The notes below the pieces were generated by a model. It did no database searches and had not been told where the DNA came from. It saw only the letters and a list, made by a program, of their open reading frames with translations. From Oscillospiraceae bacterium (lineage in GTDB: Bacteria > Bacillota > Clostridia > Oscillospirales > Acutalibacteraceae), in NCBI GenBank assembly GCA_015066345.1, contig SVOQ01000014.1, forward strand, positions 1-64,000: DNA of 64,000 nt. Reading direction: 5' to 3'. Position 1 is the stretch's first letter; every line of letters begins with the position of its first letter. This document shows, one piece after another, positions 1 to 64,000 of the stretch. Both the position numbers and the translations under genes were made by a program.

Positions 1-48
1 GCTCGTGAGCGGCTGCTTGAGATTGTAATGCGGTGCTAAACTTTCAGT

Positions 49-119
49 GCCCCTTCGAGGGGCTAAGCCAGCATTCGCCCCTTATAGGGGCAGAGCAAAC
101 CACCAGTTTACTGGTGGTT
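49..119. repeat. cluster of three perfect hairpins after comF
   Basis: Three short palindromes follow one another: GCCCCTTCGAGGGGC (49-63), GCCCCTTATAGGGGC (77-91), and a 9-bp stem AACCACCAG/CTGGTGGTT (98-119). The last one contains the comF stop codon. None is followed by a T-tract on either strand, so they do not look like intrinsic terminators. The style matches the palindromic intergenic repeats common in Clostridia, but only one copy is visible here, so the family is inferred. The first 48 bases show nothing I can name. Confidence 0.5.
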
Positions 120-825
120 ATGATTTGCTTTTTTTAGCAATGCAATATGTAATACAATCAACCTCCGCAACACCGCAAATCATAAGAGTTTTGGCACATT
201 CGCTAAGGGTTGACCCCGTAGTTTTAATATCATCACATAAAAGAATACGTGAGCCCTGTATTTTTTCAAAATATTTGGGATTTACCTGTATTGAGCCTAA
301 AAGATTACCTGAGCGCATACTTTCGTTAAGGGTGTGTTGGGGTTGGGTTACTGCGGTTTTAATCAATAAGTTTTCAAAGGGGATATCAAGTTTTTCCGAA
401 AGGTTTCGGACTAAAAGTTCAGCCTGATTATATCCCCGTTCTTTCTGCTCCTTTTTGTGGGACGGTACAAATGTACAAAAATCAAAGTCCATTTCCCCGT
501 AATGCTTTTTAAAGGTTTCAGCCATATCCTCGGCTAAGGTAGGTACAATATATGTATCTTTATTGTATTTAAGGCGTTTAATAGCCTTTTTGGCGGCACC
601 CGAATAATAGTACGGGGCACATACACGCATATATTGTTGTGCTTTTTTATTACAAACGCAGTCCGCAACCGAATAACCGCATTTAAAACACACGTCACCC
701 TCAATCCGATGAATTTCATTTTCGCATTGGGGACAGATGTTTTTTCTTACATCAACAACAGTTTTACAGTAACGGCAACGGCTTGTGTAGAGAATTGTAT
801 ATATAAGTTTTTTGAGTTTTTTCAT
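118..825 (-). CDS. comF: ComF family phosphoribosyltransferase-like protein
   Basis: 235 aa, the usual length for ComFC. The N-terminus holds zinc-finger pairs CRYC and CPQC (C17, C20, C31, C34), then CFKC and CVC. The C-terminal half is a type I phosphoribosyltransferase fold with RGYNQAELL and the PRPP loop LLCDDIKTTGSTL near residues 197-209. ComF proteins take part in DNA uptake during transformation, but many non-competent Clostridia keep one, so the real role is uncertain. It lies three bases downstream of recD2 on the same strand and is probably co-transcribed. Only a weak ribosome binding site is visible before the ATG. Confidence 0.88.
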   Translation of the reverse strand: MKKLKKLIYTILYTSRCRYCKTVVDVRKNICPQCENEIHRIEGDVCFKCGYSVADCVCNKKAQQYMRVCAPYYYSGAAKKAIKRLKYNKDTYIVPTLAEDMAETFKKHYGEMDFDFCTFVPSHKKEQKERGYNQAELLVRNLSEKLDIPFENLLIKTAVTQPQHTLNESMRSGNLLGSIQVNPKYFEKIQGSRILLCDDIKTTGSTLSECAKTLMICGVAEVDCITYCIAKKSKS

Positions 826-828
826 AAT

Positions 829-3030
829 TTAAAAACCATTTTTCAAAAAATGAGCAAGGGCAGAGTAACGTTTTGCTTTGCGGTCATTCTGAGTCATTGT
901 GTCAAGCATCTGTGCACTACCTACTGTTACGAGCATATCCTTTGCTCGGGTTACGGCGGTGTATAAAAGATTACGGTAAGCGAGGTTTGGTACAATGTTT
1001 ATTGCGGGAATTACAACCGCCTTAAATTCGCTACCCTGACTTTTATGGACGGTTATGGCGTAAGCAAGTTCTAATTCCGAAAGATATTCACCGGGAATTA
1101 CCGCAACTCTACCGTCAAAATCCACCGTTGCAAGTGCGGTTTTAGTATCAATGGCGGTCAATATACCTATATCACCGTTGAAAATACCGTTACCTTTTTC
1201 GGTGGGGCTTTCCCATTCGATATTATAGTTATTCTTGACCTGCATAACCTTGTCCCCAACGCGGAAAAGTCGACCGGCAATAATCATTTCATTTTTTTCG
1301 GGACTTTTGGGGTTCAGAACGTTTTGTAAAAGAGTGTTAAGGTTTGCTGTACCCGTTTCGCCCTTTTTGGAGGGGCAAATAACCTGTATATCTGAAAAAG
1401 AGTCCCATTCATAAGCCTTGGGTAAACGCTCACTGCAAAGTTCCGTTACCGTGTGAGCCGTAAGAGAGGCTGAGGGCCTTTCAAGATGGAAAAAGTCCTT
1501 ACCGTCGTTGGTTAAGTCGGGGGTTTCACCACTGACAATTCTGTGGGCGTTGGTTATTATTTTGCTTTCCATAGCCTGACGGAAAATCTGTGAAAGACAA
1601 ACAACGGGTAAAACATCGGATAAAATCAAATCCTGTAAAACATTACCCGCACCCACAGGGGGTAACTGGTCACTGTCACCTACGAGAATAAGGCGACAGC
1701 CTAAGGGTAATGCCTCAAGTAAACTTGCAAAAAGATGTATGTCAATCATAGAAAGTTCGTCAAGAATAAGAGCATTACATTCTAAGGGATTATTAATGTT
1801 TCGTCTGAAAACGGGTCTGTCATCCTCGTCCCATTCCACTTCTAAAAGTCGGTGGATGGTTTTTGCGTCCATACCCGTAACCTCGCTCATACGCTTTGCG
1901 GCTCTGCCCGTAGGGGCGGCAAGGGCAACATCAAGATGTTGACGTTCAAAAATATTTATAATGCCTTTGATAGTTGTAGTTTTACCTGTACCCGGACCGC
2001 CCGTTAAAACCAAAAGTCCTTTTTTTGCGGCGGTGGCAATGGCAATACGTTGTTGGGTTTCGTAGGTAATACCGTTTTTAGATTCTATATCATCAATCCA
2101 ATCCGCAAGTTGTGGTGCACCGGGAGGCGGGAAATTAGCAATAATAGACATTCTTTCGGCAATTTTTCTCTCGGCAAGATAAGCCGAGGGCAGGAAAAGA
2201 AAATCCTTACCGTCAATGGTGTGAGATTTTAAATGTGCTGTGGATATGAGTTTATCAATGGTTATGTCAATTTCATCCTGAGAAACTTCAAGTAAATCGG
2301 ATGAAGGCTTCAACAGTTTTTCGCGGGGGATACAGGTATGACCGCGGTTTGAAGAATTATAACGCATTACGTGGAGTATACCCTCGCGGATTCTGAAATC
2401 CGGGAGGGGCTTTTTTTCCAATTTTGATTCAATGCTTTCGGCACGTTCAAAACTAATTCCAAGACCCATTGAGCAAAGGCAATAGGGATTTTCCTCTATT
2501 TGCTTAACGGCTTGTATACCTAATCTTTTGAATATTCTTATACATTCCGATGGTGAGAAACCGTATTTTTCAAGCCCCATCATAACTGAACGCATAGCAT
2601 ATTGACGTTTGAATTCTTCGCCGATGGTTTTTGCTTGTTCTTCGGATATTCCTTTAATTGCGGAAAGTCTTTCGGGTTCGTTTTCAAGAATATGGAGTGT
2701 ATCAGTACCGAAATGCTCAATAATGGACATTGCCTTTTTAGGACCGATACCCCTGATAACACCCGAGGCAAGATATTTATATATCTGCTCGGTGGTTTCG
2801 GGCATACAACGAGAAAAGGCAGTCACTTTAAATTGCCTGCCGAAAGAGGGATGAGTTGTATATGTGCCCGTAAGAGTTACACTTTCACCTGCACTGACAC
2901 CGGGCATAACACCCACCGCGGTAAGATAATCGTTATCAACGGAAATATCAAGCACCGTAAAGCCGTTGGCATCATTCCGGAATGTAACTTCTTCAACCAC
3001 ACCTGTTATCTGGGTTTCTTCGTAATTCAT
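829..3030 (-). CDS. recD2: RecD2-type ATP-dependent DNA helicase
   Basis: 733 aa, typical of RecD2, the stand-alone RecD homologue with an N-terminal extension. Residues 1-200 include the OB-like N-domain and helix-hairpin-helix repeats (IRGIGPKKA, IKGISEEQA). Walker A is GGPGTGKTT (344-352), motif II is LILDELSMID (421-430), and the C-terminal helicase motif YAITVHKSQGSEF is intact. RecD2 is a 5'-3' helicase linked to repair and replication stress, acting without RecBC. A CGGAG site precedes the ATG. Upstream on the minus strand TTGATA-N17-TATCAA is a plausible promoter. First gene of an operon with comF. Confidence 0.93.
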   Translation of the reverse strand: MNYEETQITGVVEEVTFRNDANGFTVLDISVDNDYLTAVGVMPGVSAGESVTLTGTYTTHPSFGRQFKVTAFSRCMPETTEQIYKYLASGVIRGIGPKKAMSIIEHFGTDTLHILENEPERLSAIKGISEEQAKTIGEEFKRQYAMRSVMMGLEKYGFSPSECIRIFKRLGIQAVKQIEENPYCLCSMGLGISFERAESIESKLEKKPLPDFRIREGILHVMRYNSSNRGHTCIPREKLLKPSSDLLEVSQDEIDITIDKLISTAHLKSHTIDGKDFLFLPSAYLAERKIAERMSIIANFPPPGAPQLADWIDDIESKNGITYETQQRIAIATAAKKGLLVLTGGPGTGKTTTIKGIINIFERQHLDVALAAPTGRAAKRMSEVTGMDAKTIHRLLEVEWDEDDRPVFRRNINNPLECNALILDELSMIDIHLFASLLEALPLGCRLILVGDSDQLPPVGAGNVLQDLILSDVLPVVCLSQIFRQAMESKIITNAHRIVSGETPDLTNDGKDFFHLERPSASLTAHTVTELCSERLPKAYEWDSFSDIQVICPSKKGETGTANLNTLLQNVLNPKSPEKNEMIIAGRLFRVGDKVMQVKNNYNIEWESPTEKGNGIFNGDIGILTAIDTKTALATVDFDGRVAVIPGEYLSELELAYAITVHKSQGSEFKAVVIPAINIVPNLAYRNLLYTAVTRAKDMLVTVGSAQMLDTMTQNDRKAKRYSALAHFLKNGF

Positions 3031-3129
3031 AGTAAAACTCCGCGTATATTCATTGGAATTGATAAAGTAATTGTATCACAATATCAAAATAATTGCGATA
3101 TTTTTGGTAGATATTTTTTGAGTTTAAAA

Positions 3130-3158
3130 TTGAAATGTATATTGGTGTATGATAATAT
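3130..3158 (+). promoter_or_regulatory. predicted sigma-A promoter for the GH2 gene
   Basis: TTGAAA, a 17-base spacer and TAATAT lie 33 bases before the GH2 start codon. A GGAGGG ribosome binding site follows. No CcpA-type operator was recognised next to it. Confidence 0.6.
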
Positions 3159-3190
3159 GTAAATAACACTATATTTCCGGAGGGATTTAT

Positions 3191-6100
3191 ATGAAATACA
3201 CTCTTAATAAAGTAAACCATTACGATTTTAAAACAGTAGAAATCGGAAGACTTGCTCCGAGAGCATACGCAATTCCCCATTCAAAAAGGGAAGATGCAGT
3301 AAACTCAGACTATAAAACCGAGCGTTATAACAGCGATATTGTTACGGTTCTTTCAGGGGAATGGGAGTTTAAATATTATAAGAAAAAATCAAAACTTCCT
3401 GCAATCCTTGATACAAGCAAGGTTAAATTTGATACTATAAATGTTCCTTGTACCTGGCAGAGAACAGGTTACGAAGAACCTGCGTATATTAACTGTCCTT
3501 ATAGCTTTGACCCCAGAGCATTGGGTCTTCCTAAGGGTGAGGGTGTAAAACCGCCCGAGCTTCCCGAGGAATTTTCCTGCGGTATTTACCGTAAGGTTAT
3601 AAATATTAATGACCTTAACAAAAACTACATTCTTACATTCCTTGGTGTTACACCCTGTGTTGATTTATATGTAAACGGTGCTTTTGTAGGTTATGGCGAA
3701 GCGGCTCACAATTCCTACGAATTTGATATTACAAAATACCTTAACGAGGGCGATAACGAAATAATCGTTGTAGTTTTCAAATGGTGTACAGGCTCATATC
3801 TTGAGGCTCAGGATATGTTCAGAGAAAACGGTATTTTCCGTGATGTGCTCCTTTACACTTATGATAAAGTCTATATCAACGATTTTCAGGCAATTGCCGA
3901 GAAAAAAGGCAAGAAATATAACCTTAACATAGAAACCGAACTTAAAGGTGTGCTCAACAACACAACAATCAAAGCATCTCTTTATGACGGAAAAACTCTT
4001 TTAGCCGAAGAAACAGTTTCCGGTGAACAGAAAAATGCATTCTCTCTTAAAGGATTAAACGTTCAGGAATGGAATGCTGAAATTCCTAAGCTTTACGAGC
4101 TTTTCATAAGCCTTTATAACGAAAATGGCGAGGTTATGACTATCCGTCAGTACGTGGGCTTTAAGAATATTGAAATCAAAGATGCAGTTTTCTATTTTAA
4201 CGGTAAAAAGATTAAGCTTAAAGGCGTGAACCACCACGATACACATCAGACCAAGGGTTACGCAATGGGCTTTGAGGACCTTATAAAGGACGTTGAGCTT
4301 ATGAAGGAGTTTAACGTCAACTGTGTGCGTACATCCCACTATCCTCCCGACCCGTTCTTCCTTGAGCTTTGTGACCATTATGGACTTTATTGTGTTGACG
4401 AAGCGGATATCGAAACCCATGGTATATGGGATTTGGGTTGCGAAGGTGGCGAAATCAGTCATAAATTAAAATGGGCACCCCGTTATATGGACCGAGTAAG
4501 AAGAATGTATTTCCGTGACCGTACACATCCTTCAATTATTATGTGGAGCCTTGGTAACGAGTCCTGGGGCTACAAATGTCACGATAAATGCTATGAAATG
4601 CTCAAGGAATTAACGGATATCCCCGTTCATTATGAGGGTGTTTGCAGAACAAGACGTTATCATTATGACGTATTCTCCGAAATGTACACCCATCAGGATG
4701 ATATGATTAAAATCCGCGACAGAAAACGTGGCAAACAGTATCAGGAGGTTCCTTTCTACCTTTGCGAATATTGTCACGCAATGGGTGTCGGCCCCGGTGC
4801 ACTTGAAGAATATATGCAGATTTTCTACTCCGACGATATCTTTATGGGCGGTTGCATCTGGGAATGGGCTGACCACTCAGTTCTTCACGACGGAACTGAT
4901 AAGTATAAATACCAGTACACCTACGGTGGTGACCACGGTGAAAAACTTCACGACGGTTGCTTCTGCGTTGACGGTCTTTTCTATCCCGACCGCACACCTC
5001 ACACAGGTGCATATAATATGAAAGTGGCTTACCGTCCCATAAGAGCAACAAAACTTTCGGGTAACAAACTTACACTTCTTAATACCAACAGATTCCTTTC
5101 AAGCGACGGTATTGAGGTTTATTGGGAATATCAGGAAAACGGCGAAACCGTAAACTGCGGTTCATTCGCAACAAATATCGCACCTGAGAAGGAATGTACA
5201 TATAAACTTGATTTACCCAAGGTTAATTACGATAAGAATACATATCTTAACCTTATTTATCTCAAAGGTGATTTTGAAGTTGCAACTGAGCAACTTACAC
5301 TTTCCGAGGCATCATTTATTCAACCCACTCTTGAAATGGGTAAGGTTTCAATAACTTCCGATTCCGAGGTTATTACAGTTAAATACCCGGAGGGTGCAAT
5401 TGAATTTTCTGAGGAAACGGGCGAAATGCTTTCGTATAAGGCTAACGGAGTAAGCGTACTCAATAAAGAGCCTGTTTCTCATAAAGGCTTCCTTCTTAAT
5501 ATTTCAAGAGCATATGTGGATAATGACAGACATATTATCGATGAATGGAATTCACATAATCTCAACAATCCCCGAATTGTGCTTGAAGACCTTAGTGCTG
5601 AGGTTAAGTCCGGCGTTGCATCCGTAAGCGAGTATTTCACAATTTACGGCAAAGAGGATGCTTTATTTAACGCAAACGTGCTTTACATAATCGGTGCAAA
5701 CGGTGTTGTGGATATTGAGGTTGCTATGGCTCCCGCAGAGGATAGCACGGAGAAATTCTTTGATATTCCTCGTTTGGGACTTACCTTTGAAGCGGATAAG
5801 AAGTTCTCGGAAATTGAATATTTCGGCAGGGGTGAAAAGGAGAATTATAACGACTTCAATATGCACGCTCCCGTGGGACTTTACTACGCTAAGGTTAAGG
5901 ATGAACACGAACCCTATATCCGTCCTCAGGATAACTCAAACCATTCGGACGTTTCATACCTTAAATTAAAGAGTGAAAAGGGCGAGGAAATTCTTATTTA
6001 TTCCGATAGAAAGTTCAATTTCAACGTTCATAACTATACTCAGGAAACTCTCGATAAGGCAAATCACAGAGAAGATATAATTGACGAGAAAACAACCTTT

Positions 6101-6232
6101 GTCACTATTGACGGTTATACAAAGGGTACGGGTACGGGTAGTTGCGGTCCTGCAACCCTTCCTCAGTACTCAATTGATGCTTCCAAGGAGCTTACGTTTA
6201 ACTTTGTAATAGCACCTTCTAAGAATAAGTGA
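3191..6232 (+). CDS. lacZ: GH2 beta-galactosidase (LacZ type)
   Basis: 1013 aa, matching the five-domain LacZ class. The order is N-terminal sugar-binding jelly roll, two immunoglobulin-like domains around the TIM barrel, then a C-terminal beta-galactosidase small-chain domain. The acid/base Glu is E457 in MWSLGNES and the nucleophile is E526 in LCEYCHAMGVGPG, both as expected for GH2. There is no signal peptide, so it hydrolyses imported beta-galactosides in the cytoplasm. GGAGGG sits eight bases before the ATG. Its TGA stop lies within the ribosome binding site of the next gene, so the two are translationally coupled. GH2 also includes other specificities, but the motif set favours beta-galactosidase. 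Confidence 0.93.
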   Translation: MKYTLNKVNHYDFKTVEIGRLAPRAYAIPHSKREDAVNSDYKTERYNSDIVTVLSGEWEFKYYKKKSKLPAILDTSKVKFDTINVPCTWQRTGYEEPAYINCPYSFDPRALGLPKGEGVKPPELPEEFSCGIYRKVININDLNKNYILTFLGVTPCVDLYVNGAFVGYGEAAHNSYEFDITKYLNEGDNEIIVVVFKWCTGSYLEAQDMFRENGIFRDVLLYTYDKVYINDFQAIAEKKGKKYNLNIETELKGVLNNTTIKASLYDGKTLLAEETVSGEQKNAFSLKGLNVQEWNAEIPKLYELFISLYNENGEVMTIRQYVGFKNIEIKDAVFYFNGKKIKLKGVNHHDTHQTKGYAMGFEDLIKDVELMKEFNVNCVRTSHYPPDPFFLELCDHYGLYCVDEADIETHGIWDLGCEGGEISHKLKWAPRYMDRVRRMYFRDRTHPSIIMWSLGNESWGYKCHDKCYEMLKELTDIPVHYEGVCRTRRYHYDVFSEMYTHQDDMIKIRDRKRGKQYQEVPFYLCEYCHAMGVGPGALEEYMQIFYSDDIFMGGCIWEWADHSVLHDGTDKYKYQYTYGGDHGEKLHDGCFCVDGLFYPDRTPHTGAYNMKVAYRPIRATKLSGNKLTLLNTNRFLSSDGIEVYWEYQENGETVNCGSFATNIAPEKECTYKLDLPKVNYDKNTYLNLIYLKGDFEVATEQLTLSEASFIQPTLEMGKVSITSDSEVITVKYPEGAIEFSEETGEMLSYKANGVSVLNKEPVSHKGFLLNISRAYVDNDRHIIDEWNSHNLNNPRIVLEDLSAEVKSGVASVSEYFTIYGKEDALFNANVLYIIGANGVVDIEVAMAPAEDSTEKFFDIPRLGLTFEADKKFSEIEYFGRGEKENYNDFNMHAPVGLYYAKVKDEHEPYIRPQDNSNHSDVSYLKLKSEKGEEILIYSDRKFNFNVHNYTQETLDKANHREDIIDEKTTFVTIDGYTKGTGTGSCGPATLPQYSIDASKELTFNFVIAPSKNK

Positions 6233-6240
6233 GGCCTTTT

Positions 6241-8610
6241 ATGAAAATAAGTAAGGATATTGTAGATTACAACCATAAACTTTTTAAAGAAATCGTATCA
6301 CTTCGCCGTCAGGTTTTCTGTGACGAGCTCGGTGAAAAATCATCATATATTAAGGATGCCCGTGATTCAGCGGGCATCCATATAGGCTTTTTTATCGGTG
6401 ATATAATCGTAGGCTGTGGCAGTATTTGTGAAAATGCGGACGGTGAATTTGAAATTTACTGTGTTGCAGTTAAGGAGCACTACAGAAATTTTGGTTTGGG
6501 TTCAGAAATAGTTGAACTTCTTAAAGCAAACGCGAAGGAGCAGGGTGCAAAGGCTTTTATTGCAGAATTGCCCCTTGACGTGTTGGCATTTTTTGAGAAA
6601 AATGCACTGCCCAAAAGCGGTGTTCCCTTTACCAAAAACGGCAAAAAATATATTAAATGCACCGAGAACCTTGTTTTCGACGGAGCAAAATGGGTTCAGT
6701 TTGGCGGCGAGCATCAGGCGGTTATAGTCCGTGAGGATTTTGAGGTTACAAAAAAAGACGGAGCCGTGCTTTACGTCAGCGGTCTTGGCTTTTGTGATAT
6801 TTATATTAACGGCAAAAGCATAAGCGACAGGGTTCACGCTCCCGCATGGACTAACTATAAAAAGTTTGACACCGCAAGTATGGAATACCCCATATTTGAT
6901 ATTATGATTACGCGAATTCTGTATGAAAAAATCGACGTGTCAAAATTCCTTAAAAAGGGTAAAAACACAATCGTTTTCCATATCGGTGGCGGTTGGTTCT
7001 GTCAACGTGAATGTCCCAATGAGGGTGTTAAACCCTACGGAGATTTACTTCTTTGCTATAAACTTTTGCAGGGTGAAAATATACTCGCTTCAAGTAACGA
7101 GAATACAAAGTATAAAAAATCCTTCGTGAAAAGAGCGAACCTTTATTACGGCGAGGACCAGGATGCACGTCTTGGCGGATACGATTTTTCGGATATATCC
7201 GAGGATATCAATACCTGGGCTTCGGCAGAGGTGGTTGACGCCCCCTTATCTGTATTACAGGAGCAGACCTGCCTTCCCGATAAGATTGTAAGAAAATTGA
7301 AGCCTAAGTGTATTTTCCGCAAGGGCGACTATGCAATTTATGACGTGGGTGAGAATATTTCAGGTTACCCCGTGGTGGAGTTTATTGAGGATGCATATAT
7401 CGGCGAAAGCTGTGTTCTGCGATTTGCAGAGGAGCTTGACGAGGATGGGGGACTTGCATTCCACTCTGCAGGCGGTGAATTCCGTATGCAGAAGGACACC
7501 TACATTCACGATGATAAATGCAAGGAGTATTATCCCCGTTTTACGTGGCATGGCGCAAGGTATTTTGATGTGCTCGGCAGAGTTAATGTTAAAGAATACA
7601 GAGTTGTTCATACGGATATTAAGCCTAAAGTTGAGTTTAAATCCTCTAACGCAACTCTTCAGTGGATTTTTGATTCATACGTAAGAACACAGAATAGTAA
7701 TGTTCACGGTTGTGTGCCTTCGGACTGCCCCCACAGAGAGCGTCTGGGTTACACGGGTGACGGTCAGCTTACTGCGGATGTGGTTATGACCGTATTTGAC
7801 GCGGAAAAAATGTACCGTAAATGGATGAATGACATTGCCGACTGTCAGGATATTTACACAGGTCACGTCCAACATACTGCACCGTTTTACGGTGGCGGTG
7901 GCGGTCCCGGTGGTTGGGGCGGTGCTATGGTAATAGTACCCTATACCTTCTACAAGCATTACGGTGATATAGATATACTCAAAAAATACTATCCCAATAT
8001 GCTGATGTATTTTGATTATCTTGATGCACACAGTGTAAACTCCCTTGTAATGACTGAGGAGGCAGGGGGCTGGTGTTTGGGTGACTGGTGCTCACCTGAG
8101 GACAGAAACCTTATTCCCATACCCTTTGTGAACACCTATTTCTATCTCAAAACCCTTACAATGGCTATTGAAGCGGCAGAGATAATCGGTGAAAACCCGT
8201 CGCAATTAAAATCACGTTACCAAAGAATTAAAAAAGCTTTCCTTGATAAATACTACGATAAGAAAAACGGTACTTTCTGTAATTCGGTTGAGGCAAGTGA
8301 TGCTTACGGTTATGACCTTGGCTTAGGTAACGAAAAAACCTTAAAAGCAATTGTGGATAAGTATGAGGCATTGGGTGAGTTTGATTGCGGTATTTTCGGT
8401 ACGGATATACTTATACGCACCCTTTGTGAAAACGGGCATAAGGATTTAGCGTATAAACTCCTTACATCCGAAAAAGAAAACACTTTCTACAATATGAAAA
8501 AACACGGTGCAACCACCCTTTGGGAAAACTGGAATGGTGCATATTCCCATTCCCACCCTATGTTCGGTGCAGTTGTGAAATATTTGGTTGAATATTTCAA
8601 CGAGGTATAA
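6241..8610 (+). CDS. GNAT acetyltransferase-GH78 alpha-L-rhamnosidase fusion
   Basis: One uninterrupted frame of 789 aa. Residues 1 to about 145 form a GNAT N-acyltransferase domain with the acetyl-CoA loop HYRNFGLGSE (80-89). From about 150 onward it is a bacterial alpha-L-rhamnosidase: N-terminal beta domains, then the (alpha/alpha)6 barrel with DCPHRERLGYTGDG. D495 and E500 match the GH78 acidic motif. No signal peptide is present. I chose ATG 6241 because AGTGAGG lies at the right distance; an in-frame GTG 12 bases earlier has no such site. It is coupled to lacZ upstream. The barrel half is somewhat short for GH78, and a related unsaturated-sugar hydrolase is possible. What the acetyltransferase acts on is unknown. 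Confidence 0.82.
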   Translation: MKISKDIVDYNHKLFKEIVSLRRQVFCDELGEKSSYIKDARDSAGIHIGFFIGDIIVGCGSICENADGEFEIYCVAVKEHYRNFGLGSEIVELLKANAKEQGAKAFIAELPLDVLAFFEKNALPKSGVPFTKNGKKYIKCTENLVFDGAKWVQFGGEHQAVIVREDFEVTKKDGAVLYVSGLGFCDIYINGKSISDRVHAPAWTNYKKFDTASMEYPIFDIMITRILYEKIDVSKFLKKGKNTIVFHIGGGWFCQRECPNEGVKPYGDLLLCYKLLQGENILASSNENTKYKKSFVKRANLYYGEDQDARLGGYDFSDISEDINTWASAEVVDAPLSVLQEQTCLPDKIVRKLKPKCIFRKGDYAIYDVGENISGYPVVEFIEDAYIGESCVLRFAEELDEDGGLAFHSAGGEFRMQKDTYIHDDKCKEYYPRFTWHGARYFDVLGRVNVKEYRVVHTDIKPKVEFKSSNATLQWIFDSYVRTQNSNVHGCVPSDCPHRERLGYTGDGQLTADVVMTVFDAEKMYRKWMNDIADCQDIYTGHVQHTAPFYGGGGGPGGWGGAMVIVPYTFYKHYGDIDILKKYYPNMLMYFDYLDAHSVNSLVMTEEAGGWCLGDWCSPEDRNLIPIPFVNTYFYLKTLTMAIEAAEIIGENPSQLKSRYQRIKKAFLDKYYDKKNGTFCNSVEASDAYGYDLGLGNEKTLKAIVDKYEALGEFDCGIFGTDILIRTLCENGHKDLAYKLLTSEKENTFYNMKKHGATTLWENWNGAYSHSHPMFGAVVKYLVEYFNEV

Positions 8611-8615
8611 AAAAT

Positions 8616-8643
8616 ATCCCATCAGCAGTGATGTTGATGGGAT
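8616..8643. terminator. hairpin between convergent GH78 and malic enzyme genes
   Basis: ATCCCATCA pairs with TGATGGGAT around an 10-base loop, between two converging genes. The T-tract (TAGTTTTAT) is modest on the plus strand, and an A-rich flank on the other side gives T residues for the minus strand. It probably serves both genes. Confidence 0.6.
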
Positions 8644-8648
8644 TAGTT

Positions 8649-9818
8649 TTATCTTATTACACCACTTTCAATAGCGGCTTTTTTTACGGCATCCGCAACC
8701 TCAAAGGCAACGCTTCTGTCAAGGGCGGAGGGGATGATGTTTTCTTCATTGAGTTCGTTTTCGGGAATGTGGTTTGCGAGAGCGTAAGCCGCCGCAAGTT
8801 TCATTTCTTCCGTAATATCCGTAGCACCGCAATCAAGCGCACCGCGGAAAATACCGGGGAAAACAAGAACATTGTTAATCTGATTGGGAAAGTCCGAGCG
8901 ACCCGTGCCCACAACCTTTGCACCGGCTTTTTTAGCAAGGTCGGGCATAATTTCGGGCGTGGGGTTTGCCATTGCGAAAACAATTGCATCGGTGTTCATT
9001 GATTTAATCATTTCCTCCGAAACAATACCGGGTGCGGAAACACCAACGAAAACATCGGCATTTTTAATTGCTACGTCAAGACCACCCGTGAGCTTTTCGG
9101 GGTTGGTTATTTTCGCAAGATTCTGTCTTTCTTCGCCTAAAAGAGTATCGTTTTCGTCAATTATACCTCTTTTGTCCACAAGCACCATATTCTTTGCACC
9201 TGCGGCAATAAGCATTTTTGAAATTGCCGTACCTGCGGCACCAAGACCGTTAACAACTATTTTGACATCCTCTATTTTTTTACCCACAACACGAAGAGAG
9301 TTGATTATACCTGCAAGTACTACAACTGCTGTACCGTGTTGGTCGTCGTGGAATATGGGAATGTTACAACACTCTTTGAGTTTTTTCTCGATTTCAAAGC
9401 AACGGGGTGCGGCAATATCCTCAAGGTTAATACCGCCGAAACTACCCGAAAGAAGATAAATTGTCCTTACAATTTCATCAACATCTTTGGTTTTTAAGCA
9501 AAGGGGGAAAGCGTCAACGTCCGCAAACTTTTTGAATAAGGCACATTTGCCCTCCATAACGGGCATTCCAGCCTCAGGGCCTATATCACCAAGACCTAAA
9601 ACGGCAGTGCCGTCAGTAACAACCGCAACAAGGTTGTTTCTTCTCGTAAGCTCAAAGGATTTGTTAACATCCTCGTTTATAACCATACAAGCTTCCGCAA
9701 CACCGGGGGTGTAAGCTAAGGACATATCCTCGCGAGTGTCGACGGGGCAACGGGCAATAACCTCGATTTTGCCGTTCCATTCGTAATGCTTTTTTAATGA
9801 TTCTTCTCGTATGTTCAT
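8649..9818 (-). CDS. NAD(P)-dependent malic enzyme
   Basis: 389 aa, the short bacterial malic enzyme class without the phosphotransacetylase-like extension of MaeB. It decarboxylates malate to pyruvate with reduction of NAD or NADP. Visible are SLAYTPGVA with the catalytic Tyr, [10 protein letters not shown] with the catalytic Lys, the metal site DDQHGTAVV, and the Rossmann loop GLGAAGTA. It starts one base after the prfB stop codon, with AGGA inside the end of prfB as ribosome binding site, so the two are co-transcribed. The pairing has no obvious functional logic. Confidence 0.93.
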
Positions 9819-9819
9819 A

Positions 9820-10929
9820 TTATTCCTGATTTGCCTGCATTTTAAGGTATGCGTTTATGAAACCGTCAATATCCCCGTCCATAACTGCGTTGATGTTACC
9901 GTTTTCAAAACTTGTTCTGTGGTCTTTTGCGAGGGTGTAGGGCATAAATACGTAGGAACGAATCTGGCTACCCCAGGCAATTTCTTTCTGAACGCCCTTG
10001 ATATCACTGATTTTGTCAAGGTGCTCACGCTCTTTGATTTCAATAAGCTTTGATTTAAGCATACGCATAGCAACTTCGCGGTTCTGATGTTGGCTTCTTT
10101 CAACCTGACAAGAGCATACGATACCTGTGGGGATATGGGTAAGACGAACTGCGGATGAGGTTTTATTAACCTTCTGACCGCCTGCGCCCGATGAACGGTA
10201 AACGTCCATTTTAATATCCTCGGGAGCGATTTCAACTTCAATACTGTCATCGATTTCGGGCATAACCTCAAGGGATGCGAATGAAGTGTGTCTTCTTCCT
10301 GACGCGTCAAAGGGAGAAACGCGAACAAGTCTGTGAATACCGCTTTCGCTCTTCATATAACCGTAAGCATTTTCGCCTTCGATAAGAATAACCGCAGATT
10401 TAAGACCGGCTTCGTCACCGTCAAGGTAGTCGAGAGTAGAAACCTTGAAACCGTGACGTTCACCCCAACGGTTGTACATACGGAAAAGCATCTGAGCCCA
10501 GTCCTGAGCCTCTGTTCCGCCTGCACCTGCGTGGAAAGTAAGAATAGCATTGTTTTTATCATATTCGCCTGTAAGAAGGGTTGAGAGTGTCATAGCATCA
10601 AGGGATGTAATGAAACTGTCAACACTACCGCGACATTCATCAAAAAGGCTTTCGTCCTCTTCCTCGTTAGCGAGGTCAATAAGTGTGAGGGTATCTTCAA
10701 AAGATGCCTTTAAATCCTCGTAAGCCTTGATTTTATTTTTAAGTGATGCCATATGCTGAGTAAGTTTCTGTGAACGTTGGATATCATCCCAGAAACCGTC
10801 CTTTGCACTTTCGGCTTCTAACTCTGCAACTTCGTCGATCATTTTTGAAAGACCGAGAGCCTCCGCAAGGTCGGTAAGTTTGTCCTCGTATGATGCGAGT
10901 TCGAGTCTTAATTCTTCAAATTGAAGCAT
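9820..10929 (-). CDS. prfB: peptide chain release factor 2
   Basis: 369 aa, full length for RF2, which ends translation at UGA and UAA. The stop-recognition tripeptide SPF (205-207) identifies RF2 rather than RF1, and GGQ (250-252) is the peptidyl-tRNA hydrolysis motif. Many bacteria need a programmed +1 frameshift near codon 25; here the frame runs through that region (LAEALGLSKM) with no in-frame UGA, so that autoregulation is absent. It is the first gene of a two-gene unit with malic enzyme. Confidence 0.96.
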   Translation of the reverse strand: MLQFEELRLELASYEDKLTDLAEALGLSKMIDEVAELEAESAKDGFWDDIQRSQKLTQHMASLKNKIKAYEDLKASFEDTLTLIDLANEEEDESLFDECRGSVDSFITSLDAMTLSTLLTGEYDKNNAILTFHAGAGGTEAQDWAQMLFRMYNRWGERHGFKVSTLDYLDGDEAGLKSAVILIEGENAYGYMKSESGIHRLVRVSPFDASGRRHTSFASLEVMPEIDDSIEVEIAPEDIKMDVYRSSGAGGQKVNKTSSAVRLTHIPTGIVCSCQVERSQHQNREVAMRMLKSKLIEIKEREHLDKISDIKGVQKEIAWGSQIRSYVFMPYTLAKDHRTSFENGNINAVMDGDIDGFINAYLKMQANQE

Positions 10930-11091
10930 ATATATTTTCCTTTCAATGTAGAGTGTTTTGGTTTAAATTAGTTTATTAACACATAATAACACCTTAATAC
11001 ATATTTTTACAAATAATCATTATACCCTAATATTTGTTTGATGTAAAGATTAAACTTTAGTTTTTATGATAAATATAAGTAAATAAAGTAC

Positions 11092-11120
11092 TTGCAATAT
11101 TTGGTTTTTAGTGTTATTAT
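11092..11120 (+). promoter_or_regulatory. predicted promoter for the T-box-ileS transcript
   Basis: TTGCAA, a 17-base spacer and TATTAT. The predicted start near 11127 leaves room for a complete T-box leader. The roughly 160 bases between prfB and this promoter are AT-rich and contain nothing else I can name. Confidence 0.65.
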
Positions 11121-11126
11121 AGTTTC

Positions 11127-11366
11127 TGTATGAAAAAGCTTTGACGGAGACAGTAGCTCTTTGGGGATTTTAAGCGAGTCGGGGACGGTGTAAGCCCGAT
11201 ATGAACCGTAGATGATCGAAAATCACTCCCGAGCCGAAGGTTGAATTAACAGTAAGCCTCTCCGGTTGACCGCCGTTAACGGGTCCGCGTATGACGGTAC
11301 GCTTGTATTATAGGTGGTTAACAAAGCGAGTCTTTGTCCTGTATACAGGGCAAGGGCTTTTTAATT
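11127..11366 (+). ncRNA. T-box leader for isoleucyl-tRNA synthetase
   Basis: About 240 nt immediately upstream of ileS with T-box landmarks: AGCGAGTCGGGGACGGTG in the Stem I region, a candidate ATC (Ile) specifier in GATGATCGAAAATCAC, and the T-box sequence TAGGTGGTTAAC before the terminator. The TGGT in that box would pair with an ACCA tRNA end, which fits the A discriminator of tRNA-Ile. Uncharged tRNA-Ile should stabilise the antiterminator and allow ileS transcription. ATC occurs twice close together, so the exact specifier position is not certain. Confidence 0.88.
11329..11365 (+). terminator. T-box intrinsic terminator
   Basis: A 13-bp stem (11329-11341 with 11346-11358, several G-U pairs) with loop TATA, followed by a TTTTTAATTTT tract. 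The T-box core lies just upstream so it can form the competing antiterminator. Confidence 0.9.
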
Positions 11367-11391
11367 TTGAAAATTTTTTGGAGGTAAAGAA

Positions 11392-14300
11392 ATGTACGAT
11401 CCTATTTCCCCCAACGTGAATTTCGTCGAGCAGGAAAAGAAAATTGAAAAATTCTGGCGTGACGAAAAAATATTCGAAAAAAGTATCGAGGAAAGAAAAG
11501 ACGGTACTCCCTACGTTTTCTATGACGGTCCCCCCACAGCTAACGGTAAACCCCATATCGGTCACGTTTTAACACGTGTTATTAAAGATATGATTCCCCG
11601 TTACCGTACTATGAAGGGCTGTATGGTACCCAGAAAAGCAGGTTGGGATACTCACGGTCTTCCCGTTGAGCTTGAAGTTGAAAAGCTCCTTGGGCTTGAC
11701 GGTAAAGAACAGATTGAAGAATACGGTCTTGAACCCTTTATTGACCATTGTAAAGAAAGTGTCTGGAAGTACAAAGGTATGTGGGAGGATTTCTCATTTA
11801 CCGTTGGTTTCTGGGCAGATATGGAAAAACCCTACGTAACATATCACAACGACTTTATTGAGTCCGAGTGGTGGGCATTAAAGAAGATTTACGAAAAAAA
11901 TCTTCTTTACAAAGGCTTCAAAATTGTTCCTTATTGCCCCCGTTGCGGGACTCCTCTTTCATCACACGAAGTTGCTCAGGGTTATAAACTTGTAAAAGAA
12001 CGTTCTGCAGTAGTACGTTTCAAGGTAACGGGCGAAGATGCCTTCTTCCTCGCTTGGACTACAACTCCCTGGACGCTTCCCTCAAACGTTGCTCTTTGCG
12101 TAAACCCCGACGATATTTATTGCAAGGTTAAAGCCGCTGACGGTATGACATACTATATGGCAGAGGCTCTCCTTGATAAGGTTCTCGGCAAACTTGCGAC
12201 AGAGGATGCTCCTGCATACGAAGTTCTTGAAAGTTTCAAGGGTATTGACCTTGAATATAAAGAATACGAGCCCCTTTTCGATTATGTTAAACCCATCTGT
12301 GATAAGCAGAATAAAAAAGGCTTCTTCATCACTGCGGATAACTACGTTACAATGACTGACGGTACAGGTATCGTTCACATTGCTCCCGCATTCGGTGAGG
12401 ATGACGCAAAAGTCGGCAGAAGATACGATCTTCCCTTTGTTCAGCTCGTTGACGGTAAAGGTGAAATGGCAGAGCCCACTCCTTACGCAGGTACATTCGT
12501 TAAAGATGCGGATAAGTTCGTTCTTATTGACCTTGAAAAAGCAGGTCTTCTCTTTGATGCCCCCAAATTCGAACACGAATATCCCCATTGTTGGAGATGT
12601 AATACACCCCTTATTTACTACGCAAGAGAATCCTGGTTTATTAAAATGACTGATGTTAGGGATGACCTTATCAGAAATAACAACACAATCAACTGGATTC
12701 CCGAAAGCATCGGTAAGGGTCGTTTCGGTGACTGGCTCCAGAATGTTCAGGACTGGGGTATTTCTCGTAACCGTTATTGGGGTACCCCCCTTAATATCTG
12801 GGAATGTGAATGTGGCCATCGTCACTCAATCGGTTCAATTGAAGAGCTTAAATCAATGAGCGACAATTGCCCCGATGAAATCGAACTTCACCGTCCCTAT
12901 ATTGATAAAGTTACTCTTAAATGTCCCGAATGCGGTAAAGAAATGCACCGTGTTCCCGAAGTTATTGACTGTTGGTTTGACTCAGGTGCAATGCCCTTTG
13001 CTCAGCACCATTATCCCTTTGAAAACAAGGAATTATTTGAGTCACAGTTCCCCGCAGACTTCATTTCCGAGGCAGTTGACCAGACCCGTGGTTGGTTCTA
13101 TTCACTCCTTGCTATTTCTACACTTATTTTCAACAAAGCACCCTATAAGAATGTTATCGTTCTCGGTCACGTTCAGGATGAAAACGGTCAGAAGATGAGT
13201 AAATCCAAGGGCAACGCAGTTGACCCCTTTGATGCACTTCAGAGTTACGGTGCGGATGCTATCCGTTGGTATTTCTATACTAACTCCGCTCCCTGGCTTC
13301 CCAACCGTTTCCACGGTAAAGCCGTTGTTGAAGGCCAGCGTAAATTTATGGGTACACTCTGGAATACTTACGCATTCTATGTACTCTATGCAAATATTGA
13401 CAAATTTGACCCCACTAAATATAATCTTGACGATTGTAAGCTTACCGTAATGGATAAATGGCTTCTTTCTAAGCTCAATTCTATGGTTAAGACGGTAGAC
13501 AACAACCTTGCTAATTATCGTATTCCCGAGGCAGCGAAGGCTCTTCAGGAATTTACCGACGAAATGAGTAACTGGTACGTTCGTCGCGGTAGAGAAAGAT
13601 ATTGGGTACAGGGCGAAACCGATGATAAAACTGCGGCTTATATGACCCTTTATACTGCCCTTGTTACAACTGCAAAAGCGGCAGCACCCATGATTCCCTT
13701 TATGGCAGAATCAATTTACAGAAATCTTGTTTGCAATGTTGATAAATCTGCTCCCGAAAGCGTACATCTTTGTATGTTCCCCGAGGTCGAGGAAAACCGT
13801 ATCGACGTTGAACTGGAAAAGAATATGGATGAGGTTGTTGATATTGTTGTTCTCGGCAGAGCCGCAAGAAACGGTTCGAATATGAAGAACCGTCAGCCTC
13901 TCAGCACAATGTACGTTCAGAGCGAAAAGAAGGTTGAAGGTTACTTTATTGATATTATCCGTGACGAACTTAACGTTAAGAATGTTGATTTTGTTGAGGA
14001 TGCATCAAGTTTCGTTTCATATATCTTCAAACCCCAACTTCGTACACTTGGTCCGAAATACGGTAAACAGTTAGGTGAAATCAGGAACGCACTTGCAGAG
14101 CTGGATTCATCTGCTAAAGCAACTCTCGATGCAGAGGGTAAGATTGTTCTTAACCTCGCAAGCGGTGATGTTGAACTTGCACCCGAAGATATTCTTCTTG
14201 AAACAAAGCAGAAAGAGGGCGTGTTCACCGTTTCCGACAGGGGCGTTACAGTTGCTCTTGATACAGAACTTACACCCGAACTTATTGAAGAAGGTTTCGT

Positions 14301-14538
14301 AAAAGAAATTATCAGTAAGATTCAGACAATGCGTAAGGATTCTGATTTCAATGTTATGGACAGAATTAACGTTACATTAACAGGCAACGAAAAACTCTAT
14401 GACATTGCTAAGAAAAATGAAGCAGCTATTTCAACAGTTGTTCTTTCAGATTCTATTGCCATCGGCGATGAAGGTGCAAACGCAAAGAAATGGGATATCA
14501 ACGGCGAAAGCGTAGTTATCTCAGTGGAAAGAGTATAA
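11392..14538 (+). CDS. ileS: isoleucyl-tRNA synthetase, long (eukaryote-like) type
   Basis: 1048 aa class Ia synthetase that charges tRNA-Ile. HIGH is at 55-58 (GKPHIGHVL) and KMSKS occurs in GQKMSKSKGN near residue 600. The CP1 editing domain includes AWTTTPWTLPSN. Length and sequence style match the IleRS2 group rather than the roughly 930-aa IleRS1 with a C-terminal zinc finger; IleRS2 enzymes are known for reduced mupirocin sensitivity. That assignment is from length and recollected motifs, not a tree. GGAGG lies eight bases before the ATG, and a T-box controls it. Confidence 0.96.
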   Translation: MYDPISPNVNFVEQEKKIEKFWRDEKIFEKSIEERKDGTPYVFYDGPPTANGKPHIGHVLTRVIKDMIPRYRTMKGCMVPRKAGWDTHGLPVELEVEKLLGLDGKEQIEEYGLEPFIDHCKESVWKYKGMWEDFSFTVGFWADMEKPYVTYHNDFIESEWWALKKIYEKNLLYKGFKIVPYCPRCGTPLSSHEVAQGYKLVKERSAVVRFKVTGEDAFFLAWTTTPWTLPSNVALCVNPDDIYCKVKAADGMTYYMAEALLDKVLGKLATEDAPAYEVLESFKGIDLEYKEYEPLFDYVKPICDKQNKKGFFITADNYVTMTDGTGIVHIAPAFGEDDAKVGRRYDLPFVQLVDGKGEMAEPTPYAGTFVKDADKFVLIDLEKAGLLFDAPKFEHEYPHCWRCNTPLIYYARESWFIKMTDVRDDLIRNNNTINWIPESIGKGRFGDWLQNVQDWGISRNRYWGTPLNIWECECGHRHSIGSIEELKSMSDNCPDEIELHRPYIDKVTLKCPECGKEMHRVPEVIDCWFDSGAMPFAQHHYPFENKELFESQFPADFISEAVDQTRGWFYSLLAISTLIFNKAPYKNVIVLGHVQDENGQKMSKSKGNAVDPFDALQSYGADAIRWYFYTNSAPWLPNRFHGKAVVEGQRKFMGTLWNTYAFYVLYANIDKFDPTKYNLDDCKLTVMDKWLLSKLNSMVKTVDNNLANYRIPEAAKALQEFTDEMSNWYVRRGRERYWVQGETDDKTAAYMTLYTALVTTAKAAAPMIPFMAESIYRNLVCNVDKSAPESVHLCMFPEVEENRIDVELEKNMDEVVDIVVLGRAARNGSNMKNRQPLSTMYVQSEKKVEGYFIDIIRDELNVKNVDFVEDASSFVSYIFKPQLRTLGPKYGKQLGEIRNALAELDSSAKATLDAEGKIVLNLASGDVELAPEDILLETKQKEGVFTVSDRGVTVALDTELTPELIEEGFVKEIISKIQTMRKDSDFNVMDRINVTLTGNEKLYDIAKKNEAAISTVVLSDSIAIGDEGANAKKWDINGESVVISVERV

Positions 14539-14546
14539 TATAACTA

Positions 14547-14577
14547 AAAGGCAATGGCGAAAAGCCATTGCCTTTTT
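14547..14577 (+). terminator. terminator after ileS
   Basis: AAAAGGCAATGGC pairs with GCCATTGCCTTTT, followed by T residues. The reverse strand also has T residues after the stem, so it may serve the converging ECF gene as well. Confidence 0.85.
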
Positions 14578-14584
14578 CTTTGAT

Positions 14585-15121
14585 TTATTTAAAAAGCTTT
14601 TTCTTTAGTTTGTTTAGTGCAAATACAATTGCCGGAATGAGAATTAATTGAAGAATTATACCGGGGACTGGTCTTAAAAATGCTTTTGTTATGAATATTG
14701 AAAGGGTAAAACCATCTTCACCAAGACCTAATATAAAGGCTTGAACTATGGCGTAAACCACTCGACCGCCGAGCATTGCACTTATAAGTGAAACGTATAT
14801 TGCAATAAGATTTTTCTTTTTGAAACACAGGTAAATAAGACCGCAGATAATGGCGTAAGCGGGTAATTCAATTGCCATTGAAAATGCCGAGGGGTATAAT
14901 TCGGGCATACCAAAAAGGAATGAGCGTAAAAGGGGAAGTATTAAACCGCAAATTGCACCATATTGCCATCCGCAGATAAGACTGCATAAAAACACGGGTA
15001 TATGCATGGGTAATAACCGCTCACCGATTTGGGGTATTTGTGCCGTTAAGAAGGGGAGAACAAGCCCTACGCTTAAAAATACCGCTGTGAGGACTATTTT
15101 TTGTGTTTTTTCTTTTTTCAT
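14585..15121 (-). CDS. ECF transporter S component (substrate-binding membrane subunit)
   Basis: 178 aa and strongly hydrophobic, with about six membrane segments as in S components of energy-coupling factor vitamin transporters. Typical features are KIVLTAVFLSVGLVLPFL at the N-terminus, the LLPMHIPVFLCSLICG segment and RSFLFGMPELYPSAFSMA. It would bind a vitamin or related small molecule and share an EcfAAT module encoded elsewhere. The substrate cannot be read from the sequence. I chose the ATG at 15121 because GGTGA lies five bases before it; the longer frame has a non-membrane N-terminus without a ribosome binding site. An unusual hairpin lies in its leader. Confidence 0.8.
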   Translation of the reverse strand: MKKEKTQKIVLTAVFLSVGLVLPFLTAQIPQIGERLLPMHIPVFLCSLICGWQYGAICGLILPLLRSFLFGMPELYPSAFSMAIELPAYAIICGLIYLCFKKKNLIAIYVSLISAMLGGRVVYAIVQAFILGLGEDGFTLSIFITKAFLRPVPGIILQLILIPAIVFALNKLKKKLFK

Positions 15122-15184
15122 TATATCACCAATAATAAAAATATCAGTTTTTGTTTTATTTTTCAATAGCAAAAGTAATTTTTT

Positions 15185-15237
15185 CGGCAAGTGTAACAAA
15201 TAGAGGGAGTTCTGTTTGTAGTACTTGCCGTTTTTTT
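15185..15237. promoter_or_regulatory. long imperfect hairpin between ECF S gene and GDPD gene
   Basis: CGGCAAGT and ACTTGCCG form an outer 8-bp stem with further inner pairing (AACAAA/TTTGT) around a GAGGGAGTTC loop. Read on the plus strand it is followed by TTTTTTTATTTT like an intrinsic terminator, yet no plus-strand gene lies upstream. Read on the minus strand it sits in the leader of the ECF gene, downstream of a TTGACA at 15296-15301. It may be a leader regulatory element or a stray terminator. Confidence 0.45.
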
Positions 15238-15246
15238 ATTTTATGT

Positions 15247-15275
15247 TTGTTTTTGGTATGAAAAAAAGATATAAT
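15247..15275 (+). promoter_or_regulatory. predicted promoter for the GDPD-GH35-symporter operon
   Basis: TTGTTT, a 17-base spacer and a perfect TATAAT. The predicted start is about 40 bases before the GDPD start codon. Confidence 0.5.
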
Positions 15276-15325
15276 TAAATTGGACTTTAATATTGTGTCA
15301 AAAAATATTCCAGGGAGAGTCCGCA

Positions 15326-15976
15326 ATGGAAAAAGATAATTTAAAGAATTTTACATATACCACCCACACGGGATGTAAGGGCACAAAAGAAAATTCCCTT
15401 GAATCCATCGATGTGGGTGTTCAGTACGGTGCACAGATAGTGGAAATTGATGTTCAATATTATAATGGTGTTCCTGTACTTTCCCATAACGAGCCAAAGG
15501 GCGACGAGGTTACTCTCGAAGAAGGCTTTTTGAAAATTAAAGAGTATGATGATTTAAAAGTAAATGTTGATATAAAGAGTGTTGAGAATATTGGGGCAGT
15601 TAAAGAAATTGCCGAAAAAACAAATGTTATGGACAGAATATTCTTTACCGGTATTACTGATGAGTTCGTTTCTGCGGTAAAAGAGAAATGCCCCGATATT
15701 GAGTATTATCTCAATGTCAGTGTTCTTCCTCCGCGAAAACAAACTGACGAATATTTAAATTCTCTTGTAGAAAAGGTTAAAAATAGCGGAGCAGTGGGTA
15801 TAAACTTCAATAAAAAGAGTGCTACAAAAAAACTCGTAAAAGTTTTCCGTAATAACGGATTATTGGTTTCTATATGGACGGTAAACGGTTATTTTAAAAT
15901 ACGAAAAATTTTATCCTACGGACCGGATAATATAACAACAAGAAGACCCGATAAAATGAAAAAGGCACTTAAATAA
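15326..15976 (+). CDS. glycerophosphodiester phosphodiesterase family protein
   Basis: 216 aa. GDPD enzymes hydrolyse glycerophosphodiesters to glycerol 3-phosphate and an alcohol in a TIM barrel. The family signature is seen in ENSLESIDVGVQYGAQIVEIDVQ and VPVLSHNEP. The usual first His of HRG is replaced by a THTGCKG context, so activity is likely but not certain. The C-terminus ISTWTVN-like motif appears here as VSIWTVNG. No signal peptide. I chose ATG 15326 because GGGAGAG precedes it by six bases. It opens an operon with GH35 and a sugar symporter, which is an odd partner for lipid turnover. Confidence 0.8.
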   Translation: MEKDNLKNFTYTTHTGCKGTKENSLESIDVGVQYGAQIVEIDVQYYNGVPVLSHNEPKGDEVTLEEGFLKIKEYDDLKVNVDIKSVENIGAVKEIAEKTNVMDRIFFTGITDEFVSAVKEKCPDIEYYLNVSVLPPRKQTDEYLNSLVEKVKNSGAVGINFNKKSATKKLVKVFRNNGLLVSIWTVNGYFKIRKILSYGPDNITTRRPDKMKKALK

Positions 15977-15989
15977 GGAGAGTCACATT

Positions 15990-17744
15990 ATGCTTGAAAT
16001 GAGAAACAGAAAGTTTTATATGGACGGTGAGGAATTTCACATCTATTCTGGTGCAATGCACTATTTCAGAATACCTCAGGAATATTGGGAGGACAGACTC
16101 TTAAAACTTCGTGCGGCGGGGCTTAATACTGTTGAAACCTATGTCCCTTGGAATTTCCATGAGCCTAAAAAGGGTCAGTTTAATTTTGAGGGTATGCTCG
16201 ATATAGTAAAATTCGTTGAAACCGCCCAGAATCTCGGATTATATGTTATTGTACGTCCCGGTCCCTATATTTGTGCGGAGTGGGATTTTGGCGGTCTTCC
16301 CGCATGGCTCTTAAAAGATAAAAATATACGACTTCGTTGCTGGGATAAAACCTACATAAAAGCAGTTGAAGATTTCTTTAAAGTGCTTATTCCCAAGCTT
16401 GTGCCATATCTTGAAACCAACGGCGGTAAAATTATTGCAATGCAGGTTGAAAACGAGTACGGCTCATTCGGTAGGGATAAAAAATATCTTTACTGGCTTC
16501 GTGACCTTATGTGTGAGCTGGGTGTGGACGTTCAGCTTTTTACCTCGGACGGAGAGGATAAATACTTCTTCTCAGGTGGCGGTATTGCCGAGGATTGGAT
16601 GGTTGCAAACTTCGGTGGCTATCACGAGAATCGTTTCAATGATTTGAAACTTTTACAGCCCGATAAACCCCTTATGTGCGGTGAGCATTGGTGCGGTTGG
16701 TTTGACCGTTGGGGTACAAAACACCATACCGACGACGCTGAAGAAAGTCTTGGAAGAAGCCTTGACGGATTCTTTAAAGAGGATGCAAACTTTAATTTAT
16801 ATATGTTCCATGGTGGTACAAACTTCGGCTTTTCGTCCGGTGCTAACTACTATGATTGCTATTGCCCCACAACCACGAGCTATGATTACGGTGCTCCCTT
16901 AAGCGAGTGCGGTGCATATACCGAGAAATATTTTGTGTTGAGAAATCGTATGCAAAAACAGTTGGGCAAGGAGCTTCCCGAACTTCCTGAGGACACAAAA
17001 ACTCAGAAAATCGGAAAAATCAATTTTACCGAATTTGCAGATTTAAAGAAGGTTTATAAGAAATTTGCAGTTCATAAAAAGAGCAATTCTCCTCAGTATA
17101 TGGAGTATTATGGTCAGAACAGCGGACTTATTCTCTACAGCACAACATTGAAGGGCTATTACGATAAAACGGAGCTTAACGCCTTCGGTGTTCATGATAT
17201 TGCTTACGTGTACATTAATGGCGAGTTAAAGCACGTTTATGACCGCACAAAGCTCAAAGGCAAGGCACTTTATGAAGAAAGCTTTTCAGTGCCCGTTGAA
17301 CCCTTTAATGGTGAAATCAAGGTTGATATTCTTGTTCAGGCTTTGGGCAGAGTCAACTACGCCCGCAGAATTTATGACAGAAAGGGTCTTGATGAAATTT
17401 ACCTTGGCGGTCAGGCAATTGTGGATTGGGACATTTACTGTATGGAGCTTGATACAGCCCCGGAAATTCCCTACAAAAAGAGCCACAAAGACTATCCTTG
17501 CTTTATGAAGGCAATGTTCAAGTCTGATAAAAACTATGATACATTCGTTGATATGCGCGGTTTTGGTAATGCTGTTGTTTACATTAACGGCTTTAACCTC
17601 GGCAGATTTATTAAGGGTGGACCTCAGTATACATTGTACCTTCCCGGTGTGTTCCTTAAAGATGAAAATGAAATTGTAGTTCTTGAACTTGATGGAACCA
17701 ACAAAAAAAGCATAACCCTTATCGATAAACCAATACTTAAATAA
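15990..17744 (+). CDS. GH35 beta-galactosidase
   Basis: 584 aa, the size of compact cytoplasmic GH35 enzymes such as BgaC. The TIM barrel carries the PGPYICAEWDFGGLPAWL signature, acid/base E156 in QVENEYGSF and nucleophile E232 in MCGEHWCGWFDRWG. C-terminal jelly-roll domains (GFNLGRFIKGGPQYTLYLP) follow. No signal peptide, so it acts on imported beta-galactosides, often beta-1,3-linked. AGGAGAG precedes the ATG. It lies 13 bases after the GDPD gene and 15 before the symporter gene, suggesting the symporter brings in its substrate. Confidence 0.95.
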   Translation: MLEMRNRKFYMDGEEFHIYSGAMHYFRIPQEYWEDRLLKLRAAGLNTVETYVPWNFHEPKKGQFNFEGMLDIVKFVETAQNLGLYVIVRPGPYICAEWDFGGLPAWLLKDKNIRLRCWDKTYIKAVEDFFKVLIPKLVPYLETNGGKIIAMQVENEYGSFGRDKKYLYWLRDLMCELGVDVQLFTSDGEDKYFFSGGGIAEDWMVANFGGYHENRFNDLKLLQPDKPLMCGEHWCGWFDRWGTKHHTDDAEESLGRSLDGFFKEDANFNLYMFHGGTNFGFSSGANYYDCYCPTTTSYDYGAPLSECGAYTEKYFVLRNRMQKQLGKELPELPEDTKTQKIGKINFTEFADLKKVYKKFAVHKKSNSPQYMEYYGQNSGLILYSTTLKGYYDKTELNAFGVHDIAYVYINGELKHVYDRTKLKGKALYEESFSVPVEPFNGEIKVDILVQALGRVNYARRIYDRKGLDEIYLGGQAIVDWDIYCMELDTAPEIPYKKSHKDYPCFMKAMFKSDKNYDTFVDMRGFGNAVVYINGFNLGRFIKGGPQYTLYLPGVFLKDENEIVVLELDGTNKKSITLIDKPILK

Positions 17745-17759
17745 AATGTAGGTGTTATT

Positions 17760-20090
17760 GTGGAAATAATTAATAAAGCTAAAGACATAATTCAAGAAGT
17801 CAGACTGTATTGGAACAGACCGAGACCCGGTGAATATGTACCCTATAAAGAGGTAATTATGCTGTCTGTGGGTTGGATGGCACTTTGTATGTCCATTCAA
17901 TGGACCATCGGTTTTGGTGTCGGTAACGAGTTTACAGGTATGACACTGAAAATGAATAACAATGAGCTTCTTGTAATGAGCTATGTGTGTCAGGTAATAG
18001 GTTACATTATGACACCTATTAATGCGTGGATAGTTGATAATCTTCGCAGCAAGGACGGTAAATATAGGGTGTATATTAAATTGGCAATTCCTGCAATGAT
18101 ATTCACTCTTATTTCCTTGTGGTTACCTTATGAGCAGGTGCGTGATGCAAAGCAACCCTACACTCAATATGTTATGATAGCGATGCTTTTCATAATCGGT
18201 CAGCTTCAGGGAAATATTCAAAGCTGGGTGTCAACGGGTGTTACAAACCTTGTTCATGTTATGACACCCAATACCCAGGAACGCACCAAAATTATGGCTA
18301 TTACAAGCATAATTTATTCATTAGGCTTCTCCATAAACAATGTTTATTACCCGATGATGGTTGATATCCTTTGTGAAAACGGTGATAAATATAATATGAC
18401 CTATTACCGCGGAGCATATACACCGGTGGCGTTTCTTATGGTATTTGTAATGCTCGCCTATTTCGGAACAAAGGAAAGACTCGTTCTTCCCAAGAGCCGA
18501 ATTACAAAAATGAGCTTTGCAAGCTCAATGCGTGCGGTTGCAGGTAATAAAATTTTCTGGATAAAATGTGCCGATGGTTGGAATAACTTCCTTGAAGGTG
18601 CAAAAGGCGATATATGGAATTGGATGGTTTACCGTGCACATATTATGAAACCCACTACATACGGTTTCCTTAATACTATTTCTTATAATGCTAACTTCTG
18701 GGGAATGTTATTTTCACCGGCAATTATTAAAAAGTTCGGTAAAAAGAAAATCAAGATTTTCAAGAATGTTATGCAGATTTTCCTCGTGGCATCATATTTC
18801 TTATTCTACAAGAGTCCTCTTGCGGGTGTAGGATTGTTTATTGTATATACACTTGACAGGTTTGTTGATACTTATAATGTTATTGACAGTGCAATTGAGT
18901 CAGATATGCGTGACAATCAACAGTATCTTATAGGCGAACGTATAGACGGTGCTTTCGGATTCGTTTCTTCTTATGCCGGTGGAGCAATCAATGCCGTGAC
19001 AAGTTTGTTTATTCCGTGGATATATAAGAAAAAAGGCTTCGACGGTAACGACTATTCGGTGCTTGATGTGTATGTGAACTATGACGAAAATCTACCGTTG
19101 TCGAAGCAAAAGAAAAACCCCGATTGTGTATTATATCCCCTTATGGATACATTACTTGTTGTATCCATAATCGGTGCGGCAGTAGACGTTCTTCCCTGGT
19201 TCTTGTACGATATTTCCGAAACAGGTCAGAAATCAATGATACGTGTTATAAGAATACGTACTCTTATTGAGGATGCCCGTAGCTTGGAACAGGATGATTC
19301 TGCGTATATTGAGGGTTGCGAAGCAATTTTTAAGGCTCAGAAGTATTTTGATGCGGAAAGTGACACTACTTCAAAATCCATCCTGAAGGAAGCAAGAGCC
19401 TTACCTTCCGGTACAAAGGAAGAGAAAAAAATCAGATCTCAGGCAATCAATAACGCAAAAAAACGTCTTGAAGAAGCCGCTGAGCATAACGAGGAAATCG
19501 AAATTGCAACTTTTGTAATGCACGAATTAAAACGATTCGAAAACGACTTCGGTAAAAAACAAGTTGAGCTTTGCAAACTTATTGTTTCAGGTGGACCCGA
19601 TAATTTCTTTAAATGCGCCAAGGAAGCTCAGACTTTGGCAAACGCTTTACCCGTAACAGGGGATAAAGAGGAAAAAACCTGGCGTAAGCAGGAAATAAGA
19701 AATGCCAGAGCTCTCGTTAAAAGCGAAAGACTTGCTAAAAAATATTATCCCAACGGAATTGTTCCTTTTGATAATAGTGAGTATGAGGCGGCTTACAATA
19801 TGCCCGACGATACAAAGGAACAGGCTAAGCTTCGCCGTAAGGCAATGCGCGAAGCAAGTAAAAAACGTGACATTTACAGCAATGTTGCGGCACCTTACCT
19901 TTCTGCATTAAGGACATTGGCTCTTTACGAGGGCTATAATAACCTTGATTTGTATACGGCGGATTATGATGATGTTGTAAATGCTCGAAATGAACGTTTT
20001 GAACAGGAACGCATCAAACAAGAAAAACTCAAAGCAGAACGTGAGTTCGACCGTAAGAGCAAACAAGCGAGTCGCAAACTCAGGAAATAA
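17760..20090 (+). CDS. GPH/MFS-type sugar symporter with long C-terminal cytoplasmic tail
   Basis: 776 aa. Residues 30-485 form about 12 membrane segments like the MelB/GPH family, normally 450-500 aa in total. Residues 490-776 are an added hydrophilic, charged, mostly helical tail. The tail holds three related units: KEARALPSGTKEEKKIRSQA (543-562), ANALPVTGDKEEKTWRKQEI (627-646) and YNMPDDTKEQAKLRRKAMRE (679-698). It ends in a Lys/Arg-rich coiled-coil stretch. Start is GTG 17760 after AGGTG. The operon position after GH35 suggests a galactoside substrate. The tail could recruit a partner or regulate transport; this is inference. Confidence 0.82.
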   Translation: MEIINKAKDIIQEVRLYWNRPRPGEYVPYKEVIMLSVGWMALCMSIQWTIGFGVGNEFTGMTLKMNNNELLVMSYVCQVIGYIMTPINAWIVDNLRSKDGKYRVYIKLAIPAMIFTLISLWLPYEQVRDAKQPYTQYVMIAMLFIIGQLQGNIQSWVSTGVTNLVHVMTPNTQERTKIMAITSIIYSLGFSINNVYYPMMVDILCENGDKYNMTYYRGAYTPVAFLMVFVMLAYFGTKERLVLPKSRITKMSFASSMRAVAGNKIFWIKCADGWNNFLEGAKGDIWNWMVYRAHIMKPTTYGFLNTISYNANFWGMLFSPAIIKKFGKKKIKIFKNVMQIFLVASYFLFYKSPLAGVGLFIVYTLDRFVDTYNVIDSAIESDMRDNQQYLIGERIDGAFGFVSSYAGGAINAVTSLFIPWIYKKKGFDGNDYSVLDVYVNYDENLPLSKQKKNPDCVLYPLMDTLLVVSIIGAAVDVLPWFLYDISETGQKSMIRVIRIRTLIEDARSLEQDDSAYIEGCEAIFKAQKYFDAESDTTSKSILKEARALPSGTKEEKKIRSQAINNAKKRLEEAAEHNEEIEIATFVMHELKRFENDFGKKQVELCKLIVSGGPDNFFKCAKEAQTLANALPVTGDKEEKTWRKQEIRNARALVKSERLAKKYYPNGIVPFDNSEYEAAYNMPDDTKEQAKLRRKAMREASKKRDIYSNVAAPYLSALRTLALYEGYNNLDLYTADYDDVVNARNERFEQERIKQEKLKAEREFDRKSKQASRKLRK

Positions 20091-20097
20091 CAAAAAT

Positions 20098-20129
20098 AAC
20101 ACGGAACCGAAAATTTTCGGTTCCGTGTT
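20098..20129. terminator. bidirectional hairpin between symporter and small membrane protein
   Basis: A perfect 16-bp palindrome, AACACGGAACCGAAAA/TTTTCGGTTCCGTGTT, between convergent genes. T-tracts are weak but present on both sides. Confidence 0.65.
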
Positions 20130-20140
20130 GCTATATTTAT

Positions 20141-20512
20141 TTATCTATCCAATTCTTCTATGAGTTGCAGTATCTCGGGTGCAATGGCTTTTCGTTTTTT
20201 TGCGGTGATTTTCTTGTAAACGGGGAAAGCCAGTGAAAGTATCAGAATACCCGCAATGCCTATAAATATGCCCGGTACGAAGTATGTAGTCCATACCATA
20301 ACGCATACCATACCTACCCCTAAAACAAGTGTACCTATTATACCCATAATCAGTGCTACAACCGTTCCCGGTTTTTCGGCTTGTTTATCAAGTTTTCTGA
20401 GAAGTGTCATTTTATCCGTGTGTTCTGATGTGGGGATATATTTTTCTCTTAGTTTTTTTAATTCTTTTTTTTGTGACGAAGAGTATGTATATTGGAATTC
20501 ATTATTATTCAT
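20141..20512 (-). CDS. small two-helix membrane protein, operon copy
   Basis: 123 aa with a charged, probably coiled-coil N-terminus (QKKELKKLREKYIP), then two membrane segments at about 50-72 and 78-97, and a charged C-terminus. It is similar in layout and motif to the 121-aa protein at 23245-23610: both have a Gly-rich first membrane segment, the PGI..GI.G pattern and the same K/R-rich turn after the second helix. Function unknown. Last gene of a four-gene unit with ATGA overlaps, including a histidine kinase and response regulator, so it is probably a target or accessory of that system. Confidence 0.78.
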   Translation of the reverse strand: MNNNEFQYTYSSSQKKELKKLREKYIPTSEHTDKMTLLRKLDKQAEKPGTVVALIMGIIGTLVLGVGMVCVMVWTTYFVPGIFIGIAGILILSLAFPVYKKITAKKRKAIAPEILQLIEELDR

Positions 20513-21411
20513 TGGTTTTCCTCCGATAAGAAAGAAATGTTTTTGATTTGTCGGTTTGATTTAAAAACCATTATAATGGCAATGCAAACTATTGCAACAC
20601 ATACGGCGATGCCGGTAAAAGCGTTAAGGAATAATCGCGTTTCTTCGGGCGTTTCACCGCCAAAAGAGGTAAGCATTGCGGTTTGTAAAGAAAACATTGA
20701 CATAAGAGCAATTGATAAATCAAGTGCTTTTGCAGATAAAAGGATGGGATTAAGGTTTTTACTTTTAACAAGTTTGATTATTGCTATTATAAACCGATAA
20801 AAAGTGTATGCCGCCATGGCATAAATAATAAAACCGGGATATGAAAAGCCTTTGTTTTGCCATATAACCCTTACAACCATAACGGAAATTGTTGCATTTA
20901 AAAGGAATAACAATATTCCGCAAAGACGGTAACTTTTCCATTGATGAATGCGTAATTCTTTGTTGCTTCCGAGGGCTTTGGAATCCTTCATAACAAGTAC
21001 AAAACGGATTATGATTAAAACAAAGTAATAAACCGCCACCTGCACAAACCATCCTGATTGAAACCAGAGACCCGTTACCAATTTGAAAACGGCAAACAGA
21101 AGATTTATTATCATCCCTATTTTTATGGAAAGGCGGGTTTTGAATTCGTGGTCCTTTGATATTTTTGTGTAGTGTTTGTGTGATTTAATATATTTTCCTG
21201 CACTTTTTATTGTAGTGACTGTCCTTGCGGTGAATATACATAAGCCATAAAATGAAAAAGCATATATTAAGGGAGCGAAGAATGTTTCGGTGGCATTGTA
21301 TACAAAAACAAGAACAAGGGCAACAATTGATAAGAGTATTATTGCCGTTGCAAGAACGGGATGAGGAAAAAGAATACTAAAAAAATATTTTTTTATTTTA
21401 TCTTTTTTCAT
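20509..21411 (-). CDS. polytopic membrane protein of unknown function
   Basis: 300 aa with about eight predicted hydrophobic segments, including ATAIILLSIVALVLVFVYN at the start and AFTGIAVCVAIVCIAIIMVF at the end. No recognisable catalytic or transport motif. Its ATG overlaps the histidine kinase stop codon as ATGA, and its own stop overlaps the next start in the same way. Strict coupling to a two-component system points to a sensory partner or a regulated output. I do not recognise a family. Confidence 0.78.
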   Translation of the reverse strand: MKKDKIKKYFFSILFPHPVLATAIILLSIVALVLVFVYNATETFFAPLIYAFSFYGLCIFTARTVTTIKSAGKYIKSHKHYTKISKDHEFKTRLSIKIGMIINLLFAVFKLVTGLWFQSGWFVQVAVYYFVLIIIRFVLVMKDSKALGSNKELRIHQWKSYRLCGILLFLLNATISVMVVRVIWQNKGFSYPGFIIYAMAAYTFYRFIIAIIKLVKSKNLNPILLSAKALDLSIALMSMFSLQTAMLTSFGGETPEETRLFLNAFTGIAVCVAIVCIAIIMVFKSNRQIKNISFLSEENQ

Positions 21412-22466
21412 GACATAGGTATTTTGACAGTAAAAGTACTTCCTTCATTTAAAATACTGTTTACGGATATTTCACCGTTGGTAATATCAATTATTCTTTT
21501 TACGAGTGTAAGACCTAGTCCGTTGCCTTGTGTAGCGTGAGAAGTATCACCTTGATAGAATTTTTCAAAAATTCGGCTTCCTGTTTCGGCTGTCATACCG
21601 CAACCGGTGTCGGTTACAGTTACGATAGCGGTATTTTTATCTGCTTTGAGTGAAACAAAAACACTTCCGCCGTTATCGGTGAATTTAAAGGCGTTAGATA
21701 ATATATTGTTCCACACAAGGGCGAGAAGTTCGCTGTCCGCGTTTATAAAAACATCTTCTTCAAGTTCTGTTGAAATTTCTATGCTTTTATCTTCCCAGGT
21801 TTTTTCGAAGCCTAACAGACATTCGCAAAGCTGCTCGCTGACGTTGTAGGGTTTTGCTTTTGGGAAAATCTGTTGATTTTCAAGTTTGTTGAGTTTTAAT
21901 ATGTTGGTAATAAGCTCTGCAAGATGTCCTGAACTTTGAGCAATATTTTTAGAGTATTCAATTCGCTTTTCTTCAGATAAATCAGGGTCCTGCAGAAGTG
22001 TTGCGTAATTACCTATAACTGCAAGGGGAGTTTTCATTTCGTGGGAAACATTGGAAATAAAGTCATTTCGCAGTGTTTCTACACCCGAAAGCTCCTGAGT
22101 CATAGTGTTTATGGTTTCCATAATTTCCGCAAAGTTCGGTGCGGTAGCGGTAGCTTTCAGTCGTACCTCAAAATCACCTGATGTGATTTTGTTCAAAGCG
22201 GAAGTTATTTGTTTTATGGGCCTTTCTATGGTGATTTTTCGTCTGATAATATCAAAAAGCGTAAAAAAGGCTGCAACAAATAACATGTTGAAAAATGTTA
22301 CGGTGGCGGCAGCACCGATTTGCTCGTGAGTCATCTGAGTATCTAAAGTCAGTTTACTGAAAAACAGAAGAAACGAGCAGGATAAAATAAAAGCAAACAA
22401 CGCAAAAAATATGATGTAAGAGATAATCACAACACGCATATTCTTTGGAATCAAAGTTTTTTTCAT
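21408..22466 (-). CDS. membrane sensor histidine kinase
   Basis: 352 aa. Two membrane segments (about 12-37 and 52-73) bracket a very short extracellular loop. A HAMP-like linker follows, then a dimerisation domain with the phospho-acceptor H142 in FISNVSHEMKTPLAV. The C-terminal ATPase domain shows WNNILSNAFKFTDNGG (N box), VTDTGCGM (G1) and GNGLGLTLVKRI (G2). A loop that short suggests intramembrane sensing, often through an accessory membrane protein, and one is encoded just downstream. It overlaps the response regulator by four bases. Confidence 0.93.
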   Translation of the reverse strand: MKKTLIPKNMRVVIISYIIFFALFAFILSCSFLLFFSKLTLDTQMTHEQIGAAATVTFFNMLFVAAFFTLFDIIRRKITIERPIKQITSALNKITSGDFEVRLKATATAPNFAEIMETINTMTQELSGVETLRNDFISNVSHEMKTPLAVIGNYATLLQDPDLSEEKRIEYSKNIAQSSGHLAELITNILKLNKLENQQIFPKAKPYNVSEQLCECLLGFEKTWEDKSIEISTELEEDVFINADSELLALVWNNILSNAFKFTDNGGSVFVSLKADKNTAIVTVTDTGCGMTAETGSRIFEKFYQGDTSHATQGNGLGLTLVKRIIDITNGEISVNSILNEGSTFTVKIPMS

Positions 22467-23134
22467 TTTATCACCGCCTTATAGCCTAAGCCGTGAACAG
22501 TGACAATCTCAAAATCATCACAATCCGCAAGTTTACTACGTAATTTAGTAATGTAAACGTCGACGGTTCTTGTGCTTGATTCTGAATCGGCATCCCAGAA
22601 TTCATCCATAAGACGCGAACGGGTAAAGGTTTTTTTGGGATATGATAACAATTTATAGAGCAAGTCGAACTCACGCATAGTAAGGGGTAATTCCTCGTCA
22701 TTAAGGTATGCGGTGTGTTCGTCCATATCCATTCTGAATGAACCGATGTTAAGAACTCGGCTTGAGGCGATTTTGGAACGTCTTAGTAAAGCACCTATTC
22801 TCAAGAGCAATTCTTCAAGGTCAACGGGTTTTACCATATAATCATCTATACCTAAGTTGAAGCCCTTTTGTTTTGATGCGAAGTCGTCACGCGCACTCAT
22901 AAAGATGATGGGAATATCACTGTTTATGGCACGAACGGTTTTGGCGAAGGTAAAGCCATCGGTTTCGGGCATCATAATATCGGAAATAATTATATCGAAA
23001 AAGTTTTCGTATAATGCATCATAAGCCGAGTCCGCATTACGACAACCAACGGTAATAAACCCGTTATTTTCTAAGAAAATACAAATGGATTTGTTGAGTT
23101 TTATATCATCTTCTACAACCAGAACTTTAAACAA
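22463..23134 (-). CDS. OmpR/PhoB family response regulator
   Basis: 223 aa. The receiver domain has D9/D10, phospho-acceptor D52 in IIISDIMMPETDG, the conserved Ser in FMSARDD and Lys in YMVKP. The C-terminal winged helix (about 125-223) has LTMREFDLLYKLL and RTVDVYITKLRSKL. First gene of the four-gene unit with its cognate kinase. The target genes cannot be read from sequence, but its own operon and the paralogous small gene 110 bases upstream are natural candidates. Confidence 0.94.
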   Translation of the reverse strand: MFKVLVVEDDIKLNKSICIFLENNGFITVGCRNADSAYDALYENFFDIIISDIMMPETDGFTFAKTVRAINSDIPIIFMSARDDFASKQKGFNLGIDDYMVKPVDLEELLLRIGALLRRSKIASSRVLNIGSFRMDMDEHTAYLNDEELPLTMREFDLLYKLLSYPKKTFTRSRLMDEFWDADSESSTRTVDVYITKLRSKLADCDDFEIVTVHGLGYKAVIK

Positions 23135-23244
23135 AACCTGTCACTCCAATGCTATTTTATGTAATAATTATATCATAAAATATTAAAGTTTTGTTTATGA
23201 ATGTATTAAAAATGAAGATTTACTTTTTAATATGTCTTTTGCTC

Positions 23245-23610
23245 TTATTCCTTTGTAATTTTATTACTGAGTTCAATGATTTTTGATGCATATTTCTTGC
23301 GGCGTGATGTAAGTATACATTTGTAAACAGGGTAATTGATTATTGCAAAAAATAATCCGATAATGCCGATAATTATACCGGGGATAAGGGGGTTAGTTAT
23401 ACCTAAAAATACGTTGACATCAGTCATTATAAGGCTCATTCCGCAACCTAAAATAATTGCAGCAAAGGAGCCGAAAACGTAAGCAAAAATATTGGCGTTT
23501 TTTTTAACCTTTTTGTCAAACTTTTTGATTTCATCAAGTGCTGTATCAGTTTTTTCGGTGTACTGTGTACGGATTTTTTCTACAATAAATTCGCGGTCTT
23601 TTGTGTTCAT
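23245..23610 (-). CDS. small two-helix membrane protein, upstream copy
   Basis: 121 aa, with a charged helical N-terminus (EIKKFDKKVKKNANIF), two membrane segments at about 43-65 and 74-95, and a basic tail. It resembles the 123-aa protein at the end of the two-component operon in length, topology and motifs. An AGAAAGAGGTAAAAA ribosome binding site precedes the ATG. It has its own intergenic spacing from the response regulator, so it may be a separate transcript. Function unknown. Confidence 0.75.
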   Translation of the reverse strand: MNTKDREFIVEKIRTQYTEKTDTALDEIKKFDKKVKKNANIFAYVFGSFAAIILGCGMSLIMTDVNVFLGITNPLIPGIIIGIIGLFFAIINYPVYKCILTSRRKKYASKIIELSNKITKE

Positions 23611-23708
23611 ATTTTTTACCTCTTTCTTGAATTTTGCATCTGTATTCTAAATAACGGTTATTTCCCGGATTTTTAAAAAATGTTTTTGGAATGTTAATTT
23701 TAAAAAAT

Positions 23709-23744
23709 ATCCCCTTGATTTTTTATCACAAAAATCAAGGGGAT
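23709..23744 (-). terminator. terminator of nadE
   Basis: ATCCCCTTGATTTTT pairs with AAAAATCAAGGGGAT, and on the minus strand the stem is followed by ATTTTTTAAAA. It lies directly after the nadE stop codon. Confidence 0.85.
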
Positions 23745-23760
23745 AATCTGTTCTTTTTTA

Positions 23761-24498
23761 TTACGGTTCGTACGGGAAAATGGGCATTAACTCTAATTTG
23801 AATTGATTTATTCTGTGAAGACGGTCAATTCTTGCTTTTATTTCCTCGTCTTCGCAGATACCTTCGCGGATATATCTGTCGAGTGTTTCGTAGGTGAAGC
23901 CTAAATTGTCCTCGTCAGTTTTACCGCAAAGACCGTCAATGGGAACTTTATCAACAAACATTGGGGGAAGACCAAGCACTCTGCCGATTTCTTTAACTTC
24001 CTGTACGGTGAGTTTCGAAAGTGGCGAAAAGTCGCCCACACTGTCGCCGTAGCGGGTTGAGTAGCCAACCCAGTCCTCGGATAAGTTGCAGGTGTTAGCG
24101 ACTCTGCCGTTGACACTCTGGCTTACTGCGTAAACCGTGGACATACGAATACGCGGAGGAAGATTAGTAATAGCCTGTGTGTTAACAGGCACACCGCTTT
24201 TCTCCAGTTCTTTCATAAGTCCGTTATATGCGTCATTTATATTTACCGTGTAATATTTAATATCTAAAAATTCACAAAGAGCGATACTTACATCTATATC
24301 GAACTGTTCGCCTTTGGGCATAAGAACGCCCACAACATTTTCTTTGCCGAGAGCTTCAACTAAAAGAGCAGCAACTACGGAACTGTCTTTTCCGCCGGAA
24401 ATACCAACCACGCCTTTGCAACCTTTACCGTTTATCTCGAACCAGTCTTTTATCCATTGAACTATATCGTTTTTAACTTTAAGTGCATTAAAACTCAA
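23761..24498 (-). CDS. nadE: NH3-dependent NAD+ synthetase
   Basis: 245 aa, the short ammonia-dependent form lacking the glutaminase domain. It amidates deamido-NAD to NAD with ATP in the last step of NAD synthesis. The PP-loop ATP site is GISGGKDSSVVAALL near residues 29-43, and GYSTRYGDSVGDFSPL and KVPIDGLCGKTDE match the family. An AAGGAGTGAGTTAATT region precedes the ATG. Stands alone with its own terminator. Confidence 0.94.
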   Translation of the reverse strand: MSFNALKVKNDIVQWIKDWFEINGKGCKGVVGISGGKDSSVVAALLVEALGKENVVGVLMPKGEQFDIDVSIALCEFLDIKYYTVNINDAYNGLMKELEKSGVPVNTQAITNLPPRIRMSTVYAVSQSVNGRVANTCNLSEDWVGYSTRYGDSVGDFSPLSKLTVQEVKEIGRVLGLPPMFVDKVPIDGLCGKTDEDNLGFTYETLDRYIREGICEDEEIKARIDRLHRINQFKLELMPIFPYEP

Positions 24499-24568
24499 TT
24501 AACTCACTCCTTCTTGAAATATTTTAGCCTGTTTAATACAAATTTTCAATATTTTTAGCATAAATATC

Positions 24569-24597
24569 TTGCAATAAAGTAAGCAAAAAACTATAAT
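24569..24597 (+). promoter_or_regulatory. predicted promoter for galT-GH36
   Basis: TTGCAA, a 17-base spacer and a perfect TATAAT, 38 bases before the galT start codon. Confidence 0.7.
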
Positions 24598-24634
24598 TAT
24601 ACTGATTAATATTATTTTCCTGTGGGTGAAAAAG

Positions 24635-26134
24635 ATGACAGTAAGTTCGGCTATAAAGTCGTTGGTAAAATATGCTCAGAAAAACGGTCTTATTGAAGTT
24701 TTGGATGAAACCTGGGCAATTAACGGAATAATGGGTGTATTAAATCTCGACAGCATCGAAACGGATGCCGAGGTTCAAGAGGATGTAGAAATTCAGGATA
24801 TGCTCAGCGTTCTTCTTGACTATGCTTGCGAAAAGGGAATTTGCAACGACTCCGTAGTTTATCGTGATTTGTTGGATACCAAAATTATGGGTGTACTTAC
24901 ACCCCGTCCGTCCGATGTAATAAATAAATTCAATTCCTTATATAAACAAAGTCCCGAAAAAGCCACAGAATACTACTATGATTTGTCGAAAAAAACCGAT
25001 TATATAAGAGAATACCGAATCAAGAATGATATTAAATGGGTAACATCCACCGAATACGGTGATATTGATATTACAATAAACCTTTCCAAACCCGAAAAGG
25101 ACCCCAAAGCCATTGCGGCGGCACTTCTTATGAAACAAAGCTCATATCCTCAGTGTATGTTGTGTCCTGAAAATGAGGGTTACGCAGGTAGGGTAAATCA
25201 TCCTGCAAGGCAGAATCATAGAATTATACCCATCGATTTGAATGGGGAGGACTGGTGTTTTCAGTATTCACCCTACGTGTATTATAATGAGCACAGTATT
25301 GTGTTTAATTCAAAGCACGTACCTATGAAAATAACTGAGGACGGTTTCAAAAGGTTGTTTGCTTTTATAAAAAAATTCCCCCATTACTTTGTGGGTTCTA
25401 ATGCGGATTTACCCATTGTTGGCGGTTCGGTTCTTACTCACGACCACTTCCAGGGCGGTAATTATACTTTTGCTATGACTAAAGCACCCGTGGAAACAAA
25501 GGTTGAGTTTAAAGATTACCCCGAGATTGAAGCGGGTATTGTTAAATGGCCTATGTCGGTACTCCGTTTAAGGGGTGACGATACAGATGAAATTTGTGCT
25601 CTCGCAGGTAAAATCCTTGCAAAATGGCGTGAATATACCGACGAAGATGCGTTCGTTTTCGCATATACGGATGGTGTGCCACATAACACAATAACTCCCA
25701 TTGCAAGATTTAAGGACGATAAATTCGAACTTGACCTTGTTTTGAGAAATAATATTACCACCGAGCAGTACCCTGACGGTGTTTACCATCCCCACCCCGA
25801 GCATCACCATATCAAAAAGGAAAATATCGGTCTTATTGAGGTTATGGGTCTTGCGGTGCTTCCCGCCCGTCTTAAAGGGGAAATGGAACTTATTGAAGAC
25901 GCCATAATCAATGGTGACGACATTTCAGAAAACGAAAAAATTGCCAAACATAAAGATTGGGTTGAGGAAATAGTTAAAAATAATACCATAACACCCGAAA
26001 ATTGTGCGAAAGTTATCCGTGATGAAATCGGTAAAGTTTTTGCGGATATTCTTAAACAATGCGGTGTGTTTGACCGTACCGATGAAGGTAAAAAGCAGTT
26101 CTTGAAATTTATAGATAGAGTAAACGAAGATTAA
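24635..26134 (+). CDS. galT: UDP-glucose-hexose-1-phosphate uridylyltransferase, type 2
   Basis: 499 aa, matching the Firmicutes GalT type 2, which is much longer than the E. coli type. It exchanges galactose 1-phosphate and UDP-glucose in the Leloir pathway. Visible family motifs are MKQSSYPQCMLCPENEGYAG, the HIT-like LTHDHFQGG and VYHPHPEHHHIK. I chose ATG 24635 because GGGTG stands six bases before it; the in-frame GTG nine bases earlier lacks a site. It is followed after 17 bases by an alpha-galactosidase gene, so galactose released there feeds this enzyme. galK and galE are not nearby. Confidence 0.95.
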   Translation: MTVSSAIKSLVKYAQKNGLIEVLDETWAINGIMGVLNLDSIETDAEVQEDVEIQDMLSVLLDYACEKGICNDSVVYRDLLDTKIMGVLTPRPSDVINKFNSLYKQSPEKATEYYYDLSKKTDYIREYRIKNDIKWVTSTEYGDIDITINLSKPEKDPKAIAAALLMKQSSYPQCMLCPENEGYAGRVNHPARQNHRIIPIDLNGEDWCFQYSPYVYYNEHSIVFNSKHVPMKITEDGFKRLFAFIKKFPHYFVGSNADLPIVGGSVLTHDHFQGGNYTFAMTKAPVETKVEFKDYPEIEAGIVKWPMSVLRLRGDDTDEICALAGKILAKWREYTDEDAFVFAYTDGVPHNTITPIARFKDDKFELDLVLRNNITTEQYPDGVYHPHPEHHHIKKENIGLIEVMGLAVLPARLKGEMELIEDAIINGDDISENEKIAKHKDWVEEIVKNNTITPENCAKVIRDEIGKVFADILKQCGVFDRTDEGKKQFLKFIDRVNED

Positions 26135-26151
26135 TTTTTAAGGAGATTATT

Positions 26152-27858
26152 ATGTTTGAAAAATTAAAATCACAAATTTTAATCGGTAAAGCACTTGTTA
26201 ATCAGAATGATTTTGACGGCAGAGCATTTTCTTTTGACTTCAAACAGGATAAAAACAGTATCAAAGGTGTTCTTAAGGCAAAATGCGATATTGTGATGAA
26301 GTCCTTTGAAATGGAATGCGAAAAGGATTTTGACGATGACGATTTGTTCTTTGCCAATGGTTATCAGGCTTGGACTACAACCCGTGAGTTTTCAAAAAAT
26401 GATACCTTCAAGGGTCTCATTAAAGCCGCAGGTATTAATAAATCCTTAAAACATTTTGCAGGTCTTTCGGGTGACTATCATTTTGAGAAATACGGCGAAG
26501 AAGGTAAATTCCACGCATATACATATTGCTATTTCCGTGAAAAAGGCGAAAAAGAAATTAAACTTTACGGCTCAAGAAGTGAACGTAACGGTTTCACAAT
26601 TTTTGCCGTTGATATGAAGAATGATAAATTCGTTCTCAAAAAAGATGTTGACGGACTTAAACTTACTGCAGGTCAGGAATACGAAATCTTCGATATCGCT
26701 ATTATAAAGGGCGATATGGACGAAGTAATGGATAAATATTTCTTCGACTTTGTTGGTTGTAAGAAACCCGCTATCGACCACCTTTCGGGTTACACCTCCT
26801 GGTACAACTATTTCCAGGATATCAGCGAGGATATTATTCTTCGTGACCTTAACGGTCTTGACAGGGCAAGTGACGAAGTAAATATTTTCCAGGTGGATGA
26901 CGGTTATCAGCAGGCAGTAGGTGACTGGTTACTTATTGATGAAAAGAAATTCCCCAACGGAATGAAATATATTGCGGATGAAATTCACAAAAAGGGCTAT
27001 AAAGCGGGTATCTGGCTTGCACCCTTCAGTGCTCAGGTTTCATCAAAAATTGCAAATGAACATCCCGATTGGCTTCTTACCCACAACCGCAATGGTAAAA
27101 AGATGCTTGGTTGTCAGGGTTGGGGCGGTGCGTACACCCTCGATATTTACAACCCCGAAGTAAGAGCATATATTAAAAATGTATTTGATACGGTCCTTAA
27201 TGACTGGGGCTTCGATATGGTTAAACTCGACTTCCTTTACAGTCAGTGTATTGAACCCAGAAACGGCAAAACCCGTGGCGAAATTATGTGTGACGGTGTA
27301 GATTTCCTTCGCGAAGTTTGCGGCGATAAATGGATTTTAGGTTGCGGTGTGCCCTTAGGTGCTTGTATGGGTATATTCGATGCTTGTCGTATCAGTTGCG
27401 ATGCAAGTAAAAACTGGAAATTCACCCTTAAAGGTAATCTTAGCGTAAATACACTCGTAAGTTCTATCAGAATTAACTGTGAAAACCCCTCATCACAGAA
27501 TGCGATTATAAATACAATCTTCCGTAATCACCTTGACGGCAGGGCATTCTGTAACGACCCCGACGTTTTCTTCCTTCGTGATATTAATATCAACTACACA
27601 ATGGAACAAAAACTCCTTCACGGTAAAATCAACTCCGTTTGCGGTAACGTGCTTTTCGTTTCCGATAACGCAGGTGACTTTGACGAGGAAAGAATCGGTT
27701 ATCTTAAAGAATTCTTTAAAGATAAAGATTATAAAGTTACCTTTGCCGAATATGTAGGTAAAGAAGATATCCGTCTTGACTTCACAGAAAACGGCGAGGA
27801 AAAGAGCCTTATATTTAACCTTATAACAGGCGAAAGTAATATAAGAGAAGTTCTTTAA
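26152..27858 (+). CDS. GH36 alpha-galactosidase-like enzyme
   Basis: 568 aa. The N-terminal beta domain is followed by a TIM barrel with FQVDDGYQ, GIWLAPF, nucleophile D360 in MVKLDFLYSQ and acid/base D417 in RISCDAS. These match the clan GH-D pattern. No signal peptide. It should release galactose from imported alpha-galactosides such as melibiose or raffinose. The protein is shorter than the roughly 730-aa AgaA type, as in several clostridial GH36 subgroups, so the exact substrate is uncertain. AAGGAG precedes the ATG, and it is co-transcribed with galT. Confidence 0.9.
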   Translation: MFEKLKSQILIGKALVNQNDFDGRAFSFDFKQDKNSIKGVLKAKCDIVMKSFEMECEKDFDDDDLFFANGYQAWTTTREFSKNDTFKGLIKAAGINKSLKHFAGLSGDYHFEKYGEEGKFHAYTYCYFREKGEKEIKLYGSRSERNGFTIFAVDMKNDKFVLKKDVDGLKLTAGQEYEIFDIAIIKGDMDEVMDKYFFDFVGCKKPAIDHLSGYTSWYNYFQDISEDIILRDLNGLDRASDEVNIFQVDDGYQQAVGDWLLIDEKKFPNGMKYIADEIHKKGYKAGIWLAPFSAQVSSKIANEHPDWLLTHNRNGKKMLGCQGWGGAYTLDIYNPEVRAYIKNVFDTVLNDWGFDMVKLDFLYSQCIEPRNGKTRGEIMCDGVDFLREVCGDKWILGCGVPLGACMGIFDACRISCDASKNWKFTLKGNLSVNTLVSSIRINCENPSSQNAIINTIFRNHLDGRAFCNDPDVFFLRDININYTMEQKLLHGKINSVCGNVLFVSDNAGDFDEERIGYLKEFFKDKDYKVTFAEYVGKEDIRLDFTENGEEKSLIFNLITGESNIREVL

Positions 27859-27871
27859 GTTAAAATAATAA

Positions 27872-27906
27872 CACCGCGGATTCAAACGAATCCGCGGTGA
27901 TTTTTA
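27872..27906. terminator. terminator after GH36
   Basis: CACCGCGGATTC pairs with GAATCCGCGGTG around AAAC, followed by ATTTTTAT on the plus strand. The opposite strand has a T-rich flank too, so it can also end the converging symporter gene, whose stop codon it nearly touches. Confidence 0.85.
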
Positions 27907-29259
27907 TACCTTGACAACTCCTACACCTTCAAGGATTGAGAAAATCAGAATTCCCACAATGAAAACGGGAGCGATATATTTAATCATAACGGTAAAGAGC
28001 CTTTTTCGTTTAAATTTACCGCTAAGCTCGAATTCCTTGATAATTGCCTCCGGCTTAATTGCATATCCTACAAGTATGCAGGTGAAAAGGGCAACGATCG
28101 GCATAATTACGCTGTTGCTTATAAAATCAAAGAAGGTAAGAATATCCATATCCATTATACGGATACTTTTAAACACTCCGTAGCCGAGGCAGGAGGGTAG
28201 TCCGAGGATAATACAAATAACAACAACTATAATACAAGCGCTCTTACGCTGCCATTTGAATTTATCCATAAAAACGGATACTACGGTTTCCATTCCTGAA
28301 ATGGAGGAGGTAAGGGCTGCGAAGGATACCAACAGGAAGAATATTGCACCTATGATTGTACCGCCCGCCATGCTTTCGAAAACCTTGGGCAGAGTAACAA
28401 ACATAAGCCCCGGACCTTTTCCGAGTGCGGATTTATCACCGCCCGAAAAGGCGAATACCGACGGTATTATCATAAGTCCCGAAAAAAAAGCGATACCTGT
28501 ATCAAAAAGCTCGATTTGTTTCACGGAAGACTCAATATTGACATCCTTTTTCATATATGAGCCGAAGGTAATCATAATACCCATTGCAAGTGACATTGAA
28601 TAAAAAAGTTGTCCCGTTGCAGCAAGTAAGGTTGTCCAAGAAAATTTACTGAAATCGGGGCGGATATAATAAATGAGTCCATCAATTGCACCGGGCATAA
28701 ATAAAGAATAAATTGCTATGAAAATTGTCAGAATCACAAGAGTGGGCATCATAAATCTGCTGACCTTTTCCACACCCTTTTCGACCCCCGAAAGAACGAT
28801 GAGCGTGGTTAAGGCAATATATAATAAGAACCATCCTACGGGCTCAATGGGTTTAGCAATATAATTGTTGAAATAGTCAGATGTGAGAGCGAGCGAGGAG
28901 CTTCCCGCAGCAAAAAGAGATAAATATTTTAATATCCAACCGCCTATTACCGAGTAGTACGGCAGAATTATAACGGGCACAATTGAGGCAAGGCTTCCTA
29001 AAAAGGCGAACCTTTTGTCGAGCTTTTTGTATGCACCTATAGCACTTGTTCCCGTTTTCCTGCCTATGGCGATTTCGGCGCACATAAGACTGAAGCCGAA
29101 GGTGAACGCAAGAATAACATATATGAGTAAAAATATACCGCCGCCGTATTGCGCCACAAGGTAAGGAAAACGCCAAAGGTTACCCAGACCTACCGCAGAG
29201 CCCGCTGTAGCAAGAACAAAACCTATTTTGCCCGAAAAAGTGCTTCTTTGTTGTGACAT
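27904..29259 (-). CDS. sodium-dependent NSS family symporter
   Basis: 451 aa with 11-12 membrane segments of the neurotransmitter:sodium symporter (LeuT) fold. The signature GSAVGLGNLWRFPYLVAQYGGG is split across the first segment, and unwound-helix glycines are kept. Bacterial members usually import amino acids with Na+. Substrate not readable here. AGAGG precedes the ATG. It is downstream of the GH4 gene but a strong terminator lies between them, so it is probably transcribed on its own. Confidence 0.92.
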   Translation of the reverse strand: MSQQRSTFSGKIGFVLATAGSAVGLGNLWRFPYLVAQYGGGIFLLIYVILAFTFGFSLMCAEIAIGRKTGTSAIGAYKKLDKRFAFLGSLASIVPVIILPYYSVIGGWILKYLSLFAAGSSSLALTSDYFNNYIAKPIEPVGWFLLYIALTTLIVLSGVEKGVEKVSRFMMPTLVILTIFIAIYSLFMPGAIDGLIYYIRPDFSKFSWTTLLAATGQLFYSMSLAMGIMITFGSYMKKDVNIESSVKQIELFDTGIAFFSGLMIIPSVFAFSGGDKSALGKGPGLMFVTLPKVFESMAGGTIIGAIFFLLVSFAALTSSISGMETVVSVFMDKFKWQRKSACIIVVVICIILGLPSCLGYGVFKSIRIMDMDILTFFDFISNSVIMPIVALFTCILVGYAIKPEAIIKEFELSGKFKRKRLFTVMIKYIAPVFIVGILIFSILEGVGVVKV

Positions 29260-29302
29260 AATAAACCTCTGTCAGAATAGAATATTATATTTTGTGTAAA
29301 AA

Positions 29303-29340
29303 ACAGGATGCTATACTCGTTATTGAGTACAGCATCCTGT
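29303..29340 (-). terminator. terminator of GH4 gene
   Basis: ACAGGATGCT-TACTC pairs with GAGTA-AGCATCCTGT with one mismatch region. On the minus strand it is followed by TTTTTTAC, just after the GH4 stop codon. Confidence 0.85.
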
Positions 29341-29395
29341 AAATTTTTATCAAAGCTTTCAAGCGGGGGTTTTATATCGTTTTTTGCTGTGGAAA

Positions 29396-30715
29396 TTAAT
29401 GATATTTTGGTAAATAATCCCCGTGGGCAACAATAAGGTCGTCAACCATTTTCTTGATAGTGTCAATGTCGAGTTCACTACCTGTGTGGGGGTCAAGCAT
29501 AGCCGCCTGATAGATATGTTCGAGCTTTTTGGTTTTTGCGGCTTCAATTGTAAGAAGCTGAACATTGATATTTGTCATATTCATTGCTGCACACTGAACG
29601 GGCAAAGCACCAACATAGCAGGGATGAACTCCATTACCGTTAATAAGGCAGGGTACTTCAACACAAGCCTCTGCAGGAAGGTTTGTAATAAGGTGGTTTG
29701 AGTTAAGCACGTTACCGCCAATCTGATAGGGTGTGCCTGTAACGACGGACTCCATAATGTGTGAAGCGTATTCGTTTGAACGGTTGTGCTCCTTGACGCC
29801 CTTTTCAAGCATTTCGGCATAATCCTTTTTCCATCTGTCAATCTGGTTTACGCAACGTCTGGGATATTCGTCAAGGGGAATGTTGTATTTTTCAATAAGC
29901 TCGGGGTATTTGCTCTTGATGTAGAACATATTGTACTCTGCGTTGTGTTCACTGGATTCTGTGCAGTAATAACCGAAATTTTTAATGTACTCAAGACGAA
30001 CCTTGTTTTTGAAGTCGGGATCGGCAAGTTTTTCATCAATTTTAGATTTGATTTCGGGGTAAAGGTCAACGCCGTTTTTATCCTTGATTTCAAGAAGCCA
30101 TGCCATGTGGTTAATACCTGCAATAAGCTCCTTTCTGCCCTCTAATTTATTCTGCATACCAAGCTGTTCAAAAAGGTCTGAAGAGCAGGTCTGCACACTG
30201 TGGCAAAGACCGAGTGTCTTAACACCCGTGTATCTCTGCATATAGCCCGAAAGCATAGCCATGGGGTTAGTGTAGTTGAGGAAAAGAGCATCGGGACAAA
30301 CTTCCTCCATATCACGGGCGAAATCTTCAAGTACGGGTATTGTACGTAATGCACGCATAATACCGCCGATACCGAGAGTGTCGGCTATGGTCTGGCGAAG
30401 ACCGTATTTTTTGGGCACTTCAAAATCTATAATTGTGCAGGGGTCATAAAGACCAACCTGAATGGCATCAACAACGAAGTTTGCACCACGAAGTGCATCT
30501 TTGCGGTTCTCAACGCCCAGGTAACATTCAACCTTACCGTAACCGCCCTTTGACTGTCTGATAGCTTCAATAATTGTACGGCTTTCTTCAAGGCGTTGAC
30601 CGTCAATATCATAAAGAGCGAAAACACTGTCACGTAAAGCCTCGGTGCACATACAGTCACCTATAACGTTACGGGCAAAAACGGTGCTACCTGCACCCAT
30701 AAATGTAATTTTCAT
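29396..30715 (-). CDS. melA: GH4 alpha-galactosidase (MelA type)
   Basis: 439 aa, close to E. coli MelA. GH4 enzymes use NAD+ and a divalent metal in a redox-assisted hydrolysis. Visible are the NAD loop FMGAGSTVFARN (5-16), NYTNPMA (147-153), the metal ligand C171 in GLCHSVQ with H172, and H203 in GINHMAW. The MelA-like N-terminus favours alpha-galactosidase over 6-phosphoglucosidase or polygalacturonate activity, but GH4 is mixed. GGAAGGA precedes the ATG. This is a third kind of alpha-galactosidase in the window beside two GH36 genes. Confidence 0.9.
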   Translation of the reverse strand: MKITFMGAGSTVFARNVIGDCMCTEALRDSVFALYDIDGQRLEESRTIIEAIRQSKGGYGKVECYLGVENRKDALRGANFVVDAIQVGLYDPCTIIDFEVPKKYGLRQTIADTLGIGGIMRALRTIPVLEDFARDMEEVCPDALFLNYTNPMAMLSGYMQRYTGVKTLGLCHSVQTCSSDLFEQLGMQNKLEGRKELIAGINHMAWLLEIKDKNGVDLYPEIKSKIDEKLADPDFKNKVRLEYIKNFGYYCTESSEHNAEYNMFYIKSKYPELIEKYNIPLDEYPRRCVNQIDRWKKDYAEMLEKGVKEHNRSNEYASHIMESVVTGTPYQIGGNVLNSNHLITNLPAEACVEVPCLINGNGVHPCYVGALPVQCAAMNMTNINVQLLTIEAAKTKKLEHIYQAAMLDPHTGSELDIDTIKKMVDDLIVAHGDYLPKYH

Positions 30716-30794
30716 AAAAAATCATCCTTCCCTTTAATATTTGGGGTTGATTTTATGATAAATTATTTCATACTCAATTGCAATAAGGACAATA

Positions 30795-30826
30795 AAAAAC
30801 ACGGCACAAAAAAAGAGCCGTGTTTT
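30795..30826. terminator. orphan hairpin between divergent genes
   Basis: AACACGGC pairs with GCCGTGTT around an A-rich 11-base loop, followed by TTTTGG on the plus strand. Both neighbouring genes point away from it, so it terminates no visible gene; it may insulate the next promoter. Confidence 0.45.
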
Positions 30827-30922
30827 TGGTTATTTTAACTTACGAAAAGTTAAATGATTTTGTTGTTATAGTTTGTTTGATGTGTTAGAATGATTTTACC
30901 AAATATCATTGGAGGTGGCTTT

Positions 30923-32146
30923 GTGAAAGGTAAAAAGAAACTTTTTATAATAATACCGGCTATTGTTACAAGTCTGGTTATTGCCATAACTTCCGTAGGT
31001 GCAGTAGCTTTTGTTAAAGAACGCCAAAGACAGGTTGACGAGTGGAGTGAAACCGTATGGTTTGCTTTTTCTAACGTTATGGAGTTCGGCGAGGGCAGTA
31101 TTAATATGACCTATAAAGAAATTGAAGAATACGAGCCCCAAAAGGATATTTACAACAGTAAGGTTTATTACGATACACTTACTTCTGAAGAAAAAGTTCT
31201 TTATAACGCCCTTGAATATGCTTTTGATAATAATTATGTTTATGTGTTTGTTGATAATGCAGTGTTATCAGATACGGATAAAACAATGGAAAATATAATT
31301 GATTTTATGTCCCTTGATTCACCGTTTCTTCAACAGAATGTTGATTGGGAATGGTACGAGCATGAGATGGTTTATTCAAAATTAATATTGTTTAAAAATG
31401 AGCAAAGAACCGTAAAAGGCGAGTTGGTTCGTGTTGATAATTTTTCGGCAGAAAGAACTGCTAAAGTTCAAAAGGCAGTTGATACGGCAAGTAAATGGGA
31501 ATTGAATTTTCCTGAAAATGCAACCGACACCCAAAAAGCGCGTGCAATATTCAGATACATAGACGAAAATATTGATTATAACTCCGAAAAGGTTGACAGA
31601 AAGTTTGATTATCTTTGCACCGCGGTGGATGGTGAAACAAATTGTGATGGCTTCGCAAATATTTATTCACTTCTTTGCAATATTAACGGGCTAAAGTGCT
31701 TTGAAAAATACTCATTACCGCCCGAGGAAGACGAAAGCGAGGGTCACACATGGAATACGGTTTTGCTTTCGGATAAATGGTATAATGTGGATTGTACCCC
31801 TACTAAAGAAAATGTAACCGATGCATTGATAATGGAACGTTTGCGTTTCGGATACTCCGACGAAATGCAACTTGATACACCTGAATATGAAGGGATTTTC
31901 CCCGAAAGTATCAATAATATTACACCGGTTAACGGGCATTTTAAGTCTTGTTCAGACGAAAATGTGCTTTCAAAGATATGCGATGCTTACAGGAAGTCCG
32001 AAAATGATTATATTATTGTTGCATTCGATATTTATGATGAAGAAGAGTGCGATTTATTTCAAAAAGTAGCGAACAGATTGTATATGGATATAGATATAGT
32101 GAATTTGTACGGCGACAGGCTTACTCTTTGTTATATTCAAGGCTGA
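30923..32146 (+). CDS. membrane-anchored transglutaminase-like protein
   Basis: 407 aa. A single N-terminal membrane segment (about 5-28, LFIIIPAIVTSLVIAITSVGAVAF in part) anchors a protein on the outside. A transglutaminase-like core follows with Cys in TNCDGFANIY, His in EGHTWNTVLL and Asp in WYNVDCTP. This triad would suit a peptidase or peptidoglycan-related role; the substrate is unknown. I chose GTG 30923 because GGAGG stands eight bases before it; the upstream ATG has no site. Single-gene transcript. Confidence 0.83.
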   Translation: MKGKKKLFIIIPAIVTSLVIAITSVGAVAFVKERQRQVDEWSETVWFAFSNVMEFGEGSINMTYKEIEEYEPQKDIYNSKVYYDTLTSEEKVLYNALEYAFDNNYVYVFVDNAVLSDTDKTMENIIDFMSLDSPFLQQNVDWEWYEHEMVYSKLILFKNEQRTVKGELVRVDNFSAERTAKVQKAVDTASKWELNFPENATDTQKARAIFRYIDENIDYNSEKVDRKFDYLCTAVDGETNCDGFANIYSLLCNINGLKCFEKYSLPPEEDESEGHTWNTVLLSDKWYNVDCTPTKENVTDALIMERLRFGYSDEMQLDTPEYEGIFPESINNITPVNGHFKSCSDENVLSKICDAYRKSENDYIIVAFDIYDEEECDLFQKVANRLYMDIDIVNLYGDRLTLCYIQG

Positions 32147-32165
32147 TTCGTTTGTAAAAAAACTA

Positions 32166-32194
32166 TTGAATATTTATACAATATATGGTATTAT
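32166..32194 (+). promoter_or_regulatory. predicted promoter for putP-like gene
   Basis: TTGAAT, a 17-base spacer and TATTAT, about 30 bases before the start codon. Confidence 0.6.
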
Positions 32195-32225
32195 TATCCT
32201 AATTTATTTAATTTAGGTGGTTATT

Positions 32226-33833
32226 ATGGGTAGTAAAGACATAATTATGTTAGTTACAATCGCCGTTTACCTTGTTGCGATGGTAGTTATCGGTGCGTTG
32301 TTCTCTAAAAAGAATAAGTCCACGGCAGATTTTTATCTCGGTGGCAGAAAATTAGGACCTTTTGTTACGGCTATGAGTGCCGAGGCTTCAGATATGAGCA
32401 GTTGGCTTCTTATGGGTCTTCCCGGTGTTGCTCTTATTGCCGGTCTTGCTGAGGCTTCCTGGACCGCAATCGGTCTTGCCGTTGGTACATACATTAACTG
32501 GCTTATTGTAGCAAAAAGAATTCGTATATACTCGGGTAAAATAAACGCGGTTACGATTCCGGAATTTTTCTCAAAACGTTTTGGTGATGATAAGGGTATT
32601 TTGAAATTTATCGCCGCTCTTGTTATTATTGTTTTCTTTGTTCCTTATACTGCATCAGGTTTTTCGGCTTGTGGTAAGTTGTTTGAAAGTCTTTTCGGTA
32701 TCAATTATGTTACCGCAATGGTTGTCAGCGGTATTGTTATTGTTGTTTACACTGCACTCGGCGGATTCCTTGCTGCGTCCACAACGGATTTTATTCAGTC
32801 AATCGTTATGACTATTGCACTTGTGGTCGTACTCGTTTTTGGTATCAGTTATGCAGGTGGTTGGGAGCAAGTTTGTCAGAACGCAGAGGCACTTCCCGGT
32901 TATCTTAAATTTACAAGTACTCACGCAGCTTCAAGTATCAGTGAAGCACTTGCCGGTACTGCGGGAACAAAACCTTATAGTACACTTACAATTGCTTCGA
33001 CTCTCGCTTGGGGTCTTGGCTACTTTGGTATGCCCCATATCCTTTTAAGATTTATGGCAATCGAAAAAGTAAGCAAAATCAAACTTGCAAGACGTGTTGC
33101 TTCAATATGGGTTGTCATCTCAATGGCGGTTGCAATAGTTATCGGTGTTGTTGGTTACGGTGCAGTTAAAAGCGGTGCGGTTTCCGGTATTCAGGATAGC
33201 GAAAGAATCATAATTGAACTTGCAAAGGTTATCAGTGGCGAAGGTTGGGTTCTTGCAATTGTAGCGGGTCTTATTCTTGCGGGTATTCTTGCGGCTACGA
33301 TGTCAACAGCTGATTCTCAGCTCCTTGCTGCTTCTTCAAGTATTTCTGAAGACGTACTCAACACCTTCAAGGTTAAAGCATCAGGTAAAAAGAAAATGAT
33401 AATTGCCAGAATCTCAGTTATTATCATCGCAATTATTGCAATGTTTATTGCTAAAAATCCCAATAGCAGTGTTTTTGAAATCGTTTCTTTTGCATGGGCA
33501 GGTTTCGGTGCAACATTCGGTCCCATTGTTCTTTTTGCGATTTTCTGGAAACGAACAAACAAATGGGGTGCTCTTGCGGGTATGATAAGCGGTGCAGTTA
33601 TGGTATTCCTTTGGAAGTTTGTTATTAACCCCTTCGGTGCAGAACTTGCACTTAAAGAGGGTGCAAGTGAGTTTATGGTTCGTTTAGGAAATTCACTTAC
33701 CATTTACGAACTTCTTCCTGCATTTATTATTTCGGTTGCGTTTGTCCTCGGAATTTCGCTTATTACAGGCAAACCTTCAAAAGAGATTACGGATACTTTT
33801 GAAGAGGTTAAAGCAACAAAAGTTGAAGGCTAA
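32226..33833 (+). CDS. putP: sodium/proline symporter (SSS family)
   Basis: 535 aa with about 13 membrane segments. The SSS family pattern is clear: ADFYLGGRKLGPFVTAMSAEASDMSSWLLMGLPG contains the N-terminal Na+ site, and AATMSTADSQLLAASSSISED the second. The best-known relatives are PutP proline importers of 490-540 aa. ATG 32226 follows AGGTGG by five bases; the GTG nine bases upstream is part of that site. Own promoter and terminator. Substrate proline is likely but not proven. Confidence 0.92.
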   Translation: MGSKDIIMLVTIAVYLVAMVVIGALFSKKNKSTADFYLGGRKLGPFVTAMSAEASDMSSWLLMGLPGVALIAGLAEASWTAIGLAVGTYINWLIVAKRIRIYSGKINAVTIPEFFSKRFGDDKGILKFIAALVIIVFFVPYTASGFSACGKLFESLFGINYVTAMVVSGIVIVVYTALGGFLAASTTDFIQSIVMTIALVVVLVFGISYAGGWEQVCQNAEALPGYLKFTSTHAASSISEALAGTAGTKPYSTLTIASTLAWGLGYFGMPHILLRFMAIEKVSKIKLARRVASIWVVISMAVAIVIGVVGYGAVKSGAVSGIQDSERIIIELAKVISGEGWVLAIVAGLILAGILAATMSTADSQLLAASSSISEDVLNTFKVKASGKKKMIIARISVIIIAIIAMFIAKNPNSSVFEIVSFAWAGFGATFGPIVLFAIFWKRTNKWGALAGMISGAVMVFLWKFVINPFGAELALKEGASEFMVRLGNSLTIYELLPAFIISVAFVLGISLITGKPSKEITDTFEEVKATKVEG

Positions 33834-33839
33834 AAACTT

Positions 33840-33875
33840 ACGGTATGTTCAAGTTATTTGAACATACCGTTTTTT
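33840..33875 (+). terminator. terminator after putP-like gene
   Basis: ACGGTATGTTCAA pairs with TTGAACATACCGT, followed by TTTTT. Confidence 0.92.
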
Positions 33876-33876
33876 G

Positions 33877-33905
33877 TTGACAGAGTTTAGTGTAAATGTT
33901 ATGCT
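33877..33905 (+). promoter_or_regulatory. predicted promoter for SGNH-GH127
   Basis: TTGACA, a 17-base spacer and TATGCT, starting right after the preceding terminator's T-tract. Confidence 0.68.
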
Positions 33906-33935
33906 TTTAGTATCAATTAATAAAAGGTGATACCC

Positions 33936-34592
33936 ATGCTGAAGCTTAAGGAAAATGACATTGTTCTTTTTCAGGGTGACTCCATTACTGACGGTAACAG
34001 GGGTCGACATTCCGACCTTAACCACGTACACGGTCACGGATATCAATATATATTAGCGTCCGAAATGTATGAGGATAACCTTAATAAAAATATTGAGGTT
34101 TTTAACCGCGGTAATTCGGGAGACAGAATAGCCGACCTTTATGGCAGATGGGTTGAGGATTGTCTTAATTTAAATCCATCAATTCTCAGTATACTTATTG
34201 GCGTAAATGATATTATTTTTAATTGGGAGCATAAATCAGGCTCAGACCCTGAAAGATATGAAAAAATTTACAGATATCTTCTGAACGAGATTAAAGATAA
34301 AAATCCCGATACTCTTATAGTGATTATGGAGCCTTTTTTCGGCGATAAGAAAGAAGCGGAGCTTGACTTGTTCTTTAAAGAACGTATCGGAGGTTATCAA
34401 CTGGTGGCTAAGAAAATTGCCGAGGAATACGGGGCAGTTTTCGTGCCGTTACAGGGTTTAATTGACTCTTACAGAGAAAAAACTGACATTTATAATATTC
34501 TTTGGGACGGGGTACACCCTACAACCTGCGGTCACCGGCTTATTGCAAGACGTTGGAAAGAATGTGTTGAACCCATACTTAATGATAGGTGA
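33936..34592 (+). CDS. SGNH/GDSL hydrolase, probable carbohydrate esterase
   Basis: 218 aa. Block I is QGDSITDG with the nucleophile Ser, block III is IGVNDI and block V is DGVHPTTCGH with the Asp-His pair. No signal peptide, so it acts inside the cell. ATG 33936 follows AAAGGTGAT. Its stop codon is inside the ribosome binding site of the GH127 gene, so both are translated together; removal of acetyl or other acyl groups from arabinose-containing oligosaccharides before GH127 action is a fair inference. Confidence 0.88.
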   Translation: MLKLKENDIVLFQGDSITDGNRGRHSDLNHVHGHGYQYILASEMYEDNLNKNIEVFNRGNSGDRIADLYGRWVEDCLNLNPSILSILIGVNDIIFNWEHKSGSDPERYEKIYRYLLNEIKDKNPDTLIVIMEPFFGDKKEAELDLFFKERIGGYQLVAKKIAEEYGAVFVPLQGLIDSYREKTDIYNILWDGVHPTTCGHRLIARRWKECVEPILNDR

Positions 34593-34597
34593 GAATT

Positions 34598-36409
34598 ATG
34601 AGAAATATTGATTGTAAAAATATTAAAATAAATGATGGCTTCTGGAAAATAAAACAGGATATGGTAAACAATATTACCCTTAAATCCGTTTACGAAAGAT
34701 TCAAAGAAACCCACCGTTTTGATGCTCTCGACTGTACTTGGAAAGAGGGCGACCCTGATTTGCCCCATGTTTTCTGGGATTCGGATATTGCCAAATGGAT
34801 TGAAAGCGTAGGTTATAATGCTTTTGCTTACGACAATGATGAGCTTATAAAAATTGTTGATGAGTCCGTTGAGAAAATAATAAAAAACCGCGATGAAAAC
34901 GGTTATTTCAATAGTCATTTCCTTGTTACGGGTGAACGCTTCACCGTCAGAAATGAACATGAATTATATTGTGCGGGTCATCTTATGGAGGCGGCGGTTG
35001 CGTACTATAAAGCAACGGGTAAAAGGGCACTTCTTGACGTAATGTGTAAATACGCAGACTATATTGAGAAGATTTTTATAAAAGAACAGTCCGCCGAATT
35101 TATGACACCCGGTCACCCCGAAATTGAACTTGCCCTCGTTAAACTTTACGAGGTAACGGGTGAAAAACGTTACCTTGAAATGTCAAAATTCTTCATTGAT
35201 AACCACGGTGCAAATGACAAAGATAAGGAATTATACCCCGGTTGTCACTTGCTCTATAATCAGGACGAAAAGCCTATAAGAGAACGTGATACCGTAGACG
35301 GTCACTGCGTAAGAGCCTTGTATCTTTTAGCGGGTGCAGCGGATATAGCCTATTTATATAATGATAAGGAACTTTTTGAAGCCACAGAACGTTGCTTTGA
35401 AAACGTTGTAAACAAAAGAATGTATATTACGGGTGCTACGGGCAGTACCTGTCACGGTGAGTCATTTACTATTGACTACGATTTACCTAACAGGGATGCT
35501 TACGCGGAAACCTGTGCGGCAATTTCTCTTGCATTCTTTGCAAACCGTATGATAAGACTTAATGCGGATTCAAAATACGCGGATGCAGTAGAAAAAGTAA
35601 TGTACAACGGTGCATTGTCGGGTATTTCCGTGGACGGCAAAGGCTTTTTCTATGAAAATCCCTTGGAAATAGATGTGGATTTCAACAATGTTCATCCTTG
35701 TACCGATGGTGGCAGACGTTACCCCATAACTCAGCGTAAAGAAGTGTTTGATTGCTCCTGCTGTCCTCCCAATGTAACACGTTTCATTGCGGGGATAGGT
35801 GAATATATGTATTTGTACAACGTGGATACATTATTTATAAATCAGTACATAGCATCCGAAACACAGACCGATAATCTTAAAATTACGCAGGAAACCCAAT
35901 ATCCCTCAAGAGGTGAAGTGAAAATCACCCTTGAAAATAACATAAAAAAATATATCGCCTTGAGAATACCAGGTTGGTGTAATGACTTTTCTGTAAATAA
36001 GGAATACACACTTAAAAAAGGGTATGCGTATGTTGAAGTTGAAAAAGATGATGAAATTATAATCAACTTCAATATGCCCGTAAGATTTGTTTCGGCAAAT
36101 AAAAAAGTGCATACAAATTCGGGTAGAGTGGCAATTATGCGCGGTCCCGTTGTTTACTGCCTTGAGGGAGTTGATAACGGCAAGGATTTAACCGCTTTAA
36201 GAGTGGATATAAAGGGAAAAACACAGGTTGCAGAAGGTGAGTTTATTGTTCCCGATATAATAGCCGAAGGCTTTAAAGAAACGGAAAACGATAATCTTTA
36301 TTTTGATGCAACCGATGAATATATTGAAACCTCGCTTAAATTTATACCCTACTACGCCTACGCAAACCGTGGCGAAACGGATATGCTCGTATGGGTTTTG
36401 AAAAAATAA
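34598..36409 (+). CDS. GH127 beta-L-arabinofuranosidase family protein
   Basis: 603 aa. The (alpha/alpha)6 barrel of GH127 is recognisable by NDGFWKIKQDMV at the N-terminus, GHLMEAAVAYYKATG, and the zinc/nucleophile motif CSCCPPNVTRF, in which one Cys is the nucleophile in HypBA1. C-terminal beta domains follow. No signal peptide. Known members remove beta-L-arabinofuranose from hydroxyproline-linked or other oligosaccharides. AGGTGAG precedes ATG 34598. Transcribed with the SGNH esterase. Confidence 0.92.
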   Translation: MRNIDCKNIKINDGFWKIKQDMVNNITLKSVYERFKETHRFDALDCTWKEGDPDLPHVFWDSDIAKWIESVGYNAFAYDNDELIKIVDESVEKIIKNRDENGYFNSHFLVTGERFTVRNEHELYCAGHLMEAAVAYYKATGKRALLDVMCKYADYIEKIFIKEQSAEFMTPGHPEIELALVKLYEVTGEKRYLEMSKFFIDNHGANDKDKELYPGCHLLYNQDEKPIRERDTVDGHCVRALYLLAGAADIAYLYNDKELFEATERCFENVVNKRMYITGATGSTCHGESFTIDYDLPNRDAYAETCAAISLAFFANRMIRLNADSKYADAVEKVMYNGALSGISVDGKGFFYENPLEIDVDFNNVHPCTDGGRRYPITQRKEVFDCSCCPPNVTRFIAGIGEYMYLYNVDTLFINQYIASETQTDNLKITQETQYPSRGEVKITLENNIKKYIALRIPGWCNDFSVNKEYTLKKGYAYVEVEKDDEIIINFNMPVRFVSANKKVHTNSGRVAIMRGPVVYCLEGVDNGKDLTALRVDIKGKTQVAEGEFIVPDIIAEGFKETENDNLYFDATDEYIETSLKFIPYYAYANRGETDMLVWVLKK

Positions 36410-36417
36410 AATTATTG

Positions 36418-36459
36418 AACAAACCCTCTGCAAATTTTTTGATTTGCAGAGGGTTTGTT
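36418..36459. terminator. bidirectional terminator between GH127 and anti-sigma genes
   Basis: A perfect 18-bp stem, AACAAACCCTCTGCAAAT with its complement, around TTTTTG, between converging genes. T-rich sequence lies on both sides. Confidence 0.88.
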
Positions 36460-36462
36460 ATG

Positions 36463-37299
36463 TTATTTAATTATGACTGTTTCTGTTTTATAGTCCACTT
36501 TTACTGTGTAATATAAACCGAGGTTTTTCAATGCTCCTTGTAGGGTATAATTATCTACAATAAAATCATCCCCATAGGTTCTATACATAGGTATGTCGGT
36601 AACTCCTGCAGTACCCGGTGCGTAAAGGGGCGTCAGAATATTTACTGTACTGTTTTCCTCTTTGAGGGTGCATTTTTCTGCGTCCAATATATAGTTTTTT
36701 TCGTTCAGAGTGATTATTGCTTCGGTTTCACTTTGCCACACAGTGGTTGCACCAAATTCTTCGAGAATTGCTGTAAGTGGGAGTTCTGCATAATTTTTTA
36801 TTTCAAAAAATTTAACGTAATTGTCGGGAGCAATATCTTTGCCGTTTACAAGCAAAACCTGGTGGTAATGGACCTGAGTTTCAATGGGCGGTACGGAGTA
36901 TTGAACATAGATTTCTTTTTCGCCTGTTTCGGAGTTTAGGATTTCGGCAACCTCTGAGGGGATTTTTGAATCCTCAACGGATGCAGTTTCGTGAGCATAG
37001 TTTAGGATTTCGGCAACCTCTGAGGGGATTTTTGAATCCTCAACGGATGCAGTTTCGTGAGCATAGTTTTGGGTTAACGACACTTTTGTAGTGTTATCGG
37101 TAAAACTTTTTAATCCGATACCTGCACTTATGCTTAAAACCAGAACAAGACCACATATTGCCGCGGTGGATATTGTAAGTCGGGGTAAACTTTTTGTTTT
37201 TTTCGGTTGGGCAGAATTTAATTTTGTCGAAAGTCTGGTTTCTAAAAACTCATCCGGTTTAACGTTTTCCAATGATTTCTTTATGTCGTGTTTATTCAT
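36463..37299 (-). CDS. anti-sigma-like membrane protein with copper-amine-oxidase-N-like domain
   Basis: 278 aa. The N-terminus (about 1-30) resembles the cytoplasmic part of anti-sigma factors, followed by one membrane segment (TISTAAICGLVLVLSISAGIG in part). The outer part contains a perfect tandem duplication of 22 residues (NYAHETASVEDS..., twice), then a domain like the N-terminal domain of copper amine oxidases (LPLTAILEEFGATTVW) often found in Firmicutes surface proteins. The ATG at 37299 is better spaced from GGAGG than the one two codons earlier. It overlaps the sigma factor stop codon, so it is its probable regulator. Confidence 0.72.
   Translation of the reverse strand: MNKHDIKKSLENVKPDEFLETRLSTKLNSAQPKKTKSLPRLTISTAAICGLVLVLSISAGIGLKSFTDNTTKVSLTQNYAHETASVEDSKIPSEVAEILNYAHETASVEDSKIPSEVAEILNSETGEKEIYVQYSVPPIETQVHYHQVLLVNGKDIAPDNYVKFFEIKNYAELPLTAILEEFGATTVWQSETEAIITLNEKNYILDAEKCTLKEENSTVNILTPLYAPGTAGVTDIPMYRTYGDDFIVDNYTLQGALKNLGLYYTVKVDYKTETVIIK
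36934..37065 (-). repeat. perfect 66-bp tandem duplication inside anti-sigma gene
   Basis: Bases 36934-36999 and 37000-37065 are identical. 66 bp is 22 codons, so the reading frame is kept and 22 residues appear twice in a row just outside the membrane. Absence of any mismatch suggests a recent event or an assembly artefact. Confidence 0.97.
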
Positions 37300-37774
37300 T
37301 TTCATAATCCTCCAATTCTATTTTTAATAATTCTCTGCTACGTTTAAGACGCATTTTAACTGCTGATTTACTAATTTTCAGTATCTGCGAAATTTCGTTT
37401 ACAGAGTAATCATTGTAATAATAAAGCACAATTACGGATTTATATTTAGGAGAAAGAGAAAGAACTTTTTTGAGAATATCTATATGTAAATCATTATTGG
37501 TGTCTTTAATATGTATTTGTAAATCATCGATATTTACATTTTTCCGTGAGGCGGATTTTAAAAGATTAACAGCCTTATTCTGAGTTGTTCGTATAAGCCA
37601 CGCTTTTTGATGCTCATCATCTTTGAATTTCGGAGAATTGTTTAGAAAGGCGAAGAATACATCCTGAAGAACATCTTCAGTATCCTGTGGGTTTCCGAGA
37701 TAAACAAAGGCTATTCTATACAGCATTTCACCGTATGTGTTATATATAGTTTTGAAGTCTGTATTTTTATCCAT
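37292..37774 (-). CDS. ECF-family RNA polymerase sigma factor
   Basis: 160 aa, typical of extracytoplasmic-function sigma-70. Region 2 shows YLGNPQDTEDVLQDVFFAFL and RTTQNKAVNLL; region 4 shows SVNEISQILKISKSAVKMRL, the helix-turn-helix for the -35 element. Its last codons carry the ribosome binding site and the start of the anti-sigma-like gene, an arrangement usual for a sigma/anti-sigma pair. GGAG precedes the ATG. Target promoters are not evident. Confidence 0.93.
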   Translation of the reverse strand: MDKNTDFKTIYNTYGEMLYRIAFVYLGNPQDTEDVLQDVFFAFLNNSPKFKDDEHQKAWLIRTTQNKAVNLLKSASRKNVNIDDLQIHIKDTNNDLHIDILKKVLSLSPKYKSVIVLYYYNDYSVNEISQILKISKSAVKMRLKRSRELLKIELEDYENE

Positions 37775-37827
37775 AACGAACTCCTTTCACCTATAAAACA
37801 ATCAAGCGGTATAAAAGGTCACAAAAA

Positions 37828-37853
37828 AATGGGGGATTAAAAAATCCCCCATT
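37828..37853 (-). terminator. terminator of hppA
   Basis: AATGGGGGATT pairs with AATCCCCCATT. On the minus strand it is followed by TTTTTTG, directly after the hppA stop codon. Confidence 0.88.
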
Positions 37854-37862
37854 GAGTTTTTA

Positions 37863-39941
37863 TTAAAGTATACTGAATTTGATTACAACTGCTGCAAAAA
37901 CAATTGATACCATTGAAAGCAGTTTAATGAGAATGTTAATTGAGGGACCTGCTGTGTCCTTGAAGGGGTCACCTACAGTATCACCAACAACCGCGGCTTT
38001 GTGACAGGATGAGCCTTTTCCGCCGTGAGTACCGCTTTCAATATATTTTTTAGCGTTATCCCACGCACCGCCTGAGTTTGACATAAACACCGCCATAAGG
38101 AATCCTGTGGCAGTTGCACCTGCGAGCATACCGACAACGCCCGTACAACCGAGAACAAGACCAACTGCAATGGGTACTGCAATTGCCACAATAGTGGGCA
38201 ATACCATTTCTTTAAGACTTGCTTTTGTGCAAAGGTCTACGCATCTTGCGTAATCGGGGTCGGTTTTACCTTCCATAAGACCTGCAATTTCCCTGAACTG
38301 GCGACGAACTTCTTTTACAACGCTTTGTGCAGCCTTGCCCACTGAATCCATAGTAAGGGCGGCAAACACAAAGGGAAGACAAGCACCAATGAACATACCC
38401 ATTAAAACAGTAGGATTCATAAGGCTTAAATCAGAGATTTTTTCCGCACCGCCGGGGATGGAGTTGGCTTTGTCGATGTATGATGCCATAAGTGCCAAGG
38501 CGGTAAGTGCTGCAGAGCCGATGGCGAAACCTTTACCTGTGGCGGCGGTTGTGTTACCTAAAGAGTCAAGAGCGTCCGTTCTCTGGCGAACCTCTTTGGG
38601 AAGACCGGACATTTCTGCAATACCACCAGCGTTATCGGCTACGGGTCCGTAAGCATCGGTTGCAAGGGTGATACCCAAAGTTGAGAGCATACCTACTGCC
38701 GCAAGAGCGATACCGTAAAGACCTTGTGAGCCACCACCTGAAACGAAGTATGATACAAGCACACAAACTGCAACGATAACAATGGGTAATGCAGTTGAAA
38801 TCATACCAAGGGAAAGACCGCTGATGATTATGGTTGCGGAACCTGTTTCAGAAGAATCAGAAAGTTTTTTAGTGGGTTTGTATGTGTCGGAGGTGAAATA
38901 TTCTGTAGCCTGACCGATTAAAACACCCGCTAAAAGACCCGCGAGAATGGGGAAGTATAAAGTCCAGTTTTCTTTTCCTAAAATGAAGTAAACCAAGGGG
39001 AAAGAAATAATCGCAATAACAATAGCTGAGAAATTTGTACCTTTGCTCAAGGCTCTGAGCAAGTCTTTCTGTGATGCACCCTCTTTGGTGCGAACAAGGA
39101 ATGTACCGATAATTGAGCAAATAACACCCATTGCCGCAAGGATAAGGGGTAAAGACATAGCCTTCATATCACCATTAAAAGCGGCAACACCTAAAGCGGA
39201 GGCGGATAAAATTGAACCTACGTAAGATTCATAAAGGTCCGCACCCATACCTGCAACGTCGCCTACATTGTCGCCTACGTTATCCGCAATAACTGCGGGG
39301 TTTCTGGGGTCATCCTCGGGGATACCTGCTTCAACCTTACCAACAAGGTCCGCGCCTACGTCGGCGGCTTTTGTGAATATACCGCCACCTACACGGGCAA
39401 AAAGAGCCATACAGGAAGCACCCATACCAAAGGTGAGCATTGCACTCGTGATTTCAGTCGCTTCTAACTTGAAAACGAATTTCAAAAGGAAGAACCATAT
39501 TGAAATATCAAGAAGACCTAAACCAACAACAGTAAAGCCCATTACCGAACCTGCGGAGAAAGCTACTCTTAAGCCACGGTTAAGACCCTCGCGACAGGCG
39601 TTTGCGGTACGTGCATTTGATGCAGTTGCTATTTTCATACCGATAAATCCCGAAAGAGCCGAGAAGAATCCGCCCGTAACAAAAGCAAAGGGTACGTATG
39701 GCGTAAGGAGTTTTAATATTGCCATTACACAAAGTATAACAAAAAGCACCGCGAAGAAAATGCCGACGATTTTATACTGACGTTTTAAAAATGCATTGGC
39801 ACCTCTGCGAATGGCTTTCGCCTGTTTTTGCATTTTGTCGGTTCCTTCTGAGAATTTAAGCACTTTTTTAGCGGTGAAAACAGCAAATAAAAGTGCGGCA
39901 ACTGAACCGATAAATGTAAAGAGAATTAAATAATTTCCCAT
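37863..39941 (-). CDS. hppA: membrane-bound ion-pumping pyrophosphatase
   Basis: 692 aa with about 16 membrane segments. It couples pyrophosphate hydrolysis to H+ or Na+ transport. The substrate motif DNVGDNVGDVAGMGADLYES is intact, and DNAGGIAEM and GDTVGDPFKDTAGPS match the family. In DSLGNTTAATGKG an Ala occupies the position that is Lys in K+-independent enzymes, which predicts the K+-dependent group; many of those pump Na+. I cannot tell H+ from Na+ by eye. A strong promoter lies upstream on the minus strand. Confidence 0.96.
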   Translation of the reverse strand: MGNYLILFTFIGSVAALLFAVFTAKKVLKFSEGTDKMQKQAKAIRRGANAFLKRQYKIVGIFFAVLFVILCVMAILKLLTPYVPFAFVTGGFFSALSGFIGMKIATASNARTANACREGLNRGLRVAFSAGSVMGFTVVGLGLLDISIWFFLLKFVFKLEATEITSAMLTFGMGASCMALFARVGGGIFTKAADVGADLVGKVEAGIPEDDPRNPAVIADNVGDNVGDVAGMGADLYESYVGSILSASALGVAAFNGDMKAMSLPLILAAMGVICSIIGTFLVRTKEGASQKDLLRALSKGTNFSAIVIAIISFPLVYFILGKENWTLYFPILAGLLAGVLIGQATEYFTSDTYKPTKKLSDSSETGSATIIISGLSLGMISTALPIVIVAVCVLVSYFVSGGGSQGLYGIALAAVGMLSTLGITLATDAYGPVADNAGGIAEMSGLPKEVRQRTDALDSLGNTTAATGKGFAIGSAALTALALMASYIDKANSIPGGAEKISDLSLMNPTVLMGMFIGACLPFVFAALTMDSVGKAAQSVVKEVRRQFREIAGLMEGKTDPDYARCVDLCTKASLKEMVLPTIVAIAVPIAVGLVLGCTGVVGMLAGATATGFLMAVFMSNSGGAWDNAKKYIESGTHGGKGSSCHKAAVVGDTVGDPFKDTAGPSINILIKLLSMVSIVFAAVVIKFSIL

Positions 39942-39989
39942 ATAAACACTTCTTTCAAAAGAATATATAATATATTTTTTAGGTAAAGT

Positions 39990-40018
39990 ATTATATTCCA
40001 GTTTTGTTGTTATGTCAA
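39990..40018 (-). promoter_or_regulatory. predicted promoter for hppA
   Basis: On the minus strand TTGACA, a 17-base spacer and a perfect TATAAT, about 50 bases before the hppA start codon. Near-consensus. Confidence 0.82.
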
Positions 40019-40074
40019 GTTTTTCGATAAAGTAAGTTATGATATTACATTTTTCGACACAGCATTTCTTATTA

Positions 40075-40103
40075 TTGACTATAATAATTATTTATGGTAA
40101 CTT
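40075..40103 (+). promoter_or_regulatory. predicted promoter for exported unknown gene
   Basis: TTGACT, a 17-base spacer and TAACTT. The -10 element is weak. Confidence 0.45.
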
Positions 40104-40137
40104 TAAATAAGCAATTATTAATGAATAGGTGATTATT

Positions 40138-41523
40138 ATGAAAAAATCATTGAAAATTGCACTTTGTGTAATTTGCGTTATCGTAATTGGTGTGGTGGGG
40201 ATTTTCTCACCGTATTTATTAAGTTTTGTAGCAAAGGATGGTAGTCCGAAAATGGTTGTTTTTAACGGTAAAACAAATTCAATTAAAGCACCTTTTTCTG
40301 AATATGGTACTCCCATTGAGTTTGAAGATAAAAATTGCGGATGGTTTAATTATTATGCCATTGAATATTATTCTGATTGTTATGTAAAGGTTAAGTTTAA
40401 TTATTCAGCAGGTGTTAAAAAAATTACGGAAGAGTTTTTCCTTGAGCCCGTTACGGATAAAAGCACTTTTTATTCCTTTGTAGATGGTGCAATGGATAAT
40501 AAACGCGGTAATAAACTCGAGTCAATAAGTGTACAAAGTCTTACTGAGGGTAAGAGCACCGTTTCAATTTTTAATTTTTATGTTTATAACAGGGAAGTTC
40601 CCGACAGAGAGGTTTTTGTTGAGGCAGATAATCTTAAAATCGGTGTTGATTTACTCTGGGGCGGTGCATTGAGTTATGTTGAGGATTTAAATTCCAATGT
40701 TCAAGCGGTGTCCGTTGACGGTCAGATTAAGGTGGATTCAAATGCAGAGAAGCGTTATAACGCAAAGTCTGTAAATGATAATGTGAACCTTATAAACCGC
40801 AACGATACAGGAAGACTTGTTCAGCAGTCATATTACGGTACAATAGACTATGATAATGGTATCTATATGGATACTGAGTGGCATTATAATCCTGTTCAGG
40901 GTGGCAATCAATTTAACGATGCAAGTAAAATTGTTGATTTGAAAATCACTGAAAATAGCATATATATTAAATGCAGACCCCTTGACTGGGCAAAGGAAAA
41001 GGAATTTATAGCCCCCTCATATATGGAGGCTACATATTCTATTGAAAACGGTGCGGTTCATGGCAAATGCCGTTTCGTGGATTTTTCGGGTTATCCTGAA
41101 AATCTACGCGAACAGGAAATTCCTGCTTTTTATTGTATAGAACCATTTAATAATTTCGTTTATTATAAAGGCGATAAGCCTTGGACAGGAGACGCCCTCA
41201 CAAGTGAACCCGACCTTATTTTCTGGCCCGATGCGGGATATCCTAATTTCCATTCAAAGGAAAATTGGGCGGCATTTACGGGTGAGTTTGAGGATAGCTT
41301 CGGTATAGGAATTTACGTGCCTGACCAGACAAGGTTTTTGGCAGGTGTATTTAACCGTGAGCAGACAACAAATGAGGACCCCTCAAGGGATGGCTGTACA
41401 TCCTATATTGCAGTAATAAAGGAAATGAATTTTAAAAGTTACGAGCCCTTTGAATATGACTTTTATCTTGCCACAGGTAATACCGAAGAGATAAGAGGAA
41501 CATTTAAGGAAATTAGCAGATAA
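40138..41523 (+). CDS. membrane-anchored or exported protein of unknown function
   Basis: 461 aa. An N-terminal membrane segment (SLKIALCVICVIVIGVVGIF, about 4-23) lacks a lipobox Cys and has no clear cleavage site, so it is probably an anchor. The remainder is rich in beta-type sequence and aromatic residues (YYGTIDYDNGIYMDTEW, WHYNPVQGGNQFND, FWPDAGYPNFHSKENW), like carbohydrate-interacting beta-sandwich proteins. I do not recognise a named family and see no catalytic motif. ATG 40138 follows AGGTGATTATT. Probably a single-gene transcript; it lies among polysaccharide genes only loosely. Confidence 0.7.
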   Translation: MKKSLKIALCVICVIVIGVVGIFSPYLLSFVAKDGSPKMVVFNGKTNSIKAPFSEYGTPIEFEDKNCGWFNYYAIEYYSDCYVKVKFNYSAGVKKITEEFFLEPVTDKSTFYSFVDGAMDNKRGNKLESISVQSLTEGKSTVSIFNFYVYNREVPDREVFVEADNLKIGVDLLWGGALSYVEDLNSNVQAVSVDGQIKVDSNAEKRYNAKSVNDNVNLINRNDTGRLVQQSYYGTIDYDNGIYMDTEWHYNPVQGGNQFNDASKIVDLKITENSIYIKCRPLDWAKEKEFIAPSYMEATYSIENGAVHGKCRFVDFSGYPENLREQEIPAFYCIEPFNNFVYYKGDKPWTGDALTSEPDLIFWPDAGYPNFHSKENWAAFTGEFEDSFGIGIYVPDQTRFLAGVFNREQTTNEDPSRDGCTSYIAVIKEMNFKSYEPFEYDFYLATGNTEEIRGTFKEISR

Positions 41524-41538
41524 AGCGAAGCCTATCAT

Positions 41539-41588
41539 CCCTGTTTTGTCGTAGACAAAATAGGGAGGGGGACCACGCGTAAGCGTGG
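41539..41588. repeat. double-hairpin intergenic element
   Basis: CCCTGTTTTGTC pairs with GACAAAATAGGG (41539-41565), and CCACGC pairs with GCGTGG (41573-41588). They are joined by GAGGGGGA and followed by TGGTGGGTAGTTCTC. There is no T-tract. The form resembles dispersed palindromic repeats of Clostridia genomes, which is from memory; no second copy is in this window. Confidence 0.5.
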
Positions 41589-41625
41589 TGGTGGGTAGTT
41601 CTCTTTCTGTTTTTCTTCAGCTGGA

Positions 41626-41665
41626 AATAACAAATCGGGTCAGGTAACTGACCCGATTTGTTATT
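41626..41665. terminator. bidirectional terminator before acetyltransferase stop
   Basis: AATAACAAATCGGGTCAG pairs perfectly with CTGACCCGATTTGTTATT around GTAA, followed by TTACTTT. It lies between converging genes. Confidence 0.85.
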
Positions 41666-42340
41666 TTACTTTCTTTCCTTTATTACCTTTGCGGGGCATC
41701 CTACTGCAACCGAATAGGGAGGAATGGGTTTAACAACTACGCTACCTGCGCCGATTACGGAGCCGTCACCGATATTGCCCGAGTACATAACTGCGGCTCT
41801 CATACCGATATAAACGTCGTTACCGATAGTAACCTTTTCACAATGACCGCCCTGACTGTAAATAATCTGATTGGGGTCGTCAAAAATATGTGAATAGGGA
41901 GTGAGTGTAATGTTCTGTGCAAGAAGACAATCATCACCGATTTCAAGACCCTTGTGACCGAAAAGGGTTGTGCCCGTACCGATGTAAACGCCCTTGCCGA
42001 CAGTGATGTAGCCTTCGGTTACTCTTTCGGTGTCAAGGTAAACTCTCTGCTGAAGTCTTACGCCGTCAGAAAGGGTGATTCCCTTTTCACCACGAGCCAT
42101 AAGTGTAACATCATCACCAATGGATACGTTGTTGCCAACTGAGATGAACTGAGGATTTGTAATATGCACACCTCTGCCGATGGTTACGTTTTCGCCCATG
42201 GATCTGAATTTTGTTCTGTAATATTCAACTCTGAGCTTTGCGGCGTATTCAGAATCATCATTCATAAAAACAGTTTTATAAAAACTTTCTCTGCTTTCGT
42301 CGTCCATATTATTGAACGCATTTGTAAAAAATTTATCCAT
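41666..42340 (-). CDS. hexapeptide-repeat acyltransferase
   Basis: 224 aa. Many left-handed beta-helix repeats ([LIV]-G-x4), such as VTIGRGVHITNPQFISVG, ISVGNNVSIGDDVTLM, and VTIGNDVYIGMRAAVM with GDGSVIGAGSVVVKPIPPYSVAVG near the end, as in sugar O-acetyltransferases (MaaT, LacA, NeuD-like). It would transfer an acetyl group from acetyl-CoA to a sugar or similar. AAGGAG precedes the ATG. It follows the MFS gene by 15 bases on the same strand, so detoxifying acetylation of an imported sugar, or export of an acetylated one, are possibilities. Confidence 0.88.
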   Translation of the reverse strand: MDKFFTNAFNNMDDESRESFYKTVFMNDDSEYAAKLRVEYYRTKFRSMGENVTIGRGVHITNPQFISVGNNVSIGDDVTLMARGEKGITLSDGVRLQQRVYLDTERVTEGYITVGKGVYIGTGTTLFGHKGLEIGDDCLLAQNITLTPYSHIFDDPNQIIYSQGGHCEKVTIGNDVYIGMRAAVMYSGNIGDGSVIGAGSVVVKPIPPYSVAVGCPAKVIKERK

Positions 42341-42355
42341 AATAAAATCTCCTTT

Positions 42356-43786
42356 TTAATCCCATTCGGTACCTGTAACGGTATCAAGGTTAATGTTTTT
42401 TGTATCGTGGGTTTTCTTAATAAGCATACCCAGACCCGCTACAAAACCGGGTACGAGTAATATCATAGCCACTGTGCCGATATATTCACTACCCAGGAGT
42501 ATTCCCGATAAGAAACCTGCTCCCATAGAAATGCCGTAGCCTAAAGCTACAATTATAAATTCGGCGGACATAGCGGATGAACGTAAATTTGTGGGGGCGG
42601 ATTCGCCAACCATCATAATAATAACATCGTTAACTGAATAGAAGCTACCTACACTTGCACCGCAGAAGAAACCAACAAGAAGGGGGTTCCAGTTATATCT
42701 TGAACCAACCCAGAAAAGGATGAAAGATGCAAGACAGTTTGTGGCGGTAGTAATAGCGGCGGCTTTTCTACCGATTCCGTCGGATATAAAGCCCATAATA
42801 ACCTGTGAAACGGCACAACCAACAGGGAAGAGGAAAAGTGCCGTACTTACAGGACCCGTGCTTACGGCATTCATTGCACTTTCGGAGAAATTACCGAAAA
42901 GGCTTTCTGCATATCCGTAAGACATAATTACCTGGTAGTCTATGGAGAAAATGAAGCCTAAGTTTAAAAATGTTGCGGTAATAAAGAGCCAACGGAGTTG
43001 TTTGTGTTTAAGTGCAAATTTCAACGCGGTGAAAAGGCCACCCTGAGCATTTTCTGCGTCCTTTTTGCGTTTTTCTTCGGCACGTTCTTCGTCGGTCATT
43101 CGTAATTGCCTGAGTTTTGACTGAACGAAAACCTCGGGCTCACGGGCTAAAAGCAACGCGATGAAACTGACAACAAGACCAATAAGGGCGGGAATAAAGT
43201 AAACCGCGCGCCACTCGGAAGCCTGAGTCATAAGCCAACGCCTTAAAAGGGGAACGAGCATAACACTCATATTAGCGACAAATTTTATTGATGAATAAAT
43301 ACGAGCCCTGTGTTTAGGTGGCGAAGTTTCCATTATGTAAACAACGTGCATATCGTGGGGTACAAAGAATTGTATCATACAAGCACCCAACAGGTACATT
43401 ATCAGGTTATTTGACAGGAATATTGAAATCAAGGCAATACTCATACCAAAGGTATTTATAACCAAGAATGTTTTTCTGCCGAAACGGTCCGCAAGGGGTC
43501 TGTAAAAAAGACCTAATACCTGAAAAGGTATTGCAAGGGATGATGCAAGATTAAGCATACCAACCGAACTCTGACCAAATGAAGCCATAAGGTCATTGGC
43601 GATTTCGGTCTTCATAAGGGTGTTGATTTGGGATGCGATTTCGTCGGTTGCATAAATCAACGTAATAATAAAAATTATGTAAATCAGATAAAAATTTTTG
43701 CCCTTGTAGTTAAGTTTCTTTTCCCAACGGGCAATTTGTTTTTGTCTTTTTTGCAAACTTTTAGGGTTTGCCACTGTTGTACTCAT
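42356..43786 (-). CDS. MFS transporter
   Basis: 476 aa with 12 membrane segments and a central cytoplasmic loop rich in charges (about 205-240, MTDEERAEEKRKKDAEN). RPLADRFGRK is the MFS motif between segments 2 and 3, and SDGIGRK is its repeat between 8 and 9. Related sugar or organic-acid porters look like this, but the substrate is not clear. I chose ATG 43786 after AGGTGACATT; an upstream ATG gives 18 residues without site. Co-transcribed with the acyltransferase. Confidence 0.87.
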   Translation of the reverse strand: MSTTVANPKSLQKRQKQIARWEKKLNYKGKNFYLIYIIFIITLIYATDEIASQINTLMKTEIANDLMASFGQSSVGMLNLASSLAIPFQVLGLFYRPLADRFGRKTFLVINTFGMSIALISIFLSNNLIMYLLGACMIQFFVPHDMHVVYIMETSPPKHRARIYSSIKFVANMSVMLVPLLRRWLMTQASEWRAVYFIPALIGLVVSFIALLLAREPEVFVQSKLRQLRMTDEERAEEKRKKDAENAQGGLFTALKFALKHKQLRWLFITATFLNLGFIFSIDYQVIMSYGYAESLFGNFSESAMNAVSTGPVSTALFLFPVGCAVSQVIMGFISDGIGRKAAAITTATNCLASFILFWVGSRYNWNPLLVGFFCGASVGSFYSVNDVIIMMVGESAPTNLRSSAMSAEFIIVALGYGISMGAGFLSGILLGSEYIGTVAMILLVPGFVAGLGMLIKKTHDTKNINLDTVTGTEWD

Positions 43787-43881
43787 AATGTCACCTGCTT
43801 TGGTGTGTATTATATCATTTATTTCCCTATCGGTCAACAATTATGAATTGTTAAATATCTGTAACACTTAAGGTGGCTTAG

Positions 43882-43910
43882 TTGACCTCTTGGAATAAAT
43901 AATGTATAAT
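43882..43910 (+). promoter_or_regulatory. predicted promoter for citrate synthase
   Basis: TTGACC, a 17-base spacer and a perfect TATAAT, 42 bases before the ATG. Confidence 0.78.
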
Positions 43911-43952
43911 TTGAATAGTATTTATATATTTTTTCGGAAAGGAGAGTAAAGT

Positions 43953-45275
43953 ATGACACAGATTGACAGTTATATTGCTCAAAAAGAAGAGTTGTGCCGT
44001 AAAAATGATTCTATTTTACCTGAATTATACGGAGAATACGGAGTGAAAAGGGGCTTGCGTGACCAGAATGGAAACGGTGTACTTGCAGGTCTTACAAATA
44101 TTTCTAAAATTACATCCTTTGAAAAAGTAAACGGAGAGAAAACCCCCTGTGAAGGTAAACTCTGGTATCGCGGTTACCGCGTTGAAGAGTTACTTAACAG
44201 CTTAGGTGAAAATGAATTAGGTTATGAAAAAATTGCATATCTTCTTTTAATGGGTGAACTCCCTGACGAAACCGAAAGTGAAACATTCAAAAAACTCATT
44301 GGTGAAAGTAGAAAATTACCCACTAACTTTACCCGCGACGTTATAATGAAAGCACCCGGTAAAGATGTTATGAACTCAATGACCCGTAGTATTCTTACCC
44401 TCGCTTCTTATGACCAGGGTCCAATTGAAACAAGTGTAAGCAATTCTTTGCGTCAGTGTATAAGACTTATAAGTATATTCCCTCTTTTAGCAGTTTACGG
44501 TTATCACGCCTATAACTACTATGAAAATATGGATAGTATGTTCATCCATAGACCCGATCCCGAATTATCCACGGCGGAAAATCTTCTTATGATGCTTCGT
44601 CCCGATAAAAAATTTACCGCAACCGAGGCAAAGGTTCTTGATACGGCTCTTATTCTTCATATGGAACACGGCGGTGGTAATAATTCCACATTTACTACAA
44701 GGGTTGTAACTTCTGCAGGGTCGGATACTTATTCAACAATTGCGGCGGCTATGTCATCCCTTAAAGGTCCTAAGCACGGTGGTGCAAACATCAAAGTTAT
44801 CGAAATGATGGATGATATTCGTGCCCACGTGGAAAATACTGCCGACAGAGAGGCTTTAAGTCACTATTTATCAAAAATTATAAACAAAGAAACTTTCGAC
44901 CGTAAGGGTCTTGTTTACGGAATGGGTCACGCGGTGTATTCACTCTCTGACCCTCGTGAGAGAGTTTTCAAACAGTATGTTGAGCAACTCGCCAAAGAAA
45001 AGGGCAGGGAAAATGAACTTCAACTTTACAAGGATGTTGAAGAACTCGCCCCCGAGCTTATTGCAAAATACAGGCGTATTTATAAAGGTGTAAGCCCCAA
45101 CGTGGATTTTTACAGCGGTTTTGTTTACGATATGTTGGGTATACCCAGGGAATTATATACACCTATGTTTGCGGTTGCTCGTATTGTAGGTTGGAGTGCA
45201 CACCGTGTTGAAGAATTAGTTTGTACTGATAAAATTATACGTCCCGCATATTTGAGCGTGATGGAAGAAAAATAA
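43953..45275 (+). CDS. gltA: citrate synthase
   Basis: 440 aa. It condenses acetyl-CoA and oxaloacetate to citrate. Active-site segments are LWYRGYRVEELL, LHMEHGGGNNSTFTTRV with one catalytic His, GPKHGGANIK with the second, and SPNVDFYSGFVYDMLGIP with the Asp. An N-terminal extension of about 50 residues is usual for this clostridial subgroup. GGAAAGGAGAG precedes the ATG. No aconitase or isocitrate dehydrogenase is adjacent, so it probably serves glutamate synthesis. 2-Methylcitrate synthase is a less likely alternative. Confidence 0.93.
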   Translation: MTQIDSYIAQKEELCRKNDSILPELYGEYGVKRGLRDQNGNGVLAGLTNISKITSFEKVNGEKTPCEGKLWYRGYRVEELLNSLGENELGYEKIAYLLLMGELPDETESETFKKLIGESRKLPTNFTRDVIMKAPGKDVMNSMTRSILTLASYDQGPIETSVSNSLRQCIRLISIFPLLAVYGYHAYNYYENMDSMFIHRPDPELSTAENLLMMLRPDKKFTATEAKVLDTALILHMEHGGGNNSTFTTRVVTSAGSDTYSTIAAAMSSLKGPKHGGANIKVIEMMDDIRAHVENTADREALSHYLSKIINKETFDRKGLVYGMGHAVYSLSDPRERVFKQYVEQLAKEKGRENELQLYKDVEELAPELIAKYRRIYKGVSPNVDFYSGFVYDMLGIPRELYTPMFAVARIVGWSAHRVEELVCTDKIIRPAYLSVMEEK

Positions 45276-45280
45276 AAGTT

Positions 45281-45322
45281 CGACACATATCGTGGCTTGT
45301 GTGCGATATGTGTCGATTTTTG
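45281..45322 (+). terminator. terminator after citrate synthase
   Basis: TCGACACATATCG pairs with CGATATGTGTCGA around an 11-base loop, followed by TTTTTG. Confidence 0.92.
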
Positions 45323-45407
45323 TAATAATGGGTTGTTAAAATAACCGATGTCTGTTATAATATACTTCTATGTTACAACATTTTTAAAGACGGGGTTGAA
45401 ATAAAAA

Positions 45408-46148
45408 TTGGTTAAAAAACTAAAAGAAGCATCCTTGACTACAAAATATCATATTATTAATTTTGTGTTGCGTGGATGTCTTTTTATCGGGGCTGTTGCG
45501 GTATACGTGACTAAACGAATTGAATATGGCTCATTTTCATTTATCAACGGTGAAAATATGCCTTGGTACATACTTCCTGTGTGGCTTTTCTTTATGGTGG
45601 AGGTTGTGCTGAGATTTATACCTACAAAATTAGACCCACCGGGCTGTAAAAAGCATTTCAAATCACAGTTTGTACCCACCGGTGCAACCGAACCTAAGCA
45701 CGCTTCCTGGAAGGGAGCGGGTATAGTAGGCGCTATCTGGGTAGCAGCCCACGCAATTCTCGGAATATTATATCACTTTGATGTTGTTGACAAAGGCATC
45801 CTTGTACTGTTTATGCTTTTTTATAGTGTGTGCGATATGATATGTGTGTTGTTTGTGTGCCCTTTACAAAAGCTTTTTATGAAAAACAGATGTTGTGCAG
45901 ACTGTCGCATATATAACTGGGATTTTGCAATGATGTTCACACCACTTATTTTTATTCCGCATTTTTATACCTGGAGCCTTGCAGCGGTTTCTCTTGTGCT
46001 TCTTGTGAAATGGGAATATACAGCATTTAAGCATCCCGAAAGATTCTCTGTTAATACCAACAGTTGTCTTTCCTGTAAAAACTGTCCCGAAAAATGTTGC
46101 CGACATAAGAAAAGCTTAAAGAAAAAACAAAAGAAGGTAAATGTATGA
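45408..46148 (+). CDS. polytopic membrane protein with Cys clusters
   Basis: 246 aa if the TTG at 45408 is the start; no ATG fits because the first membrane segment (IINFVLRGCLFIGAVAVYV) begins close behind it. About five membrane segments are seen. Two cysteine groups stand out on hydrophilic parts: NRCCADCRIYNW near 166-177 and CLSCKNCPEKCC near 221-232, followed by a Lys-rich tail. The last group resembles an iron-sulphur or zinc-binding site. Its stop overlaps the ATG of a flavodoxin-type gene as ATGA, so an electron-transfer partnership is a reasonable inference. Not a family I can name. Confidence 0.75.
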   Translation: MVKKLKEASLTTKYHIINFVLRGCLFIGAVAVYVTKRIEYGSFSFINGENMPWYILPVWLFFMVEVVLRFIPTKLDPPGCKKHFKSQFVPTGATEPKHASWKGAGIVGAIWVAAHAILGILYHFDVVDKGILVLFMLFYSVCDMICVLFVCPLQKLFMKNRCCADCRIYNWDFAMMFTPLIFIPHFYTWSLAAVSLVLLVKWEYTAFKHPERFSVNTNSCLSCKNCPEKCCRHKKSLKKKQKKVNV

Positions 46149-47497
46149 ATATTTTAGTGGTAAACGGTAGTCCTAAAGGGCAATACAGCGTCACTTTACA
46201 AACTATGAATTACCTTATGAAGTTATACGGTGAGCATAATTTTGAGGTTCTCCACGCGGGTCAGCGTATAAAGGTACTTGAGCGTGATTTTACTCCTGCT
46301 AAACAGGCTCTTGAGAAAGCGGATTTGATTATTTTCTCATACCCCGTATATACTTTTATTGCTCCCTATCAGTTACACAGATTTATCGAGATTATCAAAG
46401 AAAATGGTATTGACCTTAAGGGTAAAGCAGCAACACAGTTTTCTACATCAAAGCATTTTTATGATGTTACCGCCCACAGATATGTTGAGGATAACTGTTG
46501 CGATTTAGGTTTGAATTATGTGCGTGGTTTATCGGCGGATATGGATGACCTTCTCACGGAAAAAGGACAGAAAGAGGCAAGGGACTTTTTCGAGTATGTT
46601 TTGTTTTGTATGAAAAATGGGATATACGAGAAGTGCAGAGTTAATCCAACTGAGCCTAAACACGTAAAGGTAACCGTACCACATTGTAATATCACCGAAA
46701 AAGAGGGTGATATTGTTGTTCTTACAAACTGCGAAAGCAAGGATACTCAACTTCAGAGTATGATAAATCGTTTTTGTTCCGTAAGTAAAAGAAAAACAAG
46801 AATTATTAATATAGCCGAGTATGAATTTAAAGGCGGTTGCCTTGGTTGTTTGAATTGTGCTTCTTCCGGCAAGTGCGTTTACAAGGATGGCTTTGATGAG
46901 TTCCTCAGGGGTACAATACAGACCGCTCAGGCGATAGTTATTGCTTTTTCAATAAAGGACCACTCTATGGGTGCAAACTTCAAGCTATACGACGACCGTC
47001 AGTTCTGCAACGGTCACCGTGCAGTTACAATGGGTATGCCCATGGGTTACCTCGTAAGCGGTAATTATAGCGAGGAATTTAATCTTCAGATGATTATTGA
47101 GGGCAGGGCAGAGGTTGGCAACAACTTCCTTGCAGGTGTTGCAACGGACGAAGTTTCTCCCGATACTGAGATTGATAAACTTGCCGACAGACTTGAGTAC
47201 GCTTTAGAAAACGGATACGTTCCGCCACAGAATTTCTATGGTGTGGGCGGTATGAAAATTTTCCGTGACCTTATCTGGCTTATGCAGGGTATGATGAAAG
47301 CGGACCACAAATTCTATAAAGCCCACGGTCAGTATGATTTCCCGCAGAAAAAGAGGGGAACAATGATTATGATGAAGTTCTTGGGTTCTCTTGTTTCAAA
47401 CCCTAAAATCAAAGCCAAAATGGGTAACGCAATGACCGAAGGTATGCTTATGCCTTATAAAAAGTTACTTGATAAAGTAGATTCCCAAAAGAAATAA
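46145..47497 (+). CDS. tandem flavodoxin-like / NADPH-dependent FMN reductase protein
   Basis: 450 aa made of two flavodoxin-fold parts. The first (1-180) begins MNILVVNGSPKGQYSVT, with SPKG the FMN phosphate loop, and keeps IFSYPVYTFIAPYQLHRF. The second (about 195-370) has a flavodoxin-like start (VVLTNCESKDTQLQ) and a cysteine cluster GGCLGCLNCASSGKC, as in iron-sulphur flavoproteins, which often bind a [4Fe-4S] cluster. The final 80 residues are basic and helical. It is translated with the Cys-rich membrane protein through a four-base overlap. Likely redox function with an unknown acceptor. Confidence 0.83.
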   Translation: MNILVVNGSPKGQYSVTLQTMNYLMKLYGEHNFEVLHAGQRIKVLERDFTPAKQALEKADLIIFSYPVYTFIAPYQLHRFIEIIKENGIDLKGKAATQFSTSKHFYDVTAHRYVEDNCCDLGLNYVRGLSADMDDLLTEKGQKEARDFFEYVLFCMKNGIYEKCRVNPTEPKHVKVTVPHCNITEKEGDIVVLTNCESKDTQLQSMINRFCSVSKRKTRIINIAEYEFKGGCLGCLNCASSGKCVYKDGFDEFLRGTIQTAQAIVIAFSIKDHSMGANFKLYDDRQFCNGHRAVTMGMPMGYLVSGNYSEEFNLQMIIEGRAEVGNNFLAGVATDEVSPDTEIDKLADRLEYALENGYVPPQNFYGVGGMKIFRDLIWLMQGMMKADHKFYKAHGQYDFPQKKRGTMIMMKFLGSLVSNPKIKAKMGNAMTEGMLMPYKKLLDKVDSQKK

Positions 47498-47547
47498 AAA
47501 AATAACCCTTGGTTGATGTTTCTTTACACATACAACCAAGGGTTATT
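47494..47547 (-). terminator. terminator of RNA copy A
   Basis: Stem AATAACCCTTGGTTG (47501-47515) with CAACCAAGGGTTATT (47533-47547), extended by ATGT/ACAT around loop GTAAAGAA. On the minus strand it is followed by TTTTTTATTTC. It can also stop the flavodoxin gene on the plus strand. Confidence 0.92.
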
Positions 47548-47783
47548 GTTCTATTTTAGTATCTAACATCTTTTGGTTACCTCTCTTTCGTATTATTGGT
47601 GTACTTTTCTGATCATTGAAATCGCCCCGTAATCTTGATTTTAAATTTAATCTATATAAACTCCCGTAAGTGAGAAACACTTTTGATTCGGAACATATTC
47701 AATTTTCGGTAAAGTACGGTTTATAAGGCTTTTTAGATTTTGCCTTTAGGTATTTACCTGTTCATCGGTATCACCCTTTCTTT
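47495..47783 (-). ncRNA. unassigned structured RNA, copy A
   Basis: About 289 nt without a normal gene on either strand. It is homologous to copy B in several blocks on the minus strand: the 5' block AAAGAAAGGGTGATACCGAT continuing to AGGTAAATACCTAAA, a middle block AAATTTAAAAT, GAAAGAGAGGTA, AAAAGATGTTAGATA, and the 3' terminator. It has its own promoter and ends in a strong terminator whose loop GTAAAGAA is identical in both copies although the stem bases differ. Micro-ORFs with ribosome binding sites lie at 47754-47765 (MNR) and 47543-47569 (MLDTKIEQ). Downstream on this strand is only antisense of the flavodoxin gene, so it is not an mRNA leader. Family unknown to me. Confidence 0.75.
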
Positions 47784-47789
47784 GATTAA

Positions 47790-47818
47790 ATAGTACCATT
47801 TTGAACACTCCTTTTCAA
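47790..47818 (-). promoter_or_regulatory. predicted promoter of RNA copy A
   Basis: On the minus strand TTGAAA, a 17-base spacer and TACTAT. The same layout precedes copy B, and both are followed by TTAATCAAAGAAAGGGTG. Confidence 0.8.
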
Positions 47819-47903
47819 TTCGCATATTATATAAAGTTAAAAGGCTTCATTTATTTAAAACACAGAAATTAATGTCGTAATTGTTAAGAGTGAAATAATG
47901 CCA

Positions 47904-47967
47904 TTGACAAGTATATATATTATTTGTTATACTGAATATGTTGGGTCGGCGGGATGCCGACTTTTTT
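47904..47967 (+). promoter_or_regulatory. promoter and leader hairpin of alpha/beta hydrolase gene
   Basis: TTGACA, an 18-base spacer and TATACT (47928-47933). The expected transcript begins near TGTTGGG and at once forms GTCGGC-GGGAT-GCCGAC followed by TTTTTT, a small terminator-like hairpin 19 bases ahead of the start codon. The block AAAACACAGAAATTA at 47857-47871 upstream is shared with the second cassette and may be an operator. Confidence 0.7.
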
Positions 47968-47985
47968 CTTTTAAGGGTGATAATT

Positions 47986-48729
47986 ATGAAGAACAAAAAA
48001 ATCAGAAATATTATAAAGGTTTTAGTTTGTATTATTGTTGCTTCAGGTGTTTTAGTTGGTGCAATGGGTATTTACCTTGGGGATTATTACAAGGCACAAA
48101 TTGATTCACAAACGGTTTTTGCTCCTGAAAAAAGTATAACCGTTACGACACTCGAAAACGGTAATATTCTTTTTATGCCCCAAAAACCCGTAGCGGGATT
48201 TGTGTTTTATCCGGGCGGTAAGGTGGAGTATACTGCTTATACACCACTTATGCAGGCTTGTGCTTCAAAGGGAATAGCCTGTATTTTGGTTGAGATGCCC
48301 TTTAACCTTGCGGTGTTTGATATGGATGCGGCAAAGGATATACCACAAATGTATCCTGAAATTACGGAATGGTATATAGGTGGTCACTCTCTCGGTGGCT
48401 CTATGGCGGCATCATTTATTGATAAAAACCCGCAAGAATATAGCGGTTTGGTGCTTTTAGGTTCTTATTCCACCGCCGATTTATCACAAAGCGGGATTGA
48501 TGTTTTATCTGTTTACGGTAGCGAAGATGGTGTTATGAACAGGGAAAAATACAAAGAGTATTTATCAAATCTGCCCGATGATTTTACTGAAGCAGTAATT
48601 GATGGTGGTTGCCACGCGTATTTTGGTATGTACGGCGAACAGGACGGGGACGGAATAGCCCGTATTACAAATCAGGAACAAATATCAGAAACAGCACAGT
48701 TGATTTGTAACCAAATTAAGGCAAAATAA
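47986..48729 (+). CDS. membrane-anchored alpha/beta hydrolase
   Basis: 247 aa. An N-terminal membrane segment (VLVCIIVASGVLVGAMGIYLG in part, about 10-30) places the enzyme outside the cell or in the membrane face. The alpha/beta-hydrolase core has the nucleophile elbow GGHSLGGSMAA, a candidate Asp in VYGSEDGVM, and the His in GGCHAYFGMYGEQDGDG. A lipase, esterase or peptidase role is possible; no substrate can be given. ATG 47986 follows AAGGGTGATAATT; an upstream in-frame ATG overlaps the leader hairpin and lacks a site. Divergent from RNA copy A. Confidence 0.86.
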   Translation: MKNKKIRNIIKVLVCIIVASGVLVGAMGIYLGDYYKAQIDSQTVFAPEKSITVTTLENGNILFMPQKPVAGFVFYPGGKVEYTAYTPLMQACASKGIACILVEMPFNLAVFDMDAAKDIPQMYPEITEWYIGGHSLGGSMAASFIDKNPQEYSGLVLLGSYSTADLSQSGIDVLSVYGSEDGVMNREKYKEYLSNLPDDFTEAVIDGGCHAYFGMYGEQDGDGIARITNQEQISETAQLICNQIKAK

Positions 48730-48746
48730 AAAACGCCCTCAGGCGT
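48723..48746 (-). terminator. second terminator downstream of RNA copy B
   Basis: ACGCC-TGAG-GGCGT on the minus strand followed by TTTTTTATTTT. It lies past the main copy B terminator and protects the opposite gene from antisense read-through. An extended RNA to this point would be about 415 nt. Confidence 0.8.
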
Positions 48747-48774
48747 AGCACGGAAACCTAAAAATACGTCTAAA

Positions 48775-49140
48775 ATTGAAATAACCCTTGACCGAGTGTT
48801 TCTTTACACACTTCCTTCGGCCAAGGGTTATTTCTGTTCACTCTTGATATCTAACATCTTTTTGTCTACCTCTCTTTCTTAGTTTGTAATAACTTTCTGT
48901 TTTTGAAATCTACCTGTCGTTAACACGAATTTTAAATTTCCCATAAGCGGGACTTACTTTTGCTTTTCAAATAATTTTCTTTTCAGAAGTTATTACTTGT
49001 AGGTTTAATTTGAAAATCCGATTTAATTTTTATTTGGATTTTTTAATTAAACCTGAAAGCGTTTACCGGTACATTGGTCTCACCTTTCCTCGTTTTTAAG
49101 ATTTAGGTTTTTACCTGTTCATCGGTACCACCCTTTCTTT
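48775..49140 (-). ncRNA. unassigned structured RNA, copy B
   Basis: About 366 nt, homologous to copy A in the 5' block, middle block, GAAAGAGAGGTA, AAAAGATGTTAGATA and terminator. It is longer mainly because of about 75 extra bases after the 5' block, which include a second version of the 5' module (GGAAAGGTGAGACCAATGTA). Hairpin TCCC-GCTTAT-GGGA (B) corresponds to TTCTC-ACTTAC-GGGAG (A), with compensated pairs. Micro-ORFs: MNR (49111-49122), MYR (49063-49074), MLDIKSEQK (48828-48857), each with a ribosome binding site. Downstream is antisense of the alpha/beta hydrolase gene. Family unknown to me. Confidence 0.75.
48778..48834 (-). terminator. terminator of RNA copy B
   Basis: GAAATAACCCTTG pairs with CAAGGGTTATTTC, extended by CCGA/TCGG and AGTGT/ACACT, loop GTAAAGAA as in copy A. 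On the minus strand it is followed by a modest AATTTTA tract; a second terminator lies downstream. Confidence 0.85.
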
Positions 49141-49146
49141 GATTAA

Positions 49147-49175
49147 AGAATATCATAAAAAACAAGTTTTTTCAA
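49147..49175 (-). promoter_or_regulatory. predicted promoter of RNA copy B
   Basis: On the minus strand TTGAAA, a 17-base spacer and TATTCT, equal in layout to copy A. Confidence 0.78.
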
Positions 49176-49261
49176 TACGTAATGTTGTATAAAGTTGCTC
49201 AAAAATAGTTGTGTAAAACACAGAAATTAGTGAAATGACACAATGAATTGTTTGTTTTGTA

Positions 49262-49324
49262 TTGACTTTTAAAAATGGATTTGCTATACTGATTTATGTT
49301 GGGCGGTTTATACCCGCTATTTTT
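49262..49324 (+). promoter_or_regulatory. promoter and leader hairpin of metallophosphoesterase gene
   Basis: TTGACT, a 17-base spacer and TATACT (49285-49290), then TGTTGGG and a short hairpin GCGG/CCGC followed by TTTTT. This repeats the layout before the alpha/beta hydrolase gene. The shared block AAAACACAGAAATTA is at 49215-49229. Confidence 0.68.
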
Positions 49325-49343
49325 TATTTTTAGGAGGTTTATT

Positions 49344-50441
49344 ATGGCAATTATTAAAATGATAATTACATTTCTAATGTCATTAAGCCAGGTTTTTGCA
49401 CCCATTGGTGCAGTTGTAGAAAGTGGCGAAGCTGCATATTTTACCGACTGGACTCTTGAGGAAGTTTTTGATGAAGATGATTATATTGAACTCGAGAAAA
49501 CTCCCGGTGAAGATTTCGTAGTTCTTAACCTTGCGGATATTCAGCTCAGCGATGAAAATGTTTTTGCGGATGAAGGTACTTATTCTCTTGAGCTTATTAC
49601 AAAACTTGTTGAGGCTCATGACCCCGACCTTATTACCTTAAGCGGTGACAATGCTTGGGGTCCCGTATCATATATGGAAGTTGTATCATGGATAGATTCA
49701 TTTGGTATTCCGTGGGCACCCGTAATGGGCAACCACGATGGCGAAGGTTGTATCAGTGAATTCTGGGCAGCGTATCAATTATATGAGGCAGAAAACTGCC
49801 TTTTTGAGTTTGGCCCTAAGGATATGGGATACGGCAACTACATTATCAACGTTACCGAAAACGATAAAATTGTTCACACATTCTTTATGATGGATACTCA
49901 CGATTCTGCCGAATATACTCTTGAAGATGGCACATATATTGACGGTTATGACCATCTTTGGGAAAATCAGTTGTTATGGTATGAATGGGCGGTTAACGGT
50001 ATTGAGGACCTTGCAGGCCGTAAGGTTGAAAGCACTGTTATTATGCATATTCCCGTTCAGGAGTATATTGATGCTTGGGAAATGGTAAGTATTACAAATG
50101 AAGACGGTACATCCAAAATTAATCCTGCTTTTGCATCAATTGCAACAGGTCAGAAGGGTGAGGATTGTTGTCCCGGTGCGGTAAACAATGGTTTCTTCTC
50201 TCTTGTTAAAGAGCTTGGAAGCACAAAAACAATTCTTGTTGGGCACGACCATAGAAACGACTTTGTTGTGGATTATCAAGGGATTAAACTTGCGTACGGT
50301 GTAAAAACAGGTTTCGGTAGTTATTGGAGTCCCGACAGAATCGGCGGCACAACAATCAAAATTAATTCTAAGGGTAACGCAAAACTTACACAACACTATT
50401 ATGACTTAGAATTGTGTGGTTGGGATATTACGGACGATTAA
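49344..50441 (+). CDS. metallophosphoesterase (calcineurin-like)
   Basis: 365 aa. A hydrophobic N-terminus (MAIIKMIITFLMSLSQVF) looks like a signal peptide or anchor. Metal-site motifs in order: LADIQLSD, where the usual DxH is DIQ; SGDNAWG; MGNHDGEG; VIMHIPV; and LVGHDHRND. The Gln in the first motif occurs in some subfamilies that act on nucleotides or lipids, so activity is likely retained. AGGAGG precedes ATG 49344. Second enzyme of the paired RNA/enzyme cassettes. Substrate unknown. Confidence 0.86.
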   Translation: MAIIKMIITFLMSLSQVFAPIGAVVESGEAAYFTDWTLEEVFDEDDYIELEKTPGEDFVVLNLADIQLSDENVFADEGTYSLELITKLVEAHDPDLITLSGDNAWGPVSYMEVVSWIDSFGIPWAPVMGNHDGEGCISEFWAAYQLYEAENCLFEFGPKDMGYGNYIINVTENDKIVHTFFMMDTHDSAEYTLEDGTYIDGYDHLWENQLLWYEWAVNGIEDLAGRKVESTVIMHIPVQEYIDAWEMVSITNEDGTSKINPAFASIATGQKGEDCCPGAVNNGFFSLVKELGSTKTILVGHDHRNDFVVDYQGIKLAYGVKTGFGSYWSPDRIGGTTIKINSKGNAKLTQHYYDLELCGWDITDD

Positions 50442-50450
50442 TCTAAAATC

Positions 50451-50487
50451 AAAGACTGTTATCGGTTCAGTGCCGATAACAGTCTTT
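50451..50487 (+). terminator. terminator after metallophosphoesterase
   Basis: AAAGACTGTTATCGG pairs with CCGATAACAGTCTTT, then TTAAAATTT. Confidence 0.9.
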
Positions 50488-50511
50488 TTAAAATTTACGT
50501 TCGTTCATGTA

Positions 50512-50540
50512 GTGACAATGGTTTTAATAGGTGATATAAT
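50512..50540 (+). promoter_or_regulatory. predicted promoter for second GH36 gene
   Basis: GTGACA, a 17-base spacer and TATAAT, 37 bases before the start codon. Confidence 0.6.
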
Positions 50541-50577
50541 GAAAAAAAGTAAACATAGCTTGTAAAAAGGTGAAAGT

Positions 50578-52299
50578 ATGATGAATTTTAATGTAACAGG
50601 CGGTAACAAAGGCACGGATATTAAAATCAAGAAAATTCAGAAAGATGGTTTAATCTTTTTAAATGTTGTTGTAACTTTTGATACGGAACAGATTCCCGAA
50701 CCCTTTTCGGTAGAATGGAAATTCAGTGCCAAGGACTGTGCGTTTACATGGAACCCAAGTATGATGGATATACACGGACTTTACTTTGATTGGGGAAAGA
50801 AAACGATTAATTCCCGTCTTGCTTCGTGGATGCCATTGCAACAGTTAATTTCGAGGGATGGCAGAAATAAATTATCCATTGCCGTTTCGGATGTGGATAC
50901 TCCAATAGAAATCGGTACGGGTATTTGTGAGGAGGACGCAACTTTTTCTTGTGAAATCCGTTTTTTCACAGTTCCTACATCCCCCTGTACCGAGTATTCT
51001 GCAATAATCCGCCTTGATACAAGGGAGATACCCTATTATGACAGTATTTATGATGTTACTGCTTGGTGGGAAACCGACTGCGGGTACGAATCCGCTTTTG
51101 TTCCCGAGGGAGCAAAAGAGCCTGTGGACTCTTTGTGGTACAGTTTTCATCAACAATTAGATAAAGAGGAAATAATAAACGAATGCCAACTTTCCTCGGA
51201 GTTGGGTATGAAAACCGTAATTATTGATGACGGTTGGCAGACGGACGATAACAACCGCGGTTACGCATATTGCGGTGATTGGGAAGTTGCACCTAAGAAA
51301 ATGGGGGATATGAAAACTCTCGTTGACGGTATACATAAAACAGGTATGAAAGTAATGCTTTGGTATTCCGTTCCGTTTGTGGGCGTACACTCTAAAAGGT
51401 ACGAAGAATTCAAAGATATGCTTCTTGATAAATCGGGGGATGAAAAAACCTTCTTTGCCCTTGACCCAAGGTACAAAAAAGTTCGCGATTACCTTACGGA
51501 CGTTTACGCGAGAGCCGTTAGGGAATGGGGCCTTGACGGTCTTAAACTGGATTTTATTGATTCTTTTTATCTTAAAGGTAAATCCCTCGAATATGACCCG
51601 AAAAGAGATTACCAAAGCCTTGAGGATGCAATTCACGCACTTATGAGTGAAGTAAAGTGTAAATTAACCGCCATTAATCCCGAAATTCTTGTTGAATTCC
51701 GTCAGTCCTATGTGGGACCCTCCATAAGAAAATACGGCAATATGCTCCGAGTGGGTGACTGCCCCTGTGACATATTGAAAAACAGATTCAATATTGTGAA
51801 TTTACGATATACGTCGGGTAAAACCGCTGTGCATTCGGATATGATTATGTGGAATACTGAGGATACCGTGGAAAATGCCGCGTTGCAGTTTGCGAGTGTT
51901 CTTTACAGTGTGCCTCAGATTTCAATGTTAATCAAAAAACTTCCGCCCGACCATTACGCAATGTTGAAATTTTACATTTCGTTCTGGAAAGAGTACAAAA
52001 CTACACTTCTTGATGGTAAAGTTACGGCGACAAACCCCGAAAGTGAGTACAGTCTTGTTTGTTCAAGACTTTCCGATAAAGAGGTTTACACCGCTTATAA
52101 TGACACAGTTGTTCCTGTAACCACAAAAGAAAGTATTGCAGTAAATGTAAGTGCAAAAAAATCCCTTATAATAAAAAATGCAGTTGGTAAAAACTACAAG
52201 GTAGTAAATTGTATGGGCCATGAAGTTTCTAAAGGGGTAATAAACAGTTGTTTAGAAGAAATTAAAGTTCCCACCGCAGGAATAATCTTTGTTAATTAA
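50578..52299 (+). CDS. GH36-like alpha-galactosidase, second copy
   Basis: 573 aa. Clan GH-D barrel with VIIDDGWQTDD, MLWYSVPFVG, nucleophile D325 in GLKLDFIDSF and a probable acid/base D394 in LRVGDCPCD. It differs clearly from the enzyme at 26152-27858; the acid/base context and the N-terminal domain suggest another GH36 subgroup, so the substrate may not be a simple alpha-galactoside. No signal peptide. AGGTGA precedes two adjacent ATGs; the first is used here. Own promoter and terminator. Confidence 0.82.
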   Translation: MMNFNVTGGNKGTDIKIKKIQKDGLIFLNVVVTFDTEQIPEPFSVEWKFSAKDCAFTWNPSMMDIHGLYFDWGKKTINSRLASWMPLQQLISRDGRNKLSIAVSDVDTPIEIGTGICEEDATFSCEIRFFTVPTSPCTEYSAIIRLDTREIPYYDSIYDVTAWWETDCGYESAFVPEGAKEPVDSLWYSFHQQLDKEEIINECQLSSELGMKTVIIDDGWQTDDNNRGYAYCGDWEVAPKKMGDMKTLVDGIHKTGMKVMLWYSVPFVGVHSKRYEEFKDMLLDKSGDEKTFFALDPRYKKVRDYLTDVYARAVREWGLDGLKLDFIDSFYLKGKSLEYDPKRDYQSLEDAIHALMSEVKCKLTAINPEILVEFRQSYVGPSIRKYGNMLRVGDCPCDILKNRFNIVNLRYTSGKTAVHSDMIMWNTEDTVENAALQFASVLYSVPQISMLIKKLPPDHYAMLKFYISFWKEYKTTLLDGKVTATNPESEYSLVCSRLSDKEVYTAYNDTVVPVTTKESIAVNVSAKKSLIIKNAVGKNYKVVNCMGHEVSKGVINSCLEEIKVPTAGIIFVN

Positions 52300-52305
52300 A
52301 AGATT

Positions 52306-52336
52306 AACCGAATGTGCAAGGCACATTCGGTTATTT
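52306..52336. terminator. terminator between GH36 and HD genes
   Basis: AACCGAATGTGC pairs with GCACATTCGGTT around AAG, followed by ATTTTCAT. Converging genes flank it. Confidence 0.82.
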
Positions 52337-52960
52337 TCATATTTTATTAATGTTTTTATACAATTCTTTAAATGCTTTTTTATCGTTAAGTATCTGATTG
52401 ATTTTTTCTCTGAAATTATCATATTGCTCGTCTTTAACGTAATGTTTTGCGTAGCCCTTTGAACCGTATTTCTCTTTAGTGTGCGTATACGCTCTTTCGA
52501 TAATTTCTTCTTCAGTTATATTTTTAAAATGTTTCAGAGTATAAGCGTGGGTGCGTCTTAAGAAATCCTCAACATCCGTTGAGCGGTCTGCGGAAGAAAT
52601 AATTTTACCGTAATCACTTCGTGGTGTTTTTTTTGCGGATGCTCTGTGGTCCTCAATTGCTTCTTTAATAATAACTCGCTCATCTTCGGTGAAAAAATTT
52701 TTCATATTCTCGTTTTTATAAAAATTTTCTGCGGATAAAATCTCGTGTTGAGCCTTGTTTATATGGTGTGCAATATCGTGAAAACAGGCTATTGTGTATA
52801 AAATATCGGGGTCAATATTTTCAAATTGGATTTCAAAAACAAAACATCTTTCTAAAACGTAGTTTATATGTTCTGTTCCGTGTCCTCTATCATTTAAAGA
52901 ATACACAGGTAAAATATTTTCTTCAATATAAGTTTTCAATTCACTTTTTACTCGGTGCAT
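52337..52960 (-). CDS. HD-domain phosphohydrolase
   Basis: 207 aa. The HD metal site appears as H in DRGHGTEHI, CFHDIAHH, H in EDHRAS and D in SSADRSTD. Members act as nucleotide or small-molecule phosphohydrolases. The protein is all-helical with a Lys-rich C-terminus. No partner gene; it is divergent from exoA. The precise substrate is unknown. Confidence 0.85.
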   Translation of the reverse strand: MHRVKSELKTYIEENILPVYSLNDRGHGTEHINYVLERCFVFEIQFENIDPDILYTIACFHDIAHHINKAQHEILSAENFYKNENMKNFFTEDERVIIKEAIEDHRASAKKTPRSDYGKIISSADRSTDVEDFLRRTHAYTLKHFKNITEEEIIERAYTHTKEKYGSKGYAKHYVKDEQYDNFREKINQILNDKKAFKELYKNINKI

Positions 52961-53024
52961 AATTTAAGCCTTCCGTTTTTTGAAAATATTTTATCATATA
53001 TTTAACCGGTTTTCAAATCTTTCG

Positions 53025-53053
53025 TTGTCATATGTAAATTACGGTGTTATAAT
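53025..53053 (+). promoter_or_regulatory. predicted promoter for exoA
   Basis: TTGTCA, a 17-base spacer and a perfect TATAAT, 35 bases before the start codon. Confidence 0.72.
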
Positions 53054-53088
53054 ATTAAAGTTATCTGATTTATTCAGGGGGAATGAAA

Positions 53089-53841
53089 ATGAAATTTATA
53101 TCATGGAATGTTAACGGCTTCAGAGCCTGTCTTAATAAAGGTTTCGGAGACTTTTTTAAAGATGCGGATGCGGACTTTTTCTGCATTCAGGAAACTAAAA
53201 TGCAACCCGGACAAGCAGATTTTGATACTCCCGGGTATTTTCAGTATTGGTACAGTGCCGAAAAGAAAGGCTATTCGGGTACTGCTATTTTTACAAAACA
53301 CGAGCCTTTGAGTGTCAGTTACGGCCTCGGCATTGATGAACACGACCATGAGGGCAGGGCAATAACTCTCGAGTATAATGACTTCTATCTTTTGTGCGTT
53401 TATACCCCCAACGCTCAAAGGGAATTGGCAAGGCTCGATTACCGTATGAAATGGGAAGATGCCTTAAGGGAATATATGAAAAATCTTGACGCCAAGAAAC
53501 CTGTGATTTATTGCGGAGACCTTAATGTCGCCCACGAGGAAATTGACCTTAAGAATCCTAAAACAAATCACTTCAGTGCAGGCTTCTCGGACGAAGAGAG
53601 GGGCAAGTTTACCGAACTTTTAAACTCAGGCTTTGCCGATACTTTCAGAAGTTTATATCCCGAAAAGGTTAAGTATTCCTGGTGGAGTTATATGTTCAAC
53701 TCCCGCGAGAAAAATGTGGGGTGGCGTATAGATTATTTTGTGGTATCCGACCGCATTTTAGAAAAGGTTAAGGATAGCTTTATCCTTAATGAAATTATGG
53801 GTAGCGACCATTGCCCCGTTGGTATTGAAATCGACCTTTAA
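53089..53841 (+). CDS. exoA: exodeoxyribonuclease III / AP endonuclease
   Basis: 250 aa, family length. It repairs abasic sites and trims 3' ends. Motifs are SWNVNGFRA at the N-terminus, QETKMQ with the metal-binding Glu, YCGDLNVAHEEIDL, GWRIDYFVVSD and GSDHCPVGIEI with the catalytic Asp-His. The second ATG (53089) is well spaced from GGGGG, while the first is too close. It ends in a four-base overlap with the converging DUF6512 gene. Confidence 0.95.
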   Translation: MKFISWNVNGFRACLNKGFGDFFKDADADFFCIQETKMQPGQADFDTPGYFQYWYSAEKKGYSGTAIFTKHEPLSVSYGLGIDEHDHEGRAITLEYNDFYLLCVYTPNAQRELARLDYRMKWEDALREYMKNLDAKKPVIYCGDLNVAHEEIDLKNPKTNHFSAGFSDEERGKFTELLNSGFADTFRSLYPEKVKYSWWSYMFNSREKNVGWRIDYFVVSDRILEKVKDSFILNEIMGSDHCPVGIEIDL

Positions 53842-54368
53842 TTTATACCATACATTTTTGTGATAGGGTCCCGGAATAAGGGTATTTCCGGTGGTGAAAA
53901 GGTGTTTGCGGTAAACAAAAGTGAAATACCGGCAAGCAAAACTAAAGCGGTTTTAGTGCTTATGTGGAAGCCTTTTTCACTTTGCAAAAGCGTATATTCA
54001 GTGAAATATGCTATGGCGGCACAGATGAAAAATATGGTTATGTTGAACCAGTCTGCATTTACCCCGAAAACGCCTGTGTAGGTATAGTAAAATACGGGAA
54101 TCAGCACGAGACTCAGCAATAAACCGCACAGCTTTGCGAACCAGTAGTTATGATAGTCAGAGCCTATGAATTTATATTGTATTATTGAAAATATTGCCAT
54201 AGGATAAAACATAAGCTTCATATGCTCCCAGGTGGATTCATTAACCCCCGAGATGAGAGCGGCAAGTACGTTTGAGTTGGTCCAATCGTACAAAAAATGC
54301 AGTAACGTACCCAAAATGCAAGTAAAAACAAATCCGGCTATCTGCCATACAAATAAATTCTTTTTCAT
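53838..54368 (-). CDS. DUF6512-like membrane protein
   Basis: 176 aa with about five membrane segments. GTLLHFLYDWTNSNVLAAL and SGVNESTWEHMKLMFYPM are characteristic of an uncharacterised Firmicutes family I recall as DUF6512. Function unknown. Its end overlaps the end of exoA by four bases on the opposite strand. The upstream space to the DMT gene is only 42 bases and contains divergent starts. Confidence 0.78.
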   Translation of the reverse strand: MKKNLFVWQIAGFVFTCILGTLLHFLYDWTNSNVLAALISGVNESTWEHMKLMFYPMAIFSIIQYKFIGSDYHNYWFAKLCGLLLSLVLIPVFYYTYTGVFGVNADWFNITIFFICAAIAYFTEYTLLQSEKGFHISTKTALVLLAGISLLFTANTFSPPEIPLFRDPITKMYGIN

Positions 54369-54410
54369 AAAATCACCCGTGAAATAAGTATATTCGTAAA
54401 AGAGGAAAAT

Positions 54411-55277
54411 ATGAAAGAAAAACTATCTATGATATTATCCATGGTAGTCTTCGGTACCATAGGAATATTTGTTGAGTATATTAATATGCCTTCGGGTTTT
54501 ATTGCGGCAGCCCGAGGAATAATAGGAGCATCGGTAATTCTTGCCGTGATGCTGATAACAGGCCATAAAACCAATTTTAAAAAGCTTTCAAAAAAGCTTA
54601 CTGTTTTATTGGCGTCGGGCGTTGCCATAGGGTTTAACTGGATTTTACTTTTTGAAGCATATCGTCACACGGGAATACCTGCGGCAACGGTGTGCTACTA
54701 TATGGCACCGTTATTGGTGGTTGGTGTTTCACCCTTTATATTTAAGGATAAATTAACGCTGCGACAGATTATTTGCATTTTAATAGCACTTATGGGCGTT
54801 GTGTCAGTTTCGGGTATTTTTCAGACAAATGCATCAAAAATCATCGGTATTTTGTCGGGCTTAGGTGCGGCTGTGCTATATGCATCGGTTATGATAATGA
54901 ATAAATTTATGGGCGAAACCGATGATTATGAAAGAACCTTTATTCAGTTAGCCGTAGCGGGTCTTGTTGTTTTGCCCTACGGTATATTAACCATGGGTGA
55001 TATTGAATTTAACACAAAATCAACCGTTCTTCTTGTAATAGTGGGTGTTGTGCATACGGGTATAGCGTATCTTGTTTATTTTGGTGCAATAAAGAAGCTT
55101 AAGAGCCGAACTGTGGCTATTTTAAGCTACATAGATCCGGCGTCCGCTATTGTTTTGTCGTCAATTGTATTTATGCAGATGCCCAAGGTATATGAAATTA
55201 TAGGCGTGGTGCTCATAATGGGTGCCGCAATATTAAGCGAAACCGAAAAAAGACGGGGCATAATAAAAGAGAATTAA
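54411..55277 (+). CDS. EamA/DMT superfamily transporter
   Basis: 288 aa with ten membrane segments in two EamA repeats. Family features are GTIGIFVEYINMPSGFIAAAR at the N-terminus in part, AAVLYASVMIMNKF in the middle and SRTVAILSYIDPASAIVLS near the end. Such proteins export amino acids, metabolites or drugs. AAGAGGAAAAT precedes the ATG. It precedes the HAD gene by 16 bases and is probably co-transcribed. Confidence 0.9.
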   Translation: MKEKLSMILSMVVFGTIGIFVEYINMPSGFIAAARGIIGASVILAVMLITGHKTNFKKLSKKLTVLLASGVAIGFNWILLFEAYRHTGIPAATVCYYMAPLLVVGVSPFIFKDKLTLRQIICILIALMGVVSVSGIFQTNASKIIGILSGLGAAVLYASVMIMNKFMGETDDYERTFIQLAVAGLVVLPYGILTMGDIEFNTKSTVLLVIVGVVHTGIAYLVYFGAIKKLKSRTVAILSYIDPASAIVLSSIVFMQMPKVYEIIGVVLIMGAAILSETEKRRGIIKEN

Positions 55278-55293
55278 AAAACAGGAGAGAAAA

Positions 55294-55935
55294 ATGAAAA
55301 TAACAGGTGCAATTTTTGATTTTGACGGAACACTTTTTGACTCAATGCACGTCTGGAAGGGTATACGATATAAATTCTTTGAAATTCTGGGTCTTGAACT
55401 GACACCTGAGGAAGAAGAATTGTTTAAAGGTCTTTTCCTTAGAGAGTCATTGAATCTTGCTATTGAAAGGTTTAACCTCAATAAAAGTTACGAAGAACTT
55501 TTAGAAATGCTTTTTGATTATATAAAGAGCAGATATCTTGCGGAAACCGAGCCTAAGAATGATATTATTGATTTTCTTGAAAAATTAAAATCCAAGGGCG
55601 TAAAAATGGGTATTGCTACCGCAACGGGGGAGAGCGCTTTGTTGGCGGTGCTTGAAAAATACGGTATGACCGATTATTTTTCTGCAGTATATTCAACCTA
55701 CACCGTAGGTGCATCCAAAACCGAGCCAAAGGTTTATGACGTAGTGTTAGATGCTATCGGTACTGATAAAGAAACTACATGGGTTTTCGAGGATGCCCTG
55801 TATGCCGCCAAAACCGCAAAGGCAAACGGCTATAACGTAGTAGGTATCTACGATAAAAGTGAACCTAAACAGGAGGAATTGAAATCTCTTGTGGATATTT
55901 ATATTCACAATTATGCTGAGCTTGAAGTTCTTTAA
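55294..55935 (+). CDS. HAD superfamily hydrolase
   Basis: 213 aa. Motif I FDFDGTLFDS (D9 and D11), motif II ATATGES, the Lys in ASKTEPKVYD and motif IV VFEDALYAA are all present. The helical cap after motif I fits the beta-phosphoglucomutase/phosphoglycolate phosphatase subclass. Substrate undetermined. CAGGAGAG precedes the ATG. Downstream of the DMT transporter gene. Confidence 0.9.
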   Translation: MKITGAIFDFDGTLFDSMHVWKGIRYKFFEILGLELTPEEEELFKGLFLRESLNLAIERFNLNKSYEELLEMLFDYIKSRYLAETEPKNDIIDFLEKLKSKGVKMGIATATGESALLAVLEKYGMTDYFSAVYSTYTVGASKTEPKVYDVVLDAIGTDKETTWVFEDALYAAKTAKANGYNVVGIYDKSEPKQEELKSLVDIYIHNYAELEVL

Positions 55936-55938
55936 TTG

Positions 55939-55967
55939 TTGACAGTGTAATGCAATAATGGTATTAT
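55939..55967 (+). promoter_or_regulatory. predicted promoter for TIR gene
   Basis: TTGACA, a 17-base spacer and TATTAT, 30 bases before the start codon. Confidence 0.72.
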
Positions 55968-55997
55968 TTTTATAGTAATACAACAGGGGGATTGTAT

Positions 55998-57698
55998 ATG
56001 GCAGTATTAAAATGCAAAATGTGCGGCGGTACATTAAATATTAATGTAGGGGATACTGTTGCAGTGTGCGAGTATTGCGAAACAAAACAGACATTGCCTA
56101 AATTAGATGACGAAAAACGAGTTCAGTTATATGACAGAGCCAACTATTTCCGTCGTGAAAATGAGTTCGATAAGGCTATGGGTGTTTACGAAATGATACT
56201 CAGTGATGCCGGTGATGACTGCGAAAGTTATTGGGGTATTGTGCTTTGCCGTTACGGTATTGAGTATGTAGTTGACCCCGCCTCGGGTAAAAGAATACCT
56301 ACTGTTAACCGTGCTCAGTATACTTCCATTTTTGAAGATGAAAATTACAAAAAGGCAATTCAGTATGCCGATTCCTTACAGAGGGAAGTTTATGAGGCGG
56401 AAGCGAAGGAAATAGACAGAATCCAAAAGGGGATTCTTGCTATTTCAAATAAAGAAGATCCCTTTGATGTTTTTATTTGCTATAAAGAAACTGATGCTCT
56501 CGGCAACAGAACTCAAGACAGCGTTTATGCTCAGGATATTTACTATGCCCTTACCAAGGAAGGTTTTAAGGTGTTCTTTGCAAGAATAACTTTAGAAAAC
56601 AAGTTAGGTTCTGCGTATGAGCCGTACATATTTGCTGCATTAAACTCCGCCAAGGTAATGCTCGTAGTAGGTACAAGCCGTGAAAATTTAAATGCGGTAT
56701 GGGTTAAAAACGAGTGGAGTCGCTATCTTTCCCTCATAAAAAATGGCGGAGATAAGACGATAATTCCTGTTTATAAGGATATGTCTCCTTATGATATGCC
56801 CGAAGAATTTCAGTATCTTCAATCCCAGGATATGTCAAAAATCGGATTTTTACAGGATTTGATTCACGGTGTAAATAAATTAGTGGGTAAACCTGCACCT
56901 CAGGTGCAACAGATATCCGTAGCAGATGGTTCTGCGAATAAAGAAACTCTGCTTAAAAGAATCAAAATGTTCTTGGAAGATAACGATTTTAATAATGCCA
57001 AGACCTATTGCGAAAGAGTTCTCGATAATGACCCCGAAAATGCAACGGCATATTTATATAGCCTTATGGTAGAACTCCGCGTAAAAAATGTTGAGGATTT
57101 GCAGAATGTTCCGCAACCTTTTGAGGATAAAAATTCATATCAGAAAGCAATGCGTTTCGGTGATGACAATATGAAGAAAATGTTGTCATCTTACAACGAA
57201 GGTATTAAAGCACGTAATGAACTTGCCAGAGTCGAAGCTGCTTATGCGAAAGCTCAGGAAAAGATGAAAAAAGGTGGTACCGAGACTATTTACAAGGATG
57301 CTGCTAAGCTTTTTGAATCAATAAGTCATCACAGAGATTCGGCAGAACTTGCAAAAAACTGTTACGAATATGCGGAGTATGCGAGAAAAGATGCACTTCT
57401 CAAATACGCTAAATCAGCTATGGAACGTTCTAATTATGATTCGGCATTGACCTTCCTTAAGCAGATTCCGGGTTGGCGAGAAGCAGACCAATTGACAAAG
57501 GATTGCCATAAAGGCATACAGGAGAAAAAAGAGAAAGAAGAAAAACGTCGCCGGGAAATTGAGCGTCGCGTTGGCGAGGTTACCAAAAAAGCTCCCAAAA
57601 TAGTAAATATACTTTTGGCGGCAGGTATTGGTAGTGCGGTTATAAGTGTAATAATTGCGATTCTTTCAATAGTTTTGTACATAATAAACTATATGTAA
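55998..57698 (+). CDS. zinc-ribbon, TIR-domain, C-terminally membrane-anchored protein
   Basis: 566 aa. In order: a zinc ribbon (C6, C9, C24, C27), a TPR-like helical part (about 40-150), a TIR domain (about 154-296) starting DPFDVFICYKETD, more helical repeats with DFNNAKTYCERVLDNDPENA, a charged coiled coil and one C-terminal membrane segment. E208 in AYEPYIFAALNSAKVMLVVG lies where TIR NADases such as SARM1 have their catalytic Glu, so NAD+ cleavage is possible. ATG 55998 follows GGGGG by seven bases. No defence genes lie nearby; similar stand-alone proteins occur in Clostridia and their role is not established. Confidence 0.86.
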   Translation: MAVLKCKMCGGTLNINVGDTVAVCEYCETKQTLPKLDDEKRVQLYDRANYFRRENEFDKAMGVYEMILSDAGDDCESYWGIVLCRYGIEYVVDPASGKRIPTVNRAQYTSIFEDENYKKAIQYADSLQREVYEAEAKEIDRIQKGILAISNKEDPFDVFICYKETDALGNRTQDSVYAQDIYYALTKEGFKVFFARITLENKLGSAYEPYIFAALNSAKVMLVVGTSRENLNAVWVKNEWSRYLSLIKNGGDKTIIPVYKDMSPYDMPEEFQYLQSQDMSKIGFLQDLIHGVNKLVGKPAPQVQQISVADGSANKETLLKRIKMFLEDNDFNNAKTYCERVLDNDPENATAYLYSLMVELRVKNVEDLQNVPQPFEDKNSYQKAMRFGDDNMKKMLSSYNEGIKARNELARVEAAYAKAQEKMKKGGTETIYKDAAKLFESISHHRDSAELAKNCYEYAEYARKDALLKYAKSAMERSNYDSALTFLKQIPGWREADQLTKDCHKGIQEKKEKEEKRRREIERRVGEVTKKAPKIVNILLAAGIGSAVISVIIAILSIVLYIINYM

Positions 57699-57715
57699 TA
57701 GAACAAATAAACAAG

Positions 57716-57751
57716 TTGCAGTCAGTGAAATATCTGACTGTAATTTTTTTT
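57716..57751 (+). terminator. terminator after TIR gene
   Basis: TTGCAGTCAG pairs with CTGACTGTAA around TGAAATAT, followed by eight T residues. Confidence 0.9.
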
Positions 57752-57754
57752 GAG

Positions 57755-57840
57755 TTGACAATGATATTTTTTAAACAAATACTGTTGCAATATTTTCGCA
57801 ACCGTGCTAAAATAAATAACGTAAATTTTAGCAATGTTGC
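57755..57840 (+). promoter_or_regulatory. promoter and probable TetR operators
   Basis: TTGACA (57755-57760), 17 bases, AATACT (57778-57783). Inverted repeat GTTGC-N9-GCAAC (57784-57802) lies on the start site, and the related palindrome GCAATGTTGC (57831-57840) just before the ribosome binding site. The next gene encodes a TetR-type repressor, so autoregulation is likely. Confidence 0.72.
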
Positions 57841-57855
57841 AAAAAGGTGGGTTTT

Positions 57856-58557
57856 ATGGCTACACAAAAGGCTACAAGGACGAAATTTGAGATTATTCAG
57901 ACTGCTACCCGAATGATATGGGAAGTTGGTTATTCAAATGCATCAATAAAAACGATTGCGAAAGAACTTGGTATGAGTACGGGGAATCTTACGTATTATT
58001 ATCCTACAAAAGAGCATCTGTTAAGTGTTCTTGTGGATGTACTTTGTAAATTCCAAAGAAAGCTTATAGAGCATGAATCGCAGGAGGGGATAAGCTCGGT
58101 AATGGGGGTTTGCCTTGAACTTATGTCAATGGCATCGGCTTGTGAAAGTAATCCCATTGCAAAGGATTTCTTTATATCCTCATATAAAAGCCCTTTGACA
58201 TTAAAAATAATTCGTGAAAACGATACAGAACGCTCAAAAGAGGTTTATAAAGAATATTGCAAACGCTGGACGGACGAACAATTCGCAGAAGCGGAAGTTT
58301 TAGTTTCGGGTTTAGAGTATGCCACATTAATGGCACTTGATGAGGAAATTCCTCTTGAAACAAGAATTTCCGAAGCCCTTGATAAAATACTTATCATCTA
58401 CGGTGTGCCTGAAAATATACGTAAAAGGAAAATCGAAAAAGCATTAAGTTATGATTACAAAAATATCGGAGAACGCATTTTTAAAGAGTTCAAAGAATTT
58501 GTAGATGTAACAAACGAAGAAAATTTTGAGCAAATGCTCCTTAATATAAAAAAATAA
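57856..58557 (+). CDS. TetR/AcrR family transcriptional regulator
   Basis: 233 aa. N-terminal helix-turn-helix: FEIIQTATRMIWEVGYSNAS then IAKELGMSTGNLTYYYPTKEHLL, the TetR hallmark. The C-terminal ligand domain is long and helical and not assigned. ATG 57856 follows AAAGGTGG by five bases. Palindromic operators overlap its promoter. It precedes the nucleotidase gene by 22 bases, so both are probably one transcript under its control. Confidence 0.92.
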   Translation: MATQKATRTKFEIIQTATRMIWEVGYSNASIKTIAKELGMSTGNLTYYYPTKEHLLSVLVDVLCKFQRKLIEHESQEGISSVMGVCLELMSMASACESNPIAKDFFISSYKSPLTLKIIRENDTERSKEVYKEYCKRWTDEQFAEAEVLVSGLEYATLMALDEEIPLETRISEALDKILIIYGVPENIRKRKIEKALSYDYKNIGERIFKEFKEFVDVTNEENFEQMLLNIKK

Positions 58558-58579
58558 TATAAATCAGGGAGGAAAATTT

Positions 58580-60814
58580 ATGAAGAAAACAAATAAAGTT
58601 ATAGGTTTAGTAGTTGTATTGTCAATGCTTTTGACAATATTGTCCGTATCTGTCTGTGCAACTCAACCGCAGACAGTGGTTCTTTACACAAACGATGTTC
58701 ATTGTGCAATAGATGATTACCCTGTCCTTGCCGCATACAGAGCAGAGCTTATGGCACAGGGTAAGAATGTCATAACAGTCGATGCCGGAGATGCCATTCA
58801 GGGTGAGGTTATCGGTTCAACAACCGAAGGTGAAGCTGTGGTAGATATTATGAATGCTGTGGGCTATGACTATGCCGTACCGGGTAACCACGAGTTTGAC
58901 TATGGTATGGAACAATTCCTTGAGCTTGCTCAGAATAAGGCGGGATATGATTATATCAGCTCCAATTTCTACAATCTTACCTCAAATGAACCTGTTCTTA
59001 AGCCCTATGCTTTGGAAGACTTCGGAGCTTATCAGATTGCTTTCGTGGGCATTTCAACTCCTGATACAGTCACTTCAACAACTCCCGAATATTTCAAGGA
59101 TGAAAACGGTAATTTTATTTACGGATTTCCGGTTTTTCCCGGTGGATTGACAAATGAAGACCTTTATAACAATATTCAGGAAAGTGTTGACAAAGCGATT
59201 AATGACGGTGCGGATTATGTTGTTGCAATAGGTCATGCGGGAATTATCGGTTCTAATGAGGGATGGAAATCAATCGATATTATTGCAAATACCGACGGTA
59301 TAGATTATTTCATTGATGCTCATTCCCATGAAACAACGGAAAAAGCAGTCTATAAAAACAAAGATAACGAAGATGTTTTCCTTACATCAACGGGTGCAAA
59401 GTTTGCAAATTTCGGTGTATTGACAATAAGCGGAAACGGTGCTGATTTTGAACTTGTTAACCCTGACAATGTTGATGTTAAAGAACTGTCTGTTGATGCA
59501 AAATTTGCATATAATTCGGTTAAAGATAAGGTTGACGGCTACAACGAAAGTATAGAATATCTTTTTGAGAAGATAGGCACATCCGAAGCGAATCTCGTTA
59601 TCTATGATACCGATTCGACCAGAGCCGTCAGGAAGAGAGAAACCAATGCAGGCGACTTTGTTGCCGATGCTTACCGTGCGGTAACGGGTGCTGATGTTGC
59701 AATAGCCAACGGCGGCGGTATTCGTGCGGAAATTGAGGCGGGTAATGTCACAAGAAAGATGCTTATGGATGTTAATGCATTCAATAATGATATGTGCGTT
59801 CTTGAGGTTGACGGACAGCAGATTGTTGACATACTTGAGCACGGAGCACGCAAGTGTCCCGAAGAGCTCGGTAGCTTTTTTCAGGTTTCGGGTATGACTT
59901 TCGAAATACACACATACAGAAAAAGTCCCGTTATTACTAATCAGCTTGGTGATTTTATCGGAGTGGATGAAACAATGGAGCGCCGTGTACAGAATGTGTT
60001 TATTGGCGGTGAGCCCATTGATTTAAACAAAATGTACACTTTGGCAGGTAGTGCTTATGTGCTTCTTCAGGGTGGGGATGGACTTACAATGCTTGCTGAT
60101 GCAACAGTTATTGAGCAAGAAGGTCTGCCCTGTGATTCAGAAATGCTTGTTAAGTATTTTACTGAAAATCTCGATGGTAAAATCACTGCGGAAAAATACG
60201 GTGATCCCGACGGTGACGGCAGAATAACTATTATTGATTCCCACGACCATTCCTTTACGGATAGTGATGAATGTTCCTGTGGTGCTAAAAAAGCCGATTA
60301 TAGCGGATATAATGAAGCATACGAACGTTTCCAGGGAATAATGGATAATAACGATTTAAATGATGCCGCCATTGAGTACGCAAGAGATAAACACAGAGAG
60401 ATGTTAAATGAGCATCTTGGCGGAATGTGGCTTAAAAACAATTATTCCGAAAATGAGCAATATATTCTTGACGGACTTGAAGAGGATATGAATGAGATGT
60501 GCGATGCTCTTGAGGAAGGAATTGCAAACGGCGAATTTATAAAACCCGATTATACGGATATTGAAGAAAAAATTGCCGAGTTTGAAAGAAACCATCCCGA
60601 AGAAGAGTACGAAAAACTTATTGCCCAAATGAAAGCGGAGCTTGAAGAAATTAAAGCCTCAAATCCCGAATCTGCCGCAGAAATTGCAGATGATATTGCA
60701 GCAATTGAAGAAAAAATCGAAGATGCCGAAAATGGCAATTCGTTTAACGATTATTTCGGAATTATTGACTTTATTATAAAAATAATAAGTTTGCTTTTTG
60801 ACCTTGTCTTTTGA
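58580..60814 (+). CDS. exported 5'-nucleotidase / 2',3'-cyclic phosphodiesterase family protein
   Basis: 744 aa. Signal peptide at 1-27 (VIGLVVVLSMLLTILSVSVCA in part). Metallophosphatase domain with YTNDVHC, DAGDAIQG, GNHEFDYG, GHAGI and DAHSHET; then a 5'-nucleotidase C domain with IANGGGIRAEI and QGGDGLTML. After residue 535 a calcium-loop-like DPDGDGRITIID and a Cys pair follow, then an acidic coiled-coil region (590-720) and a hydrophobic end (IIDFIIKIISLLFDLVF). It would free nucleosides and phosphate outside the cell. GGGAGG precedes the ATG. Probably TetR-controlled. Confidence 0.9.
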   Translation: MKKTNKVIGLVVVLSMLLTILSVSVCATQPQTVVLYTNDVHCAIDDYPVLAAYRAELMAQGKNVITVDAGDAIQGEVIGSTTEGEAVVDIMNAVGYDYAVPGNHEFDYGMEQFLELAQNKAGYDYISSNFYNLTSNEPVLKPYALEDFGAYQIAFVGISTPDTVTSTTPEYFKDENGNFIYGFPVFPGGLTNEDLYNNIQESVDKAINDGADYVVAIGHAGIIGSNEGWKSIDIIANTDGIDYFIDAHSHETTEKAVYKNKDNEDVFLTSTGAKFANFGVLTISGNGADFELVNPDNVDVKELSVDAKFAYNSVKDKVDGYNESIEYLFEKIGTSEANLVIYDTDSTRAVRKRETNAGDFVADAYRAVTGADVAIANGGGIRAEIEAGNVTRKMLMDVNAFNNDMCVLEVDGQQIVDILEHGARKCPEELGSFFQVSGMTFEIHTYRKSPVITNQLGDFIGVDETMERRVQNVFIGGEPIDLNKMYTLAGSAYVLLQGGDGLTMLADATVIEQEGLPCDSEMLVKYFTENLDGKITAEKYGDPDGDGRITIIDSHDHSFTDSDECSCGAKKADYSGYNEAYERFQGIMDNNDLNDAAIEYARDKHREMLNEHLGGMWLKNNYSENEQYILDGLEEDMNEMCDALEEGIANGEFIKPDYTDIEEKIAEFERNHPEEEYEKLIAQMKAELEEIKASNPESAAEIADDIAAIEEKIEDAENGNSFNDYFGIIDFIIKIISLLFDLVF

Positions 60815-60897
60815 TTGATTACGGAGTTTGTTGAATGGATATAAAATAAGGTTTAATTTATTGAACGCTTCTTCACATACAACTAAAGGGGGATACA

Positions 60898-62613
60898 ATG
60901 AACGGTATTACTATAATGATAATCTCTCTTGCCGTTTTGCTTCTTGCGTATATCTTATACGGTAGGTGGATTGCAAAAAAATGGGGTGTAGACCCTAAAA
61001 GGAAGACTCCCGCTTACGAGCAACGTGACGGAGTTGATTACGAGCCTGCACCAAAGATTGTGGTTTTTGGACACCAGTTTGCTTCAATCGCCGGAGCGGG
61101 ACCTATAAACGGACCGATTCAGGCGGCAATGTTCGGTTGGGTACCCGTACTTCTTTGGGTACTTATCGGCGGTGTGTTTTTCGGTGCGGTTCAGGATTTT
61201 TCGGCTATGTATTCATCGGTAAGAAATAAGGGTAGAAGCATTGGATACATAATTGAAAAGTATATCGGCAAAACCGGCAAAAAAATGTTTCTTCTTTTCT
61301 GTTGGCTTTTCTGTATACTTGTTGTTGCGGCTTTTGCCGATATCGTTGCAGGGACTTTTATGGGATTTACCGTAACCGAAGGCGTAAAGAGTGCTAATAT
61401 AACGGCAAATGGTGCTGTGGCGACCACGTCAATAATGTTTATCGTGTTTGCGGTTGTTTTAGGACTTGTTCTCAAATATGCTAAATTACCTACTGCCGTT
61501 AATACACTCATTGCTATTGTGATGATTGTTGCATCAATTATTATAGGACTTAAACTTCCTGTTTTTTTGTCCCTTGACGTCTGGCATATTTTTGTTTTTA
61601 TTTATATTTTTGTGGCTTCGGTTGTCCCTGTGTGGATTCTTTTGCAACCGAGGGACTATCTTAACAGTTATCTTCTTGTGGCTATGATAGTTGCGGCAAT
61701 TGTAGGCGTTTTTGTTGCAAATCCAAAGATTAATTTGCCTGCGTTTATCGGCTTCGAGGTGGACGGAAACTACCTTTTCCCAATCCTTTTTGTTACAATT
61801 GCTTGCGGAGCGGTTTCGGGATTTCATTCCCTTGTTTCTTCAGGCACCGCATCAAAACAGATAAAGAATGAAAAGGATATGCTCCCCGTATCTTTTGGTG
61901 CAATGTTACTTGAAAGTATGCTTGCAGTAATAGCACTTATTGCTGTTGCGTCCTTTGCAAGCGGTGAAGCGGCTGCACAGGGTTGGAATACTCCCGCTCA
62001 GGTTTTTGCAGGTGCAGTTGCAGGCTTTTTGACAACTCTCGGGTTGCCTTCAAATATAGTTTATACGCTTATAACCCTTTCAATTTCGGCTTTTGCCTTA
62101 ACTTCCCTTGATTCCGTGGCGCGTGTAGGAAGGCTTTCTTTCCAGGAACTTTTTCTTGATGATTCTATAACGGATGAAAACATGGGTAAGGTCAGAAAGG
62201 TGCTTACAAACAAGTATTTTGCAACTGCTATTACGCTCATTCTTGCCTTTGGTCTTACTCTTGTTGGTTATAAAAATATCTGGGCGCTTTTCGGTGCATC
62301 AAATCAGTTGTTATCCGTGTTTGCTTTTCTTGCGTGTGCGGTTTTCCTTAAGAGAAGTAAAAAAATTCGGTGGTTTATGTATATCCCGCTTGGTGCTATG
62401 CTTGCGGTAACCTTTACCGCTTTAGGAATGACGATTTATAAAAAGGCGGCGGCTCTTATTACCGCTTCAAGCACAGATATGTTCGGCGACATACTTCAAT
62501 TTGTATTTGCAACACTTATTATAATTCTCGGTATATGTGTTGTTATTGAAGGCTTTAAAAAACTTTTTATAAAAAGCGAAAAAGAACCCAACGAAAAAAT
62601 TAAAACAATTTAA
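60898..62613 (+). CDS. cstA: carbon starvation protein CstA family transporter
   Basis: 571 aa with about 16 membrane segments. GAGPINGPIQAAMFGW, GGVFFGAVQDFSAMYSSVRN and SGFHSLVSSGTASKQI are CstA family signatures. CstA-type proteins import peptides or pyruvate under nutrient limitation. AAAGGGGGATACA precedes the ATG. It lies 83 bases after the nucleotidase gene with no terminator seen, so it may be part of that unit or have its own promoter. Confidence 0.94.
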   Translation: MNGITIMIISLAVLLLAYILYGRWIAKKWGVDPKRKTPAYEQRDGVDYEPAPKIVVFGHQFASIAGAGPINGPIQAAMFGWVPVLLWVLIGGVFFGAVQDFSAMYSSVRNKGRSIGYIIEKYIGKTGKKMFLLFCWLFCILVVAAFADIVAGTFMGFTVTEGVKSANITANGAVATTSIMFIVFAVVLGLVLKYAKLPTAVNTLIAIVMIVASIIIGLKLPVFLSLDVWHIFVFIYIFVASVVPVWILLQPRDYLNSYLLVAMIVAAIVGVFVANPKINLPAFIGFEVDGNYLFPILFVTIACGAVSGFHSLVSSGTASKQIKNEKDMLPVSFGAMLLESMLAVIALIAVASFASGEAAAQGWNTPAQVFAGAVAGFLTTLGLPSNIVYTLITLSISAFALTSLDSVARVGRLSFQELFLDDSITDENMGKVRKVLTNKYFATAITLILAFGLTLVGYKNIWALFGASNQLLSVFAFLACAVFLKRSKKIRWFMYIPLGAMLAVTFTALGMTIYKKAAALITASSTDMFGDILQFVFATLIIILGICVVIEGFKKLFIKSEKEPNEKIKTI

Positions 62614-62636
62614 ATAAAGAAGAGAGGTAAATTCTT

Positions 62637-63044
62637 ATGAAAAAATACATCAGAATAGCATCAATTGTTCTTATGTGCATTATGGTCTTTTGTCTTGGTA
62701 CCGCTTGTGGTAAACAGGATAATAACCCCGAGAATCCTCAGAAACATACGCTATATTGCGGTCTTATTGATGCTGATACCGGTGAACAAATTCTCACAGT
62801 CGAACAGGCACAAAAACTTGCAAGAACTATTATTCTTGAAAACGGTTGTGGTTATACCGAGTTCGTAACCTATGGCGGATATATGTCTGGTGACGAAGTA
62901 ATAAATAATGACACCTTAGTTTATGAAATTTATTTTGCGGATTGCGAAGTTGTAGAAAAAATCACAAAGGAAATTCAGGAAGAACTTAATCTTATGCCGA
63001 TTCTCACCGCAGAAGGTACAACAAATTATAGCTTTTCAGAATGA
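62637..63044 (+). CDS. small lipoprotein of unknown function
   Basis: 135 aa. Lipoprotein signal with lipobox LGTAC around residue 24, then GKQDNN spacer. The mature part has TLYCGLIDADTGEQ followed by alpha-beta sequence to a C-terminus with EELNLMPILTAEGT; it recalls small DUF3574-like lipoproteins, from memory only. GAGAGG precedes the ATG. It lies 23 bases after cstA and is probably co-transcribed. Confidence 0.75.
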   Translation: MKKYIRIASIVLMCIMVFCLGTACGKQDNNPENPQKHTLYCGLIDADTGEQILTVEQAQKLARTIILENGCGYTEFVTYGGYMSGDEVINNDTLVYEIYFADCEVVEKITKEIQEELNLMPILTAEGTTNYSFSE

Positions 63045-63063
63045 TTGTCCACTGAATACAAAT

Positions 63064-63096
63064 AAGGAGCTGACTTTTTAGTCAGCTCCTTGTGTT
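63064..63096 (+). terminator. terminator after lipoprotein gene
   Basis: AAGGAGCTGACT pairs with AGTCAGCTCCTT around TTTT, followed by GTGTTTTG. It ends the cstA transcript; the next gene converges. Confidence 0.88.
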
Positions 63097-63119
63097 TTGC
63101 TTCTATAAATGAATGTAAT

Positions 63120-63731
63120 TTATTTCTTGCTGATAACCTTCTTTTGCCACGACCATTTTCTGCATTCAGGGCACTTCATATATCTGGTTCTGCCCATATG
63201 GGGCGCTAGTAACACAGACTTATACCGGGGTACATATTGGTGGTGGCAGTGTTGACATTCGTAAAATCCGGCAACCTGCTCGACACGTAGTAAGAATGGA
63301 ATTGCCACTAACAGCGGTATCATGCCGGAGAGTACTATTACTACTTGTTTCCACTCTTCCATTGGTACGAATAAGCCTATCACAATACCGACCACCAAAG
63401 GTATGCTTGCCATTGCTCCTGCAAGAGATTCCATACGGAGCAACCGTTTGTCTGATTCTTGTTTTTGCCTGACCATTTCAATCAGGTTGTTTTCTAATTC
63501 TTTGTTGAAATTATCCATTGTAATTTTCTCCCCACTTAATAAATCATTTACGGTAATTTTGAGAATATCACACAATTCGAGCATAATGGAAGAATCGGGC
63601 ATTGCTCTTCCTGTTTCCCATTTTGATACTGCTCTGTCGGTGATGTTTAGTTTTTCTGCCAACTGCATTTGAGTTAAGTTTTCCTTTCTTCTGCACTCAG
63701 CAATGAACTTTCCGATTTTTACTTGGTCCAT
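63120..63731 (-). CDS. HTH regulator with membrane segments and zinc ribbon
   Basis: 203 aa. Residues 1-65 are a Cro/C1-type helix-turn-helix (NLTQMQLAEKLNITDRAVSKWETGRAMPD). A helical linker, two membrane segments (about 105-125 and 130-148) and a C-terminal zinc ribbon with CQHCHHQY and CPECRKW follow. Such membrane-bound regulators with a zinc ribbon are common in Clostridia and their signals are mostly unknown. ATG 63731 follows GGAGG by six bases; the longer frame starts without a site. Confidence 0.88.
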   Translation of the reverse strand: MDQVKIGKFIAECRRKENLTQMQLAEKLNITDRAVSKWETGRAMPDSSIMLELCDILKITVNDLLSGEKITMDNFNKELENNLIEMVRQKQESDKRLLRMESLAGAMASIPLVVGIVIGLFVPMEEWKQVVIVLSGMIPLLVAIPFLLRVEQVAGFYECQHCHHQYVPRYKSVLLAPHMGRTRYMKCPECRKWSWQKKVISKK

Positions 63732-63784
63732 AAGTTGCCTCCTTTCGCTTTTAGTATATATAAAAAACGTTAGAAAAAACACAT

Positions 63785-63847
63785 ACCGGTGGTTGAGTGA
63801 GGAGAAACCAACCGGTAGTAGAGTGAAAATTCACCACGAAATTCGTG
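63785..63847. repeat. palindromic repeat element
   Basis: Three hairpins in a row: ACCGGTGGTT/AAACCAACCGGT (63785-63816), GTGAA/TTCAC (63823-63834) and CACGAA/TTCGTG (63835-63847). It is flanked by CATAC and GTATG. Such elements are frequent in Clostridia intergenic DNA; no second copy is in this window. Confidence 0.5.
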
Positions 63848-63930
63848 TATGTTAAGTTGATTATATCACACATACAGAAATTTTCCATAGTGGTGATTAA
63901 GTAAAAACTTTACTGCATAAATCCGATTAA

Positions 63931-64000
63931 AATGAATGGTGAATATTGAATAATGAAAAATGAATAGCACAAAATCAAAAATCCGCCGATTTTCATCAGC
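63931..64000. repeat. AATGAATG-type low-complexity repeat at the window edge
   Basis: Imperfect repetition of GAATGGTGAATATTGAATAATG and AAAATGAATAG in part, then a short hairpin-like AAAATC...GATTTT around CCGCC. It is cut by the window end. It may be one end of a MITE-like element, which is inference. Confidence 0.35.

Follow-up and report, generated by a model that had tools for sequence, protein, structure and literature searches.

What do two related transcription units in an Oscillospiraceae genome produce: an RNA that acts through its structure, or an mRNA for very short peptides? The units lie on the minus strand of the window, the 64,000-nucleotide stretch of contig SVOQ01000014.1 analysed here, as copy a (about 47784-47493) and copy b (about 49141-48771). 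An earlier note had described them as a duplicated structured RNA, and its account of their layout is borne out. The two share the blocks quoted there, and BLAST of copy b against copy a gives E values of 7.2e-16 and 1.6e-14. Each unit begins behind TTGAAA, 17 nt and a -10 box, and each closes in a long terminator whose loop GTAAAGAA is common while the stem pairs have changed, which supports a promoter and a terminator of its own for each. The units are not a chance occurrence, because BLAST matches were found in 17 of the 60 genomes searched and the 3' block in 17 of the 22 genomes of the window's genus, its own included in both counts.

In the 5' block, a ribosome-binding site precedes a three-codon ORF (ATGAACAGGTAA). 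In the 3' block, a strong ribosome-binding site precedes an ORF of eight or nine codons (MLDTKIEQ* or MLDIKSEQK*) that ends within the terminator stem. These Shine-Dalgarno (SD), ATG and stop units inside the common blocks had escaped the earlier reading, as had the second mini-ORF of copy b (49074-49063) and a divergent promoter with a plus-strand hairpin at each unit. The two copies carry the following features (basis in brackets).

47813..47818, minus: copy a -35 box TTGAAA (sequence; promoter profile)
47790..47795, minus: copy a -10 box TACTAT, 17-nt spacer (sequence)
47754..47765, minus: copy a 5' mini-ORF ATGAACAGGTAA (MNR*), ribosome-binding site 47772-47780 (sequence; mini-ORF statistics)
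47601..47717, minus: copy a structured middle domain, GUACUUU/AAAGUAC closure, contains the CUUA hairpin; positions worked out by hand from the alignment (fold; covariation in five genus copies)
47580..47589, minus: copy a ribosome-binding site GAAAGAGAGG of the micropeptide ORF (sequence)
47543..47569, minus: copy a micropeptide ORF MLDTKIEQ* (sequence; family statistics)
47493..47548, minus: copy a terminator, stop codon included in the stem (sequence; fold)
47819..47838, minus: copy a box B (AACTTTATATAATATGCGAA), immediately upstream of the -35 box (promoter comparison)
47852..47874, minus: copy a box A (CATTAATTTCTGTGTTTTAAATA) (promoter comparison)
47904..47939, plus: copy a divergent promoter, TTGACA ... 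TATACT GAATAT (sequence)
47940..47967, plus: copy a predicted tiny RNA, GUUGGG, hairpin, U-run (sequence; family statistics)
49170..49175, minus: copy b -35 box TTGAAA (sequence)
49147..49152, minus: copy b -10 box TATTCT (sequence)
49176..49195, minus: copy b box B (ACTTTATACAACATTACGTA) (promoter comparison)
49111..49122, minus: copy b first mini-ORF MNR*, ribosome-binding site 49129-49137 (sequence)
49063..49074, minus: copy b second mini-ORF ATGTACCGGTAA (MYR*) (sequence)
48869..48878, minus: copy b ribosome-binding site GAAAGAGAGG of the micropeptide ORF (sequence)
48828..48857, minus: copy b micropeptide ORF MLDIKSEQK* (sequence)
48771..48834, minus: copy b terminator (sequence; fold)
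49262..49297, plus: copy b divergent promoter (sequence)
49298..49325, plus: copy b predicted tiny RNA, GUUGGGCGG hairpin, U-run (sequence; family statistics)

We consider it probable that each unit is a free-standing micropeptide gene with 5' minigenes that guard the 5' end of its mRNA. The gene is apparently undescribed so far; in a literature search with few subscription papers in scope, no title or abstract opening describes the element. The dedicated promoter would give a transcript of very roughly 140-850 nt, usually with one to four minigenes (SD, AUG, one or two codons and a stop) at its 5' end. After a spacer, which in the window's genus forms a covarying folded domain, would come a strong ribosome-binding site and an ORF of mostly nine codons whose end lies within an intrinsic terminator's stem. 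Both the mini-ORFs and the nine-codon ORF would be translated. Ribosomes on the minigenes may shield the 5' end from a 5'-exonuclease of the RNase J type, the minigenes may also keep ribosomes local, and so short an ORF might be translated repeatedly on one mRNA, as mccA is in vitro. The nonapeptide itself would be the product and would serve as a regulator or signal, inside the cell or after export.

Support for a coding function comes from the homologues. A pattern scan for the 3' ORF block matched at least 116 stretches, and a stop follows after seven to nine codons in all 116 distinct copies among the pattern matches listed (exactly nine in 108; TAA 52, TGA 49, TAG 15). One scan pattern admitted solely synonymous Leu and Asp codons, so the matches of that scan are no evidence of coding. 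We took the coding evidence instead from copies found with a profile built from the pattern-scan copies, which gave 91 matches; 84 were kept after duplicates and one weak reverse match were dropped, 22 fitting the discovery pattern and 62 falling outside it. Profile matches left unread include most of those below about 23 bits, G139, G179, G233, G147:C51, G289:C38 and the second G164 match. Among the 62 non-pattern copies the Leu2 codon is TTA in 44, another Leu codon in 17 and ATA in one, that is, 17 synonymous changes against one non-synonymous by script, or 18 against one after L272 (MIDPK) and L278 (MLEP) were re-anchored by hand. A stop lies within nine codons of this Leu in 57 of the 62, and 13 have gained one whole codon before it. 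Across 91 nine-codon ORFs, entropy at the three positions of codon 9 is 0.31, 0.65 and 1.28, and the C-terminal residue is Lys in 71; the consensus is M-L-D-[T/I/N]-K-[S/N]-x-x-K. A copy detected solely via its divergent promoter contains a similar ORF, LEPANSMK*. A conserved frame, stop codons and synonymous substitution, the features asked of a small protein, are thus all found and, judged by these patterns, the reading frame, the stop codons and Leu2, Lys5 and Lys9 are under coding constraint. This contradicts the earlier view of selection on RNA, not protein: the most widely conserved blocks are a ribosome-binding site with a mini-ORF and a ribosome-binding site with an ORF of eight or nine codons, with a frame that holds, TAA, TGA and TAG all in use, synonymous changes and insertions of whole codons.

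Several observations count against the micropeptide reading. TTA is dominant at codon 2 outside the discovery pattern too, in copies found by a profile trained on TTA, and residues 6-8 vary among the 91 nine-codon ORFs, which would be unexpected in a signal peptide. Some copies seem degenerate (L243 and L215 lack the stop, L277 lacks start and stop, and a second copy in L205 has a frameshift at its end), and L290 has no ATG where one is expected and would need TTG or another start. Presence is also patchy, at 72 of the 394 genomes of the order, the window's own included.

The 5' minigenes are likewise a property of the family. They were counted in copies whose promoter matches the seed at no more than 8-9 mismatches, 60-66 of 124 matches once redundancy and edge filters were applied; divergent promoters thus fall outside the count, and L082 is cut by a contig end. 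An SD and ATG mini-ORF follows 46 of 60 promoters, and 43 of the 46 stop within three codons, against a shuffle mean of 8.9 and maximum of 16; the combination that defines a leader minigene is present above chance. In the profile set, 62 of 72 sense SD-CCRATG units are short, and the antisense control gave two units, neither short. By these counts the predicted minigenes are more frequent than chance. The start context is CC[AG]ATG in 45 of the 46 mini-ORFs but in only 4 of 391 ordinary starts; CCRAUG is conserved beyond what SD pairing needs, and RNA- or DNA-level constraints therefore act as well. Codon 2 is TAC in 26 of 43 (3 of 391 ordinary starts) and otherwise AAC, TTC, ATC, AGA or others. 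At least two minigenes stand in tandem in 7 of 71 profile loci, with four in L291.

The mini-ORF is missing at the other 14 of the 60 promoters, which counts against our reading. The first 45 nt there have a median folding energy of -9.6 kcal/mol, compared with -6.9 where a mini-ORF is present, and fall below -5 kcal/mol in 12 of 14, compared with 32 of 46. In Bacillus subtilis, mRNA can be protected by a 5' hairpin or by a ribosome-binding site (PMC3997798); the Clostridial units resemble these stabilisers in having one or the other predicted at or near the 5' end. The closest parallel for the minigenes is mg2 of axe-txe (with LEE1/ler as cited there), a two-codon leader minigene, likewise SD, ATG, one codon and stop upstream of an ORF, that raises expression of the ORF and for which mRNA protection is proposed (PMC8708949). 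The main ORF there encodes an ordinary protein, whereas here it has nine codons and the minigenes, with their CCRATG start context, are found in more than one order.

RNA structure is present too. Both units fold far below dinucleotide shuffles (z of -5.5 for copy a and -8.6 for copy b), and part of this excess must be due to the terminator. The covariation that the earlier note expected in homologues appears in part: five close genus copies show two-sided changes, including in the closing stem of the middle domain, together with some broken pairs, but across 10 copies RNAalifold keeps five pairs, none with a two-sided change. A covarying spacer, folded by prediction, is present in the window's genus. 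The CTTA hairpin described in the earlier note is met again, on different stems, in 17 of 113 upstream regions (shuffles: mean 5.0, maximum 10) and with five or more pairs in 11 of 113 (mean 1.9, maximum 7); a stricter criterion gave 4 of 62 and missed the genus's own hairpin. Since it exceeds chance outside the genus, some RNA structure is selected as well. The middle regions of 56 copies have a median z of -2.2, with 55% below -2. Outside the genus the sequence of the middle is little conserved, with the hairpin and the TATATAGAT motif together in 3 of 113.

The large structured RNAs of Clostridia, raiA, ROOL, OLE and GOLLD, are intergenic with their own promoter and terminator, and the unit is like them in this. 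It differs in that its most widely conserved core is coding and in its Rfam results: as the earlier note anticipated for an unassigned element, there was no gathering-score match in the window, and the five obtained from 17 homologous loci (133,971 bases) all lie off the unit. With lax limits on the element, the best matches are miRNA models on terminator hairpins, three with E < 0.01. GGGTGGTACC resembles the core of T-box leaders, but the window has no T-box match, and the single T-box found (in L031) lies elsewhere than the unit.

The promoter region, from its predicted elements, is dedicated and bidirectional, and its two promoters keep helical phase. The other arm is predicted to start a terminated GUUGGG-hairpin RNA of about 30 nt, perhaps for promoter control rather than as a product. 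In the two-promoter survey of 71 loci with at least 450 nt upstream, where hairpins were unscored, some GTTGG units show no hairpin and several longer 'mini' peptides stem from chance promoters. DnaA boxes or LytTR/VirR-like sites are candidate readings of boxes A and B. Box B, scanned at no more than two mismatches, has 22 matches in 17 of 60 copy-bearing genomes; it therefore drifts, as the other 43 have no match. We rejected a wider box B regulon: 19 of the 22 matches lie at the micropeptide gene, the other three all have two mismatches, and a reversed control pattern gives six. Pairing between GUUGG of the tiny RNA and CCRAU of the mini-ORF, suggested by both being nearly fixed, was dropped because in several copies of other families and orders the tiny RNA begins with UAUGG(G) while the mini-ORF still reads CCAATG. 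A type I toxin-antitoxin pair was also set aside: the peptide has 7-9 residues, polar by reading, and the divergent RNA and the mRNA have no overlap.

It is conceivable, though in our judgement unlikely, that the act of translation matters and the peptide does not, the RNA being a ribosome or tRNA sink (through minigene peptidyl-tRNA drop-off) or a sensor of the translation state. The bar minigenes of phage lambda act through such drop-off. Two-codon minigenes can be toxic by this route (PMC8708949), and tandem minigenes, the preference for TAC, the nucleotide-level conservation of CCRAUG and the pairing of the stop codon within the terminator 5' arm in 114 of 115 copies would all suit it. The variable codon 2 argues that no single tRNA is targeted, however, and synonymous changes preserve residues 2, 3, 5 and 9 of the main ORF, which would be needless if occupancy alone counted. 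That the unit is a structured noncoding RNA with incidental ORFs, as the earlier note held, draws on the fold scores, the covarying closing stem and the CTTA hairpin; we regard it as quite improbable given the coding signatures of both kinds of ORF, the near absence of the middle in L139 and the lack of two-sided changes across 10 copies.

The paired stop codon would also fit a leader-peptide attenuator, in which a ribosome at the stop blocks the terminator and controls a downstream gene. A regulated same-strand gene just downstream is not what the loci have: the next predicted ORF (mechanical ORFs of at least 80 codons) is on the same strand in 53 and the opposite strand in 62 of the 115 matches with one, in line with the earlier conclusion that these are not leaders, and no neighbour family recurs, the largest cluster among 395 predicted neighbour proteins covering seven loci. 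We give attenuation very little credence, and no more to a precursor whose peptide is later modified, either in the manner of microcin C or as some other short RiPP. The nearest known design is admittedly mccA of microcin C clusters, an ORF that has seven codons in the major clade, lies before a terminator and is translated reiteratively in vitro (PMC6495379). The resemblance lies in the very short ORF and its terminator; mccA precedes mccB in an operon, whereas the micropeptide gene has no recurrent neighbour, upstream minigenes, another peptide and a two-headed promoter. An mccB-like adenylating enzyme would be expected to recur nearby, and no neighbour family, judged by cluster size, does beyond those seven loci; nor is the ORF one of seven codons ending in Asn, its last residue being mostly Lys. 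The element does not appear to be phage-borne either, with no exact-pattern match in viral contigs.

The micropeptide gene is found in many Clostridia by pattern scan and profile. It is tempting to go further and speculate, quite tentatively, that the loci make up a hitherto unrecognised type of two-headed regulatory locus of Clostridia, in which one helically phased, dedicated promoter region yields the minigene and nonapeptide RNA one way and the self-terminating tiny RNA the other. One of the smallest free-standing genes known would then have the nonapeptide, possibly with the tiny RNA, as its product, and this would serve as a signal or control the translation or transcription machinery directly. 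An ORF of 27-30 nt is at or under the size limit of gene finders; a global smORF catalogue took 30 nt as the minimum length of its predicted ORFs (PMC11364881), so that the eight-codon copies would fall below its limit. Should the peptide be produced, then a gene that annotation pipelines likely overlook is present in many gut Clostridia, with leader minigenes kept across orders. The locus would then offer a natural test system for the role of minigenes, for whether peptides of nine residues act without processing, and for why a promoter keeps a partner that apparently makes just a 30-nt RNA.

The two minus-strand units that the earlier note proposed as a duplicated structured RNA exist at the positions claimed for them, as checked by sequence and BLAST, and both fold far better than shuffled sequences. 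No Rfam family reached its gathering score on the units; with lax limits the top matches were miRNA models, placed on the terminator hairpins. Of the 60 genomes queried by BLAST with copy a (about 47784-47493), 17 gave matches, its own genome counted. Several of these carry two copies, spaced slightly less than 1 kb apart, like those in the window, in genomes G018, G008 and G006, and about 0.25 kb apart in G014. At locus L029 three copies lie inside about 3.2 kb and adjoin genes that by eye are beta-glucosidase-like.

Twenty-two stretches read by eye, the window's two copies included, indicate that the conserved blocks of the element are translation units. In the 3’ block, GAAAGAGAGGT is followed after a short gap by an ORF, nine codons long in most copies, the end of which is the start of the terminator stem. 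Scanning the GTDB genome collection with GAGAGGT-N2-12-GATGTTAGATAYHAAR gave at least 124 matches in at least 116 stretches. Among the matches listed, all 116 distinct copies with enough sequence have a stop after 7-9 codons (9 codons in 108, 8 in 7, 7 in 1; TAA 52, TGA 49, TAG 15); in the other two frames the commonest first-stop position accounts for 48 and 38 of the 116; the stop codon is paired within the terminator 5’ arm in 114 of 115. Lysine is at codon 9 in 71 of 91 nine-codon ORFs, and variability at this codon is greatest at the third base.

Because the discovery pattern fixes the first five codons, we built a sequence profile and searched genomes with it, reading 84 profile rows, 62 of them outside the pattern. 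In these 62, Leu2 is encoded by TTA 44, CTA 6, CTG 6, TTG 4, CTC 1 and ATA 1, Asp3 by GAT 59, GAC 2 and other 1, and Lys5 by AAG 47, AAA 11 and other 4; a stop follows within nine codons of Leu in 57, and 13 have one additional whole codon ahead of Leu (MT-, MK-). Contrary rows are L243 and L215, in which the stop is missing, L277, in which start and stop are both lost, and L205, the second copy of which is shifted close to its end. Comparison of the copies shows, at the level of sequence, that the frame, the stops and several amino acids are conserved. Two loci share a variant form of the peptide, LEPAN(N)S(M/I)K: L290 (G095:C30:45300-46100), found solely via its divergent promoter, reads LEPANSMK and then a stop, with no ATG at the expected place, and L291 (G191:C1:52900-53600), a weak profile match, reads MLEPANNSIK and then a stop.

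The 5’ block in the 22 stretches is a Shine-Dalgarno (SD) sequence, ATG, one or two codons and a stop (ATGAACAGGTAA, ATGTACAAGTAA, ATGTACTAA, ATGCCACAGTAA), often in tandem. Among the matches listed, 46 of 60 non-redundant promoters have SD and ATG 17-29 nt past the -10 box, and 43 of these 46 mini-ORFs stop after 2-3 codons (200 shuffles: mean 8.9, max 16), with TAA 35, TGA 4 and TAG 4; the peptides include MYR, MNR, MYK and MYN. Their starts read CC[AG]ATG in 45 of 46, against 4 of 391 strong-SD long ORFs in the same loci, and codon 2 is TAC in 26 of 43, against 3 of 391. SD pairing does not explain the CC, as seen at 47490-47790 and its homologues. The 71 profile loci contain 72 SD-CCRATG units on the sense strand, 62 of them with three codons or fewer, and 20 loci have no such short unit; the antisense control gave 2 units, none short. 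By these comparisons of sequence, the minigenes exceed chance. Four tandem mini-ORFs (MNK, MK, MR, MR) occur at L291, and four loci of the window's genus (L017, L018, L020, L021) have tandem arrays, by eye four per RNA, of repeated GAAAGTGTGGTTCCGATGTAYTAA-like units that keep CCGATG with a weak SD.

Among the matches listed, the 14 promoters that lack a mini-ORF have a median folding energy of -9.6 kcal/mol over their first 45 nt, versus -6.9 for those with one, and fall below -5 kcal/mol in 12 of 14 versus 32 of 46 cases. Since mini-ORF-less promoters fold more, and RNA in B. subtilis can be stabilised at its 5’ end by either a hairpin or a ribosome-binding site (PMC3997798), we favor a role for the minigenes as 5’ guards. 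There are also known cases of minigenes that increase expression of the ORF following them (PMC8708949).

The spacer from -10 box to micropeptide ORF measures 70-769 nt in 62 copies, with a median of 219 nt; in L139 the middle is nearly absent. Compared with dinucleotide shuffles, the middles of 56 copies fold better (median z -2.2), and 55% of them have z below -2. Because the closing stem has two-sided changes in five close copies (A-U to G-C and C-G to U-A, for example, and a further series from G-C to U-A to C-G), some pairs being broken, the structured-RNA reading holds for the middle domain within the window's genus; a ten-copy consensus retained five pairs with zero two-sided changes. 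A CTTA-loop hairpin with varying stems (TCTCGCTTAAGAGA, TCCCGCTTACGGGA, TTCTTGCTTACAAGAA) is present in 17 of 113 upstream regions among the matches listed, above shuffles (mean 5.0, max 10), and therefore extends outside the genus, though in a minority of copies. The hairpin may serve as a binding site for a protein or an RNA. Paired but differing CTTA stems lie upstream of the ORF in L026, L032, L052, L077, L079, L098, L105, L134 and other loci.

Upstream of TTGAAAA ... TATATTATAG the promoter has two conserved elements, box A (ATTTCTGCGTTTTGCACAA) and box B (AACTTTGTACAATATTCCATC). Box B appears specific to the micropeptide gene, where 19 of its 22 matches in 60 genomes are found with two mismatches allowed, though 43 of these genomes have none and the reversed pattern gave 6 matches. 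Upstream on the opposite strand lies TTGACA-N17-TATAAT-GTTGGG, then a hairpin and usually a T-run, predicting a divergent tiny RNA. Among the matches listed, a strict regex found this unit in 40 of 66 (about 3 expected) and a looser one in 49 of 61, with folds below -6 kcal/mol in 44 and a T-run in 36 of the 49. Of 71 profile loci, 32 carry it on the opposite strand (same-strand control, 1), as do 20 of the 52 outside the discovery pattern (control, 1). Searching 30 genomes for the divergent promoter gave 27 matches: 23 at known copies, one leading to the unseen L290, and three apparently unrelated. The -35 to -35 distances of all 49 listed units form three classes, each separated from the next by roughly a turn of the helix, with a Rayleigh R of 0.97 at 10.5 bp (kinship ignored), a comparison showing the two promoter sequences to be linked and phased. 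Several copies from other families and orders have TTTACA as their divergent -35, and their predicted RNA starts UAUGG(G) or GUUGG.

In the window both divergent units precede genes, labeled by reading their proteins as family guesses:

47904-47967, plus strand: divergent promoter-hairpin unit of copy a, 5’ region of alpha/beta-hydrolase-like gene (ATG 47986)
49262-49325, plus strand: divergent promoter-hairpin unit of copy b, 5’ region of metallophosphatase-like gene (ATG 49344)

These two hairpins could be attenuators of those genes. The tiny RNA is not generally an attenuator, because an SD-bearing ORF of at least 60 codons begins within 200 nt in just 21 of 45.

Profile searches found the element in 72 of 394 genomes and 40 of 169 genera of the order, at class level in 26 of 291 genomes with an E threshold of 0.01, of which 12 reach 1e-6 or better when the window's own genome is not counted, and in one of 299 in a phylum sample, the window's own. 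The 80 titles seen, of at least 116 stretches, all denote MAGs, labeled Clostridia, Oscillospiraceae, Ruminococcaceae, Lachnospiraceae, Ca. Faecousia and similar, or plain bacterium, many naming ruminant or other animal guts. The next predicted downstream ORF is on the same strand in 53 and the opposite in 62 of the matches listed; no neighbor family recurs in more than 7 loci among 395 predicted neighbor proteins, and viral contigs gave zero exact pattern matches. A BlaI/MecI-like repressor gene, recognized by eye near the elements at L077 and L107, is probably unrelated.

We propose that the element would be transcribed and its ORFs translated, that the minigenes would protect the 5’ end of the RNA, and that the micropeptide ORF would be translated reiteratively, as shown in vitro for mccA (PMC6495379), with the peptide itself acting. 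The main alternative is that what matters is translating the ORF and not the peptide. Individual parts of the element resemble known kinds, namely mccA and leader minigenes. To our knowledge, their combination matches no known system. These sequences form a real and widespread family of predicted micropeptide genes, which, judging by the Rfam and literature searches, is apparently undescribed.
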